Shown here: piece by piece, positions 1-64,000 of the stretch
How positions within the stretch are numbered: position 1 is the first letter of the stretch
Layout of the letters: each line of letters opens with the position of its first letter
Assembly (NCBI GenBank): GCA_905233915.1
Contig: CAJOFM010000003.1
Coordinates: forward strand, 1 to 64,000
Reading direction: 5' to 3'
Length of the DNA stretch: 64,000 nt
From: an uncultured Muribaculaceae bacterium
GTDB taxonomy: Bacteria; Bacteroidota; Bacteroidia; Bacteroidales; Muribaculaceae
Translations under genes and position numbers: made by a program
Notes under the pieces: generated by a model
Database searches by the model: none
Told to the model about the DNA's origin: nothing
What the model saw: the letters and a program-made list of their open reading frames with translations, nothing else

Positions 1-57
1 GTTAAGCCTCACCACGCCGATGGTACTGCGAAAGTGGGAGAGTAGGTAACCGCCCCT
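1..57 (+). rRNA. rrf: 5S ribosomal RNA, 3' end only
   Basis: The first bases match the 3' half of bacterial 5S rRNA: a GTTAAGC start, then GATGGTACTGCGAAAGTGGGAGAGTAGG and the closing strand ending in CGCCCCTT. The 5' half lies before the window, so this is the tail of an rRNA operon read on the plus strand. A terminator hairpin follows directly. The exact mature 3' end is estimated from the family. Confidence 0.93.
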
Positions 58-60
58 TAA

Positions 61-99
61 GAGAGGTGATGTCAGCAATGATGTCGCCTCTCGTTTTTT
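61..99 (+). terminator. Terminator of the rRNA operon
   Basis: GAGAGGTGAT pairs imperfectly with GTCGCCTCTC across a short loop, and a run of six T follows. It sits immediately after the 5S rRNA end, as expected for an intrinsic terminator. Confidence 0.85.
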
Positions 100-167
100 A
101 TTGTGTCCGTGTGTGCGTGTGGCCGGAGCGTGCGGCTCCGCCTGTTTCCCGTTCCTGTCACAGAGCC

Positions 168-226
168 CTAAGCGTCACCACGCCGGCGGTCGGCGACATG
201 GGAAGGCGCAGGTAACCGCCCCTTAA
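168..226 (+). pseudogene. Degenerate second copy of the 5S rRNA 3' end
   Basis: This stretch repeats the layout of bases 1-60: a cctaagc start, the shared CACCACGCCG block, a diverged middle (cggcgacatgggaaggcgca), then the shared GGTAACCGCCCCTTAAGAG end. It is too diverged in the middle to be a working 5S rRNA and has no 5' half next to it. It is probably the decayed remnant of a tandem duplication of the 5S tail and terminator. Confidence 0.7.
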
Positions 227-266
227 GAGGGAGTCACTGGTCAAACAGCGGCTCCCTCGTTTTTTT
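227..266 (+). terminator. Second terminator after the 5S remnant
   Basis: GAGGGAGTC pairs with GGCTCCCTC, with one G-T pair, and seven T follow. It sits in the same position relative to the 5S-like tail as the first terminator, but the stem sequence differs, so it is either an old duplicate or an independent hairpin. Confidence 0.75.
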
Positions 267-280
267 GTATAGCTATATTA

Positions 281-319
281 TAAAGAAAACGGGCAGTGCC
301 ATGACAGCGCTGCCCGTTA
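281..319 (-). terminator. Terminator of the hut operon
   Basis: AACGGGCAG and CTGCCCGTT form a nine-base-pair stem. On the minus strand it is followed by TTTTCTTTAT. It lies 17 bases past the hutI stop codon, so it ends the minus-strand hut transcript and also separates it from the converging rRNA operon. Confidence 0.82.
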
Positions 320-335
320 TAATAATGTATATTCC

Positions 336-1577
336 TTACTTCACTTCATAGCCTTGGAGGAATGTCCTCGCAATAATAGGAGTCGTGTAGGAGTAGGGGA
401 TAAAGTCGATTGATGGAATCGGGTCGGTGATGAAGAAGTTGGCAACTTTGCCCTTGGCGATGCTGCCATAATCCTTGCTCAGGTCCATAGCCGCTGCCGT
501 GTTGATGGTGGCTGCGTTGATGGCCTCAGCAGGCAGCAAGCGCATCTTGATGCAAGCTAACGAAACAACAAACTTCATGTCACCGCTGGGCGTTGAACCA
601 GGATTGTAGTCACTTGCAGTAGCTACAGGCAGGCCAGCCTCAATCATCTTGCGTGCAGGTGCGAACGGCATGTTCAGGAAGAACGAAGTGCCGGGAAGAC
701 CTGTGGGAATGGTATTGGTGCCCTTGAGCATCTCGATATCCTCGTCAATCATGCTCTCGAGGTGGTCAACCGATACGGCATTGTGCTTCACGCCCACCTC
801 GACGCCACCTGATGGTGCCAACTCTTGAACGTGTATCTTGGGCCTCATGCCCCACTTGGCGCCCTCCTCGAGGATGCGCGATGTCTCGTCGGGGGTAAAG
901 AAACCCTCGTCGCAGAAGACATCGATAAAGTCAGCCAACTGCTGCTTGCCAACCTCGGGAATCATCTCGCGGATGAGCATATCGACATACTCTCCCTGGC
1001 GTCCTGCATATTCACGTCCCACAGCATGTGCACCAAGGAAAGTGGAAACCACCTTGATGGGCGATGTCTCGCTGATGCGGCGGATAACGCGCAGCATCTT
1101 CAACTCGTCTTCGGTGTTGAGTCCGTAGCCACTCTTGATCTCAACGGCACCGGTGCCCTTAGCGATAATCTCTTTCACACGGCGCATAGCCTGGGTGTAA
1201 AGCTCGTCCTCGCTCAAGAGATGCAACCTGTCGGCCGAATTGAGGATGCCGCCACCACGGCGTGCAATCTCGGCGTAAGAGAGTCCGCGGATTTTATCCA
1301 CAAACTCGCCTTCACGACTACCGGCGTACACGATGTGGGTGTGGCTGTCGCACCATGAGGGCAGCACCGTGCCGCCCTGGGCGTCGATGACTTCCCAATC
1401 GTCTTGAGGCGCGGGCATCGCAGCCATCTCGCCCCAATCCTCAAAGCGGTCACCATCAATCAGCAACCAAGCGTCATTGACACAGTTGAGAGTTGCCATC
1501 TCGCTTCCACGCAGGCATGGCTTCTTGTCGAAGTCCAGGCCTGCCAGGCAAGCGATATTCTTAATCAATCTTTTCAT
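336..1577 (-). CDS. hutI: Imidazolonepropionase HutI
   Basis: HutI hydrolyses 4-imidazolone-5-propanoate to N-formimino-L-glutamate, the third step of histidine degradation, in the cytoplasm. The 413-residue length fits the family. The metal-binding HxH is visible at His79 and His81 (DSHTH), followed by the family blocks EIKSGYGL, HVQEL and SVDHLES; the protein belongs to the amidohydrolase superfamily. The start overlaps the end of hutH by 17 bases, so the two are translated together, and the gene is the last of the operon, with a terminator just downstream. Confidence 0.96.
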   Translation of the reverse strand: MKRLIKNIACLAGLDFDKKPCLRGSEMATLNCVNDAWLLIDGDRFEDWGEMAAMPAPQDDWEVIDAQGGTVLPSWCDSHTHIVYAGSREGEFVDKIRGLSYAEIARRGGGILNSADRLHLLSEDELYTQAMRRVKEIIAKGTGAVEIKSGYGLNTEDELKMLRVIRRISETSPIKVVSTFLGAHAVGREYAGRQGEYVDMLIREMIPEVGKQQLADFIDVFCDEGFFTPDETSRILEEGAKWGMRPKIHVQELAPSGGVEVGVKHNAVSVDHLESMIDEDIEMLKGTNTIPTGLPGTSFFLNMPFAPARKMIEAGLPVATASDYNPGSTPSGDMKFVVSLACIKMRLLPAEAINAATINTAAAMDLSKDYGSIAKGKVANFFITDPIPSIDFIPYSYTTPIIARTFLQGYEVK

Positions 1578-3048
1578 TCTGCAGGAATTCTACCGACTTG
1601 GCGATGTGGGGATACATGGGCTGATCCTCGTTGATGAAGGGCACACACTTGCGGTAGTCGGCCAAAACATGCTCAAGTATAGCTGATGATTTGAGCGGAC
1701 GACGGAACTCCAGTGCCTGTGCGGCATTGAAGAGCTCGATAGCCAACACGCGCTCGGTATTCTCCACCACCTTGCACAATTTCACGCCAGCGTTGGCGCC
1801 CATGCTCACGTGGTCTTCCTGGCCCTGTGAGGTGGGGATGGTGTCGGCCGATGACGGCATGCACAACGTCTTGCTCTGGCTGGCAATGGCAGCAGCAGTG
1901 TACTGAGGAATCATGAAACCACTGTTCACACCGGGATGAGCCACGAGGAAGCTGGGCAGGTCACGGGTGCCTGACACGAGCTTATAGGTGCGGCGCTCCG
2001 AGATATTGCTCAACTCGGCCATAGCGATACACAGGAAGTCCATGGGCATGGCGATGGGCTCACCATGGAAGTTGCCTGCCGAGATAATGAGATCCTCCTC
2101 GGGACAAACGGTGGGATTGTCTGTAGCAGAATTAATCTCGGTGTCGATAACGGAACCCACATAGCGGATAGTATCCTTGACTGAACCGTGAACCTGCGGG
2201 ATGCAGCGGAATGAGTAAGGATCCTGAACGTTGACCTTGGGTTGCTTGATGAGTTCACTACCGTCAAGCAATTCACGCATGCGGGCGGCAGTCTCAATCT
2301 GACCTTGGTGAGGACGTACGGCATGCACGGCATGGGTAAACGGCTCGATGCGGCCGTCGTAAGCCTCGAGCGAGATAGCGGCGATAACGTCGGCCCACTT
2401 GCTCAGGCGCTCAGCCTTGATGAGGGCCCACACAGCGTGAGCGCTCATGTTCTGCGTACCGTTAAGCAATGCCAGACCTTCTTTGGAACCCAATTTAACG
2501 GGCTCCCAGCCCATCTTCTTGCACAACTCGGCGCCGCTCATGCGTTCGCCCTTGTACTCAACTTCTCCCAGGCCCACGATGGGCAGGCACAGGTGAGCCA
2601 GCGGCACGAGGTCGCCTGACGCACCTACCGAACCCTGCTTGTAAACCACAGGATAGACGTCATTGTTGAACAGGTCAATGAGGCGCTCTACGGTATCGAG
2701 TTTCACACCCGAGTAACCATAGGAGAGCGACTGCACCTTCAGCAGAATCATGATTTTGACGATGTCGTTGGGCACTCGTTCGCCCACACCGCAGGCGTGA
2801 GACATCATCAGGTTAATCTGCAGCTGCGAGAGCTGGTCGTTGCTGATCGAAATCTTGCACAACGAGCCAAAACCTGTGGTCACGCCATAGATGGGCTTGT
2901 CGCTCTCGGCGATTTTCTTGTCAAGGTATTCACGGCAGTGGGTGATGCGCTTGATGGCATCGGCACTGAGTTTCAACGTGTGATGGCCTTCGATGATCTC
3001 AGCGATTTTTTGAACCGTGAGATGCTCGGCACTGATTTGATGTGTCAT
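1561..3048 (-). CDS. hutH: Histidine ammonia-lyase HutH
   Basis: HutH removes ammonia from L-histidine to give urocanate, the entry step of the pathway. At 495 residues it has normal length. The Ala-Ser-Gly triad that cyclises into the MIO electrophile is at residues 143-145 in GSVGASGDLVPLAH, and the YGVTTGFG block near residue 55 is typical of aromatic ammonia-lyases. It lies 26 bases after hutU and overlaps hutI, so it is an internal operon gene. Confidence 0.97.
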   Translation of the reverse strand: MTHQISAEHLTVQKIAEIIEGHHTLKLSADAIKRITHCREYLDKKIAESDKPIYGVTTGFGSLCKISISNDQLSQLQINLMMSHACGVGERVPNDIVKIMILLKVQSLSYGYSGVKLDTVERLIDLFNNDVYPVVYKQGSVGASGDLVPLAHLCLPIVGLGEVEYKGERMSGAELCKKMGWEPVKLGSKEGLALLNGTQNMSAHAVWALIKAERLSKWADVIAAISLEAYDGRIEPFTHAVHAVRPHQGQIETAARMRELLDGSELIKQPKVNVQDPYSFRCIPQVHGSVKDTIRYVGSVIDTEINSATDNPTVCPEEDLIISAGNFHGEPIAMPMDFLCIAMAELSNISERRTYKLVSGTRDLPSFLVAHPGVNSGFMIPQYTAAAIASQSKTLCMPSSADTIPTSQGQEDHVSMGANAGVKLCKVVENTERVLAIELFNAAQALEFRRPLKSSAILEHVLADYRKCVPFINEDQPMYPHIAKSVEFLQNEKID

Positions 3049-3074
3049 ATAATGAGATAAACTTTTGTTATATT

Positions 3075-5102
<2,028 letters not shown>

Positions 5103-5124
5103 GTTTTGTTTTATTTTGTTTGTT

Positions 5125-6834
5125 TTACTTGATTTTCTCTTCTACCATAGCGGTGATTTCTGCTTCCTCGGCATTGGCTTTGGCAACGAGTTCGTTGGCC
5201 TCGGCGATGAGTTTCTCGGCTACTGAGCGGTCGGTGAGGCTCGAAGCGTTGATTTTCACGTTCATGCCGGCACCGATTACGGCGGCACGGGCAGCGAGAG
5301 CACCCACGCCAGCATCGGTCACACTGTTGGGATTACCGGTCTCGACCATGGCACGGCAGATCTCGAAGGTCTTGAACGAAGCCTTCATCGTGCGCAGGGG
5401 CACCTGGGTGGCATACAGGGTGGCATCTTGGATGGCGGCAGTGCGGGCAGCCTTGTCCTCCTCGGTCTTCTTGGGCATGCCGAAGGCGGCCATGATGCGG
5501 TTGAAGGCATCGGTGTCCTCGTCAACGAGGTGGAGCAGCTCGACCTTGAGTGCCTGACCCTTGTCGGCCCACACACTGAACTCGTTCCAACGCTCGTCCC
5601 AACCGGGCTTGTGGCTTGACAGGTTGGCTACCATGGTGCCCAGCGAAGCGGCCAGTGCTCCCATGTAAGCGCTGATGGAACCGCCGCCGGGAGCGGGCGA
5701 TTCGCGCGAGGTCTCGTCAGCAAAACCAGTCACGGTGAGGTCCACGAGACGCTTGCCGGTATTGTTGTCGGCTTCGAGCATGAACTCGATGACCTTCTCG
5801 TTGGGATCAAACGGTTTCAGGTCGTCCAAACCCATCGAGTGGATAGCGATGTTGATGATGTCTTCCTCGGGGATACCGGTCGAACGCTGTTGTTTCTCGA
5901 GGAAATACTTACCAGCCTCGATGAGGCAGCGCTTGGGCATGAGGCCCACAATCTCAGTACCGGTGACACGGATGCCACGGTTCTGTGCGCAGCGGCAAAC
6001 CTCGTCAAAGGCAACATGCAGCGGCGTCACGTTGATGTTGGTGATGTTCATCGACACTTGAGCGATCTTGTACTCGTCGATGTACCAACCGATGGCCTTG
6101 GTGCCCTTGAGGGTACCGGGCTTCATCACGTTGTTGCCGTTCTCGTCCTTAACAATCTTGCCGGTGATGGGGTTGCCCTCACGCACGGGGCGGCCCTTCT
6201 CGCGTACGTCAAAGGCGATGGCGTTGGCCCTGCGGGTCGAGGTGGTGTTGAGGTTGTAGTTCACTGCGATGAGGAAGTCGCGGGCACCGACGGCGGTGCA
6301 ACCCGTGCGGGCCACGCCCTCGTCGAAAGGACGGTCGCCGAAGTCAGGACCCTTCTCGGGATTACCCATCTTTTCGGGCAGCGCCTCGTATTCGCCGGCG
6401 CGGCACACGGCCAGGTTCTGACGGCCAGGCTTCATTGCTGCAGCCTCATAGCAGTAGCAGGGAATATTGTGTTCGCGGGCGATACGCTCGGCCAGTTTAT
6501 GCGCCAGCTCAGCACATTCCTCCAGCGTGATGCCTGCCACAGGAATCAGCGGGCATACGTCGGTGGCACCCATACGGGGGTGTGCGCCATGGTGGTTGCG
6601 CATGTCGATGAGTTGACCAGCCTTGCCGACAGCTTGGAAAGCTGCCTCGAGCACTGCGTCGGGCTCGCCCACGAAGGTAACCACCGTGCGGTTGGTTGCC
6701 TCACCCGGGTCCACGTCGAGCAGCTTCACGCCCTTGACACGTTCAATCTCATCGGTGATTTGTTTGATAATGGCCATATTGCGTCCCTCACTGAAGTTAG
6801 GCACGCATTCCACGATTCTCTTCTCCATACTCAT
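5125..6834 (-). CDS. ftcD: Bifunctional glutamate formimidoyltransferase / formimidoyl-THF cyclodeaminase
   Basis: The first half (about residues 5-330, starting RIVECVPNFSEGRN, with HHGAHPRMGATD around His81/His82) moves the formimino group from formiminoglutamate to tetrahydrofolate and releases glutamate. The second half (about 355-569, with SPAPGGGSISAYMGALAASL) is the cyclodeaminase that makes 5,10-methenyl-THF and ammonia. The fused two-domain form, 569 residues, resembles the vertebrate enzyme. It replaces hutG or hutF in this operon and feeds one-carbon units to folate. It is the first gene, directly behind the promoter repeat. Confidence 0.95.
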   Translation of the reverse strand: MSMEKRIVECVPNFSEGRNMAIIKQITDEIERVKGVKLLDVDPGEATNRTVVTFVGEPDAVLEAAFQAVGKAGQLIDMRNHHGAHPRMGATDVCPLIPVAGITLEECAELAHKLAERIAREHNIPCYCYEAAAMKPGRQNLAVCRAGEYEALPEKMGNPEKGPDFGDRPFDEGVARTGCTAVGARDFLIAVNYNLNTTSTRRANAIAFDVREKGRPVREGNPITGKIVKDENGNNVMKPGTLKGTKAIGWYIDEYKIAQVSMNITNINVTPLHVAFDEVCRCAQNRGIRVTGTEIVGLMPKRCLIEAGKYFLEKQQRSTGIPEEDIINIAIHSMGLDDLKPFDPNEKVIEFMLEADNNTGKRLVDLTVTGFADETSRESPAPGGGSISAYMGALAASLGTMVANLSSHKPGWDERWNEFSVWADKGQALKVELLHLVDEDTDAFNRIMAAFGMPKKTEEDKAARTAAIQDATLYATQVPLRTMKASFKTFEICRAMVETGNPNSVTDAGVGALAARAAVIGAGMNVKINASSLTDRSVAEKLIAEANELVAKANAEEAEITAMVEEKIK

Positions 6835-6888
6835 TTGATAATTAGTAGTTTAAGTTGTTGTTTTATGTTGAATGGTTAAATTTCACTA

Positions 6889-6920
6889 CAAAATTAGTGC
6901 AAGTCGAGCGGAGTGCCAAA
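6889..6920 (-). promoter_or_regulatory. Promoter of the hut operon, inside a repeat
   Basis: Read on the minus strand: TTTG at 6920-6917, 20 bases, then TAATTTTG at 6896-6889. This matches the Bacteroidetes housekeeping promoter (-33 TTTG, -7 TAnnTTTG). Transcription would begin roughly 50 bases before the ftcD start. Both boxes belong to the upstream repeat unit. Confidence 0.65.
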
Positions 6921-7060
6921 TAAAAAGACATTTTTATTTGAGCAATCCCAAGACGCCGACTGATTTATCAAAAATTAGTGCAAGTCGAGCGGAGTGCCAA
7001 ATAAAAAGGCATTTTTATTTGAGCAATCCCGAGGCGCCGCCTGATTTATCAAAAAATAGT
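6889..7060. repeat. Two direct copies of an 80-bp intergenic repeat
   Basis: Copies at 6889-6968 and 6969-7049 differ at only a few positions; a third copy starts at 7050 but breaks off after about 11 bases. Each contains GTGCAAGTCGAGCGGAGTGCC, then an inverted repeat AAATAAAAA/TTTTTATTT, and ends CTGATTTAT. The unit has no reading frame. The hut-proximal copy carries a complete promoter; in the distal copy the -7 box has one extra T. Confidence 0.85.
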
Positions 7061-7071
7061 ATAATCCGCAG

Positions 7072-7626
7072 TTACAGTTTCTTGATGACGCGGCACGGAT
7101 TGCCCACTGCAATACTGTTTGACGGAATGTCGCGGGTAACCACCGAACCGGCGCCAATCGTCACGTTGTCACCAATGTTCACTCCCGCCAGAATCGTCAC
7201 CGAGCCCCCAATCCACACGTTGTCGCCGATGGTCACAGGCAGGGCCCACTCGCGGCGCGTGTTGCGCTCCACTGGATCGGTGCTGTGACAAGCAGTGTAA
7301 ACACCCACGTTAGGACCAACGAAGCAGTCGTCACCTATGGTCACGAGCGCCTCGTCAAGCACCGTGAAATTGAAGTTGGCAAAGAACCTCTTGCCCACAC
7401 TGATGTGTTTGCCATAGTCGCAGTAGAACGGCTGATTAATCAGGATATTGTCATCGCCCACGTGTCCCAGCAATTCTTTCAGCATCGCCGTGCGCTCGGC
7501 CCGCATCGAAGGCAGCAACTGGTTGTAACGGAAGATGATATCCTTGCACTCATTCAGCTCCTTCAACAGTTGGGCATCAACAGCAGAGTAGGGGAGCCCA
7601 GCCAGCATTTTCTCTTTCTCGGTCAT
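7072..7626 (-). CDS. Hexapeptide-repeat sugar O-acetyltransferase (Maa/LacA type)
   Basis: The 184-residue protein begins TEKEKMLAGLPYSAVD, the maltose/galactoside acetyltransferase N-terminal helix, and continues with left-handed beta-helix hexapeptides (IGDDCFVGPNVGV, IGDNVWIGGSVTIL, IGDNVTIGAGSVV). It includes the family catalytic histidine in YTACHSTDP. It would transfer acetyl from acetyl-CoA to a sugar hydroxyl; the substrate cannot be read from sequence. The start is set at 7626: the upstream ATG of the open frame falls on a TAATTTTG -7 box at 7654-7661. Confidence 0.9.
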   Translation of the reverse strand: MTEKEKMLAGLPYSAVDAQLLKELNECKDIIFRYNQLLPSMRAERTAMLKELLGHVGDDNILINQPFYCDYGKHISVGKRFFANFNFTVLDEALVTIGDDCFVGPNVGVYTACHSTDPVERNTRREWALPVTIGDNVWIGGSVTILAGVNIGDNVTIGAGSVVTRDIPSNSIAVGNPCRVIKKL

Positions 7627-7861
7627 GATTATTCTTATTCTTGATTTCCAGGGCAAAATTACTCAATTTTCCATCATCACTCACACCGCTGGATATAAAA
7701 AGTAAATCAGCACTACTCTCACGAGCCATGCTGACAATCATGTTTAACCCTAAAAAACCTCCAAAAATTATGAGTTCGACATGGGATATACAAATACCGT
7801 GCCAAAATCATTGGTTTTTTGATTTGGATTTCTAAAAAATCATTAATAAGCCTTAGGGTGT

Positions 7862-8416
7862 TCAGTGGTCTTTGTTCATGAGGAGGTTGAAGGCGTTGGT
7901 GAGTTCGTCGGCGAGGCGGGTGGCGAAGACTTCGTCGAGTTCTGCGGTGCCCTTGACGGACTTGTGGACGCCGTTCTTGCCGTGGTAGTACCGTGTCTCG
8001 TCGGTGCCTCCATCCAGGGCGTCATTTTGCTGGTAAAAGAATACCAGTTCGGATTCTGGCCCGTCGAAAAGGAACTCTTGATAGAATTTGCGGGCAGCCA
8101 CGTTGTAGCTGCGGGTAATGAAATAGATATTGTACACGGGCGTTCCCAGCACGGGATCTTCGCCAGGTGTGAAATAGTAATGGATGACCTCCTCGGTGGG
8201 TCCGCAACCGGGGACGACGTAATGGCTGACGATCTCCATGTCGCTGCGGGGCACGTTTTGCTCTTGGGCATGACTGTTGAGCGCTATCTGCTCTTTGGCA
8301 GCGCTATAGGCGGCGCGGATGCTGGCCATCTCGGCTTTAGTCACAACCTGAGCATGTGCCTGCACGGCCGTCAGTGCCATGAGCAGGACGATGAAAGTGA
8401 TGTGGAATCTGGTCAT
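7862..8416 (-). CDS. Secreted protein of unknown function
   Basis: A signal peptide (FHITFIVLLMALTAVQAHA) is followed by about 160 residues with no family I recognise. The mature part has alternating polar and aromatic segments (VIHYYFTPGED, PVYNIYFITRSY, EFLFDGPESELVFFYQ) that suggest a beta-rich fold, and a helical C-terminus (ATRLADELTNAFNLLM). It lies 14 bases after the AAA+ ATPase gene and is probably co-transcribed with it, so it may be a partner or a periplasmic target of that protein; this is inference from position only. Confidence 0.75.
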   Translation of the reverse strand: MTRFHITFIVLLMALTAVQAHAQVVTKAEMASIRAAYSAAKEQIALNSHAQEQNVPRSDMEIVSHYVVPGCGPTEEVIHYYFTPGEDPVLGTPVYNIYFITRSYNVAARKFYQEFLFDGPESELVFFYQQNDALDGGTDETRYYHGKNGVHKSVKGTAELDEVFATRLADELTNAFNLLMNKDH

Positions 8417-8430
8417 GGCAGTTCTTTCTA

Positions 8431-9639
8431 TTATCTTGCTTTGAATGCGTTCTCGATGTCTTCTTTGGTCAGCAGGGAGAGCTCCTCGTCACTGATGCTG
8501 CGTTTGGCTGCCAGACGGTTGGCTTGCTGCTCGACGGCCCGCTCAAAGATGTTGCGCACATAGCGGGCGTTACCGAAGTTCTTGGTCTTGGTGGCTATAG
8601 CGTGGCTGAAGTTGTTCTTGAGCAGTTCGGCTGCATCATCGGTGATGGTGTACTGGTTCTTGTTCAGGTACAGTTTGAAGATATCAAACAATTCCTGGTC
8701 AGTGTAGTCGGGGAAATCGATGTATCGCGTGAAGCGCGACTGCAGGCCAGGGTTAGAATCGATGAAGCGTTTCATCTCGTTGGGATAACCGGCAATAATG
8801 ACCACCAACTTGTCGCGGTCATCCTCCATGCGCTTGAGCAGTGTGGAGATGGCCTCTTGACCGTAGTCACTGCTTGCGTTCTCAGGCACAAGAGCATAGG
8901 CCTCATCAATGAACAGCACGCCGTTGAGCGCCGAGTCAATCACGGCATTGGTTTTGGTGGCGGTCTGTCCTACGTAATTTGCCACGAGCCCCGAGCGGTC
9001 GGTCTCCACGGTGTGGCCGCTCTTGAGGATACCCAGGTCTTTGTAGATGCGTGCCACGATGCGTGCCACAGTGGTCTTTCCTGTGCCAGGGCTACCCGTG
9101 AACACAAGGTGATAAGACATCTTGGGCACTTTCAAGCCCTGCGCTTTGCGCTGCTGCTGTATTTTGGCAAAGTTGGCAAGGGTATGCACTTCTTCCTTGA
9201 CTGATTCCAGGCCGATGAGTTCGTCCAGTTCCTGATAGGGGTCGCCTTCCATCACCTCGGTAATGACTACGCTGTCCTTCGGCTCATTAGGCTCCTGGGC
9301 AATCTCGGTAATGGGTTTTGGCGTCTGCTCTGCATGGCTGTTTGTCAGTACTGCCCACGCCATCAAGACACCGAAGGCAATCAGCCCAGCACCCCCATAA
9401 CGAATCACGTTTTTGGTAAGTCTCACTGGCTGTCCAGGATGCAAGGACTTGTAAACCAATGTGTAGCCCCAATAGATGAAAGGCGACAGGAGGAAGATAA
9501 GTACCATCAGCCCAACGAAACCTTCGCCCGCTTCTCCATCGGACCTCATGTTGAACACGGCGATGATGCCAAAGATGATGATCATCAATGTGGATCCCAG
9601 TATTGCGATGCCGCAACCGCCTGATAGCTCTTTTTTCAT
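8431..9639 (-). CDS. Membrane-anchored AAA+ ATPase of the CbbX/SpoVK type
   Basis: The first 105 residues hold three hydrophobic segments (about 9-29, 42-64, 79-99). After a linker comes an AAA+ domain (about 140-395) with Walker A GSPGTGKT at 182-189, Walker B VLFIDEAYAL at 241-250 and a sensor/arginine region (NPGLQSRFTRYIDFPDY). The domain is like CbbX, SpoVK and EccA, which remodel protein complexes. The membrane anchor is not part of classic CbbX. The gene precedes the secreted unknown and probably forms an operon with it. The target is unknown. Confidence 0.85.
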   Translation of the reverse strand: MKKELSGGCGIAILGSTLMIIIFGIIAVFNMRSDGEAGEGFVGLMVLIFLLSPFIYWGYTLVYKSLHPGQPVRLTKNVIRYGGAGLIAFGVLMAWAVLTNSHAEQTPKPITEIAQEPNEPKDSVVITEVMEGDPYQELDELIGLESVKEEVHTLANFAKIQQQRKAQGLKVPKMSYHLVFTGSPGTGKTTVARIVARIYKDLGILKSGHTVETDRSGLVANYVGQTATKTNAVIDSALNGVLFIDEAYALVPENASSDYGQEAISTLLKRMEDDRDKLVVIIAGYPNEMKRFIDSNPGLQSRFTRYIDFPDYTDQELFDIFKLYLNKNQYTITDDAAELLKNNFSHAIATKTKNFGNARYVRNIFERAVEQQANRLAAKRSISDEELSLLTKEDIENAFKAR

Positions 9640-9731
9640 AACAGTTCAGTGTTTGTCTTTGATGAATACTATATGCTGAATCCCCCTGACAACCAGTAGC
9701 TGGCCATATCAGCCTCCAGCGGGCGAATGGC

Positions 9732-10802
9732 TTAATTCTCCAGATACCAGCGGTAGAGGGCGGGAACACCGTCCTCGAGTTCCATCGTGTGGTGCCAGCC
9801 CAGGGAGTGCAGCTTGCTCACGTCGGTGAGTTTGCGCAGGGTGCCGTCGGGCTTGGTCGCATCCCATTCGATGGCGCCGTGGTAGCCCACGGTGGCCTTG
9901 ACCAGTTCAGCAAGCTGACGGATGGTCACTTCCTTGCCGCTGCCGATGTTGATGTGGCAGTTGCGCACCTCGTCATCGGTGCCGCGCACGTCCTCGAAGT
10001 CGATGTGCTCCAGGCAATAGACGCTGGCATCGGCCATGTCCTCGCTCCACAGGAATTCGCGGATGGGGGCTCCAGTGCCCCACAAACACAGGCGCTCCTT
10101 CAAGATGCCGTATTTTTCTAATAGGGTTACAATCTGCTCGTCACTTGCCGTGCCGTCGAGGCCCTCCACAGGACGGCGTTCCAAGTCTTTGCGGATGCCC
10201 TCGAAGTCGTTCTCGTTCAGCAATTTGGCCAGATGCATCTTCCTGATCATGGCGGGCATGACGTGGCTGGTCTCGAGGTTGAAGTTGTCGCGTGGGCCGT
10301 ACAGGTTGGTAGGCATCACGGCGATGAAGTTGGTGCCGTATTGCAGATTAAAGCTCTCGCACATTTTCATGCCAGCGATTTTAGCGATGGCATAGGGCTC
10401 GTTGGTGTATTCCAGTGGAGACGTCAGCAGGGCCGTTTCTCCGATGGGTTGGGGCGCCTCACGCGGATAAATGCATGTGCTGCCCAGGAAGAGCAGTTTC
10501 TTCACGCCATGCCGCCAACTCTCACCGATGACATTCTGCTGGATAGCCAGGTTTTGGAAAATAAAGTCGGCGCGGTACTTCAGGTTGGCCATGATGCCAC
10601 CCACATGGGCTGCTGCCAGCACCACATACTCGGGTTGTTCCTCGTCAAAGAAGCGCTTCACCGCTACTGCATCCATCAAGTCGAGTTCCTGATGGGTGCG
10701 GCCAATGAGGTTGGTGTAGCCCTTGCGTTTCAGGCTGTTCCAGATGGCACTGCCCACGAGTCCGCGATGGCCTGCCACATATATTTTAGCGTCCTGTTTC
10801 AT
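9732..10802 (-). CDS. fcl: GDP-L-fucose synthase
   Basis: This 356-residue short-chain dehydrogenase converts GDP-4-keto-6-deoxy-D-mannose to GDP-L-fucose by epimerisation and NADPH reduction. The Rossmann [11 protein letters not shown] lies at the N-terminus, the serine of the catalytic triad is in [17 protein letters not shown], and Tyr/Lys in [10 protein letters not shown]. Its start overlaps the gmd stop by four bases, so the two consecutive pathway enzymes are translationally coupled. Confidence 0.95.
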
Positions 10803-11881
10803 TTCAGATGGTAAATCTTTTTGATGTGCTGTAAATCATATTCCATCATGATGCGCACCAGTTCCTCGAATGAGGTCTTGCGGGGATTCCAGCCCAGCAC
10901 GTTCTTGGCCTTGGTGGGGTCGCCCAACAACTGGTCCACCTCGGCTGGACGGAAATACTTGGGATCGACCTCGACCAGAACCTTGCCGGTCGCCTTGTCG
11001 ATGCCTTTCTCGTCAACGCCTTCGCCCTGCCATTCAAGTTCGATTCCGGCATGATGGAAGGCTAGGGTGCAGAACTCCCTCACCGTGTGGTATTCGCCCG
11101 TGGCGATGACGAAGTCGTCCGGCTCGGGCTGTTGCAGAATGAGCCACATGCACTCCACATAGTCGCGGGCATAACCCCAGTCGCGCAGGGCATTCAGGTT
11201 ACCCAGGTACAGTTTATCCTGCAAGCCATGAACGATGCGCGCGGCAGCAACGGTAATTTTGCGTGTCACAAAGGTCTCGCCACGGCGCTCGCTCTCGTGG
11301 TTGAACAGGATGCCGTTGGCGCAGAACATGCCGTAACTCTCGCGGTAATTCTTCATGATCCAGAACGAGTACAGCTTGGCGCAACCATAGGGGCTGCGGG
11401 GGTAGAATGGCGTGGTCTCGCTTTGCGGCACTTCCTGTACCTTGCCATAGAGCTCGCTGGTGCTAGCCTGGTAAATCCTGGTGCACTTTTCAAGCCCTGC
11501 GATGCGCACAGCCTCGATGAGGCGCAGTGTGCCCACGGCATCGGTCTCGGCAGTATATTCCGGCACGTCAAATGATACCTTCACGTGGCTCTGTGCAGCC
11601 AAATTGTATATCTCGTCGGGCTTGATTTTCTCGATGATGCGGATGAGCGAACTGCTGTCGGTCATGTCGCCGTAATGCAGGTTGATGAGGCGGCGCTGCT
11701 TCATGTCGCGCACCCACTCGTCGAGGTACAAGTGTTCGATGCGGCCCGTGTTGAAACTGCTGCTACGGCGCAGGATGCCATGCACTTCATAGCCTTTCTC
11801 CAGCAGGAATTCCGCCAGATAGGACCCGTCCTGGCCCGTGATGCCCGTGATGAGGGCGACTTTCTGCTTGTTCTCGTTCAT
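10799..11881 (-). CDS. gmd: GDP-mannose 4,6-dehydratase
   Basis: Gmd converts GDP-D-mannose to GDP-4-keto-6-deoxy-D-mannose, the first committed step to GDP-fucose. The 360-residue protein shows [21 protein letters not shown] (NADP-binding loop), [27 protein letters not shown] (Tyr/Lys of the triad) and [15 protein letters not shown], all specific to Gmd. It is followed by fcl with a four-base overlap. GDP-fucose made here would go to surface glycans or O-glycosylated proteins; no glycosyltransferase for it is adjacent. Confidence 0.96.
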
Positions 11882-11933
11882 AGTTCTATTAAGTTTTTAG
11901 TCCCTGGTTTCTAGTCCTTAGTTGGTTTCCTCC

Positions 11934-11966
11934 TCCTAAAGCCTGACACCTAAAGCCTAATGCCTT
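11934..11966. repeat. Degenerate 7-bp repeat array after the upxY stop codon
   Basis: CCTAAAGCCTGACACCTAAAG and the following CCTAATGCC form a loose array with period about seven. It ends at the stop codon of the upxY-like gene (11968-11970). It belongs with the clearer arrays elsewhere in the window. Confidence 0.55.
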
Positions 11967-11967
11967 A

Positions 11968-12561
11968 TTATAATGCGTTATCTAATCTGTCTTGTTCGGG
12001 TTCGGTAATTTTCTCAATCATCGACGGGTGGATATAGGTGGTGGCGACGGCGACAAGGCCCTCAACATTGACAATCACGCGGCGGTCACCCTTGAAACGC
12101 ACAAACACGCCTTCGGCGCCCTCAAACATGCCGCCGATGATGCGCACCCGTTCTCCCTGGGCAAAATCGCCGGGGTTGGGATTGAGGTATATGAGCTTTT
12201 CCTCATAGGTGCCAGCTACCTTGATGAAGCTTTCCATCTCGCGCGTGGGCACTGTAATGGGCTTGCTGGTCCCGTCAGTCCCACGGCTCATGATGTAGCG
12301 GATGGGCAGGTCGGTCGTCATCTTGTACTCCTTCATGTCGCTGGGTGTGATGTGGATGAAGATGAGGTTGTGTACGCTAGGCACAAGACGCTTGACCATC
12401 ACACCGTTGCGCTCTTCACGCCGGTACTGCATGGGCACGAAATTGGTGATGCCGCGTGCGTCAAGGTCGGCTTTGACCTTGAGCTCGCGGTTGTAGGTCA
12501 CGCGGATGGCGAACCACACCTTCTTTTCGCGTCCTTTTTTAATGATTGTCCTTACTTCCAC
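11968..12561 (-). CDS. UpxY/NusG-like transcription antiterminator
   Basis: VWFAIRVTYNRELKVKADLDARGI is the NusG N-terminal (NGN) domain as found in UpxY/LoaP proteins, and the C-terminus holds a KOW-like segment (FAQGERVRIIGGMFEGAEGVFVRFKGDRRVIVNVE). Such proteins let RNA polymerase read through long polysaccharide operons. It precedes gmd and fcl. The open frame extends to 12618, but a TACCTTTG -7 box at 12574-12567 suggests transcription starts near 12560. A GTG at 12561 (about 197 residues) or one at 12519 is therefore more likely than the outer ATG. Confidence 0.82.
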   Translation of the reverse strand: MEVRTIIKKGREKKVWFAIRVTYNRELKVKADLDARGITNFVPMQYRREERNGVMVKRLVPSVHNLIFIHITPSDMKEYKMTTDLPIRYIMSRGTDGTSKPITVPTREMESFIKVAGTYEEKLIYLNPNPGDFAQGERVRIIGGMFEGAEGVFVRFKGDRRVIVNVEGLVAVATTYIHPSMIEKITEPEQDRLDNAL

Positions 12562-12701
12562 GAGCACAAAGGTAGTGCAAAAATCCGAAAAGGAGAATAC
12601 TTTGACACTCATTCTCATAGAAAGGCCACAGGTAGCGTTTTTTCATCTCAAGTGTACCATTCGGCGTGTTTCTCCGTTATTAATATAAAAAGGCATATTT
12701 T

Positions 12702-13262
12702 ATGGCAAAGGAAATCAAAAAATGGACTACGCTAGAGAGCCGCTACATCATCCAGCGGCCATGGCTCACAGCCCGTGTGGATAAGGTGCAGTTGCCCGAC
12801 GGGCGCATCAACCCCGAGCATTATGTGCTGGAATATCCCGAGTGGGTCAACATCATCGCCATTACCCGCGAGGGCGAGTTCGTCATGGTCAGGCAATACC
12901 GCCATGCCATGGACGTGGTGCTCGATGAACTGTGTGCCGGTGTGGTGGAGCAGGGTGAGGCTCCCTTGCAGGCTGCACAACGGGAACTTCTCGAGGAAAC
13001 GGGTTACGGCGGTGGCACCTGGCGTGAAATCATGACTGTGGGGCAGAATCCGAGCATCTGCGACAATATCACCCACTGTTTCCTGGCCGAAGGCGTGGAA
13101 CGTGTTAGCGATCAGCATCTCGATGCCAGTGAGGACATTGCCGTGCTGCTCTTGTCACGTGCTGAGGTTGAGGCGATGCTGCGCGAGAATCGCCAGTTGC
13201 AGGCCCTCATGGCGGCCCCGCTGTGGCGCTACATCGCAGAACATCCTGATTCAATCTCCTGA
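12702..13262 (+). CDS. Nudix hydrolase, ADP-ribose pyrophosphatase type
   Basis: A perfect Nudix box (GX5EX7REUXEEXGU) lies at residues 80-102: GVVEQGE, then REL and EETGY. The surrounding fold (NIIAITREGEFVMVRQYRHAMDVVLDELCAG) is typical of the NudF/ADP-ribose pyrophosphatase group, which hydrolyses ADP-ribose and related nucleotide sugars with Mg2+. The 186-residue length is normal. It is the only plus-strand gene between minus-strand blocks and is probably monocistronic. The substrate is not certain. Confidence 0.9.
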   Translation: MAKEIKKWTTLESRYIIQRPWLTARVDKVQLPDGRINPEHYVLEYPEWVNIIAITREGEFVMVRQYRHAMDVVLDELCAGVVEQGEAPLQAAQRELLEETGYGGGTWREIMTVGQNPSICDNITHCFLAEGVERVSDQHLDASEDIAVLLLSRAEVEAMLRENRQLQALMAAPLWRYIAEHPDSIS

Positions 13263-13278
13263 TGTTCAGGAGATTGAA

Positions 13279-13394
13279 GTTTAGAGTTTAGGGTTTAGAG
13301 TTTAGGGTTTAGAGTTTAGGGTTTAGAGAAGAACACTCCTAACTTCTAACTCCTAACTTCTAACTCCTAACTTCTAACTTCTAACTCCTAACTA
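13279..13394. repeat. Two facing arrays of 7-bp repeats
   Basis: GTTTAGA and GTTTAGG alternate about seven times (13279-13328). After a spacer of about nine bases, CTCCTAA and CTTCTAA alternate about eight times (13337-13394). The two arrays are roughly inverted to each other, so they can fold together. The second one runs into the stop codon of the porin gene (13392-13394). There is no gene between them. Confidence 0.85.
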
Positions 13395-14486
13395 AAGTTC
13401 ATATCCCAGCCTCAACGAGGCCACTAGCGCATTTTTGAGTCCTAAGTAAACTCCTGGGTTGATGATCCATTGCAGGTCGGGTGATGCATAAAAGTGGTCA
13501 TTAATCTGGTAAAGGTAATTCAACTCAAGGGCAGTTTCCCATTTGTATCCGTCAATATGTACTGTAGCTAAGCCTGCACTCATAGCGTCGGCTCCGTTCC
13601 TGTTAAACAGGGACGTCAGTGTCGCCCCGCAGGTGATGCTGGCATTTGCGACATCTTCGCAGGCTCGGGGTGCATAGCCACCAGTGACAAAGGCATTAAT
13701 GGCCCGGTTGCCCTGCATCTGAAATGATTTCTCGCATGATGCGTAGTAGCCGTTGTTCTCAAATCCCGTGTGATAGAAGGCCCCAAGCTTGAGCAACAAA
13801 GCGTCATTGGGATTGACGGCCGCCTCGGTGACCATCACATAACCGTTGCTGCTGCTTAACTTGTGCTTCAGGTTAAATTTGTTGCCGTCACCTAACGCGA
13901 TGTAGGCGCCGTTAAAAATGCCGGCCTGCCATTTGAGCGTGTTGCTGACTTTCCACTCTGCAGTGATGCCCAAGTCATTATTGGGCATTGTGGGAATGTT
14001 GCCAGCTGAGAGCAACACCTGATTCCCGCCGAAGGATGTGTTCAACATGTTGCTTGATGCGTCACAAGTTGAATAGCTATCATTGGCATCCTGCAAACCC
14101 ACCTTGACAGTAACCTTATTGAAGGTATGGCTATACCATGCCTTGTTTAAGAAGAAGTAGCTCCCTGCCTCGATGTTGTCAAAGACTTGCCAGTCACCTA
14201 CCAGAAAGGCCGATGGCTCGTCGCCGTGTGTCGTTGCCAGGGTTAAGTTGAATTGACCGTTCTTCCACGGATTGATTTCCACGCCAGCCTCTGCATAGCC
14301 CAGGAATAGCGCACCGGTCTTGATGCCTCCGCGGGTGTTGACAACTAGGTCGGCAGTGTAATTGACAATGGGGACGAAGGTTCGGACCGAGTCCTGGGCA
14401 TGGCAAAAAAGACTGCTGTTGGCGACAATAAACGTTAGGATTATTGTAGTAAGCAATGCGCTTTGTTTATTCATGTGATGTGTCAT
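13392..14486 (-). CDS. Carbohydrate porin-like outer membrane protein (OprB-like)
   Basis: A signal peptide (about residues 5-30, ending FCHAQD) is followed by a chain rich in alternating beta strands that ends in an aromatic-leucine pattern (LVASLRLGYEL), as in outer-membrane barrels. Stretches such as YTADLVVNTRGGIKTGALFLGYAEAGVEIN and FLNKAWYSHTF resemble OprB carbohydrate-selective porins, though 364 residues is short. It would be a diffusion channel in the outer membrane. ATG at residue 5 (MNKQS) may be the true start. A TAACTTTG -7 box lies at 14532-14525 on the minus strand. Confidence 0.75.
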   Translation of the reverse strand: MTHHMNKQSALLTTIILTFIVANSSLFCHAQDSVRTFVPIVNYTADLVVNTRGGIKTGALFLGYAEAGVEINPWKNGQFNLTLATTHGDEPSAFLVGDWQVFDNIEAGSYFFLNKAWYSHTFNKVTVKVGLQDANDSYSTCDASSNMLNTSFGGNQVLLSAGNIPTMPNNDLGITAEWKVSNTLKWQAGIFNGAYIALGDGNKFNLKHKLSSSNGYVMVTEAAVNPNDALLLKLGAFYHTGFENNGYYASCEKSFQMQGNRAINAFVTGGYAPRACEDVANASITCGATLTSLFNRNGADAMSAGLATVHIDGYKWETALELNYLYQINDHFYASPDLQWIINPGVYLGLKNALVASLRLGYEL

Positions 14487-14601
14487 TAATAGGATTGTAA
14501 GTGTTATTGACTTGATTTCGGCTGCAAAGTTATCATTATTTTTGAGTATGTGGCATCACATGATTGGGTGAAAAACCATCAAAATATCATCATTATTAGG
14601 T

Positions 14602-14641
14602 ATAAAACAGCGTGTGCACCATCATTAGACGGCGCACACGC
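14602..14641 (-). terminator. Terminator of the flavodoxin gene
   Basis: GCGTGTGC at 14610-14617 pairs with GCACACGC at 14634-14641. On the minus strand the stem is followed by TGTTTTAT. It lies about 60 bases after the flavodoxin stop codon. Confidence 0.7.
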
Positions 14642-14698
14642 ATGGTATAAAGTATGGTTTTGGCAATGTATGACAATAGTCTGAAATAGTTGTTTCAG

Positions 14699-15529
14699 TT
14701 ATCTCACCACCTTGGTAAAGACAGGTTTTGCGTCCTTCTCAACAGTCACATAGACTTTGATTTCACTGGCAGGAGGTACGTCGGCCTTCTTTTCACGTGG
14801 CAGGTCTTGGGCTGTGAACAGATACTCGGTGCCTTCGGGAATGGCGCGGGATGCCACGGTTGTAGCCTTGGCGTTGAGCATTGGATAGCCGTCAACAGCA
14901 GCATCAAAGATAGCGGTCTCGTCGGCGTTGACGGGGTGCTGCTCGGGAAAGTCCTCAGGCAGAACAAAAGCACCATCAATAAAACCGCCTACCGTCAGGA
15001 ACTGCTCAACTTCCTTGGGTACGGCGTCGATACGAGCTGCGCGCACGCCGTAACCAGGAAGAATCTCGGCATTGGGCTGTTTCTCGGCAAGATCTTTCAC
15101 GCTTGATTCCAGTCCGCCGCTGCCGAAGGTGCAGAACGGTACCACCTTCTTGCCGCTCAGGTCCACCTTGTCCAGCAACGAGGCCATGGGAGGGGCAAAG
15201 GTGCCGAACCAGATAGGATAGCCAATGAAGATCACATCATAATCGGCAATGTTTGATTTCAGAGGCTGAATCTCGGGTGTGATGCCTTTTTCGCGGTCAG
15301 CTTTGCAACGCTCAATCGTTGCCTGGAACGCCGTGTCATAGGGCTCTACAAGGGTGACCTCCTCGATGTCGGCAGAAAGGCGGTTGGCGATTTCTGTAGC
15401 AACAGCCTTAGTGTTTGACGTTTGGGAATAATACAGCACGAGTACCTTGGGCGCGTCTTTCTTCTGGCTGCAAGAGGTGACAACCAACATGGCGAATGCT
15501 GCTAGCAGCATTAATTTCAAAATTCTCAT
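14699..15529 (-). CDS. Lipoprotein flavodoxin
   Basis: The N-terminus (MRILKLMLLAAFAMLVVTSC) is a lipoprotein signal with the acylated cysteine in VTSC. Then comes a flavodoxin fold: VLVLYYSQTSNTKAVATEIA binds the FMN phosphate, and YDVIFIGYPIWFGTFAPPM matches the flavodoxin tryptophan loop. About 80 extra residues follow the domain. It would carry electrons on the periplasmic side or act as an FMN-dependent quinone reductase; the partner is unknown. The start at 15529 is chosen because the longer frame only adds antisense-like residues overlapping radC. Confidence 0.88.
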   Translation of the reverse strand: MRILKLMLLAAFAMLVVTSCSQKKDAPKVLVLYYSQTSNTKAVATEIANRLSADIEEVTLVEPYDTAFQATIERCKADREKGITPEIQPLKSNIADYDVIFIGYPIWFGTFAPPMASLLDKVDLSGKKVVPFCTFGSGGLESSVKDLAEKQPNAEILPGYGVRAARIDAVPKEVEQFLTVGGFIDGAFVLPEDFPEQHPVNADETAIFDAAVDGYPMLNAKATTVASRAIPEGTEYLFTAQDLPREKKADVPPASEIKVYVTVEKDAKPVFTKVVR

Positions 15530-15567
15530 AGTGATAATATTTTTAATGTTGTTATAGAATCTGGTTA

Positions 15568-16296
15568 TTACAGCAGGCGGCCGTGGTCGGCGTAGCTGTA
15601 GTAGCGGCCGCCGCGGCACACGATGATGTGGTCCACTAGCTGGATGTCCATCACCTTGCAGGCCTGATGGACACGTTCAGTCAGGCGGTCGTCTTGGATG
15701 CTTGGGGTGGGGTTATCGCTGGGATGGTTGTGCGCCAGGATGATGCCCGAAGCCAGCCGCTCGATGGCGGGTCGCAGTATCATCTTGATGTCGGCGACAG
15801 TCATCGCCGTGCCACCGCTGCTGATGCGCACGCACTCCTCGACCTGCTTGGCGTGATTGAGCAGCACCACCATGATTTCCTCATGGTCCAAGTGCTCCAT
15901 GCGCGGGCGCAGATATTGATAAGCATCGTCGCTGCTCGTGATCTTGAAGCGTTCCTGAAATTCCTCCTGCTGGTAACGGCGTGCAAGTTCCAGGGCGGCA
16001 AGAATCTCGATGGCCTTGACCTCACCGATGCCGTGATAGTTCTTCACCAGGTTGTTGATGCCCTTGCGGGCGATGAGATAGAGTTTGCCGTCATTGTCGC
16101 GCAAGATGCGCTGGCACAGGTCCACGACCGACTCGCCAGGTGTGCCCACTCTCAGCAGGATGGCCAGCAGTTCGGCGGTCGATAGGCTGCCGAAACCATG
16201 CTTCTTAGCCTTCTCGCGGGGACGGTCCTCCTCGGGCACCGTCTCCTTGATGTTCCGTGTCCCCGTTAGGTTTTTATTTTCTTTCTCCTCCATCAT
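15568..16296 (-). CDS. radC: RadC family JAMM-domain protein
   Basis: The N-terminal part (FGSLSTAELLAILLRVGTPGESVVDLCQRIL) is the helix-hairpin-helix region of RadC. The C-terminal JAMM metalloprotease-like motif HNHPSDNPTPS is complete with its upstream glutamate region. Despite the name, no direct repair role has been proven for the family; members often accompany mobile elements. The 242-residue length is full size. Confidence 0.93.
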   Translation of the reverse strand: MMEEKENKNLTGTRNIKETVPEEDRPREKAKKHGFGSLSTAELLAILLRVGTPGESVVDLCQRILRDNDGKLYLIARKGINNLVKNYHGIGEVKAIEILAALELARRYQQEEFQERFKITSSDDAYQYLRPRMEHLDHEEIMVVLLNHAKQVEECVRISSGGTAMTVADIKMILRPAIERLASGIILAHNHPSDNPTPSIQDDRLTERVHQACKVMDIQLVDHIIVCRGGRYYSYADHGRLL

Positions 16297-16311
16297 AACC
16301 CCCTAAAACCT

Positions 16312-16350
16312 AAAGCCTAAAACCTAAAGCCTAAAACCTAAAACCTATTT
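16312..16350. repeat. Array of 7-bp repeats, CCTAAAA/CCTAAAG
   Basis: Six near-identical heptamers in a row (CCTAAAA and CCTAAAG alternating, then CCTAAAA, CCTATTT) fill the gap between the GT2 stop codon (16345-16347, itself inside the last unit) and the radC start. Confidence 0.85.
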
Positions 16351-17340
16351 CCCCTTACGCATGGCCACTTCCTCCTCAATGTCACGTCCGTGTTTGAGCA
16401 GGATTTTCCAGAAGTAGGCTTTCACGAAGCCCCAGCCGTAGCTGCACAGCTGCGTGAAGCTTGTGGCGACAGCGAGCGTGGCAATCTTTAGGCTGCGCGT
16501 CTGAATCAAGGCGGCTATCCATAACATTGCCGCATAAACCAGGATGGGCAGGATGAACCACCATTTCCACAACGAGAGCAGTAACAACAGCACGCAGCCG
16601 ATGAGGAACACGGCGGGCAGGCAGTGCACAAGCTTGAGGCTGTCGGGGTAGAGCAGTTTCAAGGTGATGCGCGACATGCCGAAGACGTAGGTCTGCCTTG
16701 CGAACTTGCTGATGCTGGTGCGGCGCTTGTGATAGACAAACGCGGGACGTATCAAGCGGATGTTAAAGCCCGCTTGGCGCACGCGCGTACTCATGTCGAT
16801 GTCCTCGCTGAACATCTCGCGGAAACCGCCCACCTTTTCCCACACCTCGCGGGAGTAGCCCATGTTGAACGAGCGGGGCACAAACTTTTCCATCTGCACC
16901 TTGCCGCCACGGATGCCACCCGTGGTCAGCAGCGACGTCATCGAGAAAGAGATGGCCTTTTGCACGTCTGTAAAATCGTCGCTTGCAGCGTCGGGACCGC
17001 CAAAGCACGGTACGTAGTTGTTGGCCAACTCGCGCCCCAACGTCTTGAAGTAGTCAGGCGGGATGACGCAGTCGCTGTCAAAGAACACGAAGTATTGGCC
17101 CGTGGCATGCTCCAACCCGTAGTTGCGAGCAATGGAGCGCCCCTCGTTGGCTTTATAGAAGTAGCGCAGGTCCAGCTCCTTGTTGTAGCGCAGCGCGATG
17201 TCTTCGCAGCGCTCCGTCGAGCCGTCCTCCACCAGAATGATCTCAAAATCCTTGTCGGTCTGACAGGTGAGGCTTTTCAACAGGTCCTCCACCTCGTCCC
17301 GCCGGTTATACACCGGCACTATCACTGAAAAATAAGGCAT
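16345..17340 (-). CDS. Family 2 glycosyltransferase with C-terminal membrane segments
   Basis: The GT-A domain starts FSVIVPVYNRRDEVEDLLKSL, binds the nucleotide sugar through QYFVFFDSDCVIPPDY (DxD at the SDC/DSD site) and has the acceptor-side motif EDIDMSTRVRQAGFNIRLI (ED). Two or three hydrophobic segments follow (about 240-285), so the enzyme acts at the inner face of the cytoplasmic membrane. It probably extends a surface polysaccharide; donor and acceptor are unknown. A TAATTTTG -7 box lies upstream at 17375-17368. Confidence 0.88.
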   Translation of the reverse strand: MPYFSVIVPVYNRRDEVEDLLKSLTCQTDKDFEIILVEDGSTERCEDIALRYNKELDLRYFYKANEGRSIARNYGLEHATGQYFVFFDSDCVIPPDYFKTLGRELANNYVPCFGGPDAASDDFTDVQKAISFSMTSLLTTGGIRGGKVQMEKFVPRSFNMGYSREVWEKVGGFREMFSEDIDMSTRVRQAGFNIRLIRPAFVYHKRRTSISKFARQTYVFGMSRITLKLLYPDSLKLVHCLPAVFLIGCVLLLLLSLWKWWFILPILVYAAMLWIAALIQTRSLKIATLAVATSFTQLCSYGWGFVKAYFWKILLKHGRDIEEEVAMRKGK

Positions 17341-17409
17341 ATCAATTCCAGAATAAGTTTCAATCTACAAAATTACAAAAAAAGATAATACCTGTCCTTG
17401 TGAAAGGGA

Positions 17410-17685
17410 TTATTTCTCGCCGTAGTGGGAATGCATGGCGAGGATATGGACAATGATGCGGTTATCGTCAACAGAGTAGATGAGGCGATGCTCGCGGTTG
17501 ATGCGTCGTGACCACATGCCAGTTAGGGAATGGCGCAAAGCCTCGGGCTTGCCGATGCCCGTGTAGGGATGTTGGGCAATATCGGCAAGCAAGAGCTTAA
17601 TGCGGTTCACAATTTTCAAATTACCGCTCTTGACGAAAGCATTATAATGGTCGATCGCCGTTTGGGTAAGTACTATTTGGTACAT
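17410..17685 (-). CDS. yoeB: Txe/YoeB family toxin
   Basis: This 91-residue protein is the mRNA interferase of a type II toxin-antitoxin pair. It shows GKPEALRHSLTGMWSRRINREHRLIYSV and the C-terminal HSHYGEK, carrying the Glu, Arg and His positions used by YoeB to cut mRNA on the ribosome. Its start overlaps the antitoxin gene by 13 bases, the usual arrangement. Confidence 0.94.
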   Translation of the reverse strand: MYQIVLTQTAIDHYNAFVKSGNLKIVNRIKLLLADIAQHPYTGIGKPEALRHSLTGMWSRRINREHRLIYSVDDNRIIVHILAMHSHYGEK

Positions 17686-17963
17686 GTGACGCGGTCAAGT
17701 AATTGGTCAATGGTTTCTCCATCTTGCTGGGCGGTCACACGGCCATACGCAATGTCATCCTCGGCAGCCACAAGCGACCGTAGCAGTTGTGGCCGCTGGA
17801 GCACGAACTCCGTTTCCATGATGGCATTGTAATCCTCGAGGCTGATGACCACAACGCTCTCGGCGCCAGGACGGCTCACAATCAGCGGTTCATTGTCCGC
17901 TGCGACGGCGTCAAGATAACTTTTCAGGTTATTCCTCAAGTCAGTGTAATTGGTCGTTCTCAT
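17673..17963 (-). CDS. yefM: YefM/Phd family antitoxin
   Basis: The 96-residue protein starts RTTNYTDLRNNLKSYLDAVAAD and contains PLIVSRPGAESVVVISLEDYNAIMET, the Phd/YefM DNA-binding and dimer core. The acidic C-terminus would wrap around the toxin. The start at 17963 is chosen because the longer frame reads through the promoter and operator. It should repress its own promoter with YoeB as co-repressor. Confidence 0.94.
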   Translation of the reverse strand: MRTTNYTDLRNNLKSYLDAVAADNEPLIVSRPGAESVVVISLEDYNAIMETEFVLQRPQLLRSLVAAEDDIAYGRVTAQQDGETIDQLLDRVTCTK

Positions 17964-17985
17964 TTTCGTCTCAATTTTATCGCCA

Positions 17986-18017
17986 CAAAGATAAGTACTT
18001 TTTTCCGTACTTGCAAC
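17986..18017 (-). promoter_or_regulatory. Promoter of the toxin-antitoxin operon with palindromic operator
   Basis: On the minus strand, GTTG at 18017-18014, 20 bases, then TATCTTTG at 17993-17986 form a Bacteroidetes-type promoter. The spacer contains the inverted repeat AAGTAC-N8-GTACTT (17993-18012), whose GTAC cores resemble known YefM operators. The antitoxin starts 23 bases downstream. Confidence 0.7.
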
Positions 18018-18033
18018 TGATTGTTGATAAAAG

Positions 18034-19380
18034 TTATGCTTTGCTTTGGAGTTTGAAGCGTTGCATGATGATGACAGCGACGAGGAAGGCAGCGAAGTCG
18101 CTGGCGGGTAGGGAAGCCCACACACCGTCAAGGCCCCATAACGAGGAGAACAGTAGCAGCGTGGGCAGCAAGAACAGCAACTGACGCGAGAGCGACATGA
18201 AGATGCTGATGCGCACCTTGCCGATGGTCTGGAAGAAGTTGGTGACTACCGCCTGGTAGCCGATAACGGGGAAGACGAGCATGTTGATGCGGATACCGCG
18301 AATCGAGATGGCGATGAGCCCTTCATCGTCGGTAAATAGGCGTGTGCATGGCTCAGGCAGCAGTTCGCCAATCACCCAGCCGACGGTCATCGCAATGACC
18401 GATGCGGTGATGGTGAGACGCAACACCTGCTTGACTCGGTCCATGTTGCGTGCACCATAATTATAGCCGGCAATGGGCTGAAAACCTTGACAGATACCCA
18501 TGATGACCATAAAGAAGATGAATCCTAATCGGTTAGCGATGCTGTAGGCGCCTACGGCGAGGTCTCCGCCATAGGTCATCAGGGCATTATTCATGAAGAT
18601 GGCCACCACGCAGCCCGTGAGCTGCATGGAAAACGGCGAGATGCCGATGCTCACGATGTCCTTGATGATATTGCGTGCGGGCTTGAGGAAACGCCACTCG
18701 AGGTGCAACAGTTCACGCTGGCGGGAGAATTGCCATAACTGCCAGCACAGGACGATGACCTGAGCCAGAATAGTCGCAATGGCTGCTCCCTTGATGCCCA
18801 TGTGCAGGGGCCAGATAAAGATGGGGTCGAGGATGGTGTTAAGCACCACCGTGACGATGGTGGCAATCATCGCCGCCCGGGGCTTGCTGGCCGACCGCAA
18901 TGCAGCATTCAGGCCGAGATATAGATGGGTGATGACGTTGCCCACCAGCAGGATGAACATGTACTCGTGGGCATGGGGCAGCGTCTGGTCGCTGGCGCCG
19001 AAGAACCGCAGGATGGGATCAAGGAAGATGATGGACACGATACCCACCAGCAGTCCGGTGATGATGTTCAAGGCAACCATGTTGCCCAGCACGTTGTTTG
19101 CCTTATCATACTGGCGTTGACCCAGACGCAGCGACATCAGGGTGGAGCCACCGACACCCACCGCGGCGCCAAAAGCCGCGCCGATGTTCATTAACGGGAA
19201 GGAGATGCCCAATGCAGCCAAAGCCATCGGACCCACGCCGTGGCCGATGAAGATGCTGTCCACCATGTTGTAGAGCGACGACGCCGTCATCGCAATCACA
19301 CCAGGCAATGCATATTGCCACAACAGCCTGCCCACAGGCTGTGTGCCAAGTGCCAATGTCGCTTCCTTGTTGTCTCTCAT
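18034..19380 (-). CDS. MATE family efflux transporter
   Basis: A 448-residue integral membrane protein with about twelve hydrophobic segments in two similar halves. Family stretches are PVGRLLWQYALPGVIAMTASSLYNMVDSIFIGHGVG at the N-terminus and FQPIAGYNYGARNMDRVKQVLRL in the second half. It would export drugs or organic cations against Na+ or H+; the substrate cannot be inferred. It lies 51 bases after the ATPase-TOPRIM gene, with a perfect palindrome in between. Confidence 0.92.
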   Translation of the reverse strand: MRDNKEATLALGTQPVGRLLWQYALPGVIAMTASSLYNMVDSIFIGHGVGPMALAALGISFPLMNIGAAFGAAVGVGGSTLMSLRLGQRQYDKANNVLGNMVALNIITGLLVGIVSIIFLDPILRFFGASDQTLPHAHEYMFILLVGNVITHLYLGLNAALRSASKPRAAMIATIVTVVLNTILDPIFIWPLHMGIKGAAIATILAQVIVLCWQLWQFSRQRELLHLEWRFLKPARNIIKDIVSIGISPFSMQLTGCVVAIFMNNALMTYGGDLAVGAYSIANRLGFIFFMVIMGICQGFQPIAGYNYGARNMDRVKQVLRLTITASVIAMTVGWVIGELLPEPCTRLFTDDEGLIAISIRGIRINMLVFPVIGYQAVVTNFFQTIGKVRISIFMSLSRQLLFLLPTLLLFSSLWGLDGVWASLPASDFAAFLVAVIIMQRFKLQSKA

Positions 19381-19400
19381 GAGTTGAAAAGGTTTATTGT

Positions 19401-19418
19401 GCCGTGACTTGTCACGGC
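19401..19418. promoter_or_regulatory. 18-bp perfect palindrome before the MATE gene
   Basis: GCCGTGACTTGTCACGGC is self-complementary except for the central TT. It lies about 20 bases upstream of the MATE start codon and just after the stop of the upstream gene. It may be a repressor operator or a short RNA hairpin; there is no T-run for a terminator. Confidence 0.5.
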
Positions 19419-19431
19419 GATGTCAGTGGAT

Positions 19432-20997
19432 TTATTCCTCTAGGCCAAAACACTCCTTGATGGCCTTGCGGATGGCAGCGGCATTGTCGCTGTTGCCCTT
19501 CAGGATATTAAGCACGCCGCGGATGTAATCGTCCTTGCTCTTGAACCCGCACAAGGTGGCCACGTTGCTCTCGTTGAGCATGAGCTTCTGGTTATAGACC
19601 TTGAGGATGCTGGCATAGTCGCTATTGTCCTCATAGAAATGGAACTCCCGGCACAACTGGTCGTACAGGCCTCGTGGGTTGATTTCGCTCACCAGCTCCA
19701 CCATGTGGTTCTCCAGCGCATTGATGCTGGTGAATTTCATGTCGATGCGCATCTCCACCTCGCGTTTCACGCGGTGGCGCACATGCATGAGCGCCTGCTG
19801 CTTGAGCTCGTGGGTGAACATGATGATGACGCGTTTTTTCACTTTGGGGAAGACAATATCGGGGTTGCGGCGCTTGTGGCGTGCAACGGCGCGGATAACG
19901 CCCTCTAGCATGAGGATGTTCTCCACTTCGGCCACATTGGGAACGAGGATATTCTTCTTGCGCAGGTATTCCACTTCCTGATCGCTGCGGCGATCTCGGT
20001 CCACAATGCCGCGGCTCTCGAGCTGGTGGAAACTCTGCAGGTCGCCAAATGTGCGCACCGTCTCGATGACCTTGTTGCAGCTGCCCAGCGGCTTGACGGT
20101 GTATTCGGGGAAAATGAGCGGGTAGAGGCGTGAGTCGATGCTGTGCTTGTCATCGCCCTCGATGAACAAAACCGGCTTGCGGCTGCCCAGCAGGTCGAGT
20201 AGGGCAGTGTCCAATTCACGGCTCGAGGTCATCACCTCGTAGTCCCAGGCTACAGCTTCGGGGTCAAACTCCTTGACCCACACGCACTGGTTGTCGATGC
20301 GTGAACTGGCAAAATCCACGTCATGGGTGTTGTAGATGAAGGTGCAGTCGGGGCGCATCTGTTCCAGCACGTTCCACAGGGTGCGCATGATGCTGCTGTG
20401 GATAAATGTCTCTGGGTCATCAACCAGAATGGCGGCATCGGGCATGGCGTAGAGTACAGCACCGATGTAATAGAGCACCGACTTCTCACCGTCGCTCAGG
20501 CCCATCAGCGGATATTTGTCCTCATAACCCTCGGTCGAGAACATCAGCTTGCCGTTTTCGCGCAGCACCTTGTTTTTGGGGAACACTTCCTGCCATTTCT
20601 TGACGGTGATGTCGAGTTTGGTTTTGGGGAACTCCATCTGCTCATCCATGAGCTTGTGGGCCTTGAAGTTCATCAGCTCGCGGAACTCTTCATTGAGCAT
20701 GATGAAGAACAACTTGTCAAACTCGGTCTCCGCCTTGTTCTGTACCAGCGGATTGGCTGCGTTCATGCGGTTGAACAGGTCATCGATGGAACCGGGCAGG
20801 ACTTCGGCGCTGGGCGCAGTGGGGAAGAGCGCCTTCAATGCCGAGATGCGGTAGGCTTTGTCGCCCAGTTCGTCAACTAATGCCGAGCAGAAACGGCTCT
20901 TACCGGCGCCGTTGGTTCCTATGATGGTAATCTGTTTGGACTCGATCAGCACTTCTGGCTGATGCCCGTCCATTCGTTTTGGTAGTCTGATGTCCAT
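19432..20997 (-). CDS. ABC-type ATPase fused to a TOPRIM (DUF4435) domain
   Basis: Residues 1-250 form an SMC/ABC-like ATPase: Walker A GTNGAGKS (27-34), signature LSDGE (167-171), Walker B ILVDDPE (190-196) and H-loop NTHD (223-226). From about 270 a TOPRIM-like DUF4435 domain follows: VLFIEGDD (Glu280), IVDRDRR (Asp333, Asp335) and NVAEVENIL (Glu357/Glu359). This architecture is seen in OLD nucleases and in PARIS anti-phage systems (AriA ATPase, AriB DUF4435), including single-chain fusions. A defence role is inference; at 521 residues it is shorter than I would expect from simply joining AriA and AriB. Confidence 0.8.
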   Translation of the reverse strand: MDIRLPKRMDGHQPEVLIESKQITIIGTNGAGKSRFCSALVDELGDKAYRISALKALFPTAPSAEVLPGSIDDLFNRMNAANPLVQNKAETEFDKLFFIMLNEEFRELMNFKAHKLMDEQMEFPKTKLDITVKKWQEVFPKNKVLRENGKLMFSTEGYEDKYPLMGLSDGEKSVLYYIGAVLYAMPDAAILVDDPETFIHSSIMRTLWNVLEQMRPDCTFIYNTHDVDFASSRIDNQCVWVKEFDPEAVAWDYEVMTSSRELDTALLDLLGSRKPVLFIEGDDKHSIDSRLYPLIFPEYTVKPLGSCNKVIETVRTFGDLQSFHQLESRGIVDRDRRSDQEVEYLRKKNILVPNVAEVENILMLEGVIRAVARHKRRNPDIVFPKVKKRVIIMFTHELKQQALMHVRHRVKREVEMRIDMKFTSINALENHMVELVSEINPRGLYDQLCREFHFYEDNSDYASILKVYNQKLMLNESNVATLCGFKSKDDYIRGVLNILKGNSDNAAAIRKAIKECFGLEE

Positions 20998-21033
20998 AAC
21001 TTGTTATCAGTATTTTCTTGGCCTTTTATTTTT

Positions 21034-21542
21034 AACGCTAATTACGCTGATTTTCACTGATTAATCATTCAAGCAATAGTCATAATCATAACCTGCGTTG
21101 TTTATTCATAAAGCAGATTATAGCTGTTTACCACTCTTGCTGTTTCAAGGCTTTTCTTTGCAAAATTACCTATGATACCAAGTTGAAATCCAGTTGCTTT
21201 TAAATAATTTAATACCTGGCATTTATGAATATCAATTATGTCAGAAACTGTTTTTAACTCAATGATAATCTTGTCATAGCAGATAAAATCAGCGATATAA
21301 TCTTTATTGAGAGATATGTCCTTATATTTAATTTTCAGATGAGCTTCTCGCTTGTATGGGATTCCTGCTTTCTTGAATTCATATTCCAAAGCTTCTTGAT
21401 AGACTTGCTCCAAGAATCCAGGTCCAAGTTCTGTATGAACATCCATCATACAACCTTTTATTTTATAAGACTCATTAGCGTAAATCAAATAAGCCATATC
21501 ACCAGTGAATTAAAAATCCGTATAATCTGCGTAATCAGCGTT
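21034..21542. repeat. Imperfect inverted repeats framing the GxxExxY gene
   Basis: Left end 21034-21066 reads AACGCTAATTACGCTGATT and onward; the right end 21508-21542, reverse-complemented, reads AACGCTGATTACGCAGATT and onward. They agree at roughly three quarters of about 33 positions. They enclose the GxxExxY gene and little else. Confidence 0.7.
21102..21497 (-). CDS. GxxExxY family protein
   Basis: The defining motif is visible in GPGFLEQVYQEAL (GxxExxY), preceded by MMDVHTEL. A PD-(D/E)xK nuclease-like core follows (YIADFICYDKIIIELKTV: Asp, Glu, Lys). The 131-residue length is usual for the family, whose function is not established. The gene is clearly more AT-rich than its neighbours and is framed by inverted repeats, which suggests it moved in as a cassette. 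Confidence 0.88.
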   Translation of the reverse strand: MAYLIYANESYKIKGCMMDVHTELGPGFLEQVYQEALEYEFKKAGIPYKREAHLKIKYKDISLNKDYIADFICYDKIIIELKTVSDIIDIHKCQVLNYLKATGFQLGIIGNFAKKSLETARVVNSYNLLYE

Positions 21543-21710
21543 TTTAAATTCAATGATTTGTTAACGTGACCAATGCCAAAGCATTGTAGTCATGTATCAT
21601 TAAAGGGGTAAAATTAGATATTTTTTTTCATAGAGCAAATGTTTTTGCAGTCAAAGTGCCGAAAAGAGCATTTTTTCACTTTTTAAAGCCGCACGTCTCT
21701 TTCTTTTTGG

Positions 21711-21718
21711 TAATTTTG
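21711..21718 (+). promoter_or_regulatory. -7 box of the metal permease gene
   Basis: TAATTTTG matches TAnnTTTG. The predicted transcription start, about seven bases downstream, coincides with the start codon at 21727, which would make the mRNA leaderless or nearly so. No good -33 TTTG is visible. Confidence 0.5.
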
Positions 21719-21726
21719 CGGCTGTT

Positions 21727-22968
21727 ATGATGGACTATGTGAACGCTTTTGTGTCGATGCTTAACGGCATGTCGCCCTATCTGTTGCTGGGCTTTTTCAT
21801 CGCTGGCCTGTTGCATGCCTTTGTGCCGTCGGCAATCTATAGCCGCTACCTGGCGGGAACAGGACTGCGATCGGTGCTAACTGCTGCCGCATTTGGCATA
21901 CCGTTGCCCCTGTGCTCGTGTGGTGTGTTGCCCACGGCGGTTGCCCTGCGTCGCAGCGGTGCCTCTCGTGCGGCATCCACATCTTTCCTCATCGCCACGC
22001 CTCAAACGGGAGTGGACAGCATTGCTGCCACCTATTCGATGATGGGCTTGCCCTTTGCCATTCTGCGGCCTGTCGCTGCATTGGTGACATCGCTGTTGGG
22101 TGGACTGGCTGTGGGCCATTGGGAACGCAAGGGCGCCCTTGGTGACGTGAAAAACGATGCTAACTACGAGTTCAGCGAGTTGCCTAAAGGCTTGTGGAAT
22201 AAGGTGGTGGAGACGTTCAAATACGGTTTCTTCGACATGATGCAGAGCATAGGCCGCTGGCTGCTGCTGGGATTGGTGATTGCGACGCTGATAACGGTGC
22301 TGCTGCCCGATGACTTCTTCTCGACTTATGCCCGTTGGCCGCTGCTGAATATGTTCATCATCGTGCTGGTGGCTGTCCCGATGTATGTGTGCGCCACGGG
22401 ATCTATCCCCATCGCTGCCGCGCTCATGCTCAAGGGTATGTCGCCTGGTTGTGCACTGGTGCTGCTCATGGCTGGACCTGCCGCCAATGTGGCCTCGATG
22501 TTTGTTGTGAACAATGCCTTTGGGCGCAAGGCAACCATCGTCTATCTGCTGTCGATTATCGGCGGTGCCATCGGTTTTGGTGTGCTGGTTGACTATTGGC
22601 CCGGCTTGCGGGAACTGTTTGTCAACGCCTTGCCCACCCATGTCATGCACCATCACATGCACGTGTCGTGGTTCAACACCTTGTGCAGCATTGCCCTGAT
22701 TGGCATGATTGTTGTCGCCTTAGGTGCGAAGTACTGGAAATCCTATCAAATCAAACGTAATAAAACTGTAGCTATGAAAGAATTCAAAGTTAAAGGCATG
22801 ATGTGTGCCCATTGCAAAGCCAATGTCGAAAAAGGCCTTGCAGCCCTCCCTGGTGTGGAAAAAGTGACTGTTGATTTGGCTAAGGGCACGGCCCTGGTTG
22901 AAGGCTCCATCCCCGACCAGCTCATCATCGACTGCATCGAGGACCTAGGTTACCAATACGAGCCCTAA
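21727..22968 (+). CDS. SO_0444-family metal efflux permease with C-terminal HMA domain
   Basis: Residues 1-340 form a permease with about eight to ten membrane segments; the twin blocks AFGIPLPLCSCGVLPTAVALRR and ATPQTGVDSIAATYSMMG, with a Cys-Ser-Cys motif, mark the SO_0444 Cu/Zn efflux group (related to ArsP). From Met350 a heavy-metal-associated domain follows with the metal-binding GMMCAHC (Cys360, Cys363). The fused domain would hand over the metal ion. It is monocistronic and converges with menG. Confidence 0.9.
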   Translation: MMDYVNAFVSMLNGMSPYLLLGFFIAGLLHAFVPSAIYSRYLAGTGLRSVLTAAAFGIPLPLCSCGVLPTAVALRRSGASRAASTSFLIATPQTGVDSIAATYSMMGLPFAILRPVAALVTSLLGGLAVGHWERKGALGDVKNDANYEFSELPKGLWNKVVETFKYGFFDMMQSIGRWLLLGLVIATLITVLLPDDFFSTYARWPLLNMFIIVLVAVPMYVCATGSIPIAAALMLKGMSPGCALVLLMAGPAANVASMFVVNNAFGRKATIVYLLSIIGGAIGFGVLVDYWPGLRELFVNALPTHVMHHHMHVSWFNTLCSIALIGMIVVALGAKYWKSYQIKRNKTVAMKEFKVKGMMCAHCKANVEKGLAALPGVEKVTVDLAKGTALVEGSIPDQLIIDCIEDLGYQYEP

Positions 22969-22971
22969 TTA

Positions 22972-23004
22972 ATCTAGACTATCTAGAACATCTAGATTAT
23001 CTAG
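22972..23004. repeat. Tandem 9-bp repeat ATCTAGANN
   Basis: Four consecutive units (ATCTAGACT, ATCTAGAAC, ATCTAGATT, ATCTAGTC) fill the space between the converging permease and menG genes. Each contains the palindrome TCTAGA or most of it. No conventional terminator is visible here, so this may serve that role. Confidence 0.75.
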
Positions 23005-23757
23005 TCATTTTACTGCTGTGTAGATGGTGCAGACGCCTAGCGTGAGACGCCTGAAGGCGGTCTTGCGCAGTCCTGCGTTGCGCATCAACTGCAGCATGTC
23101 GTCACCTTGAGGGACAGCGGCAATGCTCTGCGGCAGGTAGCGGTAGGCACTCTTGTCGCCACTCTTCATGGCACCGATGGCGGGGATGATGTGCAGCGTG
23201 TAGATGTCGTAGAACCAGCGGATGATGGGGTCGGTGGGTGTGGACAGTTCCAGCACGCACAGCATGCCACCGGGCTTGAGCACACGCGCCATTTCATGAT
23301 AACCTTGCTGCAGATGCTCAAAGTTGCGCACCCCAAAGGCCACCGTTACGGCGTCAAATGTCTCGTCAGCCATCGGCAAGGCCATGCAGTCGCCCTGCTC
23401 AAATGAGATAGTGTTTTCCAGCTCTTTTCCCTTGACCTTGCGGCAAGCCTCATCGAGCATCCCCTGTGACAGGTCGATGCCCGTGATGTGTTGCGGATGG
23501 AGAGATTCGTTCAACTGGATGGCGAAGTCGCCAGTGCCAGTTGCCACATCGAGGATATGCTTTGGATGGATGCGTTTGAGCCGCTTGACGGCGAGTCGTC
23601 GCCACCAGATGTCGATGCCCAATGTCATCGCACGGTTCATGAAGTCATAGGCGGGCGCGATAGCGTCAAACATCTGCCTGACCTGCTCGGTCTTGGCAGT
23701 TGTCTGGTCACTATATGGCGTCACCTGCTCGACCCGGTTACTCCTCTCGTCGCTCAT
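23005..23757 (-). CDS. menG: Demethylmenaquinone methyltransferase
   Basis: MenG/UbiE methylates demethylmenaquinone with S-adenosylmethionine, the last step of menaquinone synthesis. The 250-residue protein has VRQMFDAIAPAYDFMNRAMTLGIDIWWRR, the SAM-binding ILDVATGTGDFAI and the family signature AFGVRNFEHLQQGYHEMARVLKPGG. The start at 23757 (MSDERSNR) is preferred over the longer frame; it gives a 20-base overlap with the end of phoH. Confidence 0.94.
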   Translation of the reverse strand: MSDERSNRVEQVTPYSDQTTAKTEQVRQMFDAIAPAYDFMNRAMTLGIDIWWRRLAVKRLKRIHPKHILDVATGTGDFAIQLNESLHPQHITGIDLSQGMLDEACRKVKGKELENTISFEQGDCMALPMADETFDAVTVAFGVRNFEHLQQGYHEMARVLKPGGMLCVLELSTPTDPIIRWFYDIYTLHIIPAIGAMKSGDKSAYRYLPQSIAAVPQGDDMLQLMRNAGLRKTAFRRLTLGVCTIYTAVK

Positions 23758-24715
23758 GGATTCCTGATTCCTCATTCTTGGATTCCTGGAAGCGCTCATA
23801 GGCTTCAACAATGCGCTGCACCAGGTGATGGCGCACGATATCCTTTTTCTCAAACTCTACCTTGCCGATGCCTTTCACGCCATCGAGCACGCGCAGGGCG
23901 TGTATCAGGCCCGAGGTCGTGGCTCGCGGCAGGTCGATTTGGGTGGTGTCGCCGGTTACAATCATCTTAGATCCCATGCCCAGACGGGTGAGGAACATCT
24001 TGATTTGATGGGTCGTGGTGTTCTGGGCCTCGTCAAGCACGATGATGGCGTCGTTGAGGGTGCGGCCGCGCATGAAGGCCAGTGGTGCGATTTGAATGAT
24101 ATTGTTCTCCATGTACTCCTTGAGTTTGGCCATGGGAATCATGTCCTCGAGGGCATCATAGAGGGGTTGCAGATAGGGATCGATTTTGTCCTTCATGTCG
24201 CCCGGCAGAAAACCGAGTTTCTCGCCGGCTTCAACGGCTGGACGGGATAGAATGATTTTGCGGATCTCGCGGTTTTTCAGCGCCCGGACGGCGAGTGCTA
24301 CCGCCAGATAGGTCTTTCCTGTTCCGGCAGGGCCTAACGCAAAGGTCAAGTCATTGTTCATGAAAGTCTTGACCAATAGCTGCTGGTTGGGCGTGCGGCC
24401 ACTGATGGGCTTACCGTTCACGCCATAGACGATGACATCGTCCATCTTCAACTGCTTGGGTGGGGTGCCCTTGATGGTGTCGATGATGACATTCTCGGGC
24501 AGCGTGTTGTAGGTTGCGCAATAGTCGGCAAGTTCATGGACTTTTTGCTCAAAGTTGGCTGTCTCGCTGTCATCGCCGATGACGGTGATGACGCTGCCAC
24601 GTGCTGCCATGCGCAGTTTGGGAAACAGGTTGCGGATAAGTTGTATGTTACTGTTATTTACCCCGTAGAAAGTCACGGGATCCACGTTGTCAATGATAAT
24701 GTGCCGTTCAATCAT
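23738..24715 (-). CDS. PhoH-like ATPase
   Basis: The 325-residue protein carries FALGPAGTGKTYLAVALAVRAL (Walker A), IILSRPAVEAGEKLGFLPGDM and DAIIVLDEAQNTT (Walker B), typical of PhoH/YbeZ, which binds RNA and is linked to rRNA maturation. The N-terminal region before about residue 110 matches the PhoH extension. It is transcribed with menG, which it overlaps. A TAATTTTG -7 box lies at 24747-24740. Confidence 0.93.
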   Translation of the reverse strand: MIERHIIIDNVDPVTFYGVNNSNIQLIRNLFPKLRMAARGSVITVIGDDSETANFEQKVHELADYCATYNTLPENVIIDTIKGTPPKQLKMDDVIVYGVNGKPISGRTPNQQLLVKTFMNNDLTFALGPAGTGKTYLAVALAVRALKNREIRKIILSRPAVEAGEKLGFLPGDMKDKIDPYLQPLYDALEDMIPMAKLKEYMENNIIQIAPLAFMRGRTLNDAIIVLDEAQNTTTHQIKMFLTRLGMGSKMIVTGDTTQIDLPRATTSGLIHALRVLDGVKGIGKVEFEKKDIVRHHLVQRIVEAYERFQESKNEESGIHERREE

Positions 24716-24912
24716 TCAGTATAGTCTATAATCTACCCACAAAATTACAAAAAAATCTATTCCTGCAACTACTGTCGCCACATTTTTCACTTTTTGGTAC
24801 AAATCATGGAGCACAGAAATAAAATTGATTGAATATGTGATAAAATATAATGTGGCTTGAGAATTTTGATTATATTTGCAAATTATATTAAAAAGAACTA
24901 TTGAAATCAAGG

Positions 24913-25629
24913 ATGCTGGAGGCAGGTTTGTACCTGATTCCCACTCAGTTGAGCGATGTGCCGATCGAGAGGGTATTGCCTGTGCACAACATTGATGTTG
25001 TGTGCGGAATCCGTTATTTTGTGGTCGAGAGCCTGCGCTCGGCAAGGCGTTTCCTTAAAAAATGTGACCGCAATATCGACATCGATGCCCTCACGTTTAC
25101 TGAACTCAATGAACACTCCGACCTCAGTGACACAGCCGCACTCGAGGCGATGCTGGAGCCGATAGGCTGCGGTGAGTCTGTCGGTGTCATCAGCGATGCG
25201 GGCTGCCCCGCAGTAGCCGATCCCGGTGCCGACCTGGTCGCCATCGCCCAGCGCAAGGGATATAAGGTGTTCCCGCTGGTGGGTCCGTCAAGCATCCTGA
25301 TGAGCCTGATGGCATCGGGTTTCAATGGACAGAGTTTTGCATTTGTGGGCTACTTGCCGGTTGATGCCGGAGCGCGGCAGAAGTGCCTCAAGGAGATGAC
25401 ACGCCGCATTGAACGTGAGCATCAGACACAGATCTTTATCGAGGCGCCATACCGCAACAACCAGCTTATCGCCGATCTCGCCCAGCACATGCCTCAGGGT
25501 ATGCGTTTGTGCGTCGCCAGTGACATCACCGGCGTGAACCAGAGCATTATCACCCGCACGATGGCGCAGTGGCGTCAGGCTCAATACAATTATCACAAGG
25601 TACCCACCATCTTCTTGATGTATCAATAA
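24913..25629 (+). CDS. RsmI-like SAM-dependent methyltransferase
   Basis: A tetrapyrrole-methylase fold related to RsmI, which 2'-O-methylates C1402 of 16S rRNA. Visible are LYLIPTQLSDVPIERVLP, a GVISDAGCPAVADPGADLVA loop and FPLVGPSSILMSLMASGFNGQSFAFVGYLP. At 238 residues it lacks the C-terminal extension of Escherichia coli RsmI. The ATG at 24913 is chosen over the TTG at 24901. A TATATTTG -7 box lies at 24871-24878. It is followed after seven bases by the hydrolase gene. Confidence 0.85.
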   Translation: MLEAGLYLIPTQLSDVPIERVLPVHNIDVVCGIRYFVVESLRSARRFLKKCDRNIDIDALTFTELNEHSDLSDTAALEAMLEPIGCGESVGVISDAGCPAVADPGADLVAIAQRKGYKVFPLVGPSSILMSLMASGFNGQSFAFVGYLPVDAGARQKCLKEMTRRIEREHQTQIFIEAPYRNNQLIADLAQHMPQGMRLCVASDITGVNQSIITRTMAQWRQAQYNYHKVPTIFLMYQ

Positions 25630-25636
25630 CGACGAC

Positions 25637-26671
25637 GTGGCTGCAGGACAGGGACATAAGGCGCATGACGGAGAGGGCAAGCCGCTCAAGATCCGTTTTG
25701 ACGTGGATGGCAACGACACCCCCGGAGCACAGGACGTGGTTCAGGTTCCCCAGGGGCTGAAAAGCCATGTCCGTCATGACAAGGGCTTATGTTTCATGAG
25801 CTTTGGCAGTGGCAGTAGCGGTAATTGTGCTTATTTGGGCACTCCGCAAGGCGGCATCCTCATCGATGCAGGCATCAAGCCGCCGCCCCGCACCAACCGC
25901 AAGCACAAGAAGGTCTCCGAGGACGATGGTGTCCTCAACTTGAACCAGGCGTTTGCCCTGCTTGAACGCAATGGTGTGAAGCCCGACATGGTTAAGGGTA
26001 TCTTGCTCACTCATGCCCACCAGGACCACATGCGTTGCCTGTATCCCGCTCTTACCCGATGCCGTTGCAGCGTCTATTGCACGATGGGAGTGATGAGCCA
26101 GATGATGCAGCGATGCCGCATTTCGGGCCGTATCCAAGATTATCATGTTCCCATCTTCAAGGAGATTCCTTTCCGCATCCTGGATATGGAAATCACTGCA
26201 TTTGAGACCAGCCACGACGTGAAGAGCGTGGGCTTCTGCATAGATTACGATGGTGAGCGTTTTGTCATTGGCACCGACATGGGTATCATTACCGAGCGCG
26301 CCGCCCATTACATGAGCAGCGCCAATCACTTGATGATAGAGTGTAACTATGACCGTGAGATGTTAATCAATGGCGATTATCCCCAGATGCTCAAGGACCG
26401 TGTGATAGGCGACAAGGGTCACCTCGACAATGCTGTGGCTGCGCAGTTTGTCGCTGAGCGTTACCATGATGATTTGCAGCATGTGTTCTTGTGCCACCTG
26501 AGCAAGGACAACAACACCGAGGAATTGGCCTTGTCAACCATGCGTCAGGCCCTGGAAGAACGTGGCCTTAGCGTCGGCGATGCTTCGAACGCCGCTGACC
26601 AGCGTAACCGTAACGTCCAGATTTACGCTTTGCCCCGCTATACCGCTTCTGCTTGGTTCGTGTTGGCGTAG
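25637..26671 (+). CDS. YycJ/WalJ-like metallo-beta-lactamase fold hydrolase
   Basis: The core starts FMSFGSGSSGNCAYLGTPQGGILIDAG and has the zinc motif LTHAHQDHMRC (HxHxDH), then FETSHDVKSVGFCIDYDGERFVIGTDMG and HLSKDNN. YycJ-type enzymes are probable 5'-3' DNA exonucleases or cell-wall-linked hydrolases. About 50 residues precede the core; GKPLKIRFDVDGND looks like real protein, so the GTG start at 25637, just after the methylase stop, is accepted with some doubt. The last 104 bases overlap the 3' end of the opposing gene. Confidence 0.85.
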   Translation: MAAGQGHKAHDGEGKPLKIRFDVDGNDTPGAQDVVQVPQGLKSHVRHDKGLCFMSFGSGSSGNCAYLGTPQGGILIDAGIKPPPRTNRKHKKVSEDDGVLNLNQAFALLERNGVKPDMVKGILLTHAHQDHMRCLYPALTRCRCSVYCTMGVMSQMMQRCRISGRIQDYHVPIFKEIPFRILDMEITAFETSHDVKSVGFCIDYDGERFVIGTDMGIITERAAHYMSSANHLMIECNYDREMLINGDYPQMLKDRVIGDKGHLDNAVAAQFVAERYHDDLQHVFLCHLSKDNNTEELALSTMRQALEERGLSVGDASNAADQRNRNVQIYALPRYTASAWFVLA

Positions 26672-27797
26672 TGTACTTTTGTTTGTAGCTGTTGTTATAG
26701 TTGTTGCGGTATTTTCTGGACTTTTTGTATCTCTTGTACTTTTTGTAATTGTTGTACTTGCCTGAGCCGTAATTGTCATATTGATGGCTCTTCGTTTTCT
26801 TGGCCGGAGCCATGGCGGCAGCCGGAGTTGCACTCTTGGGCGTTGAATTGATGGGCTCGGGCTTGATTTTTTCGTCGTAAATTGTGAAATCCTCGTTGTC
26901 TTTCAGCAATCGTTTGAAATCCTTGGTGAGGTAGGGCTCCATTTTCTCGTAATCGAGAAATACCTCGACGGGGTCAGGTGAGATGGTGCCTTGCTTGAAC
27001 TGGAAACTGATGCCTTTCTTGCCGCAGCAGATTTCGGCGGGTGCATTCAAGGCATGTTGCAGTTTGTTGTCGCCGCGGTTCTTGTTCAGCTCGTCAATTT
27101 TTTTGTTGAGCGCCTTGAGCAGTTTGTTCTCTTTCTCGAAGTCGGTGACGAGGATATCCATGCGGGACAATAGTCGCTGGTTCTGCCTGTCGTAGTGGAC
27201 AAACATGCTGTTCTGGATATTGCTGTGGCCATTGTATTCCACCTTGTCAATCTCCATGACGAGCATGCGTTGGGAGGTCATGTAGGGATAGACGAGCACC
27301 TGGCTCACGTTACCGTAGGTGGGAACAATCTTCGGGGCAGTGGTCACCTTGTGATAGTCATCTCCCATGGGCTTGTTGAAAGTGGGCGTGTTTAGATAGA
27401 CGTAACGCGCGTCTTTCATTTTGGCCTGGGTGTTGCTAAAAGCTTTGCTTATCAATTCCTTGTTCAACTCGGACAATTCCTTGTCGCCGTTGATAGACTT
27501 GGGCCAGCGCGTTTTCACGTGCTTGATGCTTGTGTAGCGCGTGCTGTTGTCCCCGGCAACAGTCGGGTTGTCGGCAATGAAGTAGTAGGTATTGTGCTGC
27601 AAGTCGTCAAACTCATCGGCCTGTGACGCATTGATGATAGTGTCGGCCATTGCGATGTTCTCGGTAGAGTCGCGCTGGTCAAACAGGCTTTGGCTCATGC
27701 CACTGGCCTCGATGCGGCGGGACATATACCATCCTGCCGCTACCAGGTCGATGACCGATAGCAGGATGATGACGATGATGAGGTTCTTTTTGGTCAT
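26568..27797 (-). CDS. Membrane-anchored protein of unknown function with a basic tail
   Basis: One N-terminal hydrophobic anchor (LIIVIILLSVIDLVAAGWYM) is followed by an extracytoplasmic region of about 300 residues. The part GISFQFKQGTISPDPVEVFLDYEKMEPYLT resembles the end of DUF3298/RsiV-like domains. The last 80 residues are almost only Lys, Arg, Tyr, Asn and Gly (YNNYKKYKRYKKSRKYRNNY), a probably disordered tail that could bind nucleic acid or anionic surface polymers. Two cysteines (ICCGKKG) precede the domain end. Function unknown. Confidence 0.75.
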   Translation of the reverse strand: MTKKNLIIVIILLSVIDLVAAGWYMSRRIEASGMSQSLFDQRDSTENIAMADTIINASQADEFDDLQHNTYYFIADNPTVAGDNSTRYTSIKHVKTRWPKSINGDKELSELNKELISKAFSNTQAKMKDARYVYLNTPTFNKPMGDDYHKVTTAPKIVPTYGNVSQVLVYPYMTSQRMLVMEIDKVEYNGHSNIQNSMFVHYDRQNQRLLSRMDILVTDFEKENKLLKALNKKIDELNKNRGDNKLQHALNAPAEICCGKKGISFQFKQGTISPDPVEVFLDYEKMEPYLTKDFKRLLKDNEDFTIYDEKIKPEPINSTPKSATPAAAMAPAKKTKSHQYDNYGSGKYNNYKKYKRYKKSRKYRNNYNNSYKQKYTTPTRTKQKRYSGAKRKSGRYGYAGQRRSKHRRR

Positions 27798-27826
27798 ATA
27801 TATGATTGAACTTTAGCTATTGGCAA

Positions 27827-28717
27827 TCAGCTTTTAGCGTTATTATTGTTGGTCAATTGATAGACGGTGTCACTCACGCGCTGCATGAGCCAGCGGGGGG
27901 TGGAGGTGGCGCCGCAGATGCCGATGCGCTCTTTGCCCTCGAGCCATGAGGGGTCAATGTCGCCCTCGCCGCTGATGAGGTGGGAGTTGGGATTAGCGTC
28001 CTTGCACTCGGCGAACAGGATGCGACCGTTACTGCTCTTGGCCCCGCTGACGAACAGGATCAGCTCGTGTTGTGCGGCGAACTCGCGTATCTGCGGGATG
28101 CGGTTGGCCACCGAGCGGCAGATGGTGTCAAAACTGCGGAAGATGACACCCAGTTGCACGCGCCGTTTGATTTCCTCGACGATGTGCTGGAATTCCTGCA
28201 CGCTCTTGGTGGTCTGGGAGTAGAGGTAGATGTCGCGCGAGTAATCGATTTTGTCGATTTCGCCGATGTTCTCGATGACGGTGGCTTGGCCTTGAGTCTG
28301 ACCTACAAGGCCCAGCACCTCGGCATGGCCACGCTTGCCGTAGATGACAATCTGTGGTGCGGGTTTGCCAGCTTCGCTGCCATTGAAGGTGGTGTTGATG
28401 CGCTGCTGCAGCTTGAGGACTACCGGGCAGGTGGCGTCAATGATGTCGATGCGGTTGCGGCGGGCGGTCTCGTAGGTTTCGGGTGGTTCGCCATGGGCGC
28501 GCAGCAGTACCTTGACGTCATGCAACTGTTCCAACTGCTCATGGGTGATGGTTTCCAGTCCACGGCTGGCCAGGCGGTCCACTTCGGCGGTATTGTGCAC
28601 AATGTCACCCAGGCAATACAGATGCCCGGTCTCATTAAGCTCTTCTTCGGCTTTGCGGATGGCAGTCGTCACCCCAAAACAGAACCCTGATCCCTTATCG
28701 ATCTCAATAATTGCCAC
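27827..28717 (-). CDS. ispH: 4-hydroxy-3-methylbut-2-enyl diphosphate reductase
   Basis: IspH makes isopentenyl and dimethylallyl diphosphate in the last step of the MEP pathway, using a [4Fe-4S] cluster. Cluster cysteines are seen in SGFCFGVTTAI (Cys13), DATCPVV and FDTICRSVANR. At 296 residues the length is normal. It follows cmk by 22 bases in the same direction. Its product feeds the polyprenyl synthase encoded at 30593-31558. Confidence 0.95.
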   Translation of the reverse strand: MAIIEIDKGSGFCFGVTTAIRKAEEELNETGHLYCLGDIVHNTAEVDRLASRGLETITHEQLEQLHDVKVLLRAHGEPPETYETARRNRIDIIDATCPVVLKLQQRINTTFNGSEAGKPAPQIVIYGKRGHAEVLGLVGQTQGQATVIENIGEIDKIDYSRDIYLYSQTTKSVQEFQHIVEEIKRRVQLGVIFRSFDTICRSVANRIPQIREFAAQHELILFVSGAKSSNGRILFAECKDANPNSHLISGEGDIDPSWLEGKERIGICGATSTPRWLMQRVSDTVYQLTNNNNAKS

Positions 28718-28739
28718 TGGTAGTCGTCAGCAATATCTT

Positions 28740-29441
28740 TTAGATGGTAGCTCTCTCAAGGTAGAGGCGATACAGCCACTCGTTCTGTTCCTCGATGGTC
28801 ATATTGGAGTTGTCGAGCACCATGGCGTCGTCGGCCTGGCGCAGCGGGCTCTCTTTGCGCGTGCTGTCGATGCGGTCGCGCTCATTGACGTTGGCAAGCA
28901 CTTCCTCAAATGTCGTTGTGGTGTCACCCTTGCCGCGCAGCTCGTCAAAACGGCGTTGGGCCCTGACCTCGGCACTAGCGGTGGCAAATACCTTCATCTC
29001 GGCGTCGGGGAATACCACCGTGCCGATGTCGCGGCCATCCATCACCAGACCCTTGTCCTTGCCCATGGCCTGCTGTTGGCGTACCATTGCCTTGCGCACA
29101 AAACCGATGGCGGCGATGATGCTCACCACGTTGCTCACGCGCATCGAGCGGATGTAGCGTTCCACGTTGCGGCCGTTGAGCACAGTCACACTCTTGCCCT
29201 CCTTGGTCGGACGGAACGTGATGGCGATGTCGCCACGCTTCAGATGCTCCTTCAGCGCCTTCTCGTCAACCTTCTCGCCCTTGATGAGTTTGTTGCGTAG
29301 CGCATACAGTGTCACGGCCCTGTACATCGCGCCAGTGTCCACATAGGCATAGCCAATACGCTTTGCCAGCGCTTTGGCCATCGTGCTTTTTCCCGTTGAC
29401 GAGTGACCGTCAATGGCAATAGTAATCTTCTTCAATCCCAT
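28740..29441 (-). CDS. cmk: Cytidylate kinase
   Basis: Cmk phosphorylates CMP and dCMP with ATP. The protein begins [47 protein letters not shown], the P-loop and CMP-binding segment, and has [14 protein letters not shown] and [11 protein letters not shown] later. The ATG at 29441 is preferred to the upstream TTG because a GGAG Shine-Dalgarno sits directly before it. It is co-transcribed with ispH. A TACTTTTG -7 box lies at 29479-29472. Confidence 0.95.
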
Positions 29442-29559
29442 TGTCTCCAATTAATGTTGAGTATTTGGGGACAAAAGTAATGAAAAAAAACGACACTTGA
29501 GATAAACCAATACTGTATGTTGGAGTTTTTTTGTACTTTTGCGGAAAACAACAATCAAG

Positions 29560-29874
29560 ATGAAACAACTGTGCTGCTGGATTGTGGTGTTAGCTGTGTT
29601 GCTGGGTGGTTGCGGCGAGAAGAAATCGCCGCTGGATGCCGAGGCACGCGATAGTGGAATGAGGTCGGCTGCTGCGCTTGTGGCAATCGACCACACCGAC
29701 ACGATGTCGATGGAACGTGCGGTAATGGATGCCAAGGCCAAGCAGAGCGTGTATGTTCTGAAACGCGACTCGGCGGCAGTGCGCGCCTTTGACGAGGCGT
29801 TCCGTTCCTACCTCAAGGAAAAGGACCGCCCGCTGTACAACTCGATTTTCCCTGAAGAAAACAAGAAACGATGA
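29560..29874 (+). CDS. Small lipoprotein of unknown function
   Basis: The signal CWIVVLAVLLGGC ends in a lipobox, and about 85 charged, mostly helical residues follow (SMERAVMDAKAKQSVYVLKRDSAAVRAFDEAFRSYLKEKD). I do not recognise the family. Its stop overlaps the start of the next lipoprotein gene (ATGA), so the two are made together. A TACTTTTG -7 box lies at 29534-29541. Confidence 0.8.
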   Translation: MKQLCCWIVVLAVLLGGCGEKKSPLDAEARDSGMRSAAALVAIDHTDTMSMERAVMDAKAKQSVYVLKRDSAAVRAFDEAFRSYLKEKDRPLYNSIFPEENKKR

Positions 29875-30524
29875 AGCGTTTACCATTCATATTCATTGCC
29901 CTGGTCTTGCTGATGACCGCCTGTGGTGACGGTGGCAAGCGGGGGGCGGCGGCAGGAAAAGAGTTCCTTGCCGTGTGGGGCGATACGGCCGCAATGCATC
30001 AGGTGGTGCAACGCTTTGATGCGTTGCGCAGCGACAGCCTGCGTTGGCCTTGGGAGGTCAAGGCTGCCAATAGGGCTTTTGCTGAACCGTTGCTCGCCGA
30101 TGGGCGAGACTCGCTCCTGCAAGCGGCCCACGTGATCGTGTTGTCACCCACCGAACTAGCCCAACTCAAGGTGCCGCCCATGATGGACCTGTTGCGCCTG
30201 CGCCAGTTCGATACCGACTCGGCCGCCGATTATCTGGCTCTCATACATTGGCTTTGCGATGTGGTGGGTCACGATGGCCACATCCAAGTGTTTGACAGCA
30301 CGATGGAGGCTCTTGTTGCCGGCTACTCTTTACATGAGCAGATGTGCGTGTATGTGCAGTCGTCACGGCCGGCCGCACTGGGTTCCGCCCTCGCTGCAGA
30401 CGCCAACCAGCCTGATGCCGATATGAATGACGTCAATGCACGCATCGAGGAGTTGCGCACCTTATACACTCCCGAGGAATTTAACACCTTTGAGGCTTCC
30501 TATAAGGCGGCTCTCAAGAAATAA
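29871..30524 (+). CDS. Lipoprotein of unknown function
   Basis: The signal PFIFIALVLLMTAC has a lipobox cysteine. The 200-residue mature part looks helical, with two Ser-Leu-Arg-Trp-like segments (DSLRWPWEVKAANRAF) and a C-terminal helix (IEELRTLYTPEEFNTFEASYKAAL). No family is recognised. It is translationally coupled to the smaller lipoprotein, so they may work as a pair at the outer or inner membrane. A 68-base gap separates it from the polyprenyl synthase gene. Confidence 0.8.
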   Translation: MKRLPFIFIALVLLMTACGDGGKRGAAAGKEFLAVWGDTAAMHQVVQRFDALRSDSLRWPWEVKAANRAFAEPLLADGRDSLLQAAHVIVLSPTELAQLKVPPMMDLLRLRQFDTDSAADYLALIHWLCDVVGHDGHIQVFDSTMEALVAGYSLHEQMCVYVQSSRPAALGSALAADANQPDADMNDVNARIEELRTLYTPEEFNTFEASYKAALKK

Positions 30525-30592
30525 CCAGTTGATGCGTTGCAGGGCATTGCTCTGTATAATAGATGATTACCAATTAAAGACTATCTAATAAT

Positions 30593-31558
30593 ATGAAACC
30601 TTTCCAAGAGTATCTTGACCTTGTCAATCAAGCGATTGCTGCCATCCCATATCCTGAGCAACCCAGTCAACTTTATGAGCCCATTGCCTATCACATGGCA
30701 CTGGGAGGCAAGCGCATACGTCCAGTGCTCGCGCTGATGGCATGCGACGCGATGGGTGGTGACCCCGCGGTTGCGATTGACGGTGCGGTGGGCATCGAGA
30801 TGTTCCACAATTTCACCTTGTTGCACGACGACGTGATGGACAACGCCGATGTGCGCCGCGGCAAGCCCACGGTGCATCGTCGCTGGAATGATAACACCGC
30901 TATCCTGAGCGGTGACACCATGTTGACTATCGCCACCCAGTACATTGCCCGCACGGGCAGTTGGCCGGTGATGGATTTGTTCAACAAGACCGCCATCGAG
31001 ATTTACGAGGGTCAGCAGTGGGATATGGACTACGAGAACCGCAACGATGTGACGGTCGATGAGTATATCAACATGATACGCCTCAAGACTTCGGTCCTCC
31101 TGGGTTGCGCCCTCAAGACAGGTGCCCTGATTGCCAATGCCGCCGATAAGGATGCCGACCTGCTCTATGAGGCTGGTGTGAACATGGGTCTGGCTTTCCA
31201 GCTGATGGACGACATGCTTGACGTGTGGGGCGATCCCGAAACCTTCGGCAAGGAAATCGGCGGTGACATCATGAACAACAAAAAGACCTTCCTGCTCATC
31301 AATGCCATGTTGCTTGCCCAAGGAGATGATGCCGACGAACTGCGCCACTGGCTCAACGACCAGTATGCCACCCGCGAGAACAAGGTTCGTGGTGTGACAG
31401 CCCTGTATGAGCGCCTGGGCGTGCGTGACATGGCCCTTAAAGCCATTGCCCATTACAATGACCTAGCCATCGCTGCCTTCAACCAAGTGAAAATGAGCGA
31501 TGACGACAAGCAAACTTTTGTCCAACTCGCAAATAAACTAGCCGGTCGCCAATTTTAA
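30593..31558 (+). CDS. Polyprenyl diphosphate synthase
   Basis: A trans-isoprenyl diphosphate synthase of 321 residues. The first aspartate-rich motif is DDVMD (Asp79, Asp80, Asp83) followed by RRGKPTVH, and the second is DDMLD (206-210). The GGKRIRPVL block binds isopentenyl diphosphate. Chain length cannot be given safely; farnesyl or geranylgeranyl length is likely from the aromatic residue region IEMFHNFTLLHDD. It uses the product of IspH and may supply the side chain for menaquinone. Confidence 0.92.
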   Translation: MKPFQEYLDLVNQAIAAIPYPEQPSQLYEPIAYHMALGGKRIRPVLALMACDAMGGDPAVAIDGAVGIEMFHNFTLLHDDVMDNADVRRGKPTVHRRWNDNTAILSGDTMLTIATQYIARTGSWPVMDLFNKTAIEIYEGQQWDMDYENRNDVTVDEYINMIRLKTSVLLGCALKTGALIANAADKDADLLYEAGVNMGLAFQLMDDMLDVWGDPETFGKEIGGDIMNNKKTFLLINAMLLAQGDDADELRHWLNDQYATRENKVRGVTALYERLGVRDMALKAIAHYNDLAIAAFNQVKMSDDDKQTFVQLANKLAGRQF

Positions 31559-31560
31559 TT

Positions 31561-31971
31561 AGGAGTCAGGAGTTAGGAGTTAGAAGTTAAGATGGTCAGT
31601 GCTATAAGAGATAAAAGCAAACTCTTCGCTATCAGAATAGTGAAGTTATATCGCTATTTGTGTAGTGAAAAAAAAGAATATATTCTCTCAAAACAATTGC
31701 TGCGCAGTGGAACGAGTATTGGTGCCAACGTAGTTGAAGCACAAGCTGCGGTAAGTAAAAAGGATTTCTTGGCCAAAATGTATATTTCATTTAAAGAATG
31801 TAATGAAACTGAGTATTGGCTTGAATTACTGCACGATACAGATTATCTCACTGACGATCAGTTCGTGTCAATTTGCCAAGACAACCTTGAATTGAAAAAG
31901 CTACTAAGTAGTATCACTTACACTACATCTCAAAATCTTAATAACTTCTAACTCCTAACTCCTAACTATTA
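31561..31971. repeat. Inverted 7-bp repeat arrays framing the four-helix-bundle gene
   Basis: Upstream (about 31561-31589) four heptamers run GGAGTCA, GGAGTTA, GGAGTTA, GAAGTTA. Downstream (about 31945-31969) the exact reverse complement appears: TAACTTC, TAACTCC, TAACTCC, TAACTAT. At least 20 bases match perfectly in inverted orientation. The gene's last codons and stop are part of the downstream array. Confidence 0.85.
31592..31951 (+). CDS. Four-helix-bundle protein (S23/23S rRNA IVP type)
   Basis: The 119-residue sequence has the family blocks FAIRIVKLYRYL, LSKQLLRSGTSIGANVVEAQAAVSKKDFLAKMYISFKECNETEYWLELL. These small helical proteins were first found inside 23S rRNA intervening sequences and resemble the Avd factor of diversity-generating retroelements; their function in free-standing form is unknown. 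The gene is AT-rich compared with its neighbours and is framed by inverted repeats, so it looks like an inserted unit between the polyprenyl synthase and tatD genes. Confidence 0.9.
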   Translation: MVSAIRDKSKLFAIRIVKLYRYLCSEKKEYILSKQLLRSGTSIGANVVEAQAAVSKKDFLAKMYISFKECNETEYWLELLHDTDYLTDDQFVSICQDNLELKKLLSSITYTTSQNLNNF

Positions 31972-31974
31972 ACA

Positions 31975-32745
31975 ATGATTGACAGTCATTCACATATTTA
32001 TTGTGACGCGTTCGATGAGGACCGCGATGAGGTTGTTGCACGTGCTCGTGAGGCTGGTGTGCGTCACATCATTCTGCCTAACGAGAATTTGGAGAGCATT
32101 CCGCGTTTGGCCGCCATGCGTGAGCAATACCCCGACTACATCTCGATGGCACTGGGGCTTCACCCCGAGGATGTGCATGGCGACTACCTTGATGTGTTGG
32201 GCAAGATGCGACCCATGCTCGACCAGTATCCTGTTATGGCGATAGGGGAGATAGGCATTGACCTGTATTGGGACAAGACCTGGCGCGAACAACAGCACCG
32301 TGCGCTCGATATCCAGTTGCACTGGTGTCATGAGTTGGGCGTGCCTTTCATTATGCATTGCCGTGAGGCGCTTGACGATATTCTCGATGTCATAGACCAC
32401 CTGGACTGCCCAGTGCCGCAGGGCGTGTTCCATTGTTTTGCCGAGACGCCGGCCGACGTTGAACGCGTCCGCAAGCGGGGCGATTTCTACTTCGGCGTGA
32501 ACGGGGTGGTCACTTTCAAGAAGAGCACCGTGCCCCAACTGCTGCCCGTTATCGGCTTGGACCGTCTGTTGCTGGAAACCGATGCCCCCTATCTGACGCC
32601 TGTACCTCATCGTGGCAAGCGCAACGAGAGTGCCTACATCCCCCACATCAACGACTTCATCGCCAATTACTTGGGTGTCACCCCCGAGGAAGTAAGCGCT
32701 GCCACCGACCGCAACGCTGCCACCCTCTTCAACCTCCCCATCTAA
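31975..32745 (+). CDS. tatD: TatD family metal-dependent hydrolase
   Basis: Metal ligands are seen in DSHSHIY (His5, His7), GEIGIDLYWD (Glu), MHCREA (His), VFHCF (His) and ETDAPYLTP (Asp). TatD enzymes are 3'-5' DNA exonucleases with DNA-repair or D-Tyr-tRNA-like hydrolase activity proposed. At 256 residues the length is normal. A strong hairpin follows the stop. Confidence 0.94.
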   Translation: MIDSHSHIYCDAFDEDRDEVVARAREAGVRHIILPNENLESIPRLAAMREQYPDYISMALGLHPEDVHGDYLDVLGKMRPMLDQYPVMAIGEIGIDLYWDKTWREQQHRALDIQLHWCHELGVPFIMHCREALDDILDVIDHLDCPVPQGVFHCFAETPADVERVRKRGDFYFGVNGVVTFKKSTVPQLLPVIGLDRLLLETDAPYLTPVPHRGKRNESAYIPHINDFIANYLGVTPEEVSAATDRNAATLFNLPI

Positions 32746-32778
32746 AGATACTATAGGAGCTATAACTACTATAAAAGT

Positions 32779-32812
32779 AGCCCGCGACGATGATGCCGCG
32801 GGCTCTCTTTTA
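32779..32812. terminator. Bidirectional terminator between tatD and the M13 peptidase gene
   Basis: AGCCCGCG pairs perfectly with CGCGGGCT across a ten-base loop. On the plus strand CTCTTTTAT follows; on the minus strand ACTTTTAT follows. It separates two converging genes. Confidence 0.85.
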
Positions 32813-32828
32813 TGCTATTGATGGTAAA

Positions 32829-34853
32829 TTACCAGATGATAGCGCGGTCGGCGGGATCGAGCCACATCTTGTCACCAGCCTTGATGCCAAATGCGTCAAA
32901 GAAGGTGTCGATGTTCCTCAGCGTGGCGTTCACGCGGTAGCGGCCGATGGAGTGGGGATCACTCTTGGTCTGCTGGAAGATGGCCTCCTCGGTCATGTTG
33001 CCGGCCCAGATGCGGCCATAGCTCAGATAGAAGCGCTGAGCGGGAGTGAAACCGTCAATCTCCTTGCCCTCGCGGAACTGCTGTGTGGTGCGGAAAGCGT
33101 CATAGGCGATGCGCAGACCACCCTGGTCGGCGATGTTCTCACCCAGGGTCAGGTGGCCGTTGGCATGCTGGTCCTTAACCACAACAATCTCGTCGAACTG
33201 GGCAGCGAGCTTCTCGGCAGCCTCTTGGAACTGCTTGCTGTCCTCCTCGGTCCACCAGTCGGTCATGTTGCCGTACTGGTCGAACATGCGGCCCTGGTCG
33301 TCGAAGCCGTGGGTCATCTCGTGGCCGATAACCACACCGATAGCACCAAAGTTGGTGGCATCGTCAGCGTCCACATCAAAGAAAGGCGGTTGCAGGATAG
33401 CTGCAGGGAAGCAAATCTCGTTGGTGGTGGGGTTGTAGTAGGCGTTCACCGTCTGCGGTGTCATGCCCCATTCGTCCTTGTCAACGGGCTTGCCCATCTT
33501 GTCCAGGTTGCGGCGGGTCTCATACAGGCTGGCGGCCTTGATGTTGTCATACATGCTCTTGCTGGGGTCAACCTGCAAGCCGCTGTAGTCACGCCACTTG
33601 TCGGGATAACCGATCTTGACGGTGAAGGCGTTGAGCTTCACCAGGGCGTTGATCTTTGTCTGCTCGCTCATCCAGGTCAGGCCGGCAATGTGTGCCGCCA
33701 GCGATTTGCGCAGTTCGCCGATAAGCTTCATCATCTTCTCCTTGCTGCCATGAGCAAAGTACTTGTTGACGTAGATTTCACCCACAGCTTCACCCAGCAA
33801 TCCGTTGGGCAGACCCAGCGCGCGTTTCCAGCGGGGCTTGCGCTCCTTCTGTCCGCTCAGCATGCGGCCATAGAAGTCAAATGCTGCCTCGCCGAAGTCG
33901 TCGCTCAGGTAATTGGCGGCACTGCGGATGACCAGACCGGACATGTAGTCACGCATCTGCTGCTCGTTGAGCTTGGTCATCAGGTCGTTGGCTACGGCCA
34001 TCACCTTGGGCTGCGTCAGGATAACCCATTCCACAGTTGGAGTGCCCATCAGGTTGAAGTACTCCTTCCAGTTGATGGCGGGATAGTCGGCCTGCAGCTG
34101 GTCCAGGGTGCGGATGTTGTAGAGCTTGTTGTAGTCGCGTGCCTCGGCGCGGTCCATCTTGGCCTGGGCAAACTTGTACTCGATGTCATAGATGGTCTTG
34201 CAGGCACGGTTTGCCTCTTTCTTGCTGTAGCCGGCGAGCATGAACATCTTTACCAGGTAGTCCTTATAGGCCTGCTGGATCTTCTTGCTGTCGGCGTCGG
34301 TGTTCAGGTAGTAGTCCCTGTCAGGCAGGCCACTGGTACCGGCCTCGAGCCACATCACGTTCATGTCACTGTTCTTGAGGTCGGTTTCAACGCCGATGCC
34401 GAAGAACGGGTTGCTCAGCGTCAGGTGCTGGTCGGCAATGAACTTTGTCAGGTCTTTCTTCTTGAAAGTCTTGATTTTGGCAAGGTCACCCATCAGGGGC
34501 TGTGCGCCTTCGCGATTCAGGCGGTCACTGTCCATTGCCATCTTGTACAGGTCGGCAACTTTCTGGTCAACGGTGCCAAACTTGTGCTCAGTCTTGCCGA
34601 GTTCCAAGAACATGTCGCGCAGACGGTTCTCGTTCTCCTCGGCCAGTACGTTAAACGTACCGTAGGAAGCATACTCGGGATGCTTGCTCAGCGGATTGGC
34701 CTTCATCCAGCCACCACCTGCATACTCATAGAAATCCTCACCCGGCTTAACGCTCAGGTCCATGTCGGCACGGTTCACGCCGTGCGTCACTTGTGCCTGT
34801 ACACCAGGCACGGCAGCCATCATAATGGCCATAGCTAATAACATTTTTTTCAT
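32829..34853 (-). CDS. pepO: M13 family zinc metallopeptidase (PepO/neprilysin type)
   Basis: A signal peptide (KKMLLAMAIMMAAVPGVQAQ) precedes a 650-residue neprilysin-like enzyme. The zinc motif is VVIGHEMTHGFDDQG (HExxH near residue 510) with the third ligand in GENIADQGGLRIAYDAF, and the substrate-binding NAYYNPTTNEICFPAAILQPPFF is intact. It should cleave peptides in the periplasm. It is transcribed alone; a TACTTTTG -7 box lies at 34906-34899. Confidence 0.95.
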   Translation of the reverse strand: MKKMLLAMAIMMAAVPGVQAQVTHGVNRADMDLSVKPGEDFYEYAGGGWMKANPLSKHPEYASYGTFNVLAEENENRLRDMFLELGKTEHKFGTVDQKVADLYKMAMDSDRLNREGAQPLMGDLAKIKTFKKKDLTKFIADQHLTLSNPFFGIGVETDLKNSDMNVMWLEAGTSGLPDRDYYLNTDADSKKIQQAYKDYLVKMFMLAGYSKKEANRACKTIYDIEYKFAQAKMDRAEARDYNKLYNIRTLDQLQADYPAINWKEYFNLMGTPTVEWVILTQPKVMAVANDLMTKLNEQQMRDYMSGLVIRSAANYLSDDFGEAAFDFYGRMLSGQKERKPRWKRALGLPNGLLGEAVGEIYVNKYFAHGSKEKMMKLIGELRKSLAAHIAGLTWMSEQTKINALVKLNAFTVKIGYPDKWRDYSGLQVDPSKSMYDNIKAASLYETRRNLDKMGKPVDKDEWGMTPQTVNAYYNPTTNEICFPAAILQPPFFDVDADDATNFGAIGVVIGHEMTHGFDDQGRMFDQYGNMTDWWTEEDSKQFQEAAEKLAAQFDEIVVVKDQHANGHLTLGENIADQGGLRIAYDAFRTTQQFREGKEIDGFTPAQRFYLSYGRIWAGNMTEEAIFQQTKSDPHSIGRYRVNATLRNIDTFFDAFGIKAGDKMWLDPADRAIIW

Positions 34854-34960
34854 TATAAAATAAACTATAGTTTAGGTTTTATGTCAATTTTAACCCCGCA
34901 AAAGTAATAATAATTCTTCAATCCTTCTATGAAAACCATAGAATCTAGGGCTTCTATAGG

Positions 34961-36538
34961 CTAGAAGGGGGAGCCTTTGTCTTCCGGGCCTTGCAGGAAG
35001 TCTACGTTGGGGGGTGGGGGAGTGAAGCCGTCAGCCACGGGCGAGGCTCCGCCAGCGGCCTCGGGGCCGGCATTCATCTTGGACTCGTAGGTGGTTTCGC
35101 CGCCAACGAGGTCTTGTTCACCCTGGTTCTCGAAACGTGCATACTTGCTCACAAAGTGCAGGTTGATGGTTTCGGTGGCACCGCTACGGTGCTTGGCAAC
35201 GATGAACTCGGCCAGTCCACGGATGTTGTTGCCCTCAGCGTCCTCACTGGAACGGGTGTAGTACTCGGGACGGTGAATGAAGCAAACGATGTCGGCATCC
35301 TGCTCGATGGCGCCCGACTCACGCAAGTCGCTCAGCTGCGGGCGCTTGCCCAACTTGTCGTCGGCAGCACGGGTCTCAACACTGCGGTTGAGCTGCGACA
35401 GGGCGATGATGGGGATATCGAGCTCCTTGGCCAGTTGCTTGAGGTTACGGGAGATGGTGCTCACCTCTTGCTCACGGCTGCCAAACTTCATGCCTGTGGC
35501 ATTCATCAGCTGCAGGTAATCGATGATGATGATTCTCACGCCATGTTCGCGCACGAGGCGGCGGGCCTTGGTCCTCAACTCAAAGATGGAGAGCGACGGC
35601 GTGTCGTCGATATACAGCGGTGCGGTGCTCAGACTGCGTGTGCGGGTCATCAGGTTTTCCCACTCGGGTTGGGTCAGTTGGCCGCTCTTGATTTTTTCAC
35701 CCTCGAGTGAGCACACGTTGCTGATCAAGCGGTTCACCAGCTGCAGGCTTGACATCTCAAGCGAGAACACGGCGACGGGATAGTTGTAGTCAACTGCCAT
35801 ATTCTTGGCCATCGACAGGACAAAAGCCGTCTTACCCATGGCGGGACGGGCGGCGATAATGATGAGGTCACTGTTCTGCCAACCGCTGGTCAGGCGGTCC
35901 AGCTTGTGGTAACCCGATTCCAGACCACTGAGTCCCTCAGGGCGGTTTGCGGCCCACTCAATCTTCTTGATGGCTTCCGAGACGGCGTTCTCGATGGGGA
36001 TAACGTCGCGTTTGAGGGTGTTCTTGGAGATTTCAAACAACTTGCCTTCGGCTTCCTGCATCAGGTCATACACATCGATGGACTCGTCAAAGGCCAACTG
36101 CTGCACCTGGCTGCTGTAGCTGATGAGTTCGCGGGCCAGGTATTTCTGCGCCACGATGCGCGCATGGAACTCGACGTTGGCGGCACTCGACACGAGGCCC
36201 GTCAGTTCGCTGATGCGGATGGCACCTCCCACTTCATCCAGCGCCTTGTTGGTGCGCAATTGGTCGGTCACGGTGAGCATGTCAATGGGCTTGCCGTTGG
36301 CGGCAAGAGTCTGGATGGCCTCATAAATCTTCTGGTTGGCGGGGTTGTAAAAAGCCTCGGGCTTGAGGATTTCACACACGGTATTGTATGCGTCCCTCTC
36401 GAGCATCAACGCTCCCAGCACGGCATCCTCGAGTGAGGTGTCTTGGGGTGGCAGTTTGCCGAATTCGCCTATGATTTCGGGTTCATGCGTCGGGCGCGTG
36501 CGGCGTCGCGCCTGTTTTCCGGTTTCAAATTCTTCCAT
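34961..36538 (-). CDS. dnaB: Replicative DNA helicase DnaB
   Basis: DnaB unwinds the fork ahead of the replisome as a hexamer. The N-terminal domain starts PPQDTSLEDAVLGALMLERDAY; the RecA-like C-terminal domain has Walker A ARPAMGKTAFVLSMA, VFSLEMSSLQLVNRL, IIIDYLQLM and LNRSVETRAADDKRP-like blocks. The last 55 residues are a Gly/Pro-rich tail. The 525-residue length is normal and there is no intein. A TAATTTTG -7 box lies at 36577-36570. Confidence 0.97.
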   Translation of the reverse strand: MEEFETGKQARRRTRPTHEPEIIGEFGKLPPQDTSLEDAVLGALMLERDAYNTVCEILKPEAFYNPANQKIYEAIQTLAANGKPIDMLTVTDQLRTNKALDEVGGAIRISELTGLVSSAANVEFHARIVAQKYLARELISYSSQVQQLAFDESIDVYDLMQEAEGKLFEISKNTLKRDVIPIENAVSEAIKKIEWAANRPEGLSGLESGYHKLDRLTSGWQNSDLIIIAARPAMGKTAFVLSMAKNMAVDYNYPVAVFSLEMSSLQLVNRLISNVCSLEGEKIKSGQLTQPEWENLMTRTRSLSTAPLYIDDTPSLSIFELRTKARRLVREHGVRIIIIDYLQLMNATGMKFGSREQEVSTISRNLKQLAKELDIPIIALSQLNRSVETRAADDKLGKRPQLSDLRESGAIEQDADIVCFIHRPEYYTRSSEDAEGNNIRGLAEFIVAKHRSGATETINLHFVSKYARFENQGEQDLVGGETTYESKMNAGPEAAGGASPVADGFTPPPPNVDFLQGPEDKGSPF

Positions 36539-36715
36539 TATTATATAGTCGTTATTTTATTCGTGAGGGCAAAATTACAATAAATGCTTGGAATAGCCCC
36601 ACATGTCACCTGGCCATTATCATCAAACTATTTACATGATGTTGACAAGATGACATGGTTTGACATGCGTTTACTCTTAAAAACCATAGGGAAACAAGGA
36701 AAAAATGGCATGAAA

Positions 36716-36730
36716 GTGTAAAAATTACAC
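36716..36730. promoter_or_regulatory. Operator site 1 (palindrome) upstream of the NrtR-type gene
   Basis: GTGTAAAAATTACAC is a perfect inverted repeat GTGTAA-N3-TTACAC. It ends five bases before the -33 box of the regulator's own promoter. Confidence 0.75.
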
Positions 36731-36735
36731 AAAAA

Positions 36736-36767
36736 TTTGGCGGTTTCAAAAATTGGCATTATTTTTG
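36736..36767 (+). promoter_or_regulatory. Promoter of the NrtR-type regulator gene
   Basis: TTTG at 36736-36739, 20 bases, then TATTTTTG at 36760-36767: an exact match to the Bacteroidetes promoter. The predicted start is near 36774, about 26 bases before the ATG. It lies between two operator-like sites. Confidence 0.8.
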
Positions 36768-36769
36768 CA

Positions 36770-36784
36770 GCGTAAAAAATACAC
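36770..36784. promoter_or_regulatory. Operator site 2, over the transcription start
   Basis: GCGTAAAAAATACAC differs from site 1 at two of 15 positions. It directly follows the -7 box, a position where a bound repressor would block initiation. Confidence 0.7.
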
Positions 36785-36799
36785 AAAGACTTTTTGGCG

Positions 36800-37531
36800 A
36801 TGAAGTACAACGAGCAAACAAAGCAATGGGAATCTCCCTTCTGGCATCCGGCGGTGACGACCGATTCGGTCGTGTTCGGCTTTGATGGAGAACAGTTGAA
36901 CGTGCTGCTTATCCAGCGCGGCCTGGAGCCTTACAAGAACATGTGGGCGCTGCCAGGCGGTTTCATGAGGCCCGAGGACAAGAGTGCCCATGATTGTGCC
37001 TACCGCGAGCTGCGCGAGGAGACCGATGTCCAAGACATCTACATGGATGAGTTGGGAACCTTCTCCAGTCATGACCGCGACCCGCGTGAACGCGTGATCA
37101 CGATTGCCTTTTTTGCCCTGGTCGTCAAGGACAAGTACCATGTCAAGGGCGGTGATGACGCAAGGGTAGCCAAGTGGTTCCCTGTCAAGGAATTGCCTGA
37201 ACTGGCCTTTGACCATAAGGCGATTATCGAGACGGCCCTCGAACGCTTGCGACAGCGCATTCATTTCGAGCCCATCGGTTTCTACCTGCTTGACAAAGAG
37301 TTCACGATGCCCCAGCTACATAATATATATATAGCGATACTTGATCCCCCCGAGGATGACACCAAATTGCGGGACCGAAGGAATTTCCCCAAGAAGATGT
37401 TGAAACTCGGCTACATCAAGGAAACAGGAAAGAAGGTGACGGGTAATCCACACCGGTCCCCAAAACTCTACACGTTTGATGAAGAAGCCTACAAGCAAGC
37501 CAAAAAGATAGGCATGCGATTGGAATTCTGA
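36800..37531 (+). CDS. NrtR-type regulator: Nudix-like domain plus winged helix
   Basis: Residues 1-140 are a Nudix-like domain (DSVVFGFDGEQLNVLLIQRG, MWALPGGFM). The Nudix box is altered: one extra residue lies between GGFM and REL, and the usual EETG reads EETD, so catalysis is doubtful. Residues 150-243 (FTMPQLHNIYIAIL to RNFPKKMLKLGYIKETG) are the NrtR-type winged helix. Such proteins sense ADP-ribose or sugar ligands; Bacteroides AraR is a relative. Two palindromes at its own promoter and two before the next unit suggest it represses both. Confidence 0.88.
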   Translation: MKYNEQTKQWESPFWHPAVTTDSVVFGFDGEQLNVLLIQRGLEPYKNMWALPGGFMRPEDKSAHDCAYRELREETDVQDIYMDELGTFSSHDRDPRERVITIAFFALVVKDKYHVKGGDDARVAKWFPVKELPELAFDHKAIIETALERLRQRIHFEPIGFYLLDKEFTMPQLHNIYIAILDPPEDDTKLRDRRNFPKKMLKLGYIKETGKKVTGNPHRSPKLYTFDEEAYKQAKKIGMRLEF

Positions 37532-37604
37532 TTTCATTTATCGGTAATATTTAACTCATAACCTCCCTTTTACAAGGGGAGAAAACTAGACAAAAACATT
37601 CATT

Positions 37605-37665
37605 GTGTAAAATTTACATAATGTAAATATAGCAGACTTTGAAATCCAATGTGTAAAAAATACAT
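37605..37665. promoter_or_regulatory. Operator sites 3 and 4 before the vWA unit
   Basis: GTGTAAAATTTACAT (37605-37619) and GTGTAAAAAATACAT (37651-37665) repeat the motif found at the regulator's promoter. Between them, ATGTAAATAT adds a further half site. They lie 44-104 bases upstream of the TATTTTTG box of this unit. Confidence 0.72.
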
Positions 37666-37708
37666 TTTGGCAAGGTTGCAGAAAATGAAGGTCTGTTAAA
37701 ATCCTAGT

Positions 37709-37716
37709 TATTTTTG
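37709..37716 (+). promoter_or_regulatory. -7 box of the vWA unit
   Basis: TATTTTTG matches the -7 consensus and shares TTATTTTTGCAGCGT with the regulator's promoter. No clear -33 TTTG is present at the right distance, so the promoter may need an activator or be weak. Confidence 0.6.
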
Positions 37717-37775
37717 CAGCGTCAACGGGAACAAAACAACAACAATTAATAACGTTTTTAAAAACTGTAATAACT

Positions 37776-38202
37776 ATGACTTATTCAATCAACGATCTGC
37801 TCCACGGAGCAAAGGTGATGTCACAGAGTGTGTTTGGCCGTCGTGATGAGTACCAACTTCAGTTCAACCACGAGGATGACAGGCGGTGGTATGTCGACTT
37901 CCCTGGATGGCCCTTCGATCATCACAACCTGATGATGGTGGCCGGTGCCGACAAACTGTGCGAGTTCTTGAGTGACGATGACAGGTTTGCCCACGTCAGT
38001 GTCATTCCCAGCAACAAGCCGCTCGACAAGCCTGGATGCTTGCCTGGTGCAGGGTCGCCATTCCCTGACTGGCGGTTCGTTCTACAATGTCACGGGCCTG
38101 GAGGGATTTGAGCGCGAGATCTGGCTCTGCCCCGTCACCCTGTTCGTGCTGGGCCGTTATCCCAAGTACATCTACATCAAGAAGACCAATCCGGCCGCAT
38201 GA
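37776..38202 (+). pseudogene. Small conserved-looking gene broken by a one-base frameshift
   Basis: The first frame reads TYSINDLLHGAKVMSQSVFG to SNKPLDKPG and then turns into non-protein-like sequence, stopping at 38111. From about 38035 the next frame continues convincingly (ACLVQGRHSLTGGSFYNVTG, EREIWLCPVTLFVLGRYPK) to a stop at 38202. Removing one G of the pair at 38034-38035 restores a 141-residue protein. I do not recognise the family. No slippery site is visible, so this is a mutation or a sequence error. It is the first gene of the vWA unit. Confidence 0.75.
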
Positions 38203-38272
38203 CCGATAGCAGTTTATCATCTCATAAAAGCATTAATCAACCTATTATCAACATTTTAATACATTATTGACT

Positions 38273-39394
38273 ATGAACAATCCGTTTAAGAACAAGCAGC
38301 GTGTGAGTGAAAAGACCGTTGACCCCAAGAAAGCGCAGATCCACAACCTCATCATTGTCGATGAAAGTGGCTCGATGGGTGGTCTGGAGAAGGTGACCAT
38401 CGGTGGTATCAACGAGACCATCGCCACCATCAAGAAGGCTCAGGAGGACTTTGCCGACACTCAGCAGCACTACCTCACGTTACTCACGTTTGACACTGGA
38501 GGCTATGGCCAGCCGCCCATTCGCCTGCACATGGCCGCCATGCCCATTGCCCAGGTCACTGATTTCAACGATTATCACCCCCGTGGCGGCACGCCGCTGT
38601 ATGACGCTATGGGCGAGTCGCTGACCCGATTGCACGAGCACATCAAGGACGACGAGAACGCTACCGCTGTGGTCACCATCATCACCGACGGCATGGAGAA
38701 CGCTTCCCGCAAGTGGACGGGTGAGGCTCTGCGCCATCTCATTGAGCAACTCAAGGAAGAGGGCTGGACCTTCTCCTACATGGGCTCGTGTCACGATGTG
38801 GTGGAGGTGACCATGAAGCTGTCCATCGACCATGTTATGGAGTTTGACCACGATGATGTGGGCGCTTCCAACACCTGGCACCGCGACAGCTCTTCCAAGC
38901 GCGCCTACTATGAACGCATGAACCGTGACTTTGACGCCATGGCCAGCCGCGAGAAGAAAATGGCCATGCGTCGCGCCAATGCCCGCGCTTACTATGCCGA
39001 CCGCATCACCCCCGACTGGATTGACCAGCTGGCTGAGGGCGAGGTGTTTGTCTTCGGCAGCGACCCTCAGGGAACCCATACAGGCGGTGCCGCTGCCCAC
39101 ACTGTGAAGCACTTCGGTGCCATCGTCGGCCAGGGCGAGGGAATGCAGGGGCAGAGTTATGCCATCCCCACTACTGGTGATTATGACTTGTTTGCCCAGG
39201 CTGTGCATCGCTTTATCGAATATGCTGCCCAGCACACCGACCAGCGTTTCCTGGTCACCCGCGTGGGGTGCGGTAACGCAGGCTATGACATGCGTGATGT
39301 GGCTTCCATGTTTGCCCATGCCATCAGGGTCGAGAACATCTGTCTACCCGAGGACTTCTGGGAAGTTTTGGGCCTCAAATTCTTCAAAAAATGA
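38273..39394 (+). CDS. von Willebrand factor A domain fused to a macro-like domain
   Basis: Residues 20-210 form a vWA domain with MIDAS motif DESGSM, GGTPLYD and ITDGMEN, so it should bind a divalent metal and a protein ligand. After a helical linker (KRAYYERMNRDFDAMASREKKMAMRR), residues 255-370 (EVFVFGSDPQGTHTGGAAAHTVKHFGAIVGQG, AIPTT, TRVGCGNAGYD) match the A1S_2505-like group of phage-linked proteins, related in pattern to macro domains that bind ADP-ribose. The ATG at 38273 is preferred to the TTG at 38267. The gene lies next to an NrtR-type regulator, which fits an ADP-ribose or NAD-linked role; this is inference. Confidence 0.82.
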   Translation: MNNPFKNKQRVSEKTVDPKKAQIHNLIIVDESGSMGGLEKVTIGGINETIATIKKAQEDFADTQQHYLTLLTFDTGGYGQPPIRLHMAAMPIAQVTDFNDYHPRGGTPLYDAMGESLTRLHEHIKDDENATAVVTIITDGMENASRKWTGEALRHLIEQLKEEGWTFSYMGSCHDVVEVTMKLSIDHVMEFDHDDVGASNTWHRDSSSKRAYYERMNRDFDAMASREKKMAMRRANARAYYADRITPDWIDQLAEGEVFVFGSDPQGTHTGGAAAHTVKHFGAIVGQGEGMQGQSYAIPTTGDYDLFAQAVHRFIEYAAQHTDQRFLVTRVGCGNAGYDMRDVASMFAHAIRVENICLPEDFWEVLGLKFFKK

Positions 39395-39485
39395 GCCATG
39401 AAGGAGGCCCTCAAGGTTACCAATAGTATTGAATAACTGTTTTACCCCACAAGACTGAAGAACACACCAACACACATTTATTGTG

Positions 39486-39524
39486 AGGATATGCCGGGAC
39501 TATCCGGCATGTCCTCCTTTTTTT
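39486..39524 (+). terminator. Terminator of the vWA unit
   Basis: AGGATATGCCGG pairs with TCCGGCATGTCCT (one G-T pair) over a short loop, and a run of T follows from 39518. It lies 92 bases past the vWA stop. Confidence 0.85.
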
Positions 39525-39557
39525 AGGCGTTATCATCGTTTTATTGAAGATTTCTTT

Positions 39558-39565
39558 TATCTTTG
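39558..39565 (+). promoter_or_regulatory. -7 box of the GH31 gene
   Basis: TATCTTTG matches the Bacteroidetes -7 consensus 33 bases before the start codon. A -33 TTTG is not clear. Confidence 0.55.
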
Positions 39566-39598
39566 CAGTCATAGTTTGACATTTTAATGACGAGGACA

Positions 39599-41971
39599 AT
39601 GAAACTTAACAGGATGATAACAGTGGTTGCTGTGACTGTGTTGGCGTTAGCTACCCAGGCGCAGCCGACGACAATGACGTTTAGCGACGCGGCACGTCAC
39701 CAGACGGTCACCGTGACCGCCGTGGGCGAGGATATCGTGCGTGTGGATGTGCTACCCGATGGGTGGAACGGTCAGCGCCTCCCCTCGCTGGCACTCGATA
39801 AGAACGCCAAGGCCGAAATCAAGGTCGAGGATTTGGAGGACATGAGTGTGATGCGCACCGGCAGTGGCATGAAGGTGGTGCTGGATAGGACCCTGGGCAG
39901 CATCACGGTGGGCAGCCGCAATGGCTATTATATCACCGACCTGTGTGACCGTGGCTCATCGACGTTGACCCTGTTGCACTACGGCCATGAGTCGTTCTAC
40001 GGTGCGGGTGAGCGCGGCTACTCGTTCAACCTGGCTGGCGACACGCTCATCAACTATAACACCCAGAACTATGGTTATCAGATGGGCGAGAAGCGCACCA
40101 AGCTGATGGGCATCACTATGCCGATGGTGATTTCGTCCAAGGGCTACGGCGTGCTGTTTGACGATTTCTGCAAGTCATCCCTCTACTTGGGAGAGCAGGG
40201 CTTTGAATATAGCACCACCTCTCCCCAACCCATTTCCTATTACGTCATCAACGGTAACGGCAGGGTTGAGAACGTGGTCAAGAACTTCACATGGCTGGTG
40301 GGCCGTCAGGAACTGCCGCCCCTGTGGACGCTGGGTTACATCACTTCCAAGTATGGCTACCGTGACCAGCGCGAGAGCGAGGGCGTGGTCGATACCCTCA
40401 AACGTGAGGGCTACCCGCTGGACGGCATCGTGTTTGACTTGTACTGGTATGGCGTGGAAGAGGACATGGGACGCCTGGAATGGGACAAGACGCAGTGGCC
40501 CGACCACCGCAAGATGCTGAGCGATTTTAAGGAAAAGGGAGTCAACGTGGTGACCATCTCTCAGCCCTATGTGCTTACCAATGGCCGCGCCATCGACAAC
40601 TATAAGTTGTTAGACCCCCAGGGCCTCTTCTGCAAGACCGATGGGAGCGACACCACCCACACGGTGACCATTTGGGTGGGACAAGGTGGCATGTTTGACG
40701 TCTCCAATCCCGCCACTCGCCAGTGGCTGCACGACCGTTACAAATCCCTCACCGAGGAGGGCGTGACCGGCTGGTGGGGTGACCTGGGCGAGCCCGAGAA
40801 GCATCCGTTGGAAATCCGCCACTACAATGGCCTCACCGCTGAGCAGTACCACAACTTCTACGGCAACGAGTGGAGCCGCATCATCTATGACATGTTCAAG
40901 AAAGATTATCCTGACCGTCGCCCGATGGTGATGATGCGCGCCGGTACGGCTGGCCTGCAGCGCTATTCCGTCTTCCCCTGGTCCACCGACGTTTCCCGCT
41001 CATGGGGTGGTCTGCAGCCCCAGGTCACCATCATGCTCAACGCGGGCTTGAGCGGTCTGGGTTATATGTCGCATGACGTGGGCGGCTTTGCTGTCGATCC
41101 CAGCAACAAGCGTGACGGCGAACTCTACATCCGTTGGCTGCAGCTCGGCCTGTTCTCGCCCATGCTGCGCACCCACTCAACCTATCATGCCGAACCCTAT
41201 CACTATACCGAGTTCGGTGACCTCACCTTGCGCATCATCAAGCAACGCTACACCTGGTTGCCCTACAACTACACGCTGGCTTTTGAGAATGCCCGCAACG
41301 GTCTGCCCATGGTGCGCCCGTTGGGCTTCTATGAGGATGATATGAACATCAGCCGTTACGACGGTATTTGGGACCAGTACCTGTGGGGCCATGACGTGAT
41401 GGTCGCTCCCGTATTGCAGCAGGGTGCTGTGAGCCGTGAGATCACCTTCCCCGAGGGCACGTGGGTGGACATCAACCATCCCGAGAAACGCTATCAGGGC
41501 CACACGACGGTTAACTACAGTGCCCCCCTCGAGGTGCTGCCGCTGTTTGCCCGTGCTGGAGCCTTCATTCCGCAAGCCAATTATGAGATGGATAATGTGG
41601 GCGACTATAACCCCGACAAATTGGATATCGTTTATTACACGAGTGAAACGCCTTCAAGTTTCACCTTGTTTGATGACGATCTCCATTCAACGGGCACCCT
41701 TGACAGGGAGAGGCATCGTGAAATTCAGTTCACTGCCACACCTCAGGGTAAGTCCTGCTTTATTACCATCAACGCTAGGGGTAAAATTGACGGCGATACC
41801 CCCAATAAGGAATATCGCCTCATCATCCCGGCCACAACTAAGCCAGGCAAAGTGAAAATTAACGGCTCGAAGGCTCAGGGCATGACTTACGACAAGAAAA
41901 CTGGCACACTGACGATTCCCGTCACCATCGCCGATATCACCACAACGACGATTATCGAAATCTCAAAGTAG
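39599..41971 (+). CDS. Secreted GH31 family alpha-glycosidase
   Basis: A signal peptide (RMITVVAVTVLALATQAQ) precedes an N-terminal beta domain with FYGAGERGYSFNLAGDT, a TIM barrel and C-terminal beta domains. The nucleophile is Asp395 in WWGDLGEPE and the acid/base Asp493 in YMSHDVGGF. GH31 enzymes cleave alpha-glucosides or alpha-xylosides; which one is not decidable here. It would act in the periplasm or at the surface. The ATG at 39599 follows a GAGGAC Shine-Dalgarno and is preferred to the ATG at 39587. No SusC/D pair is next to it. Confidence 0.92.
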   Translation: MKLNRMITVVAVTVLALATQAQPTTMTFSDAARHQTVTVTAVGEDIVRVDVLPDGWNGQRLPSLALDKNAKAEIKVEDLEDMSVMRTGSGMKVVLDRTLGSITVGSRNGYYITDLCDRGSSTLTLLHYGHESFYGAGERGYSFNLAGDTLINYNTQNYGYQMGEKRTKLMGITMPMVISSKGYGVLFDDFCKSSLYLGEQGFEYSTTSPQPISYYVINGNGRVENVVKNFTWLVGRQELPPLWTLGYITSKYGYRDQRESEGVVDTLKREGYPLDGIVFDLYWYGVEEDMGRLEWDKTQWPDHRKMLSDFKEKGVNVVTISQPYVLTNGRAIDNYKLLDPQGLFCKTDGSDTTHTVTIWVGQGGMFDVSNPATRQWLHDRYKSLTEEGVTGWWGDLGEPEKHPLEIRHYNGLTAEQYHNFYGNEWSRIIYDMFKKDYPDRRPMVMMRAGTAGLQRYSVFPWSTDVSRSWGGLQPQVTIMLNAGLSGLGYMSHDVGGFAVDPSNKRDGELYIRWLQLGLFSPMLRTHSTYHAEPYHYTEFGDLTLRIIKQRYTWLPYNYTLAFENARNGLPMVRPLGFYEDDMNISRYDGIWDQYLWGHDVMVAPVLQQGAVSREITFPEGTWVDINHPEKRYQGHTTVNYSAPLEVLPLFARAGAFIPQANYEMDNVGDYNPDKLDIVYYTSETPSSFTLFDDDLHSTGTLDRERHREIQFTATPQGKSCFITINARGKIDGDTPNKEYRLIIPATTKPGKVKINGSKAQGMTYDKKTGTLTIPVTIADITTTTIIEISK

Positions 41972-41992
41972 AAAACGAAAACTAAATAACAA

Positions 41993-42063
41993 GAAAACAA
42001 TAAGTACAATAAACACAAATTTATGGCAATCAGCCAATTGTGTTTATTGTACTTATTGTTTTC
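41993..42063. terminator. 25-bp perfect-stem hairpin between converging genes
   Basis: The arm at 41993-42017 (GAAAACAATAAGTACAATAA and on) is exactly complementary to 42039-42063 across a 21-base loop. CTTTTTGGG follows on the plus strand. It sits between the GH31 gene and ybjQ and can serve both as terminator, although it is unusually long and AT-rich. Confidence 0.8.
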
Positions 42064-42079
42064 CTTTTTGGGAAAGGGG

Positions 42080-42397
42080 TCAGATGACGACGGCGGTGCC
42101 GCTGGTGGCTACCATGAGCATGGAGTTGTCCTTGCCGATGGTCTCGTAGTCGATGTCGATGCCCACGATGGCGTTGGCACCCATCTCGCTGGCGCGGTCC
42201 ATCATCTCGTTCATGGCGATGTCCTTGGCCTGACGCAGCACCTTCTCGTAGCTGGCCGAGCGCCCGCCCACGATGTCGCGGATGCCTGCAAAGATATCTT
42301 TCAGGAAATTGGCGCCGATGATGGTCTCACCAGTCACTACGCCTTTGTACTCACGGATGTTGTAACCCTCGATGTTGGGTGTTGTTGACAGTAACAT
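42080..42397 (-). CDS. ybjQ: YbjQ family protein
   Basis: A 105-residue protein with the DUF74/YbjQ blocks [47 protein letters not shown] and [13 protein letters not shown]. The fold forms a pentamer; a heavy-metal-binding role has been proposed but is not proven. It stands alone on the minus strand. Confidence 0.92.
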
Positions 42398-42608
42398 AGT
42401 CCTTATTCAATTAAAATATGTGAAACATTTTTCTTACAAAACAGCAATAATTGTGCCAACAGAAAAAAACTCATGCAAGAAGTGTAGTTTTTTGTAGTGT
42501 CGTATCGTCTAACGGGTGAAATCAAATAAAAAGAATTGGCGATGTGAAACTTTTTGAGAGTGGCATGCGTCTATAAGGTAGAAACAATATTAAAACCCGA
42601 TAAAGATA

Positions 42609-45161
42609 ATGAAACGTTATTTGAATAATCGATTTTTGAGTGTAGTAATGGTCCTCTTGACAGGATTGGCCATAGTGGCACAGGACTTTAGCGGTGCTTG
42701 GAAGGGAAACATCACTGCTGGACCCTATACCATTCCCCTGGTGCTGAACATCCAGCAGGATGGGCAGGAATTGACCATCACGCTTGATTCGCCCGAGCAG
42801 AAGGCCTACGGCATCAAGGCCAAAGGCAAGGCCGATGGCGACAAACTGAGTGTGGAGGTTCCCGAGATTGGGGCAAGCTACAAAGCGACCCTAAAGGGAA
42901 ACACTTTGGATGGCACTTACTCCCAAATGGGCTACTCCACTTCCTTGTCCTTGACCCGTGAGGCAGCTCCTGTCGTCAGCGATGATGACGATTGGGTCAA
43001 CGACTCGTTGCTGAGCGTGTTTGACAATATCCAGTTGAAGGATGTTACCGTTACCGCCCAGCGCCAGCTCATCAAGCAAGAGGTGGACCGTATCGGCTAC
43101 AGCGTCGCCGACGATGCCGACAGCAAGACCAACAACGTGCTCACCATGCTGCGCAAGGTGCCCATGGTCAGCGTTGATGCCAGCGACGAAATCCGCGTCA
43201 ACGGCCAAACCAACTTCAAGATTTTCCGTAACGGCCATCCCGACCCTTCGCTCTCCCGCAATGCCAAGGACATCCTCAAGGCCATGCCGGCCAGCAGTGT
43301 CAAGCGCATCGAGGTGATTACCGAGCCGGGCGCCAAGTATGATGCCGAGGGCACAACCATGATCCTGAACATTGTCATGGCCGATAATTCGACGCTCAAG
43401 GGCGTCTCGGGCATGGCATCGGCCAGGGCCGACAACTTGGGTTCACTGGGTGGCTCGCTTAACCTGACCACGCAACTCGACAAGGTGGTACTGTCGGTAG
43501 ACTACGGCATCCATCACGATGGCAATAACGGCCAGAAAACCAACACCACAACCTACAACCGCTACACGCAGAGCGGTGCAGAACTGATGACCGACGGCAC
43601 ATTCGACGTGGACAAAATGACGGTTCACTTTGGCGATGTGAGTGCGAGCTGGGAACCCGATACCTTGAACCTGGTTTCCTTGTCATTGGGTGGTTTCGCC
43701 TACGACTATGGCGGAAACGGTGCCACCAGAAGCCTCATGCGTGACGCCTCGGGCATGCCTATCTACAGCTATGGTTTGGGCAACCACACCAATGCCGATA
43801 GCTACAGCTTTGATAGCCGTTTGGATTACCAACGCCGCACCCACCTCAAGGGCGAGACCATCACGTTGAGCTACATGCTCTCGGCATGGCATAACAAGAA
43901 CAAGGATAATTCAAAGTATCGTGATATCGTCAACATGCCCGTACTTTACAGTGGCATTGACCAGCTTGGCAATGAGAACTTCAACGAGCACACCGTGCAG
44001 CTCGATTGGGCGCGTCCCCTCGCTGCAAAGCACACTCTCGAGACTGGTGCCAAGTACATCTACCGCCTGAACCGCAGCCACAACGTGCTGGACTATCTGG
44101 GCATTGATGATGACACCGACATGCGCTACAAGCATGTGACACAGGTGGGTGCCGCCTACGTGAGCTACACCTTCTCCAGTGGCCCTTGGAATGCCCGTGC
44201 CGGACTGCGCTACGAGCATAGCTACCTGCGTGCCACCTATCCCGACGGCCAGCAGGTTCCCTATGAGGCACACCTCAATGACTTCGTGCCCAGCGCCAGC
44301 CTGCGCTACCAGTTCAACTTCGCCAACAGCCTCAAGTTGTCCTACGCTGCCAGCATCAACCGCCCCGGCATCAGTTATTTGAATCCTGCCGTGATCGAGA
44401 GCCCGACAAGCCGCTCCTTTGGTAACACCGACTTGGGCAGTGTCCACTATCATTCGGTGAGCTTGACCTATATGCGCGTGGGTCCCAAGCTGACGTTCAA
44501 CATCACCCCGCAGTTCCAGTTCAGCAACAACGGCATCGGTGCCGTGAAGTGGACCGACGGTCTGGTACAGGTATCTACCTATGCCAACACGCTCAAGACC
44601 TACTCGACGACGGTGTCGGCTTTCGTGCAGTGGATGATGACCCAAAAGACCAATATCATGCTCAACGGCTCTATTGGTTACAATTACTACAAGAGCAAGG
44701 AGTTGAACTTGAAGAACGACCGCATGAGTGGTAATTTCTTTGCCAACGTCACCCAGTTCCTGCCCTGGAAACTGCAACTCTCGGGCTTCGCCGGCATGTG
44801 GGGCGGAGGCATCACCGACCTGTATGGCCGCATGGGAACCGTGTTCTTCCATGGCTTCAGCTTGCAGCGCTCCTTCCTCAAGGAGGACCGCCTGACAGTC
44901 CAGTTGCAGGCAGTTATGCCCTTTGGAGGCAAGTACATGAGCATGAAGAACTACATCACCCAGGGCGACGTGACGGGCTGGACCCGCTACGAGCAACAGG
45001 CTCGCCGCTTCGGCATCAACATCAGTTACCGCTTCGGCTCGCTCTCGGCCCGTGTCAAGAAGGCCGACAAGTCTATCGAGAACGATGACCTCATCGGCAG
45101 CGGAAAGCAGTCGGGCAACACCGGCAACGGTGTCACTGGCGGCATGGGCGGCGGCAATTAA
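42609..45161 (+). CDS. Outer membrane plug-and-barrel protein with unusual N-terminal domain
   Basis: After a signal peptide (VVMVLLTGLAIVAQ) comes a domain of about 100 residues (DFSGAWKGNITAGPYTIPLVLNIQQDG) that looks like a small beta barrel in place of the usual carboxypeptidase-regulatory domain. Next is a TonB-plug-like region (LKDVTVTAQRQLIKQEVDRIGYSV, KRIEVITEPGAKYDAEGTTMILNIV), then an outer-membrane barrel of the OMP_b-brl_3 type and a Gly-rich end. It probably takes up or binds a ligand at the outer membrane; no SusD partner is next to it. Confidence 0.87.
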   Translation: MKRYLNNRFLSVVMVLLTGLAIVAQDFSGAWKGNITAGPYTIPLVLNIQQDGQELTITLDSPEQKAYGIKAKGKADGDKLSVEVPEIGASYKATLKGNTLDGTYSQMGYSTSLSLTREAAPVVSDDDDWVNDSLLSVFDNIQLKDVTVTAQRQLIKQEVDRIGYSVADDADSKTNNVLTMLRKVPMVSVDASDEIRVNGQTNFKIFRNGHPDPSLSRNAKDILKAMPASSVKRIEVITEPGAKYDAEGTTMILNIVMADNSTLKGVSGMASARADNLGSLGGSLNLTTQLDKVVLSVDYGIHHDGNNGQKTNTTTYNRYTQSGAELMTDGTFDVDKMTVHFGDVSASWEPDTLNLVSLSLGGFAYDYGGNGATRSLMRDASGMPIYSYGLGNHTNADSYSFDSRLDYQRRTHLKGETITLSYMLSAWHNKNKDNSKYRDIVNMPVLYSGIDQLGNENFNEHTVQLDWARPLAAKHTLETGAKYIYRLNRSHNVLDYLGIDDDTDMRYKHVTQVGAAYVSYTFSSGPWNARAGLRYEHSYLRATYPDGQQVPYEAHLNDFVPSASLRYQFNFANSLKLSYAASINRPGISYLNPAVIESPTSRSFGNTDLGSVHYHSVSLTYMRVGPKLTFNITPQFQFSNNGIGAVKWTDGLVQVSTYANTLKTYSTTVSAFVQWMMTQKTNIMLNGSIGYNYYKSKELNLKNDRMSGNFFANVTQFLPWKLQLSGFAGMWGGGITDLYGRMGTVFFHGFSLQRSFLKEDRLTVQLQAVMPFGGKYMSMKNYITQGDVTGWTRYEQQARRFGINISYRFGSLSARVKKADKSIENDDLIGSGKQSGNTGNGVTGGMGGGN

Positions 45162-45191
45162 TGGATAAAAGCTTAACTATTATGAATACTT

Positions 45192-45223
45192 GCAGGCGCG
45201 GGCAATATTTTTGCCGCGCCTGC
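45192..45223 (+). terminator. Terminator of the barrel protein gene
   Basis: GCAGGCGCGG-CAA pairs with TTGCCGCGCCTGC around a short loop, one base mismatched, 30 bases after the stop. The following GTTCTATAT is only weakly T-rich. Confidence 0.7.
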
Positions 45224-45254
45224 GTTCTATATATAACAAAAATAAACTAGGAGT

Positions 45255-45800
45255 ATGCTTCAATTTGGTATTGTTAAACGATGGCTTTGGATATTGATGC
45301 CGTTTGTTGCGGCATGGCTGTTTGTGTCTTGTGAGGGTGACCATGAGGTGATTGAGACCGATTGGACCACGCTCGAGACCGTAGAGTTGCAGAAACATTA
45401 CAACAAGTACATGGATGGTGACTGGGAGTATCAGTATGATGACAGCATCCACTTCATCGAGATGTCCTATTCTTTCAATACCAAGGACAGCACTTTCAGT
45501 GGCTATTATAATGAGTTGATTAACATGGCACCCACGTCAACCGATGACCCTAACTGGCAGTTGTTGTGGCAGGGTGAGTTTTCAGGCAAATGGGTGTTGC
45601 TGCACAGTGTGGACCTGGATCAGGATTACATCTACATGGGTAATATGGTATTCAATAATGTGCATGGTGTGTTGGCCAAATATGATGTGCTGGGAGGACG
45701 AGTCTTGTTCTACGGGGCCAGCAAAAACACACTGCGCGTGACGACGCCCCTGACTTTCAAGCGCATCGACATGCATCATCCTGTAAAGGATAAGGATTGA
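45255..45800 (+). CDS. Lipoprotein of unknown function
   Basis: The signal LWILMPFVAAWLFVSC has a lipobox at Cys26. The mature part of about 155 residues appears beta-rich (YQYDDSIHFIEMSYSFNTKDSTFSGYYNELI, WQLLWQGEFSGKWVLLHSVDLDQD), like a lipocalin-type barrel; a WxxxY pattern with Asp-rich turns repeats. No family recognised. It stands behind a terminator and so is probably its own unit. Confidence 0.8.
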   Translation: MLQFGIVKRWLWILMPFVAAWLFVSCEGDHEVIETDWTTLETVELQKHYNKYMDGDWEYQYDDSIHFIEMSYSFNTKDSTFSGYYNELINMAPTSTDDPNWQLLWQGEFSGKWVLLHSVDLDQDYIYMGNMVFNNVHGVLAKYDVLGGRVLFYGASKNTLRVTTPLTFKRIDMHHPVKDKD

Positions 45801-45851
45801 TTATAGACTTGTGGTTAGAAATTGGTAGGGAAACTCCTAGACTCCTAAGAA

Positions 45852-46499
45852 TTATTTTGGCATAAACCGTGACGGGTCTTCCTTGTCTTCAACGGGTTCT
45901 GGCACATCATTGTTGATGGTGCTGGCAGGTGGTGGAGTGGGGGACTGCTTGGCCTTGTGCACCTTGTGCAGGTTGCTCTCGATGCGGTTGTATTCCTGAC
46001 GCACATGGCGGCGGCCTTCCTCAAAGGTGTCATCGACGGCCTTCTCGATGGTGTCGTTGAACTTGAAGGGCAACAGCGAGATGATGGCCGACAGCAGTGA
46101 CAACGCCGTGAGTACAAACGACAGTTTATAGCCTATTCCCAACCCAATGATGGAAAAGCCTTCTCCCAGATCGTTGTCAGGCGCTACTTCGGGCTCATGT
46201 TGCAATAAGATGTCATGCGAGCTGTTGGTGTGCATGAAGAACCAAATGTACAACAGGATACAGGCAATGGTGCCCAGCACCCACCAGCGGCCTTTCAGGC
46301 AGTTCAGCCCGATGGCTCCAAAGATGGCGATGAAAGGTAGCAGGGCAAGGATGACATTGCCCAGCGAGAGTGATTGGGATATGGTGCCGGCTGTGAATTT
46401 AAGCCCAGTGACCGTGCCGATAAACGAGATGTCGTAGAACGGCAGGAACAAATAGCAGATGAGGGCCAGCACAAGCAATATATTGGTGATTGGTCTCAT
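45852..46499 (-). CDS. Membrane protein of unknown function
   Basis: About four membrane segments (NILLVLALICYLFLPF, VILALLPFIAIFGAIGL, WWVLGTIACILLYIWFF, LSFVLTALSLLSAIISLLPF) are followed by a cytoplasmic tail with a charged helix and a Pro-rich end. No family recognised. The start at 46499 is preferred; upstream in the longer frame lies a near-consensus -7 box (AATCTTTG), so that part is probably not translated. Confidence 0.72.
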   Translation of the reverse strand: MRPITNILLVLALICYLFLPFYDISFIGTVTGLKFTAGTISQSLSLGNVILALLPFIAIFGAIGLNCLKGRWWVLGTIACILLYIWFFMHTNSSHDILLQHEPEVAPDNDLGEGFSIIGLGIGYKLSFVLTALSLLSAIISLLPFKFNDTIEKAVDDTFEEGRRHVRQEYNRIESNLHKVHKAKQSPTPPPASTINNDVPEPVEDKEDPSRFMPK

Positions 46500-46691
46500 G
46501 AAAAGCTGTGTTAATGGCGGTTTTTTGGACCGCAAAGATTTGCGAAATTACAAAAGTTTGCTGAAAACTCGGGAGAATGAAACCAATTTTTTAACTTTTT
46601 CACGTTTGTTAGAGGGGATGACTCCCCAATAACGATAGCTGTCAGAAGGTTTCAACGACAGTTGGTGTGATAGTAGCGGTAGCTCCTTGTA

Positions 46692-47465
46692 CTATTGGGT
46701 TGCGGTGGCAAGCACCTGTTCGCAGAATTGCTGGTCTTGCTTGAGCCGGTCAAGAGCTTTTTTAGAGGCGCTCTGGTGGGATTCCTTCTTGCTGTAGCCC
46801 ACGGCGTCGCTGGCATAGATGCCACCCAGGATGACTGCCGTGCGGAAGACGGGGTTCTTGTCGCTATCGGTATAGGAGTCCACCAGTTCATACTCGATGG
46901 TGATGTGATACTTTTGGGTCCACTCGATGAGGCGTGACTTGAAGTTCTGCTCGGTCTTGACCAGGTTGTTCAGGTCAAAGTGCTTCTTGATGAGGCGGTT
47001 GATGATGAATTTGCGGCAGTGTTTGTAACCCTGATCCAGATAGATGGCGCCGACGAGGGCCTCGAGGGCGTTGCCGCAGATGTAGCTGTTGTGTGATGAC
47101 GAGTGGGTCAGGGCACGGACGTGAGAGTCAAGATGCAGGCTATTGCCGATGCGGTTCAAGCTCTCGCGTTGTACGATTTTGGCACGTGTCGAGGTGAGGA
47201 ATCCCTCATGCTTGCCAGGGTAAGTGTGGTAAAGGAAATCGGCGACCACGGTATCGAGCACGGCGTCGCCCAGATATTCCAGACGCTCGTTGTTGGCCCA
47301 ACTGCCATTGGCGAGTTTCACGGGCTTGGAGCGGTGCACCATGGCCAGTTCATAGGGGCGTATGTCGCGTGGATAGTAGCCAGTGATGCGGTGAATAAAA
47401 ACATAAAGCTCCTTTTCCTTGATGAAAAGGAGCTTTATAAGTGATATGGCGTTGCTGAATGGCAT
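46692..47465 (-). CDS. rnc: Ribonuclease III
   Basis: RNase III cuts double-stranded RNA in rRNA and mRNA processing. The signature ERLEYLGDAVLDTVVADFLY holds the catalytic acid residues, with NALEALVGAIYLDQGYKHCRKFI and the double-stranded RNA-binding domain (SRLIEWTQKYHITIEYELV to SKKALDRL) behind. The 257-residue length is normal. It is the third gene of the acpP-fabF-rnc operon. A long perfect hairpin is embedded in its first codons. Confidence 0.96.
   Translation of the reverse strand: MPFSNAISLIKLLFIKEKELYVFIHRITGYYPRDIRPYELAMVHRSKPVKLANGSWANNERLEYLGDAVLDTVVADFLYHTYPGKHEGFLTSTRAKIVQRESLNRIGNSLHLDSHVRALTHSSSHNSYICGNALEALVGAIYLDQGYKHCRKFIINRLIKKHFDLNNLVKTEQNFKSRLIEWTQKYHITIEYELVDSYTDSDKNPVFRTAVILGGIYASDAVGYSKKESHQSASKKALDRLKQDQQFCEQVLATATQ
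47403..47438. promoter_or_regulatory. 15-bp perfect hairpin inside the 5' coding part of rnc
   Basis: ATAAAGCTCCTTTTC (47403-47417) is exactly complementary to GAAAAGGAGCTTTAT (47424-47438), leaving a loop of six bases. In the mRNA it begins 27 bases after the rnc start codon. RNase III is known to cut its own message in E. coli, so a role in autocontrol is possible. Confidence 0.6.
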
Positions 47466-47485
47466 CTTGTCTTTATCCCAGCAGA

Positions 47486-48769
<1,284 letters not shown>

Positions 48770-48794
48770 GTGGTAAAGTGGAAATTAAAAGATA

Positions 48795-49037
48795 TTATTC
48801 GGCAGCCTTAGCTTCCTCAATGAACTTGATGGCGTCGCCTACGTTTTGGATGGTCTCAGACTTGTCATCGGGGATCTTGATGTCGAACTGCTTCTCAAAT
48901 TCCATGATCAGCTCAACGGTGTCCAGACTATCAGCACCCAGATCCTGGCTAAAAGTAGCCTCAGGAGTTACCTCAGACTCGCTAACACCTAACTTGTCAA
49001 CGATAATTTGTTTTACTCTTTCTTCAATTTCAGACAT
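48795..49037 (-). CDS. acpP: Acyl carrier protein
   Basis: The 80-residue acidic protein carries the phosphopantetheine attachment serine, Ser37, in [17 protein letters not shown]. It carries growing acyl chains in fatty acid synthesis. First gene of the acpP-fabF-rnc operon, one of the most conserved gene orders in bacteria. Confidence 0.98.
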
Positions 49038-49132
49038 AGTCGTAATTTTTAATTGTTATTGGTTAAAAATGTATGTTCACACTTTTGGATTTACTTGGGC
49101 TCGTTTCTTCCTTTGATGCAGGCATTTAGCTT

Positions 49133-49140
49133 CAAAGGTA
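49133..49140 (-). promoter_or_regulatory. -7 box of the acpP-fabF-rnc operon
   Basis: TACCTTTG on the minus strand, 95 bases before the acpP start, matches the -7 consensus. It would give a leader of about 88 bases. A -33 box is not clear. Confidence 0.5.
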
Positions 49141-49435
49141 CGGAATTTGCCCTAGATTTGAGACTGCAAAGGAAATACAATTTCTTCAAATAATAAAGAA
49201 AAATTTACTTAATTTGAGCCCCATTGAATATTTTTTAGACTTTAGTTGCGTGAAACACAGTGATTTTAAGTTTATTTTTAAAGATTTTACTACATTCCGT
49301 TGTTAAAAAATGTAATTATTTATTCCTTTTTTGCCCTTTGTGCTTTTCCTGAGAAGCCTTCCCGGCGCAAAAATCACCCATTGGACTGCACGAGTACCCT
49401 AGGGTTTAACCACACATGACAAAAATCATGCCAGA
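49141..49435. other. AT-rich intergenic region between rnz and acpP
   Basis: No gene or RNA family is recognised in this stretch, part of a 398-base gap. It is AT-rich with many T and A runs. Next to the rnz stop, CATGACAAAAATCATG (49416-49431) forms a short hairpin that may end the rnz transcript. Confidence 0.45.
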
Positions 49436-50371
49436 TTATTCCGGAAGAGGTCGAGGGGTGTTCAAGTCAACGACCAGACCTTCGTTGGCAAGGCGTGTGT
49501 TGGGAAAGATGCGGCAGGCCTCATCCAGCAGCGGCGTCTCATCTAAATAACGCTTGGAGAAATGACCCATGATAAGTTCTTTCACTCCAGCTTCACGCGC
49601 CACAGTCGCGGCTTCAAGCGATGTGCTGTGGTAGCGCTTGTGGGCCTTGACGTGCAGGCTGTGGTCATAGGTAGCCTCATGGTACAGCCAGTCCACACCT
49701 GTCACATATTTAATGACCCGTCGCGAGAACTTTGTGTCGCTGCAGTAGGCGTAGCTGATGGCGTTGTCGGCAGGTGTGGTTAATTGGTCATTGGGAATAA
49801 CGATTCCATCGGTGGTAACCCAGTCCTGTCCTTGCCTCAAGGAGTTCATGGCATAGTGGGGAACACCCAGGCGCTTGACCTCCTCGCCGATGATGTGTCG
49901 CTGTTTAGGCTTCTCGGCAAAAAGGAATCCCACGGCTGGAATGCGGTGCACAAGGGGAAAAGAGGTGACCGTAACCGCATCGTCTTCCCAGATGATGCGC
50001 TTGTGGGTGTCGATGATGTTGAATTTGACTTCAAACGGGCGTTCGCGGCAAAAGTAGTCAAGCAACTGCCCGAAAAGCTCGGCTCCGTCCTTGAAGGTGT
50101 GTATCGTCAGCGAGCTGGTGCGGTTCAGCAGCGCCATCGTCGATACCAGCCCTGGCAGGCCGAAACAGTGGTCGCCATGCAGATGGCTGATGAAGATGTG
50201 GTTGAGCCGCATCAGTTTGAGCTTCATGCGTCTAACGGCCAGCTGCGCACCCTCGCCGCAGTCAATCATCATCAGGTTGTCACGCACGTTGAGCACCTGG
50301 CATGAGGGCTGGTGGCGCGGCGTCATCGTCGCGCTTCCGCATCCCAGAATATTCAACTCCAACCTAGTCAT
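49436..50371 (-). CDS. rnz: Ribonuclease Z
   Basis: RNase Z trims the 3' end of tRNA precursors. The zinc motif is IFISHLHGDHCFGLPGLVSTMALL (HxHxDH), with further ligands in YCSDTKFS, LYHEATYDHS and MGHFSKRY. The 311-residue length is that of the short form. Its start overlaps the stop of the YfhO-like gene by four bases (ATGA). Confidence 0.96.
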   Translation of the reverse strand: MTRLELNILGCGSATMTPRHQPSCQVLNVRDNLMMIDCGEGAQLAVRRMKLKLMRLNHIFISHLHGDHCFGLPGLVSTMALLNRTSSLTIHTFKDGAELFGQLLDYFCRERPFEVKFNIIDTHKRIIWEDDAVTVTSFPLVHRIPAVGFLFAEKPKQRHIIGEEVKRLGVPHYAMNSLRQGQDWVTTDGIVIPNDQLTTPADNAISYAYCSDTKFSRRVIKYVTGVDWLYHEATYDHSLHVKAHKRYHSTSLEAATVAREAGVKELIMGHFSKRYLDETPLLDEACRIFPNTRLANEGLVVDLNTPRPLPE

Positions 50372-52701
50372 AATTTCTGCTGCAAAGGTACTTCACTTTT
50401 ACGATTTCTGCAATGGCCGCGTTGACTTCTCATGTCGATGATGAGGACAACGAGGGTCAAAACAAGTCCGGCCAGCGTCAGGAGCAGGCCCTCATGCAGC
50501 CCGCGTGGGAAGTACTTGAATTCTACTTGATGGTAACCTTTATCAACCATGACGGCCGATAGGCTTAGATTGACGGGATATATAGTGGTTTCCACACCGT
50601 CCACATAGCCCTTAAAGCCCTTGTCGCTCAACACGCTGAAGAAGAGCATGTTTTTCTCTGTCATGTTGACGGTGGCCTTAAAACCTCGGGTGTCTCCCGA
50701 GAAGGTGGTGCACACGTTTTTGCGGCGTGCTGTCACCAGACTGTCGATGGAAAGGTCGTTGCGGATCTCTCCCAGGGCAAGGACGCTGTTGGCGACGGAA
50801 ACGAGCGTGTCGGGCACAACCAGATTGGCCAGCATCTGTAACGGTATGTCGGCTTGACAGTCGGCAGCCATCAGCGAGTCGATCCGGCTTTGGCTGATGT
50901 AACTGTCATAGGTGAAGCCCATCGGGATGTAATATTTGTTGTCATAGATGGTATAGCCATCCCCTGCACGCCTGTTGCTCAAGCAGGCCTCGCGAGGGGC
51001 TTCAGGCCGCTTCAGCGAGTCGCACAGATGCCTATAATTGTCATATTCGATGATTTCTTTCACCGACATGAGGGCGTCAAATGAGACCGCATTCTTTTCG
51101 GCCTTGGCGGTGTTGACACCCATCCTGCTCCCGATAGCATTCAGCAACGGTGCCATCGTGTTATTCTGTACCGAGTTGAACGTTGAGACTGAAGGCCTGT
51201 TTTTGAGCATCGACACATTGGGAAACTGTGCCAGGAAATCGGTGCGCCATTCAAAGTTCCCGTTGTGGTAGGGGAGATGGTTGTCAAGCAGGTATTGCTT
51301 GATGCTGCCATACATCTCGGTGCGGTATTGGCTCTTGTTCATGAAATCGGTATTCATCAGCACGCTGACGGGGAAGTAAACCAGTGACATCACCACTACG
51401 CACCGCAACAGCGTGACGGTATTGTTATGCCTCACGTAGAGGAAGAGCAAAACCATCTGGAACACGAACAACGCTTGGGCTATAAGATTAATCATGAGGT
51501 CTGATCTGTCGAAAGCGGATCCATAGAACCGCTGGTTGCAGTATCGGCCTATCACATACGAAGCCGCCACACCCGCACAGCAGATGGCTGCATAAACCCA
51601 AAAATGACGCATCGTCAACCGCTGTTTCTCGTCAACAAATTTCATGCTGGCCAGGATGACAAACAAGGTGAATGCATAGGCCCACCTTGTGTATCCCGGA
51701 TTGGTGAAAAACGAGAACACATCGTTGAGCGGTGTTACATATAAGGCTATCGACACGACAATCAGTGAGCCAATCCAGCTACTGCGGCGCAGGGCATACA
51801 ATCCCGCGAGCAGCAGACCTATCACAGGAATGTTGGCTGCATTGCTGCCGAATGAATACACGAAAAATGCGGTATTGGGGCCCTCGACCAGTTTAGGTTC
51901 GAATAGTGTGTAGAGCCGCTCGATGCAGCCGATGAAGTCAAGATAAGATTTGCTTAATTGAAATGATTGGCGGGGATTTCCTTGAAAGTGGGCAACGGTG
52001 GGCAACAAGACGAAGCAGCTCAGTAACAAGCCAACACCCACCAGCAGCATACCATAGGCAACCCTTGCCGCGCTCGCGTGGATTTCTTTGAAACCCAGCC
52101 TGCACAGGGCATAAATCAGGGCGGCGACCATGCTGCAGGCGGCAAAATAATAGTTGATGAAGAACACGAGAAACGAAGCCAGGACCATGCACACTCCGTC
52201 ATAGCGCTCTCTCCTGATGAACCGTTCAATAGCTGTCAGCAAGAGTGGGAAGGCGATCATCGGTTCCAGGAAATGATAGTAGAACAGGTTGCTCACGGCA
52301 AAGGACGAGAAGGCATACATCAACGCGCCCACGACTGATGCGTCGGAGGAGATGGACATCTTTCTCAAATAAACGTAGGCGACCAGTCCAGTGCAGAGCA
52401 TCTTGAGCAGCAGTGTGAAGGTGATGCCATAGAGCATCCACTGGTCGGGAAAGAGGCAGTTGATCCACACAAATGGGCTCGTGAGCGTGTAGAAGGTGTA
52501 GCTGGCAATGAAGTTGTCACCGATGAGGTGGTTCCAGCTCCATAACGGGCAACCGCTCGTCAACATCCGCTTGGTCTCGATGATGAAGGGCACTTCCTGG
52601 CTTGCCATGTCGGTGGAAAGCACAAAACATCCGTTTTGTACCAGTGACGGAAAGATGCCGACAATTGTGATTAACAGTATGAATAGGCACAACTTCTTCA
52701 T
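50368..52701 (-). CDS. YfhO-like polytopic membrane protein
   Basis: About 777 residues with a dozen or more membrane segments in the first two thirds, a large extracytoplasmic part (TDFMNKSQYRTEMYGSIKQYLLDNH to KAEKNAVSFDALMSVKEIIEYDNY) and a last segment at the C-terminus. The layout and VVGALMYAFSSFAVSNLFYYHFLEPMIAFPLLLTAIERF match YfhO, a GT-C fold family linked to glycosylation of lipoteichoic acid in Firmicutes. It probably moves a sugar onto a surface polymer. The ATG at 52701 is chosen because a TATCTTTG box lies inside the longer frame. Confidence 0.85.
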   Translation of the reverse strand: MKKLCLFILLITIVGIFPSLVQNGCFVLSTDMASQEVPFIIETKRMLTSGCPLWSWNHLIGDNFIASYTFYTLTSPFVWINCLFPDQWMLYGITFTLLLKMLCTGLVAYVYLRKMSISSDASVVGALMYAFSSFAVSNLFYYHFLEPMIAFPLLLTAIERFIRRERYDGVCMVLASFLVFFINYYFAACSMVAALIYALCRLGFKEIHASAARVAYGMLLVGVGLLLSCFVLLPTVAHFQGNPRQSFQLSKSYLDFIGCIERLYTLFEPKLVEGPNTAFFVYSFGSNAANIPVIGLLLAGLYALRRSSWIGSLIVVSIALYVTPLNDVFSFFTNPGYTRWAYAFTLFVILASMKFVDEKQRLTMRHFWVYAAICCAGVAASYVIGRYCNQRFYGSAFDRSDLMINLIAQALFVFQMVLLFLYVRHNNTVTLLRCVVVMSLVYFPVSVLMNTDFMNKSQYRTEMYGSIKQYLLDNHLPYHNGNFEWRTDFLAQFPNVSMLKNRPSVSTFNSVQNNTMAPLLNAIGSRMGVNTAKAEKNAVSFDALMSVKEIIEYDNYRHLCDSLKRPEAPREACLSNRRAGDGYTIYDNKYYIPMGFTYDSYISQSRIDSLMAADCQADIPLQMLANLVVPDTLVSVANSVLALGEIRNDLSIDSLVTARRKNVCTTFSGDTRGFKATVNMTEKNMLFFSVLSDKGFKGYVDGVETTIYPVNLSLSAVMVDKGYHQVEFKYFPRGLHEGLLLTLAGLVLTLVVLIIDMRSQRGHCRNRKSEVPLQQKL

Positions 52702-52761
52702 GATCAGCGACTTCAATCGCATTGCCCTATAGATGGCTGCGATATGCTCGTTCTTGGGAGG

Positions 52762-52769
52762 CAAAGATA
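52762..52769 (-). promoter_or_regulatory. -7 box of the YfhO-like gene and rnz
   Basis: TATCTTTG on the minus strand. The predicted start near 52755 leaves a leader of about 55 bases before the ATG at 52701 and rules out the ATG at 52836. No -33 TTTG is seen. Confidence 0.55.
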
Positions 52770-52812
52770 GTGTTTTTATGGAGTATGCGCGTCGATATGC
52801 ATACAAAAAAAT

Positions 52813-52900
52813 GTATGGATGTTTCACAACAACCATACACTTTAAACCTTAAAAATCTAATCCTATGAAAAAACTGCTGCAAAATTACTGGTATCGATGA
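52813..52900 (+). other. Orphan leader-like element: hairpin plus 11-codon frame
   Basis: A stem TGTATGG/CCATACA (52813-52840) is followed by an A-rich stretch and a short frame ATG AAA AAA CTG CTG to TGA (52865-52900) encoding MKKLLQNYWYR. The end of the frame is itself a small palindrome, GGTATCGATGATACC. It resembles a gene start of this group of bacteria, but no plus-strand gene follows. It may be a leader remnant or a small RNA. Confidence 0.35.
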
Positions 52901-53040
52901 TACCGTGCAAATTTTCAGCAATAATATTTGTAAAAATGCATTGAAAAATTGTTAAAATCAACCATAACCGCTTCCGGTAGGGTCCAAAAATACCATTTTT
53001 GCCCTTTTTCTCTGTAAATCAGAAAACAACGGAATTGCCG
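52901..53040. other. Intergenic stretch, nothing recognised
   Basis: AT-rich sequence between the orphan leader-like element and the terminator of the repeat-rich protein gene. I see no gene, RNA family or clear promoter here. Confidence 0.5.
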
Positions 53041-53082
53041 AAAAAAGAGTGGCGGGCTACCGCTTTCGGCAGGCCGCCACCC
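53041..53082 (-). terminator. Terminator of the repeat-rich secreted protein gene
   Basis: GTGGCGG pairs with CCGCCAC and the inner TACCG with CGGCA, giving a long stem. On the minus strand CTCTTTTTTCGG follows. It lies about 45 bases after the stop codon. Confidence 0.78.
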
Positions 53083-53124
53083 ATTGGGAATTGTTTAATT
53101 ATGCGTATGAATTATAACTGTTTT

Positions 53125-54567
53125 TTAGTAACCGATCGACATTGTCGTGTAGTAGTCACCATAGCTCTCGTTCAGTGACAGGGTGACCCATCCGGTGTTG
53201 TTGCCGCCATACCAGCTGATCGTCATGCCGTCACGATATACGGGAGGACCATAGAGGCGGGACAGGCTCTTGTACACTCTGTTATAGCGTCCCAGATCGT
53301 AGTAGCTGCTGTGATATACAAACTGAGCGTTTACCAGTCGGTCGTAATCATAGTTGAGCATTACATCGGGCCAGTAGAGGTTGAGCATGGGCACATCCCT
53401 CAGGTAGATGATGCCGTCGGCATAGCCATCGATGAAGTAACCGTTGTAGTACAGATGGTCGAGCGAAGCCTCATAGAGCGTGCCGAACATGATACCCAGG
53501 ATACGGTCGATGACAGGAGCTCCGGCGTAGGGGTGCCATCCAGCGGGAATCACAGGGCGGTACCATACCAGGGGAGCGGGACGGTGAGCGCGTACGGGAG
53601 GAGGCAGCGGACGGCTCCAGCTGTGGTGTGAATAGTTCCAAGCAAACTCGTTGCGATAGTGGTGGCCGTTGTAGTCATAGCGGTGGTTGTGATTGTAACC
53701 TTGGTTGCCTCCATGCTTGCCGCTGTCACCATGACGTCCATTGTGGTTGCCATGCCCCTTGTTGCCATTACGGTCATTATCATGCTTGCCGTTGTTGCCG
53801 GGGCGGTTGCCATTGTTACCAGGACGGTTGCCGTTATTGCCATTGCCCTTGCCCTTGTGGTCGTTGTCAATGCCGCCATTGCCGTTCCTGTTACCTCTGT
53901 CGCCGCGGTTGCCCTTACGGTCGTTATCAAATTTGCCCTTGTTGTCACCAGGCTTGTCCATGCCGCCCTTGTTGCTGTCGATACCGGGCTTGGTGCTCTT
54001 GATGCTGCTGCCGATGGTATTGTCGCTGCGCTGCAGGGTCGAGTTGTGGCTGGAAACAGTGCTCTTGGTGTTATCGCCGCCGCGGGTAGTGGCTCCACGA
54101 ATGACGCTGGTACCACTATTACTGCTTTGGCTGCTGCGGCTCACCTGCGGGGTGGTCGCGCTGCGGCTCGAGGTAGTGGAACTGCTACGGCTCACCTGCG
54201 GGGTGGAAGCGCTGCTGCGGCTCGAGGTTGAGCTGCTACGGCTCACCTGCGGGGTAGTTGCGGTGCGGCTCGAAGTGGAGCTGCTACGGCTCACCTGCGG
54301 GGTGGAAGCACTGCTGCGGCTCGAGGTTGAGCTGCTGCGGCTTACCTGCGGGGTGGCTGAACTGCGGCTCGTGCTAGGGCTGCTGTTGCGTGTCACCGTT
54401 GGTGCCGATGCGTTGCTTGAACGAGAGACAGCTGCCGACTGGCTTCTGCTGCTGGTGCTGCCTCCTTGAGAACGACTGCGGCCTTGGGCCGAGGCGTCGG
54501 ATGCGCCGAAGATCAGGCATCCCATGAGCGCGAAGCTCATCATCATTTTTGTAACAGAAGTTTTCAT
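53125..54567 (-). CDS. Secreted repeat-rich protein of unknown function
   Basis: A signal peptide (MMMSFALMGCLIFGASDASAQ) is followed by three regions. Residues 30-165 are Ser/Arg/Thr-rich with five units of a TPQVSRSSSTSSR-type repeat. Residues 190-310 are Gly/Asn/Lys/His-rich and low in complexity. The last 170 residues form a folded, Tyr/Trp-rich domain (PLVWYRPVIPAGWHPYAG, YWPDVMLNYDYDRLVNAQFVYHSS). The layout suggests a long flexible stalk carrying a binding domain in the periplasm or at the surface. No family recognised. Confidence 0.82.
   Translation of the reverse strand: MKTSVTKMMMSFALMGCLIFGASDASAQGRSRSQGGSTSSRSQSAAVSRSSNASAPTVTRNSSPSTSRSSATPQVSRSSSTSSRSSASTPQVSRSSSTSSRTATTPQVSRSSSTSSRSSASTPQVSRSSSTTSSRSATTPQVSRSSQSSNSGTSVIRGATTRGGDNTKSTVSSHNSTLQRSDNTIGSSIKSTKPGIDSNKGGMDKPGDNKGKFDNDRKGNRGDRGNRNGNGGIDNDHKGKGNGNNGNRPGNNGNRPGNNGKHDNDRNGNKGHGNHNGRHGDSGKHGGNQGYNHNHRYDYNGHHYRNEFAWNYSHHSWSRPLPPPVRAHRPAPLVWYRPVIPAGWHPYAGAPVIDRILGIMFGTLYEASLDHLYYNGYFIDGYADGIIYLRDVPMLNLYWPDVMLNYDYDRLVNAQFVYHSSYYDLGRYNRVYKSLSRLYGPPVYRDGMTISWYGGNNTGWVTLSLNESYGDYYTTMSIGY
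54130..54375. repeat. In-frame tandem repeat, units of about 48-51 bp
   Basis: Five units coding for TPQVSRSSSTSSR(S/T)(S/A)(A/T)S-like peptides, marked by recurring GCTCACCTGCGGGGT on the plus strand. The DNA is highly conserved between units, so copy number may vary between strains. Confidence 0.85.
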
Positions 54568-54708
54568 AATTGTGTTGTATTAATAGTTCAACAAGTTATT
54601 TCAAAATTCGTTTCGTTTGTCTTTTAGACCGCAATCCCCATGCCAGGTTTAAGCCGTATATGCGTGATAAGCCCGCCAAACCGCCCCATCGGGCATAATC
54701 ATGCGACA

Positions 54709-54741
54709 AATCGCCCATTTTCATAGATGAATAGGGCGATT
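54709..54741. terminator. Hairpin after queA
   Basis: AATCGCCC pairs with GGGCGATT across a 17-base loop, about 30 bases past the queA stop. There is no good T-run on the minus strand, so termination here is uncertain. Confidence 0.4.
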
Positions 54742-54772
54742 GCTTTTCAGTTTATCGTGATGTTTTGGTCGT

Positions 54773-56005
54773 TTATCGCAGGAGCAGTTGGGCGTCGCCG
54801 TAACTCAGGAAGCGGAAATCATGCGCCATGGCGTAATCATACATCGTGCGCCAATGGTCATTGCCGACGAAGGCGGCAACCAACAGCAGCAGGGTGGACT
54901 GTGGCTGGTGGAAGTTGGTGATCATGCCGTTAACGATGCGGTACTGAAAGCCTGGGGCAATCATCAGTTGGGTGCTGCCCATGTAGGTGTCGGCATGATG
55001 GCGGTCAAGGTAATCGACGATATTCTGCAACGCCTTCTGGGTCGAGATGCGGCACGGTGTGGTGTAGGGCATCCATTGGGTGACGGTGAGGGCTTCCTCG
55101 TCGGCGTCGGGATTTTCCTCGAGTGTCTGTCCGATATAGTAAAGACTCTCGAGGGTGCGCACACTGGTTGTGCCCACGGCGATAATGGGGCCAGGAGCGT
55201 TGATAATGTCCATGATCACGTCGCGGGGAACGCTGATGAACTCGTAGTGCATCGGGTGGTCACCGATGTGCTCGCTCTTGACGGGCTGGAATGTGCCCGC
55301 ACCCACATGCAGGGTGATTTCACGGCGTGTGATGCCGCGGCGGTCACACTCGGCCAACACCTCGTCGGTAAAGTGAAGGCCCGCGGTAGGTGCTGCGACA
55401 CTGCCGTCGATGTGACTATAGACGGTCTGGTAATCAGTCGAGTCGCTTTCCTCGGTGCCACGGTTCAGGTAAGGCGGAATGGGAATCTCACCGATAGCAT
55501 CGAGAACGTCGGCAAATGTGCATTGCCCGTTACCGTCCCAATCAAAGGCGATTTCCCACGCATTGCCCCGTTGCTCGCCGCGGGATGCGGCAAGGGTGAC
55601 CTCTTGACCGTCGATAGTTACGGCCTGAGTCAGCAGACCTTGTTTCCAGCGCTTGCTGTTGCCCACCAGGCACTGCCACACACAGTGGCCGGTGGTCTGG
55701 AAAATCTGCTCGTAATCGCGTGGAAATACCGGCTCAAGACAGAAAATCTCGATTGTTGAGCCCGTTTCCTTGCGGAAACGTAGCCTTGCGTTAATCACGC
55801 GCGTGTTATTATAGATGAGGGCCGAGTGCTCGGGCAGTAGCGAGGGCACCTCCCAGAATTTGCGTTCCTCAATCTCGCCACCTTTATTATATAATAGTTT
55901 GCATTGCTCACGCTCGGCAAGAGGGTGCTTGGCGATGCGTTCGTCGGGCAGCGGGTAATCATAGTCGGCAATGCGCAGCGCGCGTATGTCGTCAATCAGG
56001 GCCAT
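54773..56005 (-). CDS. queA: S-adenosylmethionine:tRNA ribosyltransferase-isomerase
   Basis: QueA adds the ribosyl part of S-adenosylmethionine to preQ1 in tRNA, making epoxyqueuosine at the wobble base. Blocks: YDYPLPDERIAKHPLAEREQCKLL, ALIYNNTRVINARL, APTAGLHFTDEVL, LHVGAGTFQPV and MITNFHQPQSTLLLLVAAF. At 410 residues it is a little longer than the E. coli enzyme (about 356). It begins four bases after the menA stop. Confidence 0.95.
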   Translation of the reverse strand: MALIDDIRALRIADYDYPLPDERIAKHPLAEREQCKLLYNKGGEIEERKFWEVPSLLPEHSALIYNNTRVINARLRFRKETGSTIEIFCLEPVFPRDYEQIFQTTGHCVWQCLVGNSKRWKQGLLTQAVTIDGQEVTLAASRGEQRGNAWEIAFDWDGNGQCTFADVLDAIGEIPIPPYLNRGTEESDSTDYQTVYSHIDGSVAAPTAGLHFTDEVLAECDRRGITRREITLHVGAGTFQPVKSEHIGDHPMHYEFISVPRDVIMDIINAPGPIIAVGTTSVRTLESLYYIGQTLEENPDADEEALTVTQWMPYTTPCRISTQKALQNIVDYLDRHHADTYMGSTQLMIAPGFQYRIVNGMITNFHQPQSTLLLLVAAFVGNDHWRTMYDYAMAHDFRFLSYGDAQLLLR

Positions 56006-56009
56006 AAGA

Positions 56010-56915
56010 TTATGAATAGATGATAAAGACGATGGTGAATAATAGTGTGAAGATGAGCATGTTGCGGGCTGTTCCTCCCAACAGCGGGTTTAGGGCAGCT
56101 CCATCACGTTGCTTGAGCTTGTGCCAGGTGATGGTGTGCATCACGAGGTAAAGCACGGGAATGGAGAGCGTCCACAATGGCAGGACACGTCCTTTGCACA
56201 TCACAATCATGAACCAGAACACGGCGAGGATTGCGATGCTGGTATAGCCGTTGAGCAGGTAGGCAAATGCTGTGGCAGGACGGCCCCTCATGACGGTTTG
56301 GGTCTTTTTGCCTGCAATGCGGTCATCCTCGACGTCGCGGTAGTTGTTGACCAGCAACACATTCACTCCCATCAGGCCGATGGTGATGGAGAACAGGAGG
56401 ACCAGCGGGTCAAAGCGCAACGCCATCACATAATAAGTCAGGTTAACGGGAACCACGCCAAAGAAGATGAACACCATCAGTTCTCCCAGGCCGTGATAGG
56501 AAAGAGGGTAGGGACCTGCACTATAGGCCAGTGCCGCCAGTGCGATAACGATGCCTGCGGGCAGCAGCCACCACCCGCCATAGGGGATAAGGCAGCAACC
56601 CACCACACCTGCAAGTATCAGCAGGCCGAAGGTGGCATTTCGCAGCGTTGTGGGCTTGATGTCGCCCTCGGTGACGCCGCGACGTGGTCCCACGCGACCG
56701 GGTTTGTCGGTGCCTTTCAGATAGTCAAAATACTCGTTAGCCATGTTGGACACAATCTGTGCCAGCAGGGCAAATGCTATGCATAATAGGGCTGGTATCC
56801 ACTGGAATCGGTGGTGCCACTTTGCCAGGCCGATGGCGATGATGACACCGCTCAGCGACACCGGTAAGGTGCGCAGCCTGAAGCATTCCAGCCATATCTT
56901 TAATTGACGGTTCAT
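56010..56915 (-). CDS. menA: 1,4-dihydroxy-2-naphthoate polyprenyltransferase
   Basis: MenA joins the polyprenyl chain to dihydroxynaphthoate in the membrane, giving demethylmenaquinone, the substrate of MenG encoded at 23005. The two Mg2+-diphosphate motifs are NEYFDYLKGTDKPGRVGPRRG and NNYRDVEDDRIAGKKT. About eight or nine membrane segments are visible. A TAATTTTG -7 box lies at 56947-56940. queA follows in the same transcript. Confidence 0.94.
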   Translation of the reverse strand: MNRQLKIWLECFRLRTLPVSLSGVIIAIGLAKWHHRFQWIPALLCIAFALLAQIVSNMANEYFDYLKGTDKPGRVGPRRGVTEGDIKPTTLRNATFGLLILAGVVGCCLIPYGGWWLLPAGIVIALAALAYSAGPYPLSYHGLGELMVFIFFGVVPVNLTYYVMALRFDPLVLLFSITIGLMGVNVLLVNNYRDVEDDRIAGKKTQTVMRGRPATAFAYLLNGYTSIAILAVFWFMIVMCKGRVLPLWTLSIPVLYLVMHTITWHKLKQRDGAALNPLLGGTARNMLIFTLLFTIVFIIYS

Positions 56916-57056
56916 TGTCTAATATATATAATGTGGCTGCAAAATTACAAAAAGATTGCCTCGGGTTGAAGAAAAAAGTTTATTTTTGTGGACTGAAAGC
57001 CTCCATCGGTTCGCGGTGGAGATAGTAGTCAATAGAATAACAACAATAGTGATATT

Positions 57057-57677
57057 ATGGAACAGAATCAACCGCTTCCCCCAGTGTTTAATCAGCCGCA
57101 GGCACCGCAACAGCCCGCGCCGCAGTATCAACCCCGCGTGACGGCAAGCCCCATGATGGATCCTGTCACTGCTGTAATCACATGTTTCAAGAAATATTTT
57201 GACTTCAAGGGACGCGCCCGCCGCAGCGAGTTCTGGTGGTTCGCGCTCTTTGTGTTAATCGGTACGAGTGCCCTTGCTTTTTTAAGTGGCATTGTGCCTG
57301 CTATAGCCTATGTTAGTGTGGTATTTACTTGGGGAACCATCATTCCCTTGTTTGCCGCACTCACCCGTCGCCTGCACGACACTAACCGCAGTGGCTGGTG
57401 GGTAGCTATCATGGCATTGTTATATATCGGTTACCTCGGCTCTATGCTGTTTTTGGTGGGCCCCAATATTAGTATGTTTACTAATGTTGGTGGTGGTGAC
57501 GTGATGGCCATGGCTCAGGCAATGGCCGATGCCGTTCAGTCCTCACCCGCTGCTGCTACAGTGATGTTTTGCTGTTCACTTGGTTTCATATTGTTCTTTG
57601 TCATCGACCACATCCTTGCGATTTTCGATAGCAAGTGGGGTGAGAACAAGTATGGCCCCTCTCCCAAATACCAGTAA
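57057..57677 (+). CDS. DUF805 membrane protein
   Basis: An N-terminal Pro/Gln-rich segment (NQPQAPQQPAPQYQP) precedes the DUF805 domain: ITCFKKYFDFKGRARRSEFWWFALF at the start, LTRRLHDTNRSGWW in the middle, and three or four membrane segments. The family is widespread (YhaH-like) and of unknown function. A TATTTTTG -7 box lies at 56981-56988. Confidence 0.92.
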   Translation: MEQNQPLPPVFNQPQAPQQPAPQYQPRVTASPMMDPVTAVITCFKKYFDFKGRARRSEFWWFALFVLIGTSALAFLSGIVPAIAYVSVVFTWGTIIPLFAALTRRLHDTNRSGWWVAIMALLYIGYLGSMLFLVGPNISMFTNVGGGDVMAMAQAMADAVQSSPAAATVMFCCSLGFILFFVIDHILAIFDSKWGENKYGPSPKYQ

Positions 57678-57701
57678 ATAGCATACTATAATACAAAATA
57701 T

Positions 57702-57805
57702 GGCATCTGCACTCATAAAGAGCGCAGATGCCAATTCGTTTAATTCGTAGCAGATAGAAGAACGCGGATGCTATGAGTGAAAATTCGCGTAATTCGTAGT
57801 TTATA
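57702..57805. repeat. Hairpin and direct repeats after the DUF805 gene
   Basis: GGCATCTGC/GCAGATGCC forms a nine-base-pair hairpin (57702-57732). Then AATTCGTTTAATTCGTAG and AATTCGCGTAATTCGTAG occur as direct repeats about 50 bases apart, ending at the pfkA stop. ACTCATAAAGAGCGCAGATG reappears inverted as CGCGGATGCTATGAGTG. Confidence 0.75.
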
Positions 57806-58781
57806 TCGACAGTCGTCTCAAGATCTCGAGCAGTTCGCGGTCGATGGGCTTGTCGTTGTGGATGGCCTTGGAGAAGGGGACATAGACGATTTTCTCATCG
57901 TCATCGCCAATCATGACGTTGCGCTGGCCTTCCATCAGGGCATCGATGGCAGCAGCGCCCATGCGTGAAGCCAGGATGCGGTCCTGGGCAGTGGGGGAAC
58001 CTCCTCGCTGCAGGTGTCCCAGAATGGTCACGCGCACGTCGTACTGTGGGTACTCCTTGCGCACCCTCTCGGCCAGGCCCATGGCGCCGCCAGTAACAGG
58101 GCTCTCGGCTACCAGCACGATGGACGAGTTCTTGCTCTTGCGGAAGCCTCGCTCGATGAGTTCTGCCAACTGATCCTGCTCGGTGGAAATCTCAGGAATA
58201 ATTGCTGCTTCGGCTCCGGTGGCGATGGCGCCGTTCAGGGCCAAGAATCCTGACTCGCGTCCCATCACCTCAATGAAGAACAGGCGATCGTGGCTGCTGG
58301 CAGTGTCGCGGATGCGGTCCACACACCACATGATGGTGTTCAACGCCGTATCATAGCCGATGGTGTGGTCAGTACCCGCCAGGTCGTTGTCGATGGTGCC
58401 GGGCAGTCCTACGATGGGGAAATCATATTCGCTGGCAAATTGGCGGGCTCCGCTCAACGAGCCGTCACCGCCGATGACCACCAAGGCGTCGATGCCGTGC
58501 TTCTTGATGTTCTCATAGGCTTGTTGGCGTCCCTCGTCGGTCTTGAACTCCTTGCAGCGTGCTGTCTTGAGGATTGTGCCGCCATGGTGGATGATGTTGG
58601 ACACATTCTGGGTTTTGAAATCGACGATTTCGTCATCAACAAGGCCTTTATATCCACGGTAAATACCCTTGACTTTATAGCCATTGTAGATTGCTGAACG
58701 CGTCACCGCACGTATTGCGGCATTCATGCCGGGGGCGTCTCCTCCCGAGGTCAACAGACCGATAGTCTTGATTGCTGCCAT
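57801..58781 (-). CDS. pfkA: 6-phosphofructokinase
   Basis: PfkA phosphorylates fructose 6-phosphate with ATP, the committing step of glycolysis. The protein starts [23 protein letters not shown] (ATP loop), with [11 protein letters not shown], the catalytic [21 protein letters not shown] and GRESGFLAL. At 326 residues it is of the bacterial allosteric size, and the Gly in GGDGS fits ATP rather than PPi use. The start at 58781 is set because the promoter lies inside the longer frame. Confidence 0.95.
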
Positions 58782-58816
58782 ATTCCTTGTTTGATTTTGG
58801 TTGATAATAGGATGCG

Positions 58817-58847
58817 CAAAGATAATGATTTTTTTGAGAAACACAAA
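58817..58847 (-). promoter_or_regulatory. Promoter of pfkA
   Basis: On the minus strand TTTG (58847-58844), 19 bases, TATCTTTG (58824-58817). This is an exact match to the Bacteroidetes consensus. The leader would be about 30 bases. The -33 box lies within the T-run of the upstream terminator. Confidence 0.8.
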
Positions 58848-58876
58848 AAAACGGTGGCTGCTCGCGCAGACACCGT
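58844..58876 (-). terminator. Terminator of the alpha-2-macroglobulin gene
   Basis: ACGGTG pairs with CACCGT and the inner CTGC with GCAG around a four-base loop; seven T follow on the minus strand. It lies about 350 bases after the alpha-2-macroglobulin stop and directly before pfkA. Confidence 0.8.
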
Positions 58877-59229
58877 AATTCTCATGTTTCTATTGCTTGC
58901 GTTTAATAATAGGATTGAGATTTAAGGCTGGGCTTTAATAATCATTTAATCAACATTAACTACCATCAAAAGATTTCGTTTTATGATAATCGTTTATTGA
59001 CAAACGATGCAATTATGATATAGATAAACAGGATCTATGCCATTTGCATCGCAAAAGTACTGCCGACGCAATCTCTGAAGTTATGAAAATGCCGATATTT
59101 GTTTGAAAAACTTGTTGTTTTTTTAACACAAAACTTGTCTTTTTTTTAACCATAGGAACTTTTAGTTATCTGTATTACAGGTAAATAAAAGTACAAATCA
59201 AAATCCTAGTCTAAAAACTGGAGAACACC
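58877..59229. other. 353-base region between the alpha-2-macroglobulin gene and pfkA
   Basis: No open frame is convincing. It holds a two-level hairpin: outer arms CGATGCAA (59005-59012) and TTGCATCG (59044-59051), inner arms ATAGAT and ATCTAT (59020-59025, 59033-59038). A TACTTTTG -7 box (59059-59052, minus strand) stands directly upstream, so a minus-strand transcript would begin at the hairpin. This could be a small RNA or a 3' element. Confidence 0.45.
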
Positions 59230-62200
59230 TTATTTTCCATCGACCATGATGGACTTGCCTGCGCTGTGGGCACTCAACTGCGGAGCATATTGACACTGGA
59301 TTGTGGCAATTCCCGAGGTGAATTCACCCGGATTGGTCACCCACACGTCATAGCCGATGATGTGCGTGCCCTTGTCAAGGCTGTTCACAAACACATTGGT
59401 CTGGCTATCCTTGGTCTCTTGATAGAACCAGGTGTTGTCCTCGCTGCGGTAGCCCGAGAGTTGGTCAACGGGCTCGAAGCAGGAAGCTCGTTCATCGGTA
59501 ATGGTGACAAAGTCCATGTCTTTGTTGGCCTTGATGACCATGCGCACCTTGACCTTGTCGCCCACCTTGAACGAGGTGGTTTGATGCAGGCTGCCATCCT
59601 GGGCATACACATAGTATTCCTTGCTTATGGACACTTCTTCGATGGCTTTCTCCTTGATCTGGGTCATCGGAGCCTTGAACTGGCTATAGACGGCGCCCCA
59701 GGCAGGTCCATTGCCAGTGCGGTCAATCACGACGCTGCCGGCGGTGGTGGCAGGCAGGCTGGTGCGGAAATAGCCCACATACTGCGCCATCTTGTCCAGG
59801 ATGATGGGTTGGCCCGCCACGGTAATGGTGGGATTGGCAGCGCGTTCAAGCCACTGGCTGCCAGTGCTCAGGATGCTGTAAACGGCGTCGGCGGCTAGGC
59901 TGTAGGTGCCCCAATCGTTGCTCTGCTTCATCAGCAACATCCATTTGCGCACCAGGTTAATCTCGTCTTGGCGAGGATCAACCTCGTTCATGGCCTGCAG
60001 GATTGTGCTGGTATAGGCTATCTTGTCAAACTCCCACCAGCCGTGACTTGTCTGCAGGTTGTCCCAATACATGCCCAGGCTGGACTTAACGATGGCAAAC
60101 TGGCGGACGCTCTCGATGATGCTGCGGGCTGTCTTCTGGTAGCCGTTGCGGTTGAGCGTCATGGCATAGTAGGCTTTCTGCTTGAGTGTGATGCCTTTAT
60201 GCCAGTTCTTGTCCATGTACTTGACCGTCTTCCTGAACAGGTCGGCACTGGCGCCATTCTGCTTCACCTCGGGGAAGAGGCTGCGCGTGTAGGCATATTC
60301 GGTGAACTGTCCGTAGGGATCCTTGTTGTATTTCTTGTACTCGTTGAGCAGGCGCACGTTCTCATTGTCGTAGTAGTTGAGGGCGCGGTTTACCATTGAA
60401 GCCAGGCGGCTGTCCTCAGGCAGGTAACCCAGATGCTTGATTTCGCCGAAGAGCTCGAGTACGGTTCCTGTGGTCCACACATTGGACTTGCAGCCGGGAT
60501 AGCGGAACCAGGTGAAACCGCCGTCACCCATCTGCAGCGATTGCAGGGCGGTGATGATTTTTTCGTACTCCTTCTTGACGATGGCCTTGTCAAAGAGTTC
60601 GTTTAACTTCGACATCCTAAGCGTTTGGCGGTCAGCCTCGCGCATCCATGGGGATGCTAGCAGGGTGCCGATCTTGAGGTCTTGGTTCTTCTGCAGCATC
60701 GACACGAGGGTGCTGTCCTCGTTGTGCTCCTTCCAGTAGGTGACGGCCTCCTTGATCTGGGGCTGTGACTTGGCAACGCCCTGTGCCACTTGCAGGGCAA
60801 ACAGGCTGTGGGCGGCATGGGTGGCGATATTATACTCCTCGCTGAAGATCGTGGGCAGTGCCAGTACGCAGTACCACACGGGGTTATCGCAGTATTCCAG
60901 CGTCACGCGGGCATCCTTGGGGAACTTGGGCAACGGTTGCTCGAAGTGGCCTTGTCCTGCCTCGATATAGAACGGCTGCGTCTCGATGACAGGCGAAATG
61001 GTCGTCAGCACGGGTACCATCACCTGCTCACCGTCGCCAAAGCGGTCGTTGGCGGCCTTGATGCGGAAGCCCACCATCGCCACGGTGTCGGGCACCAGCC
61101 AATCGATGGTGACTGCCTCACTGCCGTTACCGTTGAGGGTCAAGTTGTACTTGCGGGTAGCATAAACCTCATTGGTGCGCGGGTCGAACAATTCAATCAC
61201 AGCGTCACAAGTAGTGGCTTTGTCGGTTGCATTCTGCACTGTAGCGGCGAGTTGTGCTTTGTCGCCCTGGCGCAGGAAGCGCGGCATGTTGCTGCGCACC
61301 ATCAGGGGCTTTTGGGTCAAGACTTCGGCCATCCAGGTGGAGCCCACCATCTTCTTGTCCCATGCCACAGCCTGGGTAATCCAAGTAGTGTTGAAGTTGG
61401 GCACCTCAAATTCCACGCTGATGTTGCCCTTGTCGTCGCTGGTGAGCAACGGCTGCCACAGAGCTGTCTTGACGTCACTCTCACGCAGGGCCACCTTGTC
61501 AAGATTTTTCTCATTGACTGCATTCTCCTTGCTGTCATTGACAGCTGGAGATTCAATCCCTACCTCGTTCTCGAACTTTATTGCGTCCGTGTCACGACCT
61601 TTAAGCATCTGATCATAATGTATTTCCGTTGCCTCCTCGTAGGCTACCTCATCATTCAATTGGGCGGTTGCACCGAGTGCTCCCTTCATCATCATGCGAC
61701 CACGGCCGTAACCATAGCCGAAGAAAATTTGGTTATAGGTATAAAGTATCGGCAGCAGGGGGCGGGCCTCATCAGGAATGTCGATTGATCTGCCTGTCCA
61801 GCTGGTCCAGGTGCTGTTGTGGTTGCCCAGTCGGGTTGAGTTGATGATTACAGAGCGGTAGTTGGGCCTCCAGTTACTGAAACTCCAGTCATTCCCCTCG
61901 ATGCTGGCGATGGCTTTGTCGAACATGTCGAGCAGCATTGCGCCCTGGTGGGGCTTGCCGTTTTGGTCGGTTAGGCTGAATGTCCAGCGTTCCATGTCGC
62001 CGGGCACAAGTTTGTCGCGGAACGAGGTAGCGGTGATTTTAATGGCCTCGGCCTTGTAGGGATTCCGCAGTGTGACGGTCTCTTCCCGGAGTTTGGTACC
62101 GTAGTGGGTGATGAATGTCACGTTCACATCCTTGCCTGCCTCCTTGGGTAGCTGGAAGGTAAAGTCATGCATGCCCTTGTCGTAGGTAAGCCAACCCTGA

Positions 62201-64000
62201 GCGATGACTTCATCAAATGTGCTGGCCACATAATAGATATAAGCCTTGGGCGTGGAAACGCCAATGGTGATGTGACCCACATTGTTCTTGTCCACGCTTT
62301 GCTCCAGCGGTGTGAGCCACAACGGAGTGTCCTTGACGGGCGCCGTCTTGTCGCCCTTGCGGTATAGGGTGATGACGCGTTCCACGTCAACGTCCTGCTC
62401 GCCCTCCTCAGCGTCAAGGATGTGGATTCTCAGCTTATACTGGCCTGATGGCAGACTGGTGAGGTCAATGGTCGGGTCGGCGGTGTTGAGGTTGCCCGTC
62501 TTGACGGGTTCCTTGCCATCGACGGGAATAACCTCCCACGTGCAATAAGTATTGGGATTTTCCTCGTCGGTGGTGTTGTACTTCAGCGGCAGCTTGATGG
62601 GCTTGTCGTTGAGGTAGATATCATTGTTCTCGCTGCCCAACTCAATGCCGCGGCGCGTGCCCACAATGAACGAGGTGCTCTCATCGTGGGTCTCACCAGC
62701 ATCGGTCGTGACAATTGCCACGACTTTATAGTTATAACGTGCCCAATAGAAGCGTTTGCTGGGCGTGTAGTTCTTGTTTTCCTTGAAGATCTCGGCGGGA
62801 AATTCAATGGTGAAATTGCCCTGCTCGTCAGTCATGATGGTAGTATCCATCAAGTGCTCACCTTCTCCGTTGTTTGTGCGCCACCACCACCAGGACCATT
62901 CATTTTGGATAAGTGACAGGCGCACTTCTGTGTTCTGCACGGGCAAGCCGCTGTAAGTCATTGCCTTGCCGGTGACCTTGACGGGCTGACCTGCGACATA
63001 ACTGTGACGCGCTTCAGGGAAGGTGACCTCAAACGTCGGCGTCTTGTATTCGCTCACGCCCACGTTGTGCCGTGTGAGAACGTCATATCCCTGGCCTTTT
63101 TCTTTCAGTTGGATAAAGAACAGGCCATTCATGCGGTCCTTGGGCACCAGGAAAGTGCCCTCGATGCGTCCGAATTCGTCGGTGGTCAGCGTCAGGGTAT
63201 CGATCGGTTCGTGGTTACTGTCCATGAAAAAGGCTTCTATGTCTTTGTTGGCGAGCACTTTACGGCTTTTGTCCGTAGTGTTATAGACGATAGCGGCCCA
63301 ATGGATGGTCTCGCCGGGGCGATAGACGCCCAGATCGGTATATACCTTGGCTGAATTGTTCTCGCTGCTGCGGTTGTTAAGTACGCTTGAATAAATGGGC
63401 AAGCCATAACGGTCATTACCCTTATAAGCATATAATTCCTCGCCGAAGTCAATGACGTTTTTGCCTGTGGCATCAGTACGCAAGGGTATGGTCATGGTAC
63501 CATCCGAACCTGTAGTGCCCAGCGTTTTGTCTTTCTCGTTTTTGATGGTCACGCCTGGCAGGGGTTTGCCTGTATTGATATCAACGGCAGCAATACGGTC
63601 CTTGTGGTCATTGCGGCTGATGGTGAATGTGGCGATGTCGGTCACACGCAGGATGTCATGTCTATAGACGTCAGGGTCGGCGGTCTTGCCGTCAGCAAGT
63701 TCGGGGCAGATAATGTAGGCGCCATAGGTCAACGGCGGCAAAGTGGTAACGACGTTGTTTGCGTTAAACGGCACATTACCCTGTACCTGTACGGTGTGCC
63801 GTGACACGAGTTCCATTTTGCTCTTGCTTAGGCGATATTCCTTGAGCATGTTGTCGGGGATGCGGTAAACCTCGATGGTAAACTTGTTGGCGTTATTGAC
63901 ACTGGCGGTGACGGTGATGCTGTCGCGGGAGGAGCACACCTCGGGGTAATTGAGGCTCACATGCTTGCTCTCCAATTGGGTGATGGCGTTTTTCACCTCG
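59230..64000 (-). CDS. Alpha-2-macroglobulin family protein, 5' end outside the window
   Basis: At least 1589 residues are visible and the frame is open at the window edge (the codon before the listed start is GAG), so the signal sequence lies beyond it. The order of parts is MG-like beta domains (YRPGETIHWAAIVYNTT; SYVAGQPVKVTGKAMTYSGLPVQNT), the A2M core (ALWQPLLTSDDKGNISVEFEVPNFNTTWITQAVAW) and a helical toroid (GGFTWFRYPGCKSNVWTTGTVLELFG). The thioester CxEQ seen in many members is absent; SEEYNIATHAAHSLF stands at that place. Such proteins trap proteases at the cell surface. Last gene before the terminator upstream of pfkA. Confidence 0.9.
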   Translation of the reverse strand, partial: EVKNAITQLESKHVSLNYPEVCSSRDSITVTASVNNANKFTIEVYRIPDNMLKEYRLSKSKMELVSRHTVQVQGNVPFNANNVVTTLPPLTYGAYIICPELADGKTADPDVYRHDILRVTDIATFTISRNDHKDRIAAVDINTGKPLPGVTIKNEKDKTLGTTGSDGTMTIPLRTDATGKNVIDFGEELYAYKGNDRYGLPIYSSVLNNRSSENNSAKVYTDLGVYRPGETIHWAAIVYNTTDKSRKVLANKDIEAFFMDSNHEPIDTLTLTTDEFGRIEGTFLVPKDRMNGLFFIQLKEKGQGYDVLTRHNVGVSEYKTPTFEVTFPEARHSYVAGQPVKVTGKAMTYSGLPVQNTEVRLSLIQNEWSWWWWRTNNGEGEHLMDTTIMTDEQGNFTIEFPAEIFKENKNYTPSKRFYWARYNYKVVAIVTTDAGETHDESTSFIVGTRRGIELGSENNDIYLNDKPIKLPLKYNTTDEENPNTYCTWEVIPVDGKEPVKTGNLNTADPTIDLTSLPSGQYKLRIHILDAEEGEQDVDVERVITLYRKGDKTAPVKDTPLWLTPLEQSVDKNNVGHITIGVSTPKAYIYYVASTFDEVIAQGWLTYDKGMHDFTFQLPKEAGKDVNVTFITHYGTKLREETVTLRNPYKAEAIKITATSFRDKLVPGDMERWTFSLTDQNGKPHQGAMLLDMFDKAIASIEGNDWSFSNWRPNYRSVIINSTRLGNHNSTWTSWTGRSIDIPDEARPLLPILYTYNQIFFGYGYGRGRMMMKGALGATAQLNDEVAYEEATEIHYDQMLKGRDTDAIKFENEVGIESPAVNDSKENAVNEKNLDKVALRESDVKTALWQPLLTSDDKGNISVEFEVPNFNTTWITQAVAWDKKMVGSTWMAEVLTQKPLMVRSNMPRFLRQGDKAQLAATVQNATDKATTCDAVIELFDPRTNEVYATRKYNLTLNGNGSEAVTIDWLVPDTVAMVGFRIKAANDRFGDGEQVMVPVLTTISPVIETQPFYIEAGQGHFEQPLPKFPKDARVTLEYCDNPVWYCVLALPTIFSEEYNIATHAAHSLFALQVAQGVAKSQPQIKEAVTYWKEHNEDSTLVSMLQKNQDLKIGTLLASPWMREADRQTLRMSKLNELFDKAIVKKEYEKIITALQSLQMGDGGFTWFRYPGCKSNVWTTGTVLELFGEIKHLGYLPEDSRLASMVNRALNYYDNENVRLLNEYKKYNKDPYGQFTEYAYTRSLFPEVKQNGASADLFRKTVKYMDKNWHKGITLKQKAYYAMTLNRNGYQKTARSIIESVRQFAIVKSSLGMYWDNLQTSHGWWEFDKIAYTSTILQAMNEVDPRQDEINLVRKWMLLMKQSNDWGTYSLAADAVYSILSTGSQWLERAANPTITVAGQPIILDKMAQYVGYFRTSLPATTAGSVVIDRTGNGPAWGAVYSQFKAPMTQIKEKAIEEVSISKEYYVYAQDGSLHQTTSFKVGDKVKVRMVIKANKDMDFVTITDERASCFEPVDQLSGYRSEDNTWFYQETKDSQTNVFVNSLDKGTHIIGYDVWVTNPGEFTSGIATIQCQYAPQLSAHSAGKSIMVDGK

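Follow-up and report, generated by a model that had tools for sequence, protein, structure and literature searches.

The DNA analysed here, a stretch of 64,000 nucleotides from an uncultured Muribaculaceae bacterium, is referred to below as the window. The gene under study lies on its minus strand, starts with ATG and encodes a protein of 521 amino acids. No Rfam families and no tRNA were found within the window. The gene, its motifs and its neighbours are as follows.

17410..17954, minus strand: YefM/YoeB toxin-antitoxin pair, variable passenger (PhdYeFM 1e-16, YoeB 3e-24)
18034..19380, minus strand: MATE efflux gene, downstream neighbour, kept in most loci of the window's own sub-clade only
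19432..20997, minus strand: fused AriAB-like gene, 521 aa, ATPase and DUF4435/Toprim (ORF calling, profiles, distribution)
19435..19911, minus strand: C-terminal helical part of the AriB-like half, residues 363-521 (AF2 pLDDT 93, pTM 0.88)
19912..20184, minus strand: Toprim domain, residues 272-362, with E280, D333, D335 and VAEVEN at 355-360 (alignment; Foldseek best match AriB 8UX9_A)
20278..20952, minus strand: ABC/AAA_21 ATPase half, residues 16-240, with a helical insert at 57-159 (Pfam AAA_21; AF2 model; Foldseek to OLD, PtuA and GajA)
20416..20418, minus strand: Walker-B catalytic position, Asp194 in place of Glu (codon read; alignment)
20485..20499, minus strand: ABC signature LSDGE, residues 167-171 (alignment)
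20896..20919, minus strand: Walker A GTNGAGKS, residues 27-34 (alignment)
21102..21497, minus strand: GxxExxY (PDDEXK_3) gene, variable passenger (E 2e-41)
21727..22968, plus strand: ArsP/HMA permease, upstream neighbour, present in 35/35 genome-contig loci of the window's own sub-clade

The reading frame is open and full-length in most of about 100 relatives in the genus, and its product matches two Pfam families above their cut-offs, AAA_21 at residues 100-226 (E 1e-11) and DUF4435 at residues 273-479 (E 8e-24). The original prediction of an ATPase and a TOPRIM domain in a single chain is therefore borne out, and the TOPRIM acidic residues (E280, D333 and D335) are all present. Its further claim that all ABC-type ATPase motifs are there holds for Walker A, the signature, Walker B (ILVDDPE, residues 190-196) and the H-loop (H225), but fails at the catalytic Walker-B Glu, which is replaced by Asp194. 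The Walker A consensus GxNGxGK[ST] is conserved across the aligned homologues, with one truncated PARIS-like sequence as the sole exception.

Among the PADLOC profiles, that of fused AriAB (PDLC02982) gave the best match, with 322 bits over residues 92-514 (E 2e-96). The PADLOC AriB profile matched residues 273-473 (75 bits, E 2.5e-21), the PADLOC AriA profile matched as well, and the A1 profile matches AriA (8UX9_B) at 2e-4. Gabija and Septu profiles were much weaker than fused AriAB. Membership of OLD class 1 or Gabija GajA was considered and rejected, since the GajA profile reached only 2e-5 and the neighbouring genes scanned are those for MATE, GxxExxY, ArsP and the toxin-antitoxin pair, without GajB.

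For the full chain, AlphaFold2 was given the window protein together with its relatives; the model has a mean pLDDT of 87 and a pTM of 0.53, so the placement of the domains is uncertain. Foldseek with the whole chain returned OLD, PtuA, GajA and SMC/cohesin heads as PDB neighbours, which marks out the general neighbourhood. Modelled alone, the C-terminal half reached a pLDDT of 92.7 and a pTM of 0.88, and its best PDB match is AriB of the PARIS complex (8UX9_A; probability 0.96, E 0.024); only a designed Rossmann protein comes close to it in probability, and AriB is the sole convincing match. The Foldseek E-value is modest because the sequence of the C-terminal half is distant from that of E. 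coli AriB: no direct sequence match to solved AriB was obtained at E <= 10, and the likeness was found by fold only. The profile scores together with AriB as the best fold match make the kinship to PARIS secure, the protein reading as a fused AriAB by sequence and its C-terminal half being AriB-like by predicted fold. The kinship to PARIS or OLD proposed earlier thus stands, and the sequence suggests descent of the protein from the PARIS/class-4-OLD group.

Whole-genome searches found the gene in 96/101 genomes of the genus (58-94% identity), nearly always in one copy. Among 197 genomes of the family that are at least 90% complete, 178 gave a match, as did 24 of the 26 genera; nearly all are full-length single copies, and one of the 178 (G126) is only a distant PARIS-like match. 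RpoB, taken as a yardstick, was detected in only 74/80 of such assemblies, so that a presence of 90% is not far below the highest that could be expected, whereas gajA occurs in 4/197 of the same family genomes. The suggestion of a compact defence system is not supported by this distribution, which is that of a core gene present in nearly all relatives, the very outcome that had been named beforehand as refuting it. It is the gene that is conserved near-universally, and the locus itself differs between sub-clades. About 10% of the family genomes are without the gene and a few copies are broken, hence the gene is not essential. In family genomes without it, remnants were sought beside menA and none was found within 1.5 kb, while menA is kept; these absences look like clean losses, or like losses that followed an earlier move of the gene away from this position.

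At the level of the order, all sampled genomes of the sister families f18, f24, f54, f80 and f99 carry the gene (44-51% identity), and those of most other families gave no match to it. Families f13, f20 and f87 contain PARIS-like proteins that are roughly 30% identical. Family f95 is probably that of Parabacteroides, since the tree places the P. distasonis protein as sister to that of the f95 member G356; in f95 the gene is present in 39/67 genomes in a pattern structured by genus, with two genera lacking it. Two f95 genomes, G356 (L130 and L091) and G510, have, in addition to the resident copy, a PARIS-like fusion that is roughly 30-35% identical, and therefore PARIS and the resident gene are not mutually exclusive.

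The AriAB tree is broadly congruent with that of RpoB, and descent is vertical. Taken as one group, the six families are a clade by RpoB as well as by AriAB; each is also monophyletic in either tree except f54, which the AriAB tree splits with weak support. Patristic distances in the two trees are correlated at 0.63 over 35 taxa, a value reached in 0/2000 permutations, and at 0.56 within the family alone. Fusions from plasmids, from phage and from most of IMG/VR are distant outgroups in the tree.

Some sequences from these mobile sets deserve separate mention. The IMG/VR 'viral' contigs L139 and L140 bear identical copies, at 48% identity, that are placed inside the resident family clade, and the contigs are probably host sequence within the viral set. 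In Oenococcus phage phi9805 (L138:2269-4149), a fused AriAB-like gene annotated as an ABC transporter directly follows the lysin and holin genes. On a Paraburkholderia sabiae plasmid (L137:351-4626), a separate AAA ATPase and DUF4435 gene pair immediately precedes, on its upstream side, the gene for a fused DUF4435 protein; these may be two neighbouring forms of PARIS.

The genomic context is that of a chromosomal gene and not of a defence island; very few of 136 neighbouring ORFs match defence profiles. Both the toxin-antitoxin pair and the GxxExxY gene, which had been pointed out as company for a defence gene, are real, but they are not its partners. Within the window's own sub-clade, only 3/35 loci have GxxExxY between this gene and ArsP, and YefM/YoeB is present in 5/13 loci with both flanking genes in view. 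A functional partnership with either was rejected, as both vary at the same locus among close relatives. Elsewhere, menA is the neighbour that recurs, found on the same strand and within two genes in 17/45 loci spanning five families; the two genes overlap by 4 bp in four loci and are separated by a few bases in others. This linkage is missing in many lineages, including that of the window, and being so patchy it may have no functional meaning.

All of the 111 aligned homologues have the Toprim DxD, and E280 is missing from just one of them, a genus sequence with E280V. The catalytic Glu of Walker B is kept by f24, f3, f95 and P. distasonis as well as by 15/15 PARIS-like fusions. It is absent from 90/90 sequences of the genus, the family, one same-clade IMG/VR contig and families f18, f54, f80 and f99, where Asp, Ser, Asn, Ala or Thr replaces it, although these 90 sequences represent few events on the tree and not 90 independent ones. 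Family f24 retains the Glu and yet lies inside the clade. Both Walker-B acids (residues 193-194) drift along the lineage, the pair being DE in the PARIS-like fusions, f24 and f3, EE in f95, ED in f99, f54, f80 and most of f18, and DD, DS or DN in the family. The signature Gly is changed to Ser in f3 and part of f95. A simple rule by which copies that keep the Glu are patchy and copies without it are core was discarded as too simple, because f95 keeps the Glu and yet has the gene commonly, by genus.

The Toprim domain is the best conserved segment of the protein within the family, with 75.5% identity as compared to 54.6% for the ATPase core, and the order is reversed in the PARIS-like fusions (41.8% and 48.1%, respectively). 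In the gene's own clade dN/dS is 0.065, and housekeeping neighbours range from 0.046 to 0.109. The low dN/dS and the conservation of the Toprim domain indicate that selection is strong and centred on the nuclease.

Compared with what is expected of a fused AriAB PARIS system, an AriA-type ATPase domain, a DUF4435/AriB Toprim in cis and the Toprim acids are recognised in the sequence and in the predicted fold, but a complete ATPase active site and a patchy or mobile distribution are not found. On account of these two missing features we class the protein as a variant, outside PARIS membership. Scores of PDLC02982 range from 310 to 414 bits for the resident gene and from 351 to 582 for the PARIS-like fusions tested, which lie above the resident copies at 310-322 bits.

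That the gene is resident and non-mobile we hold with high confidence. Our preferred reading, to which we give a probability of roughly 0.55, is that of a near-core, vertically inherited fused AriAB-like protein acting as a resident, nucleotide-gated Toprim RNase derived from a PARIS-like ancestor. An ancestor shared by several Bacteroidales families would have acquired the gene, which would then have become resident on the chromosome. The ATPase half is suggested to bind ATP, to hydrolyse it poorly or not at all, and to serve in dimerisation and as a gate that follows the nucleotide state. The Toprim half may be a two-metal endoribonuclease like AriB, which cuts tRNA-Lys, tRNA-Thr and tRNA-Asn and whose activity the AriA hexamer restrains until the binding of a phage protein (PMC12409363). 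The substrate of the present protein would be a conserved cellular RNA, most likely tRNA, and its role would be in regulation or RNA quality rather than that of a mobile suicide system. The changes in Walker B do not prove a loss of hydrolysis, since alanine at either Walker-B acid of Cran1 left the ATPase activity unchanged (PMC12796447). The odds of a gated-RNase mechanism with a non-defence role appear to us about even. Equally balanced is the proposal that a PARIS-type lineage was recruited as a core enzyme of gut Bacteroidales, namely a Toprim endonuclease for tRNA or other RNA whose gate depends on the binding of ATP and not on its hydrolysis, and which would serve physiology and not phage defence and would be counted as PARIS in defensome surveys.

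The main rival to this reading is that of an immune protein, likewise resident, which senses nucleotides as GajA does; we regard it as tentative but worth serious attention. Here a fixed PARIS-like guard would respond to phage infection by cleaving tRNA and halting growth, its trigger being nucleotide depletion or a conserved phage activity. Kinship to AriAB, the intact Toprim site and the dispensability of the gene in about 10% of genomes are all in keeping with such a guard, and a lost ATP hydrolysis is compatible with it too, GajA being a defence protein that works by nucleotide sensing (PMC12796447). Against it, neither gajA nor a defence island in the same genomes shows such a distribution, such vertical descent or such an operon context. 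An ordinary mobile PARIS system with both activities would explain the fused AriAB profile match of 322 bits and the presence of all domains, but is contradicted for this lineage by a near-core, single-copy gene of vertical descent; with the Walker-B Glu replaced and the toxin-antitoxin and GxxExxY neighbours not conserved, we consider it very improbable.

Loss of function altogether, leaving a decaying relic of an old PARIS, could be read from the substituted ATPase site and the clean absences in some genomes; a dN/dS of 0.065 and a Toprim site that is unchanging across six families make this a slightly poorer prospect still. Least credible is a housekeeping repair ATPase of the RecF/SMC/Rad50 type, to which the weak SMC_N match and the resemblance to cohesin heads might point, because SMC_N scores 27.1 bits, below its Pfam cut-off of 40, and the DUF4435/AriB half is specific, as is its fold.

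The residency of the gene bears on surveys of PARIS. By the account of Rousset et al., fused-AriAB profiles were derived from 20 proteins picked by Pfam architecture, not from tested proteins, and the systems described there as tested were two-gene ones (PMC9122126). A resident cellular gene that trips such profiles may be counted as a defence system in gut surveys, and could account for PARIS counts without any arms race; it probably makes the counts for gut Bacteroidales too high. A literature search for Muribaculaceae with PADLOC gave no match. What is new here is the loss of the Walker-B Glu in the family and four sister families while the Toprim catalytic residues are essentially fixed; if our reading is true, the ATPase site drifts and the nuclease is held fixed. 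The targets of resident AriB-like nucleases are a directly testable question in culturable gut bacteria.

Among known systems, the fused AriAB form of PARIS (PDLC02982; class 4 OLD) shares the single AAA_21 and DUF4435 chain, the predicted AriB-like fold and the Toprim residues with the protein described here, which differs in being near-core and vertically inherited, in having its Walker-B Glu replaced and in a Toprim domain that is more constrained than the ATPase core. The two-gene PARIS of E. coli B185 (AriA and AriB) provides the best fold match of the C-terminal half; E. coli PARIS is described as borne on P4 satellites (PMC9122126), whereas the present protein is one shorter chain encoded by a chromosomal, near-core gene. 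Gabija GajA (class 2 OLD) is likewise an ATPase-Toprim chain, which has probably lost hydrolysis, is reported to keep nucleotide binding and senses the nucleotide level (PMC12796447); in contrast, the present protein has a DUF4435-type Toprim and no GajB partner, and gajA is rare in the same genomes. Cran1 of Sulfolobales (class 5 OLD) is a core, apparently essential member of the OLD-type defence superfamily with a non-defence role (PMC12796447). It belongs to a different clade and keeps its active sites, whereas the Bacteroidales protein has another residue in place of the catalytic Glu and some genomes do without its gene. If our reading is correct, archaeal Cran1 would have its bacterial counterpart in the Bacteroidales protein, as an ATPase-nuclease of OLD/PARIS type serving as a core gene.

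Follow-up and report, generated by a model that had tools for sequence, protein, structure and literature searches.

ADP-ribosylation is a weapon of phages and of bacterial competitors and, to our knowledge, little has been learned of how bacteria detect and reverse it. The closest described systems are the ARG-centred host systems that have been predicted to act against viral ADP-ribosylation and that include Nudix regulators, vWA chaperones and macro or NADAR add-ons (Iyer et al. 2022, PMC9503650, section 3.8). Three families of proteins reverse the modification, namely macrodomains, ARH/DraG and NADAR (PMC11833690). On the regulatory side, Arg41 and Arg98 of Shewanella NrtR (SoNrtR) touch ADP-ribose while in AraR Gly89 replaces Arg98, and the Nudix box is impaired in the known NrtR and AraR proteins (PMC4666351).

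Here we describe a module, located in a 64-kb stretch of Bacteroidales DNA (the window), in which a regulator of the NrtR type is found together with a vWA-macro fusion (Table 1). Computation gives the operators, with their conservation and the way they go with the regulator, and also the gene families and the predicted folds. We consider it probable that this module forms the local part of a regulon of erasers that responds to ADP-ribose, and that it operates by the mechanism proposed below.

Table 1. Positions of the genes, domains, operators and promoter elements of the module within the window
Feature	Position	Strand	Remarks
Operator 1	36716..36730	no strand	GTGTAAAAATTACAC; upstream of nrtR, conserved there in relatives
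-33 element TTTG, regulator promoter	36736..36739	+	Bacteroidetes-type
-7 element TATTTTTG, regulator promoter	36760..36767	+	N20 from -33 element
Operator 2	36770..36784	no strand	GCGTAAAAAATACAC; 54 bp from operator 1
NrtR-type repressor (predicted), 243 aa	36800..37531	+	Nudix domain and NrtR winged helix
Operator 3	37605..37619	no strand	GTGTAAAATTTACAT
Operator 4	37651..37665	no strand	GTGTAAAAAATACAT; 46 bp from operator 3
-7-like element TATTTTTG, second promoter	37709..37716	+
DUF6717 gene, frameshift-split	37776..38202	+	pieces 37776-38111 and 37972-38202
vWA-macro fusion, 373 aa	38273..39394	+
vWA domain	38273..38962	+	phrog_7371; MIDAS
A1S_2505 domain, predicted ALC1-like macrodomain (TARG1/DarG/SCO6735-type)	38978..39391	+	without TARG1 Lys/Asp pair

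Operators, promoters and genes of the module

The operators are 15-bp palindromes of the GTGTAA-AAA-TTACAC type, and all four begin exactly where an earlier note on this DNA had placed them. The consensus written there has 16 letters and in that form gives no match within three mismatches, the sites themselves being 15-mers. With GTGTAAAWWTTACAC and up to three mismatches the four operators are the sole matches in the window, so that their confinement to the two promoters of the module, as had been claimed, holds. Because seven of 100 shuffled windows reach the same count, the evidence from the 64-kb window alone is weak; in the entire 2.8-Mb genome, when up to two mismatches are allowed, the 15-mer is found at the four operators and in only two other places, one of them within a reading frame. 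Operators 1 and 2 do bracket an exact TTTG-N20-TATTTTTG promoter, as noted earlier, and a second copy of TATTTTTG lies downstream of operators 3 and 4, with no exact TTTG at the standard spacing from it.

The second promoter had been thought to serve a two-gene unit, of which the vWA-macro gene can be retained; the first gene, DUF6717, is frameshifted here (seen in the alignment as GG--ATGC) and missing from several relatives. In other relatives, including loci L031, L032 and L038, DUF6717 is whole at 142 aa, and the frameshift is possibly an assembly error. Since many relatives have this gene in broken form or lack it, the unit effectively consists of the regulator and the vWA-macro fusion. 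Our literature search returned no useful paper on the function of either A1S_2505 or DUF6717.

Operators and their target genes in other genomes

A strict operator pattern, GYGTAAWWWTTACRC, was searched for in 62 genomes of the same genus with the reversed pattern as control, giving 42 sites as against 5. Forty of the 42 are at ADP-ribose-related genes: fusion genes, regulator operons, a stand-alone ARG gene and A1S-DUF1810 genes. Such on-target sites are present in 19 of the 31 genomes that have a full-length regulator and in 0 of the 31 that do not. The other two sites, G022:C25 (by a sigma-factor gene) and G040:C26 (inside an ORF), were counted as background, as were the off-target sites with one mismatch, which are mostly in reading frames or at unrelated genes and about as numerous as in the reversed control. 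The genome's standalone vWA and A1S genes (L057, L058) have no operators nearby and were rejected as members of the regulon.

Of 61 genus genomes, 26 have a full-length vWA-A1S fusion, whose presence closely follows that of the regulator: 25/31 of the genomes in which the regulator is full-length have the fusion, as against 1/30 of those without such a regulator (Fisher p 2e-10 with kinship ignored, a value that overstates significance because related genomes are non-independent samples). Orthologous loci were also checked for the palindromes, and sites were found there. In most of loci L039-L051 the operators stay at the fusion gene though the regulator lies elsewhere, a pattern that suggests, from the sequence, that the regulator acts in trans. 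Sites without an adjacent regulator are found at 14 of 21 close fusion loci, at stand-alone ARG genes L144, L348 and L349 and at A1S-DUF1810 genes L161 and L171; one genome, G010, has the fusion gene with weakened sites, and the regulator was not found in it.

A wider scan, of public genomes, left 80 fusion loci. By their titles these come from Bacteroidales or from more broadly named uncultured MAGs, a single one bearing the label Lachnospiraceae, with ruminant or horse gut as the main source. Public Bacteroidales genomes gave 78 non-redundant upstream regions, which contain 48 exact sites, distributed over 35 regions, compared with a mean of 0.14 for palindromes with permuted half-sites. The largest single control value, 21, most likely comes from a permutation whose degenerate position permits GTGTAA. 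Upstream of the regulator a site within one mismatch is found in 35 of 37 regions. Among 34 distant Bacteroidales loci with full flanks the regulator is nearby in 30 and the palindrome (at most one mismatch) in 28, and both regulator and ARG are nearby in 15, the ARG being Pfam-confirmed in three, so that clusters of NrtR, vWA-macro and ARG genes do occur in distant Bacteroidales.

The genes carried by regulator operons in other genus members are ARG (PF03747), NADAR (PF08719), SIR2, an ARG-phosphatase-ARG arrangement, ARG-A1S fusions, an A1S-PARG fusion and plain A1S. Elsewhere the operator precedes genes for ARG, NADAR, sirtuin-macro, ARG-macro, PARG-macro and DUF1810-macro proteins, and PARG (PF10021), PTP and NT5C are found among the target domains in addition to ARG, NADAR, SIR2 and A1S. 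Regulator neighbourhoods this rich in ADP-ribose enzymes support the link between the unit and ADP-ribose that the earlier note had drawn. The window genome has one ARG, on another contig and not beside the module, with no operator near, and the regulon here may therefore be just the module's locus. No DarT was found in this genome, and 4 of the 62 genus genomes have one.

A regulator of NAD homeostasis of the classical NrtR kind would read ADP-ribose as a signal of NAD turnover, and the products of the vWA-macro and ARG genes would then serve salvage or housekeeping with no role in conflict. In favour of this are the conserved ADP-ribose pocket, the sirtuins within several operons and the locus of the window's clade, which has a chromosomally stable place between dnaB and a glycoside hydrolase gene. 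However, the strict genus sites lie almost exclusively at genes for ADP-ribose erasers or readers, with none seen among the 42 at NAD biosynthesis or salvage genes, and the gene content is variable and reshuffled, equivalent enzymes displacing one another, as is typical of conflict systems (PMC9503650). We therefore regard a housekeeping role as unlikely. In related genomes the operator is found before members of all three known families of enzymes that take ADP-ribose off proteins and nucleic acids, and this suggests an inducible repair or defence response to an ADP-ribosylating attack.

An origin of the module as a domesticated or decaying prophage remnant was considered as well, as vWA, A1S_2505, DUF6717 and Nudix-HTH each have phage families, with PHROG matches to every part, and separate relatives of the vWA domain and of the regulator are found in phages. 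Yet no phage record covers the fusion protein to 80%, and the one full fusion in viral contigs (L267) is at a contig end and has its own regulator. Moreover, within the window's clade the fusion shows 70-88% identity and conserved synteny, and it is widespread in Bacteroidales genomes, all of which makes a phage-derived module highly improbable.

Predicted properties of the two proteins and a proposed mechanism

Pfam matches to NUDIX (1.6e-19) and NrtR_WHD (5.3e-17) bear out the earlier assignment of the regulator to the NrtR type. Among solved structures its nearest match is B. thetaiotaomicron AraR (E 8e-43), followed by 2fml and SoNrtR 3gz5. The Nudix box is impaired by a change of E to K and a one-residue insertion; the ADP-ribose contact residues R40, R93, R96 and H139 are retained. 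With the SoNrtR contacts taken from PMC4666351, Arg is found at the positions of Arg41 and Arg98 (R40 and R96 here) in 81/81 regulator homologues, across which the shared Arg and His are also kept, and this favours an ADP-ribose-type effector, as predicted from the sequences. The Nudix box is perfect in 48 of the 81 regulators and impaired in the window's clade; given that it is impaired in the known NrtR and AraR proteins, those with an intact box may be enzyme-regulators. A search of known defence models with PADLOC gave a weak match of the regulator (PDC-S07) and a match of a relative's NADAR gene (PDC-M42C), and nothing else.

The structural match to AraR and the glycoside hydrolase gene (39587 in the window) that lies after the module, both here and in most of the closest relatives, are what might be expected of an AraR/XylR-like sugar regulator from the Bacteroidetes branch, one that responds to a pentose and governs nearby carbohydrate genes such as this hydrolase. 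Such a role is very unlikely, and the sugar that had been listed as a possible signal is disfavoured, since the AraR glycine is replaced by Arg96 in every homologue. In addition, the hydrolase is without an upstream operator, AraR recognises a 21-bp semipalindrome (PMC4666351), and elsewhere the regulator neighbours ADP-ribose enzymes instead of sugar genes.

That the second protein joins a vWA domain to a macro-like domain is upheld by both halves. The MIDAS motif DxSxS...T...D (D30, S32, S34, T107 and D139) is invariant in 24 homologues, and the A1S_2505 domain matches NCBIfam NF049995 (9.4e-36). AlphaFold2 gives a confident model of the whole fusion (pLDDT 91.7), with an N-terminal half that Foldseek recognises as vWA, and of the A1S domain folded alone (pLDDT 90.4). 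For the latter the best Foldseek match is TARG1 (E 2.9e-4, probability 1.00), with DarG also at probability 1.00, and then come Bt 2fg1, viral and DarG macrodomains and the S. coelicolor macrodomain 5e3b; these fold matches are modest, with the best E 2.9e-4 and TM about 0.6. In a sequence search of the PDB the vWA-macro protein had no significant match; for A1S, sequence comparison gives a hint of similarity to 5e3b (E 0.37). We predict from the models that the A1S_2505 domain is a macrodomain of the ALC1-like class. By sequence motifs neither Lys nor Asp is found at the positions of the TARG1 catalytic residues Lys84 and Asp125, where A1S has YAIPT-M/T and GCG-x-A; invariant in the family are His34, Tyr61, Cys98 and Asn120. 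With the catalytic pair missing the domain could be a reader only, and it is relevant here that SCO6735 is active despite missing Lys/Asp, relying on Gln85 and His24 (PMC9411070).

In the mechanism that we infer, which extends to repression, ligand, direction of induction, substrate and biological trigger, an NrtR-type dimer would bind the 15-bp palindromes and silence two promoters, its own and the one for the vWA-macro gene, the default state being off. ADP-ribose or a close derivative, arising from ADP-ribosylation or NAD breakdown, would occupy the Nudix-like pocket and cause the repressor to leave the DNA. Once induced, the vWA-macro protein would recognise ADP-ribosylated molecules through its ALC1-like macrodomain, and the vWA domain would hold the modified partner or hand it to hydrolases; the protein may itself strip the modification by a mechanism other than that of TARG1. 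The operator in related genomes would turn on ARG, NADAR, macro/PARG and sirtuin genes, the whole regulon undoing ADP-ribosylation that is probably foreign, the work of phage or competitor ADP-ribosyltransferases. As the modification is read and removed the inducer would drop and the system return to off. We put forward more tentatively, with slightly less than even confidence, that this is a genome-wide Bacteroidales regulon for reversal of ADP-ribosylation, in which a single ADP-ribose-sensing repressor and one operator control members of the three known eraser families (macrodomain/PARG, ARH/ARG and NADAR) and a vWA-macrodomain adaptor, with the inducer a product of the damage that is repaired and, in many members, an intact-Nudix-box sensor that could destroy the inducer and reset the switch.

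Several uses follow from such an arrangement. The operator alone predicts that genes of unknown function (vWA-A1S, A1S-DUF1810 and possibly DUF6717) are members of the response, and operator and sensor together make the regulon directly testable, with ADP-ribose-dependent release from DNA as an assay. In gut Bacteroidales the operator would also lend itself to use as a natural reporter of ADP-ribose stress. Finally, A1S_2505, a large family named only as a phage non-structural protein, gains a likely role in the reading or removal of ADP-ribose.

Comparison with known systems

Bacteroides AraR (BT0354, PDB 5bs6/5dd4/5ddg/5deq) is from the same phylum and has the same fold as the regulator. It differs in having a glycine (residue 89) at the position of Arg96, a 21-bp semipalindrome in place of the 15-bp palindrome, and arabinose genes as targets, whereas no arabinose operon genes were seen at the regulator loci read. 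SoNrtR (PDB 3gz5/3gz6/3gz8) is alike in its Nudix domain and winged helix, palindromic operators, pattern of autoregulation and Arg41/Arg98 contacts. Known NrtRs govern NAD biosynthesis or salvage, in contrast to the strict operator sites here, and unlike them many of the present regulators, that of the window excepted, have an intact Nudix box.

The predicted fold and the GCG loop of A1S are common to the ALC1-like macrodomains TARG1, DarG, SCO6735 and Bt_1257, and the absence of the Lys/Asp pair is shared with SCO6735 (PMC9411070). Sequence similarity to this class is undetectable save for the 5e3b hint and, unlike these proteins, A1S is fused to vWA, ARG, PARG, NT5C or DUF1810.

A literature search that covered few subscription journals found no paper on the operator or the regulon. 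The unit is nevertheless less unprecedented than the earlier note had supposed, as in 2022 a very similar kind of system had been predicted for other phyla (PMC9503650), and the best reading of the module is as a Bacteroidales variant of those ARG-centred systems. These combine a Nudix-HTH negative regulator (or WYL as the alternative), ARG, phosphatases, a vWA chaperone and Macro/NADAR add-ons, with no coupled ART, and were described from actinobacteria, planctomycetes and proteobacteria. Nudix regulator and vWA are both in the module, and the phosphatases are paralleled by the fusion of A1S to a 5'-nucleotidase at locus L170. What distinguishes the Bacteroidales version is that the vWA domain is fused to a predicted ALC1-like macrodomain, that the ARG is often elsewhere in the genome and that a defined operator connects the dispersed genes.

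Operator spacing and regulator-related proteins

Among the 78 upstream regions, the distances preferred between operator copies are 27, 50-57 and 65 bp, and the spacings in the window are 54 and 46 bp. In one genome (G010, locus L045) the fusion gene is accompanied by weakened operator copies and the regulator was not found in this 97% complete genome, a possible case of operator decay following regulator loss. A second Nudix protein (L167) shares ∼52% identity with the Nudix domain of the regulator and lacks the DNA-binding half; most genomes of the genus carry one copy of this type.

Reading frames in the window

Compared with four relatives, the DUF6717 gene has a two-base gap and substitutions that split it, reflecting either a real pseudogene or an assembly error. 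The long antisense frame is probably an artefact of codon usage.

Coordinates of features discussed in this part
Feature	Position	Strand	Remark
Long reading frame	window 32790-34838	+	antisense to peptidase-like gene
Peptidase-like gene	window 32829-34853	-	overlapped by long reading frame
Split DUF6717 gene	window 37776-38202		
Second Nudix protein (L167)	G000:C4:289931-290422		

Contexts of the predicted macrodomain

A viral-classed contig (IMG/VR) carries at its end the regulator and a vWA-macro fusion (L267), which may be host DNA adjoining a prophage. Elsewhere A1S_2505 is fused to PARG, ARG, DUF1810 and 5'-nucleotidase domains (L147, L149, L152, L161, L170, L171, L172), and these partners suggest that it is a general ADP-ribose-linked module.
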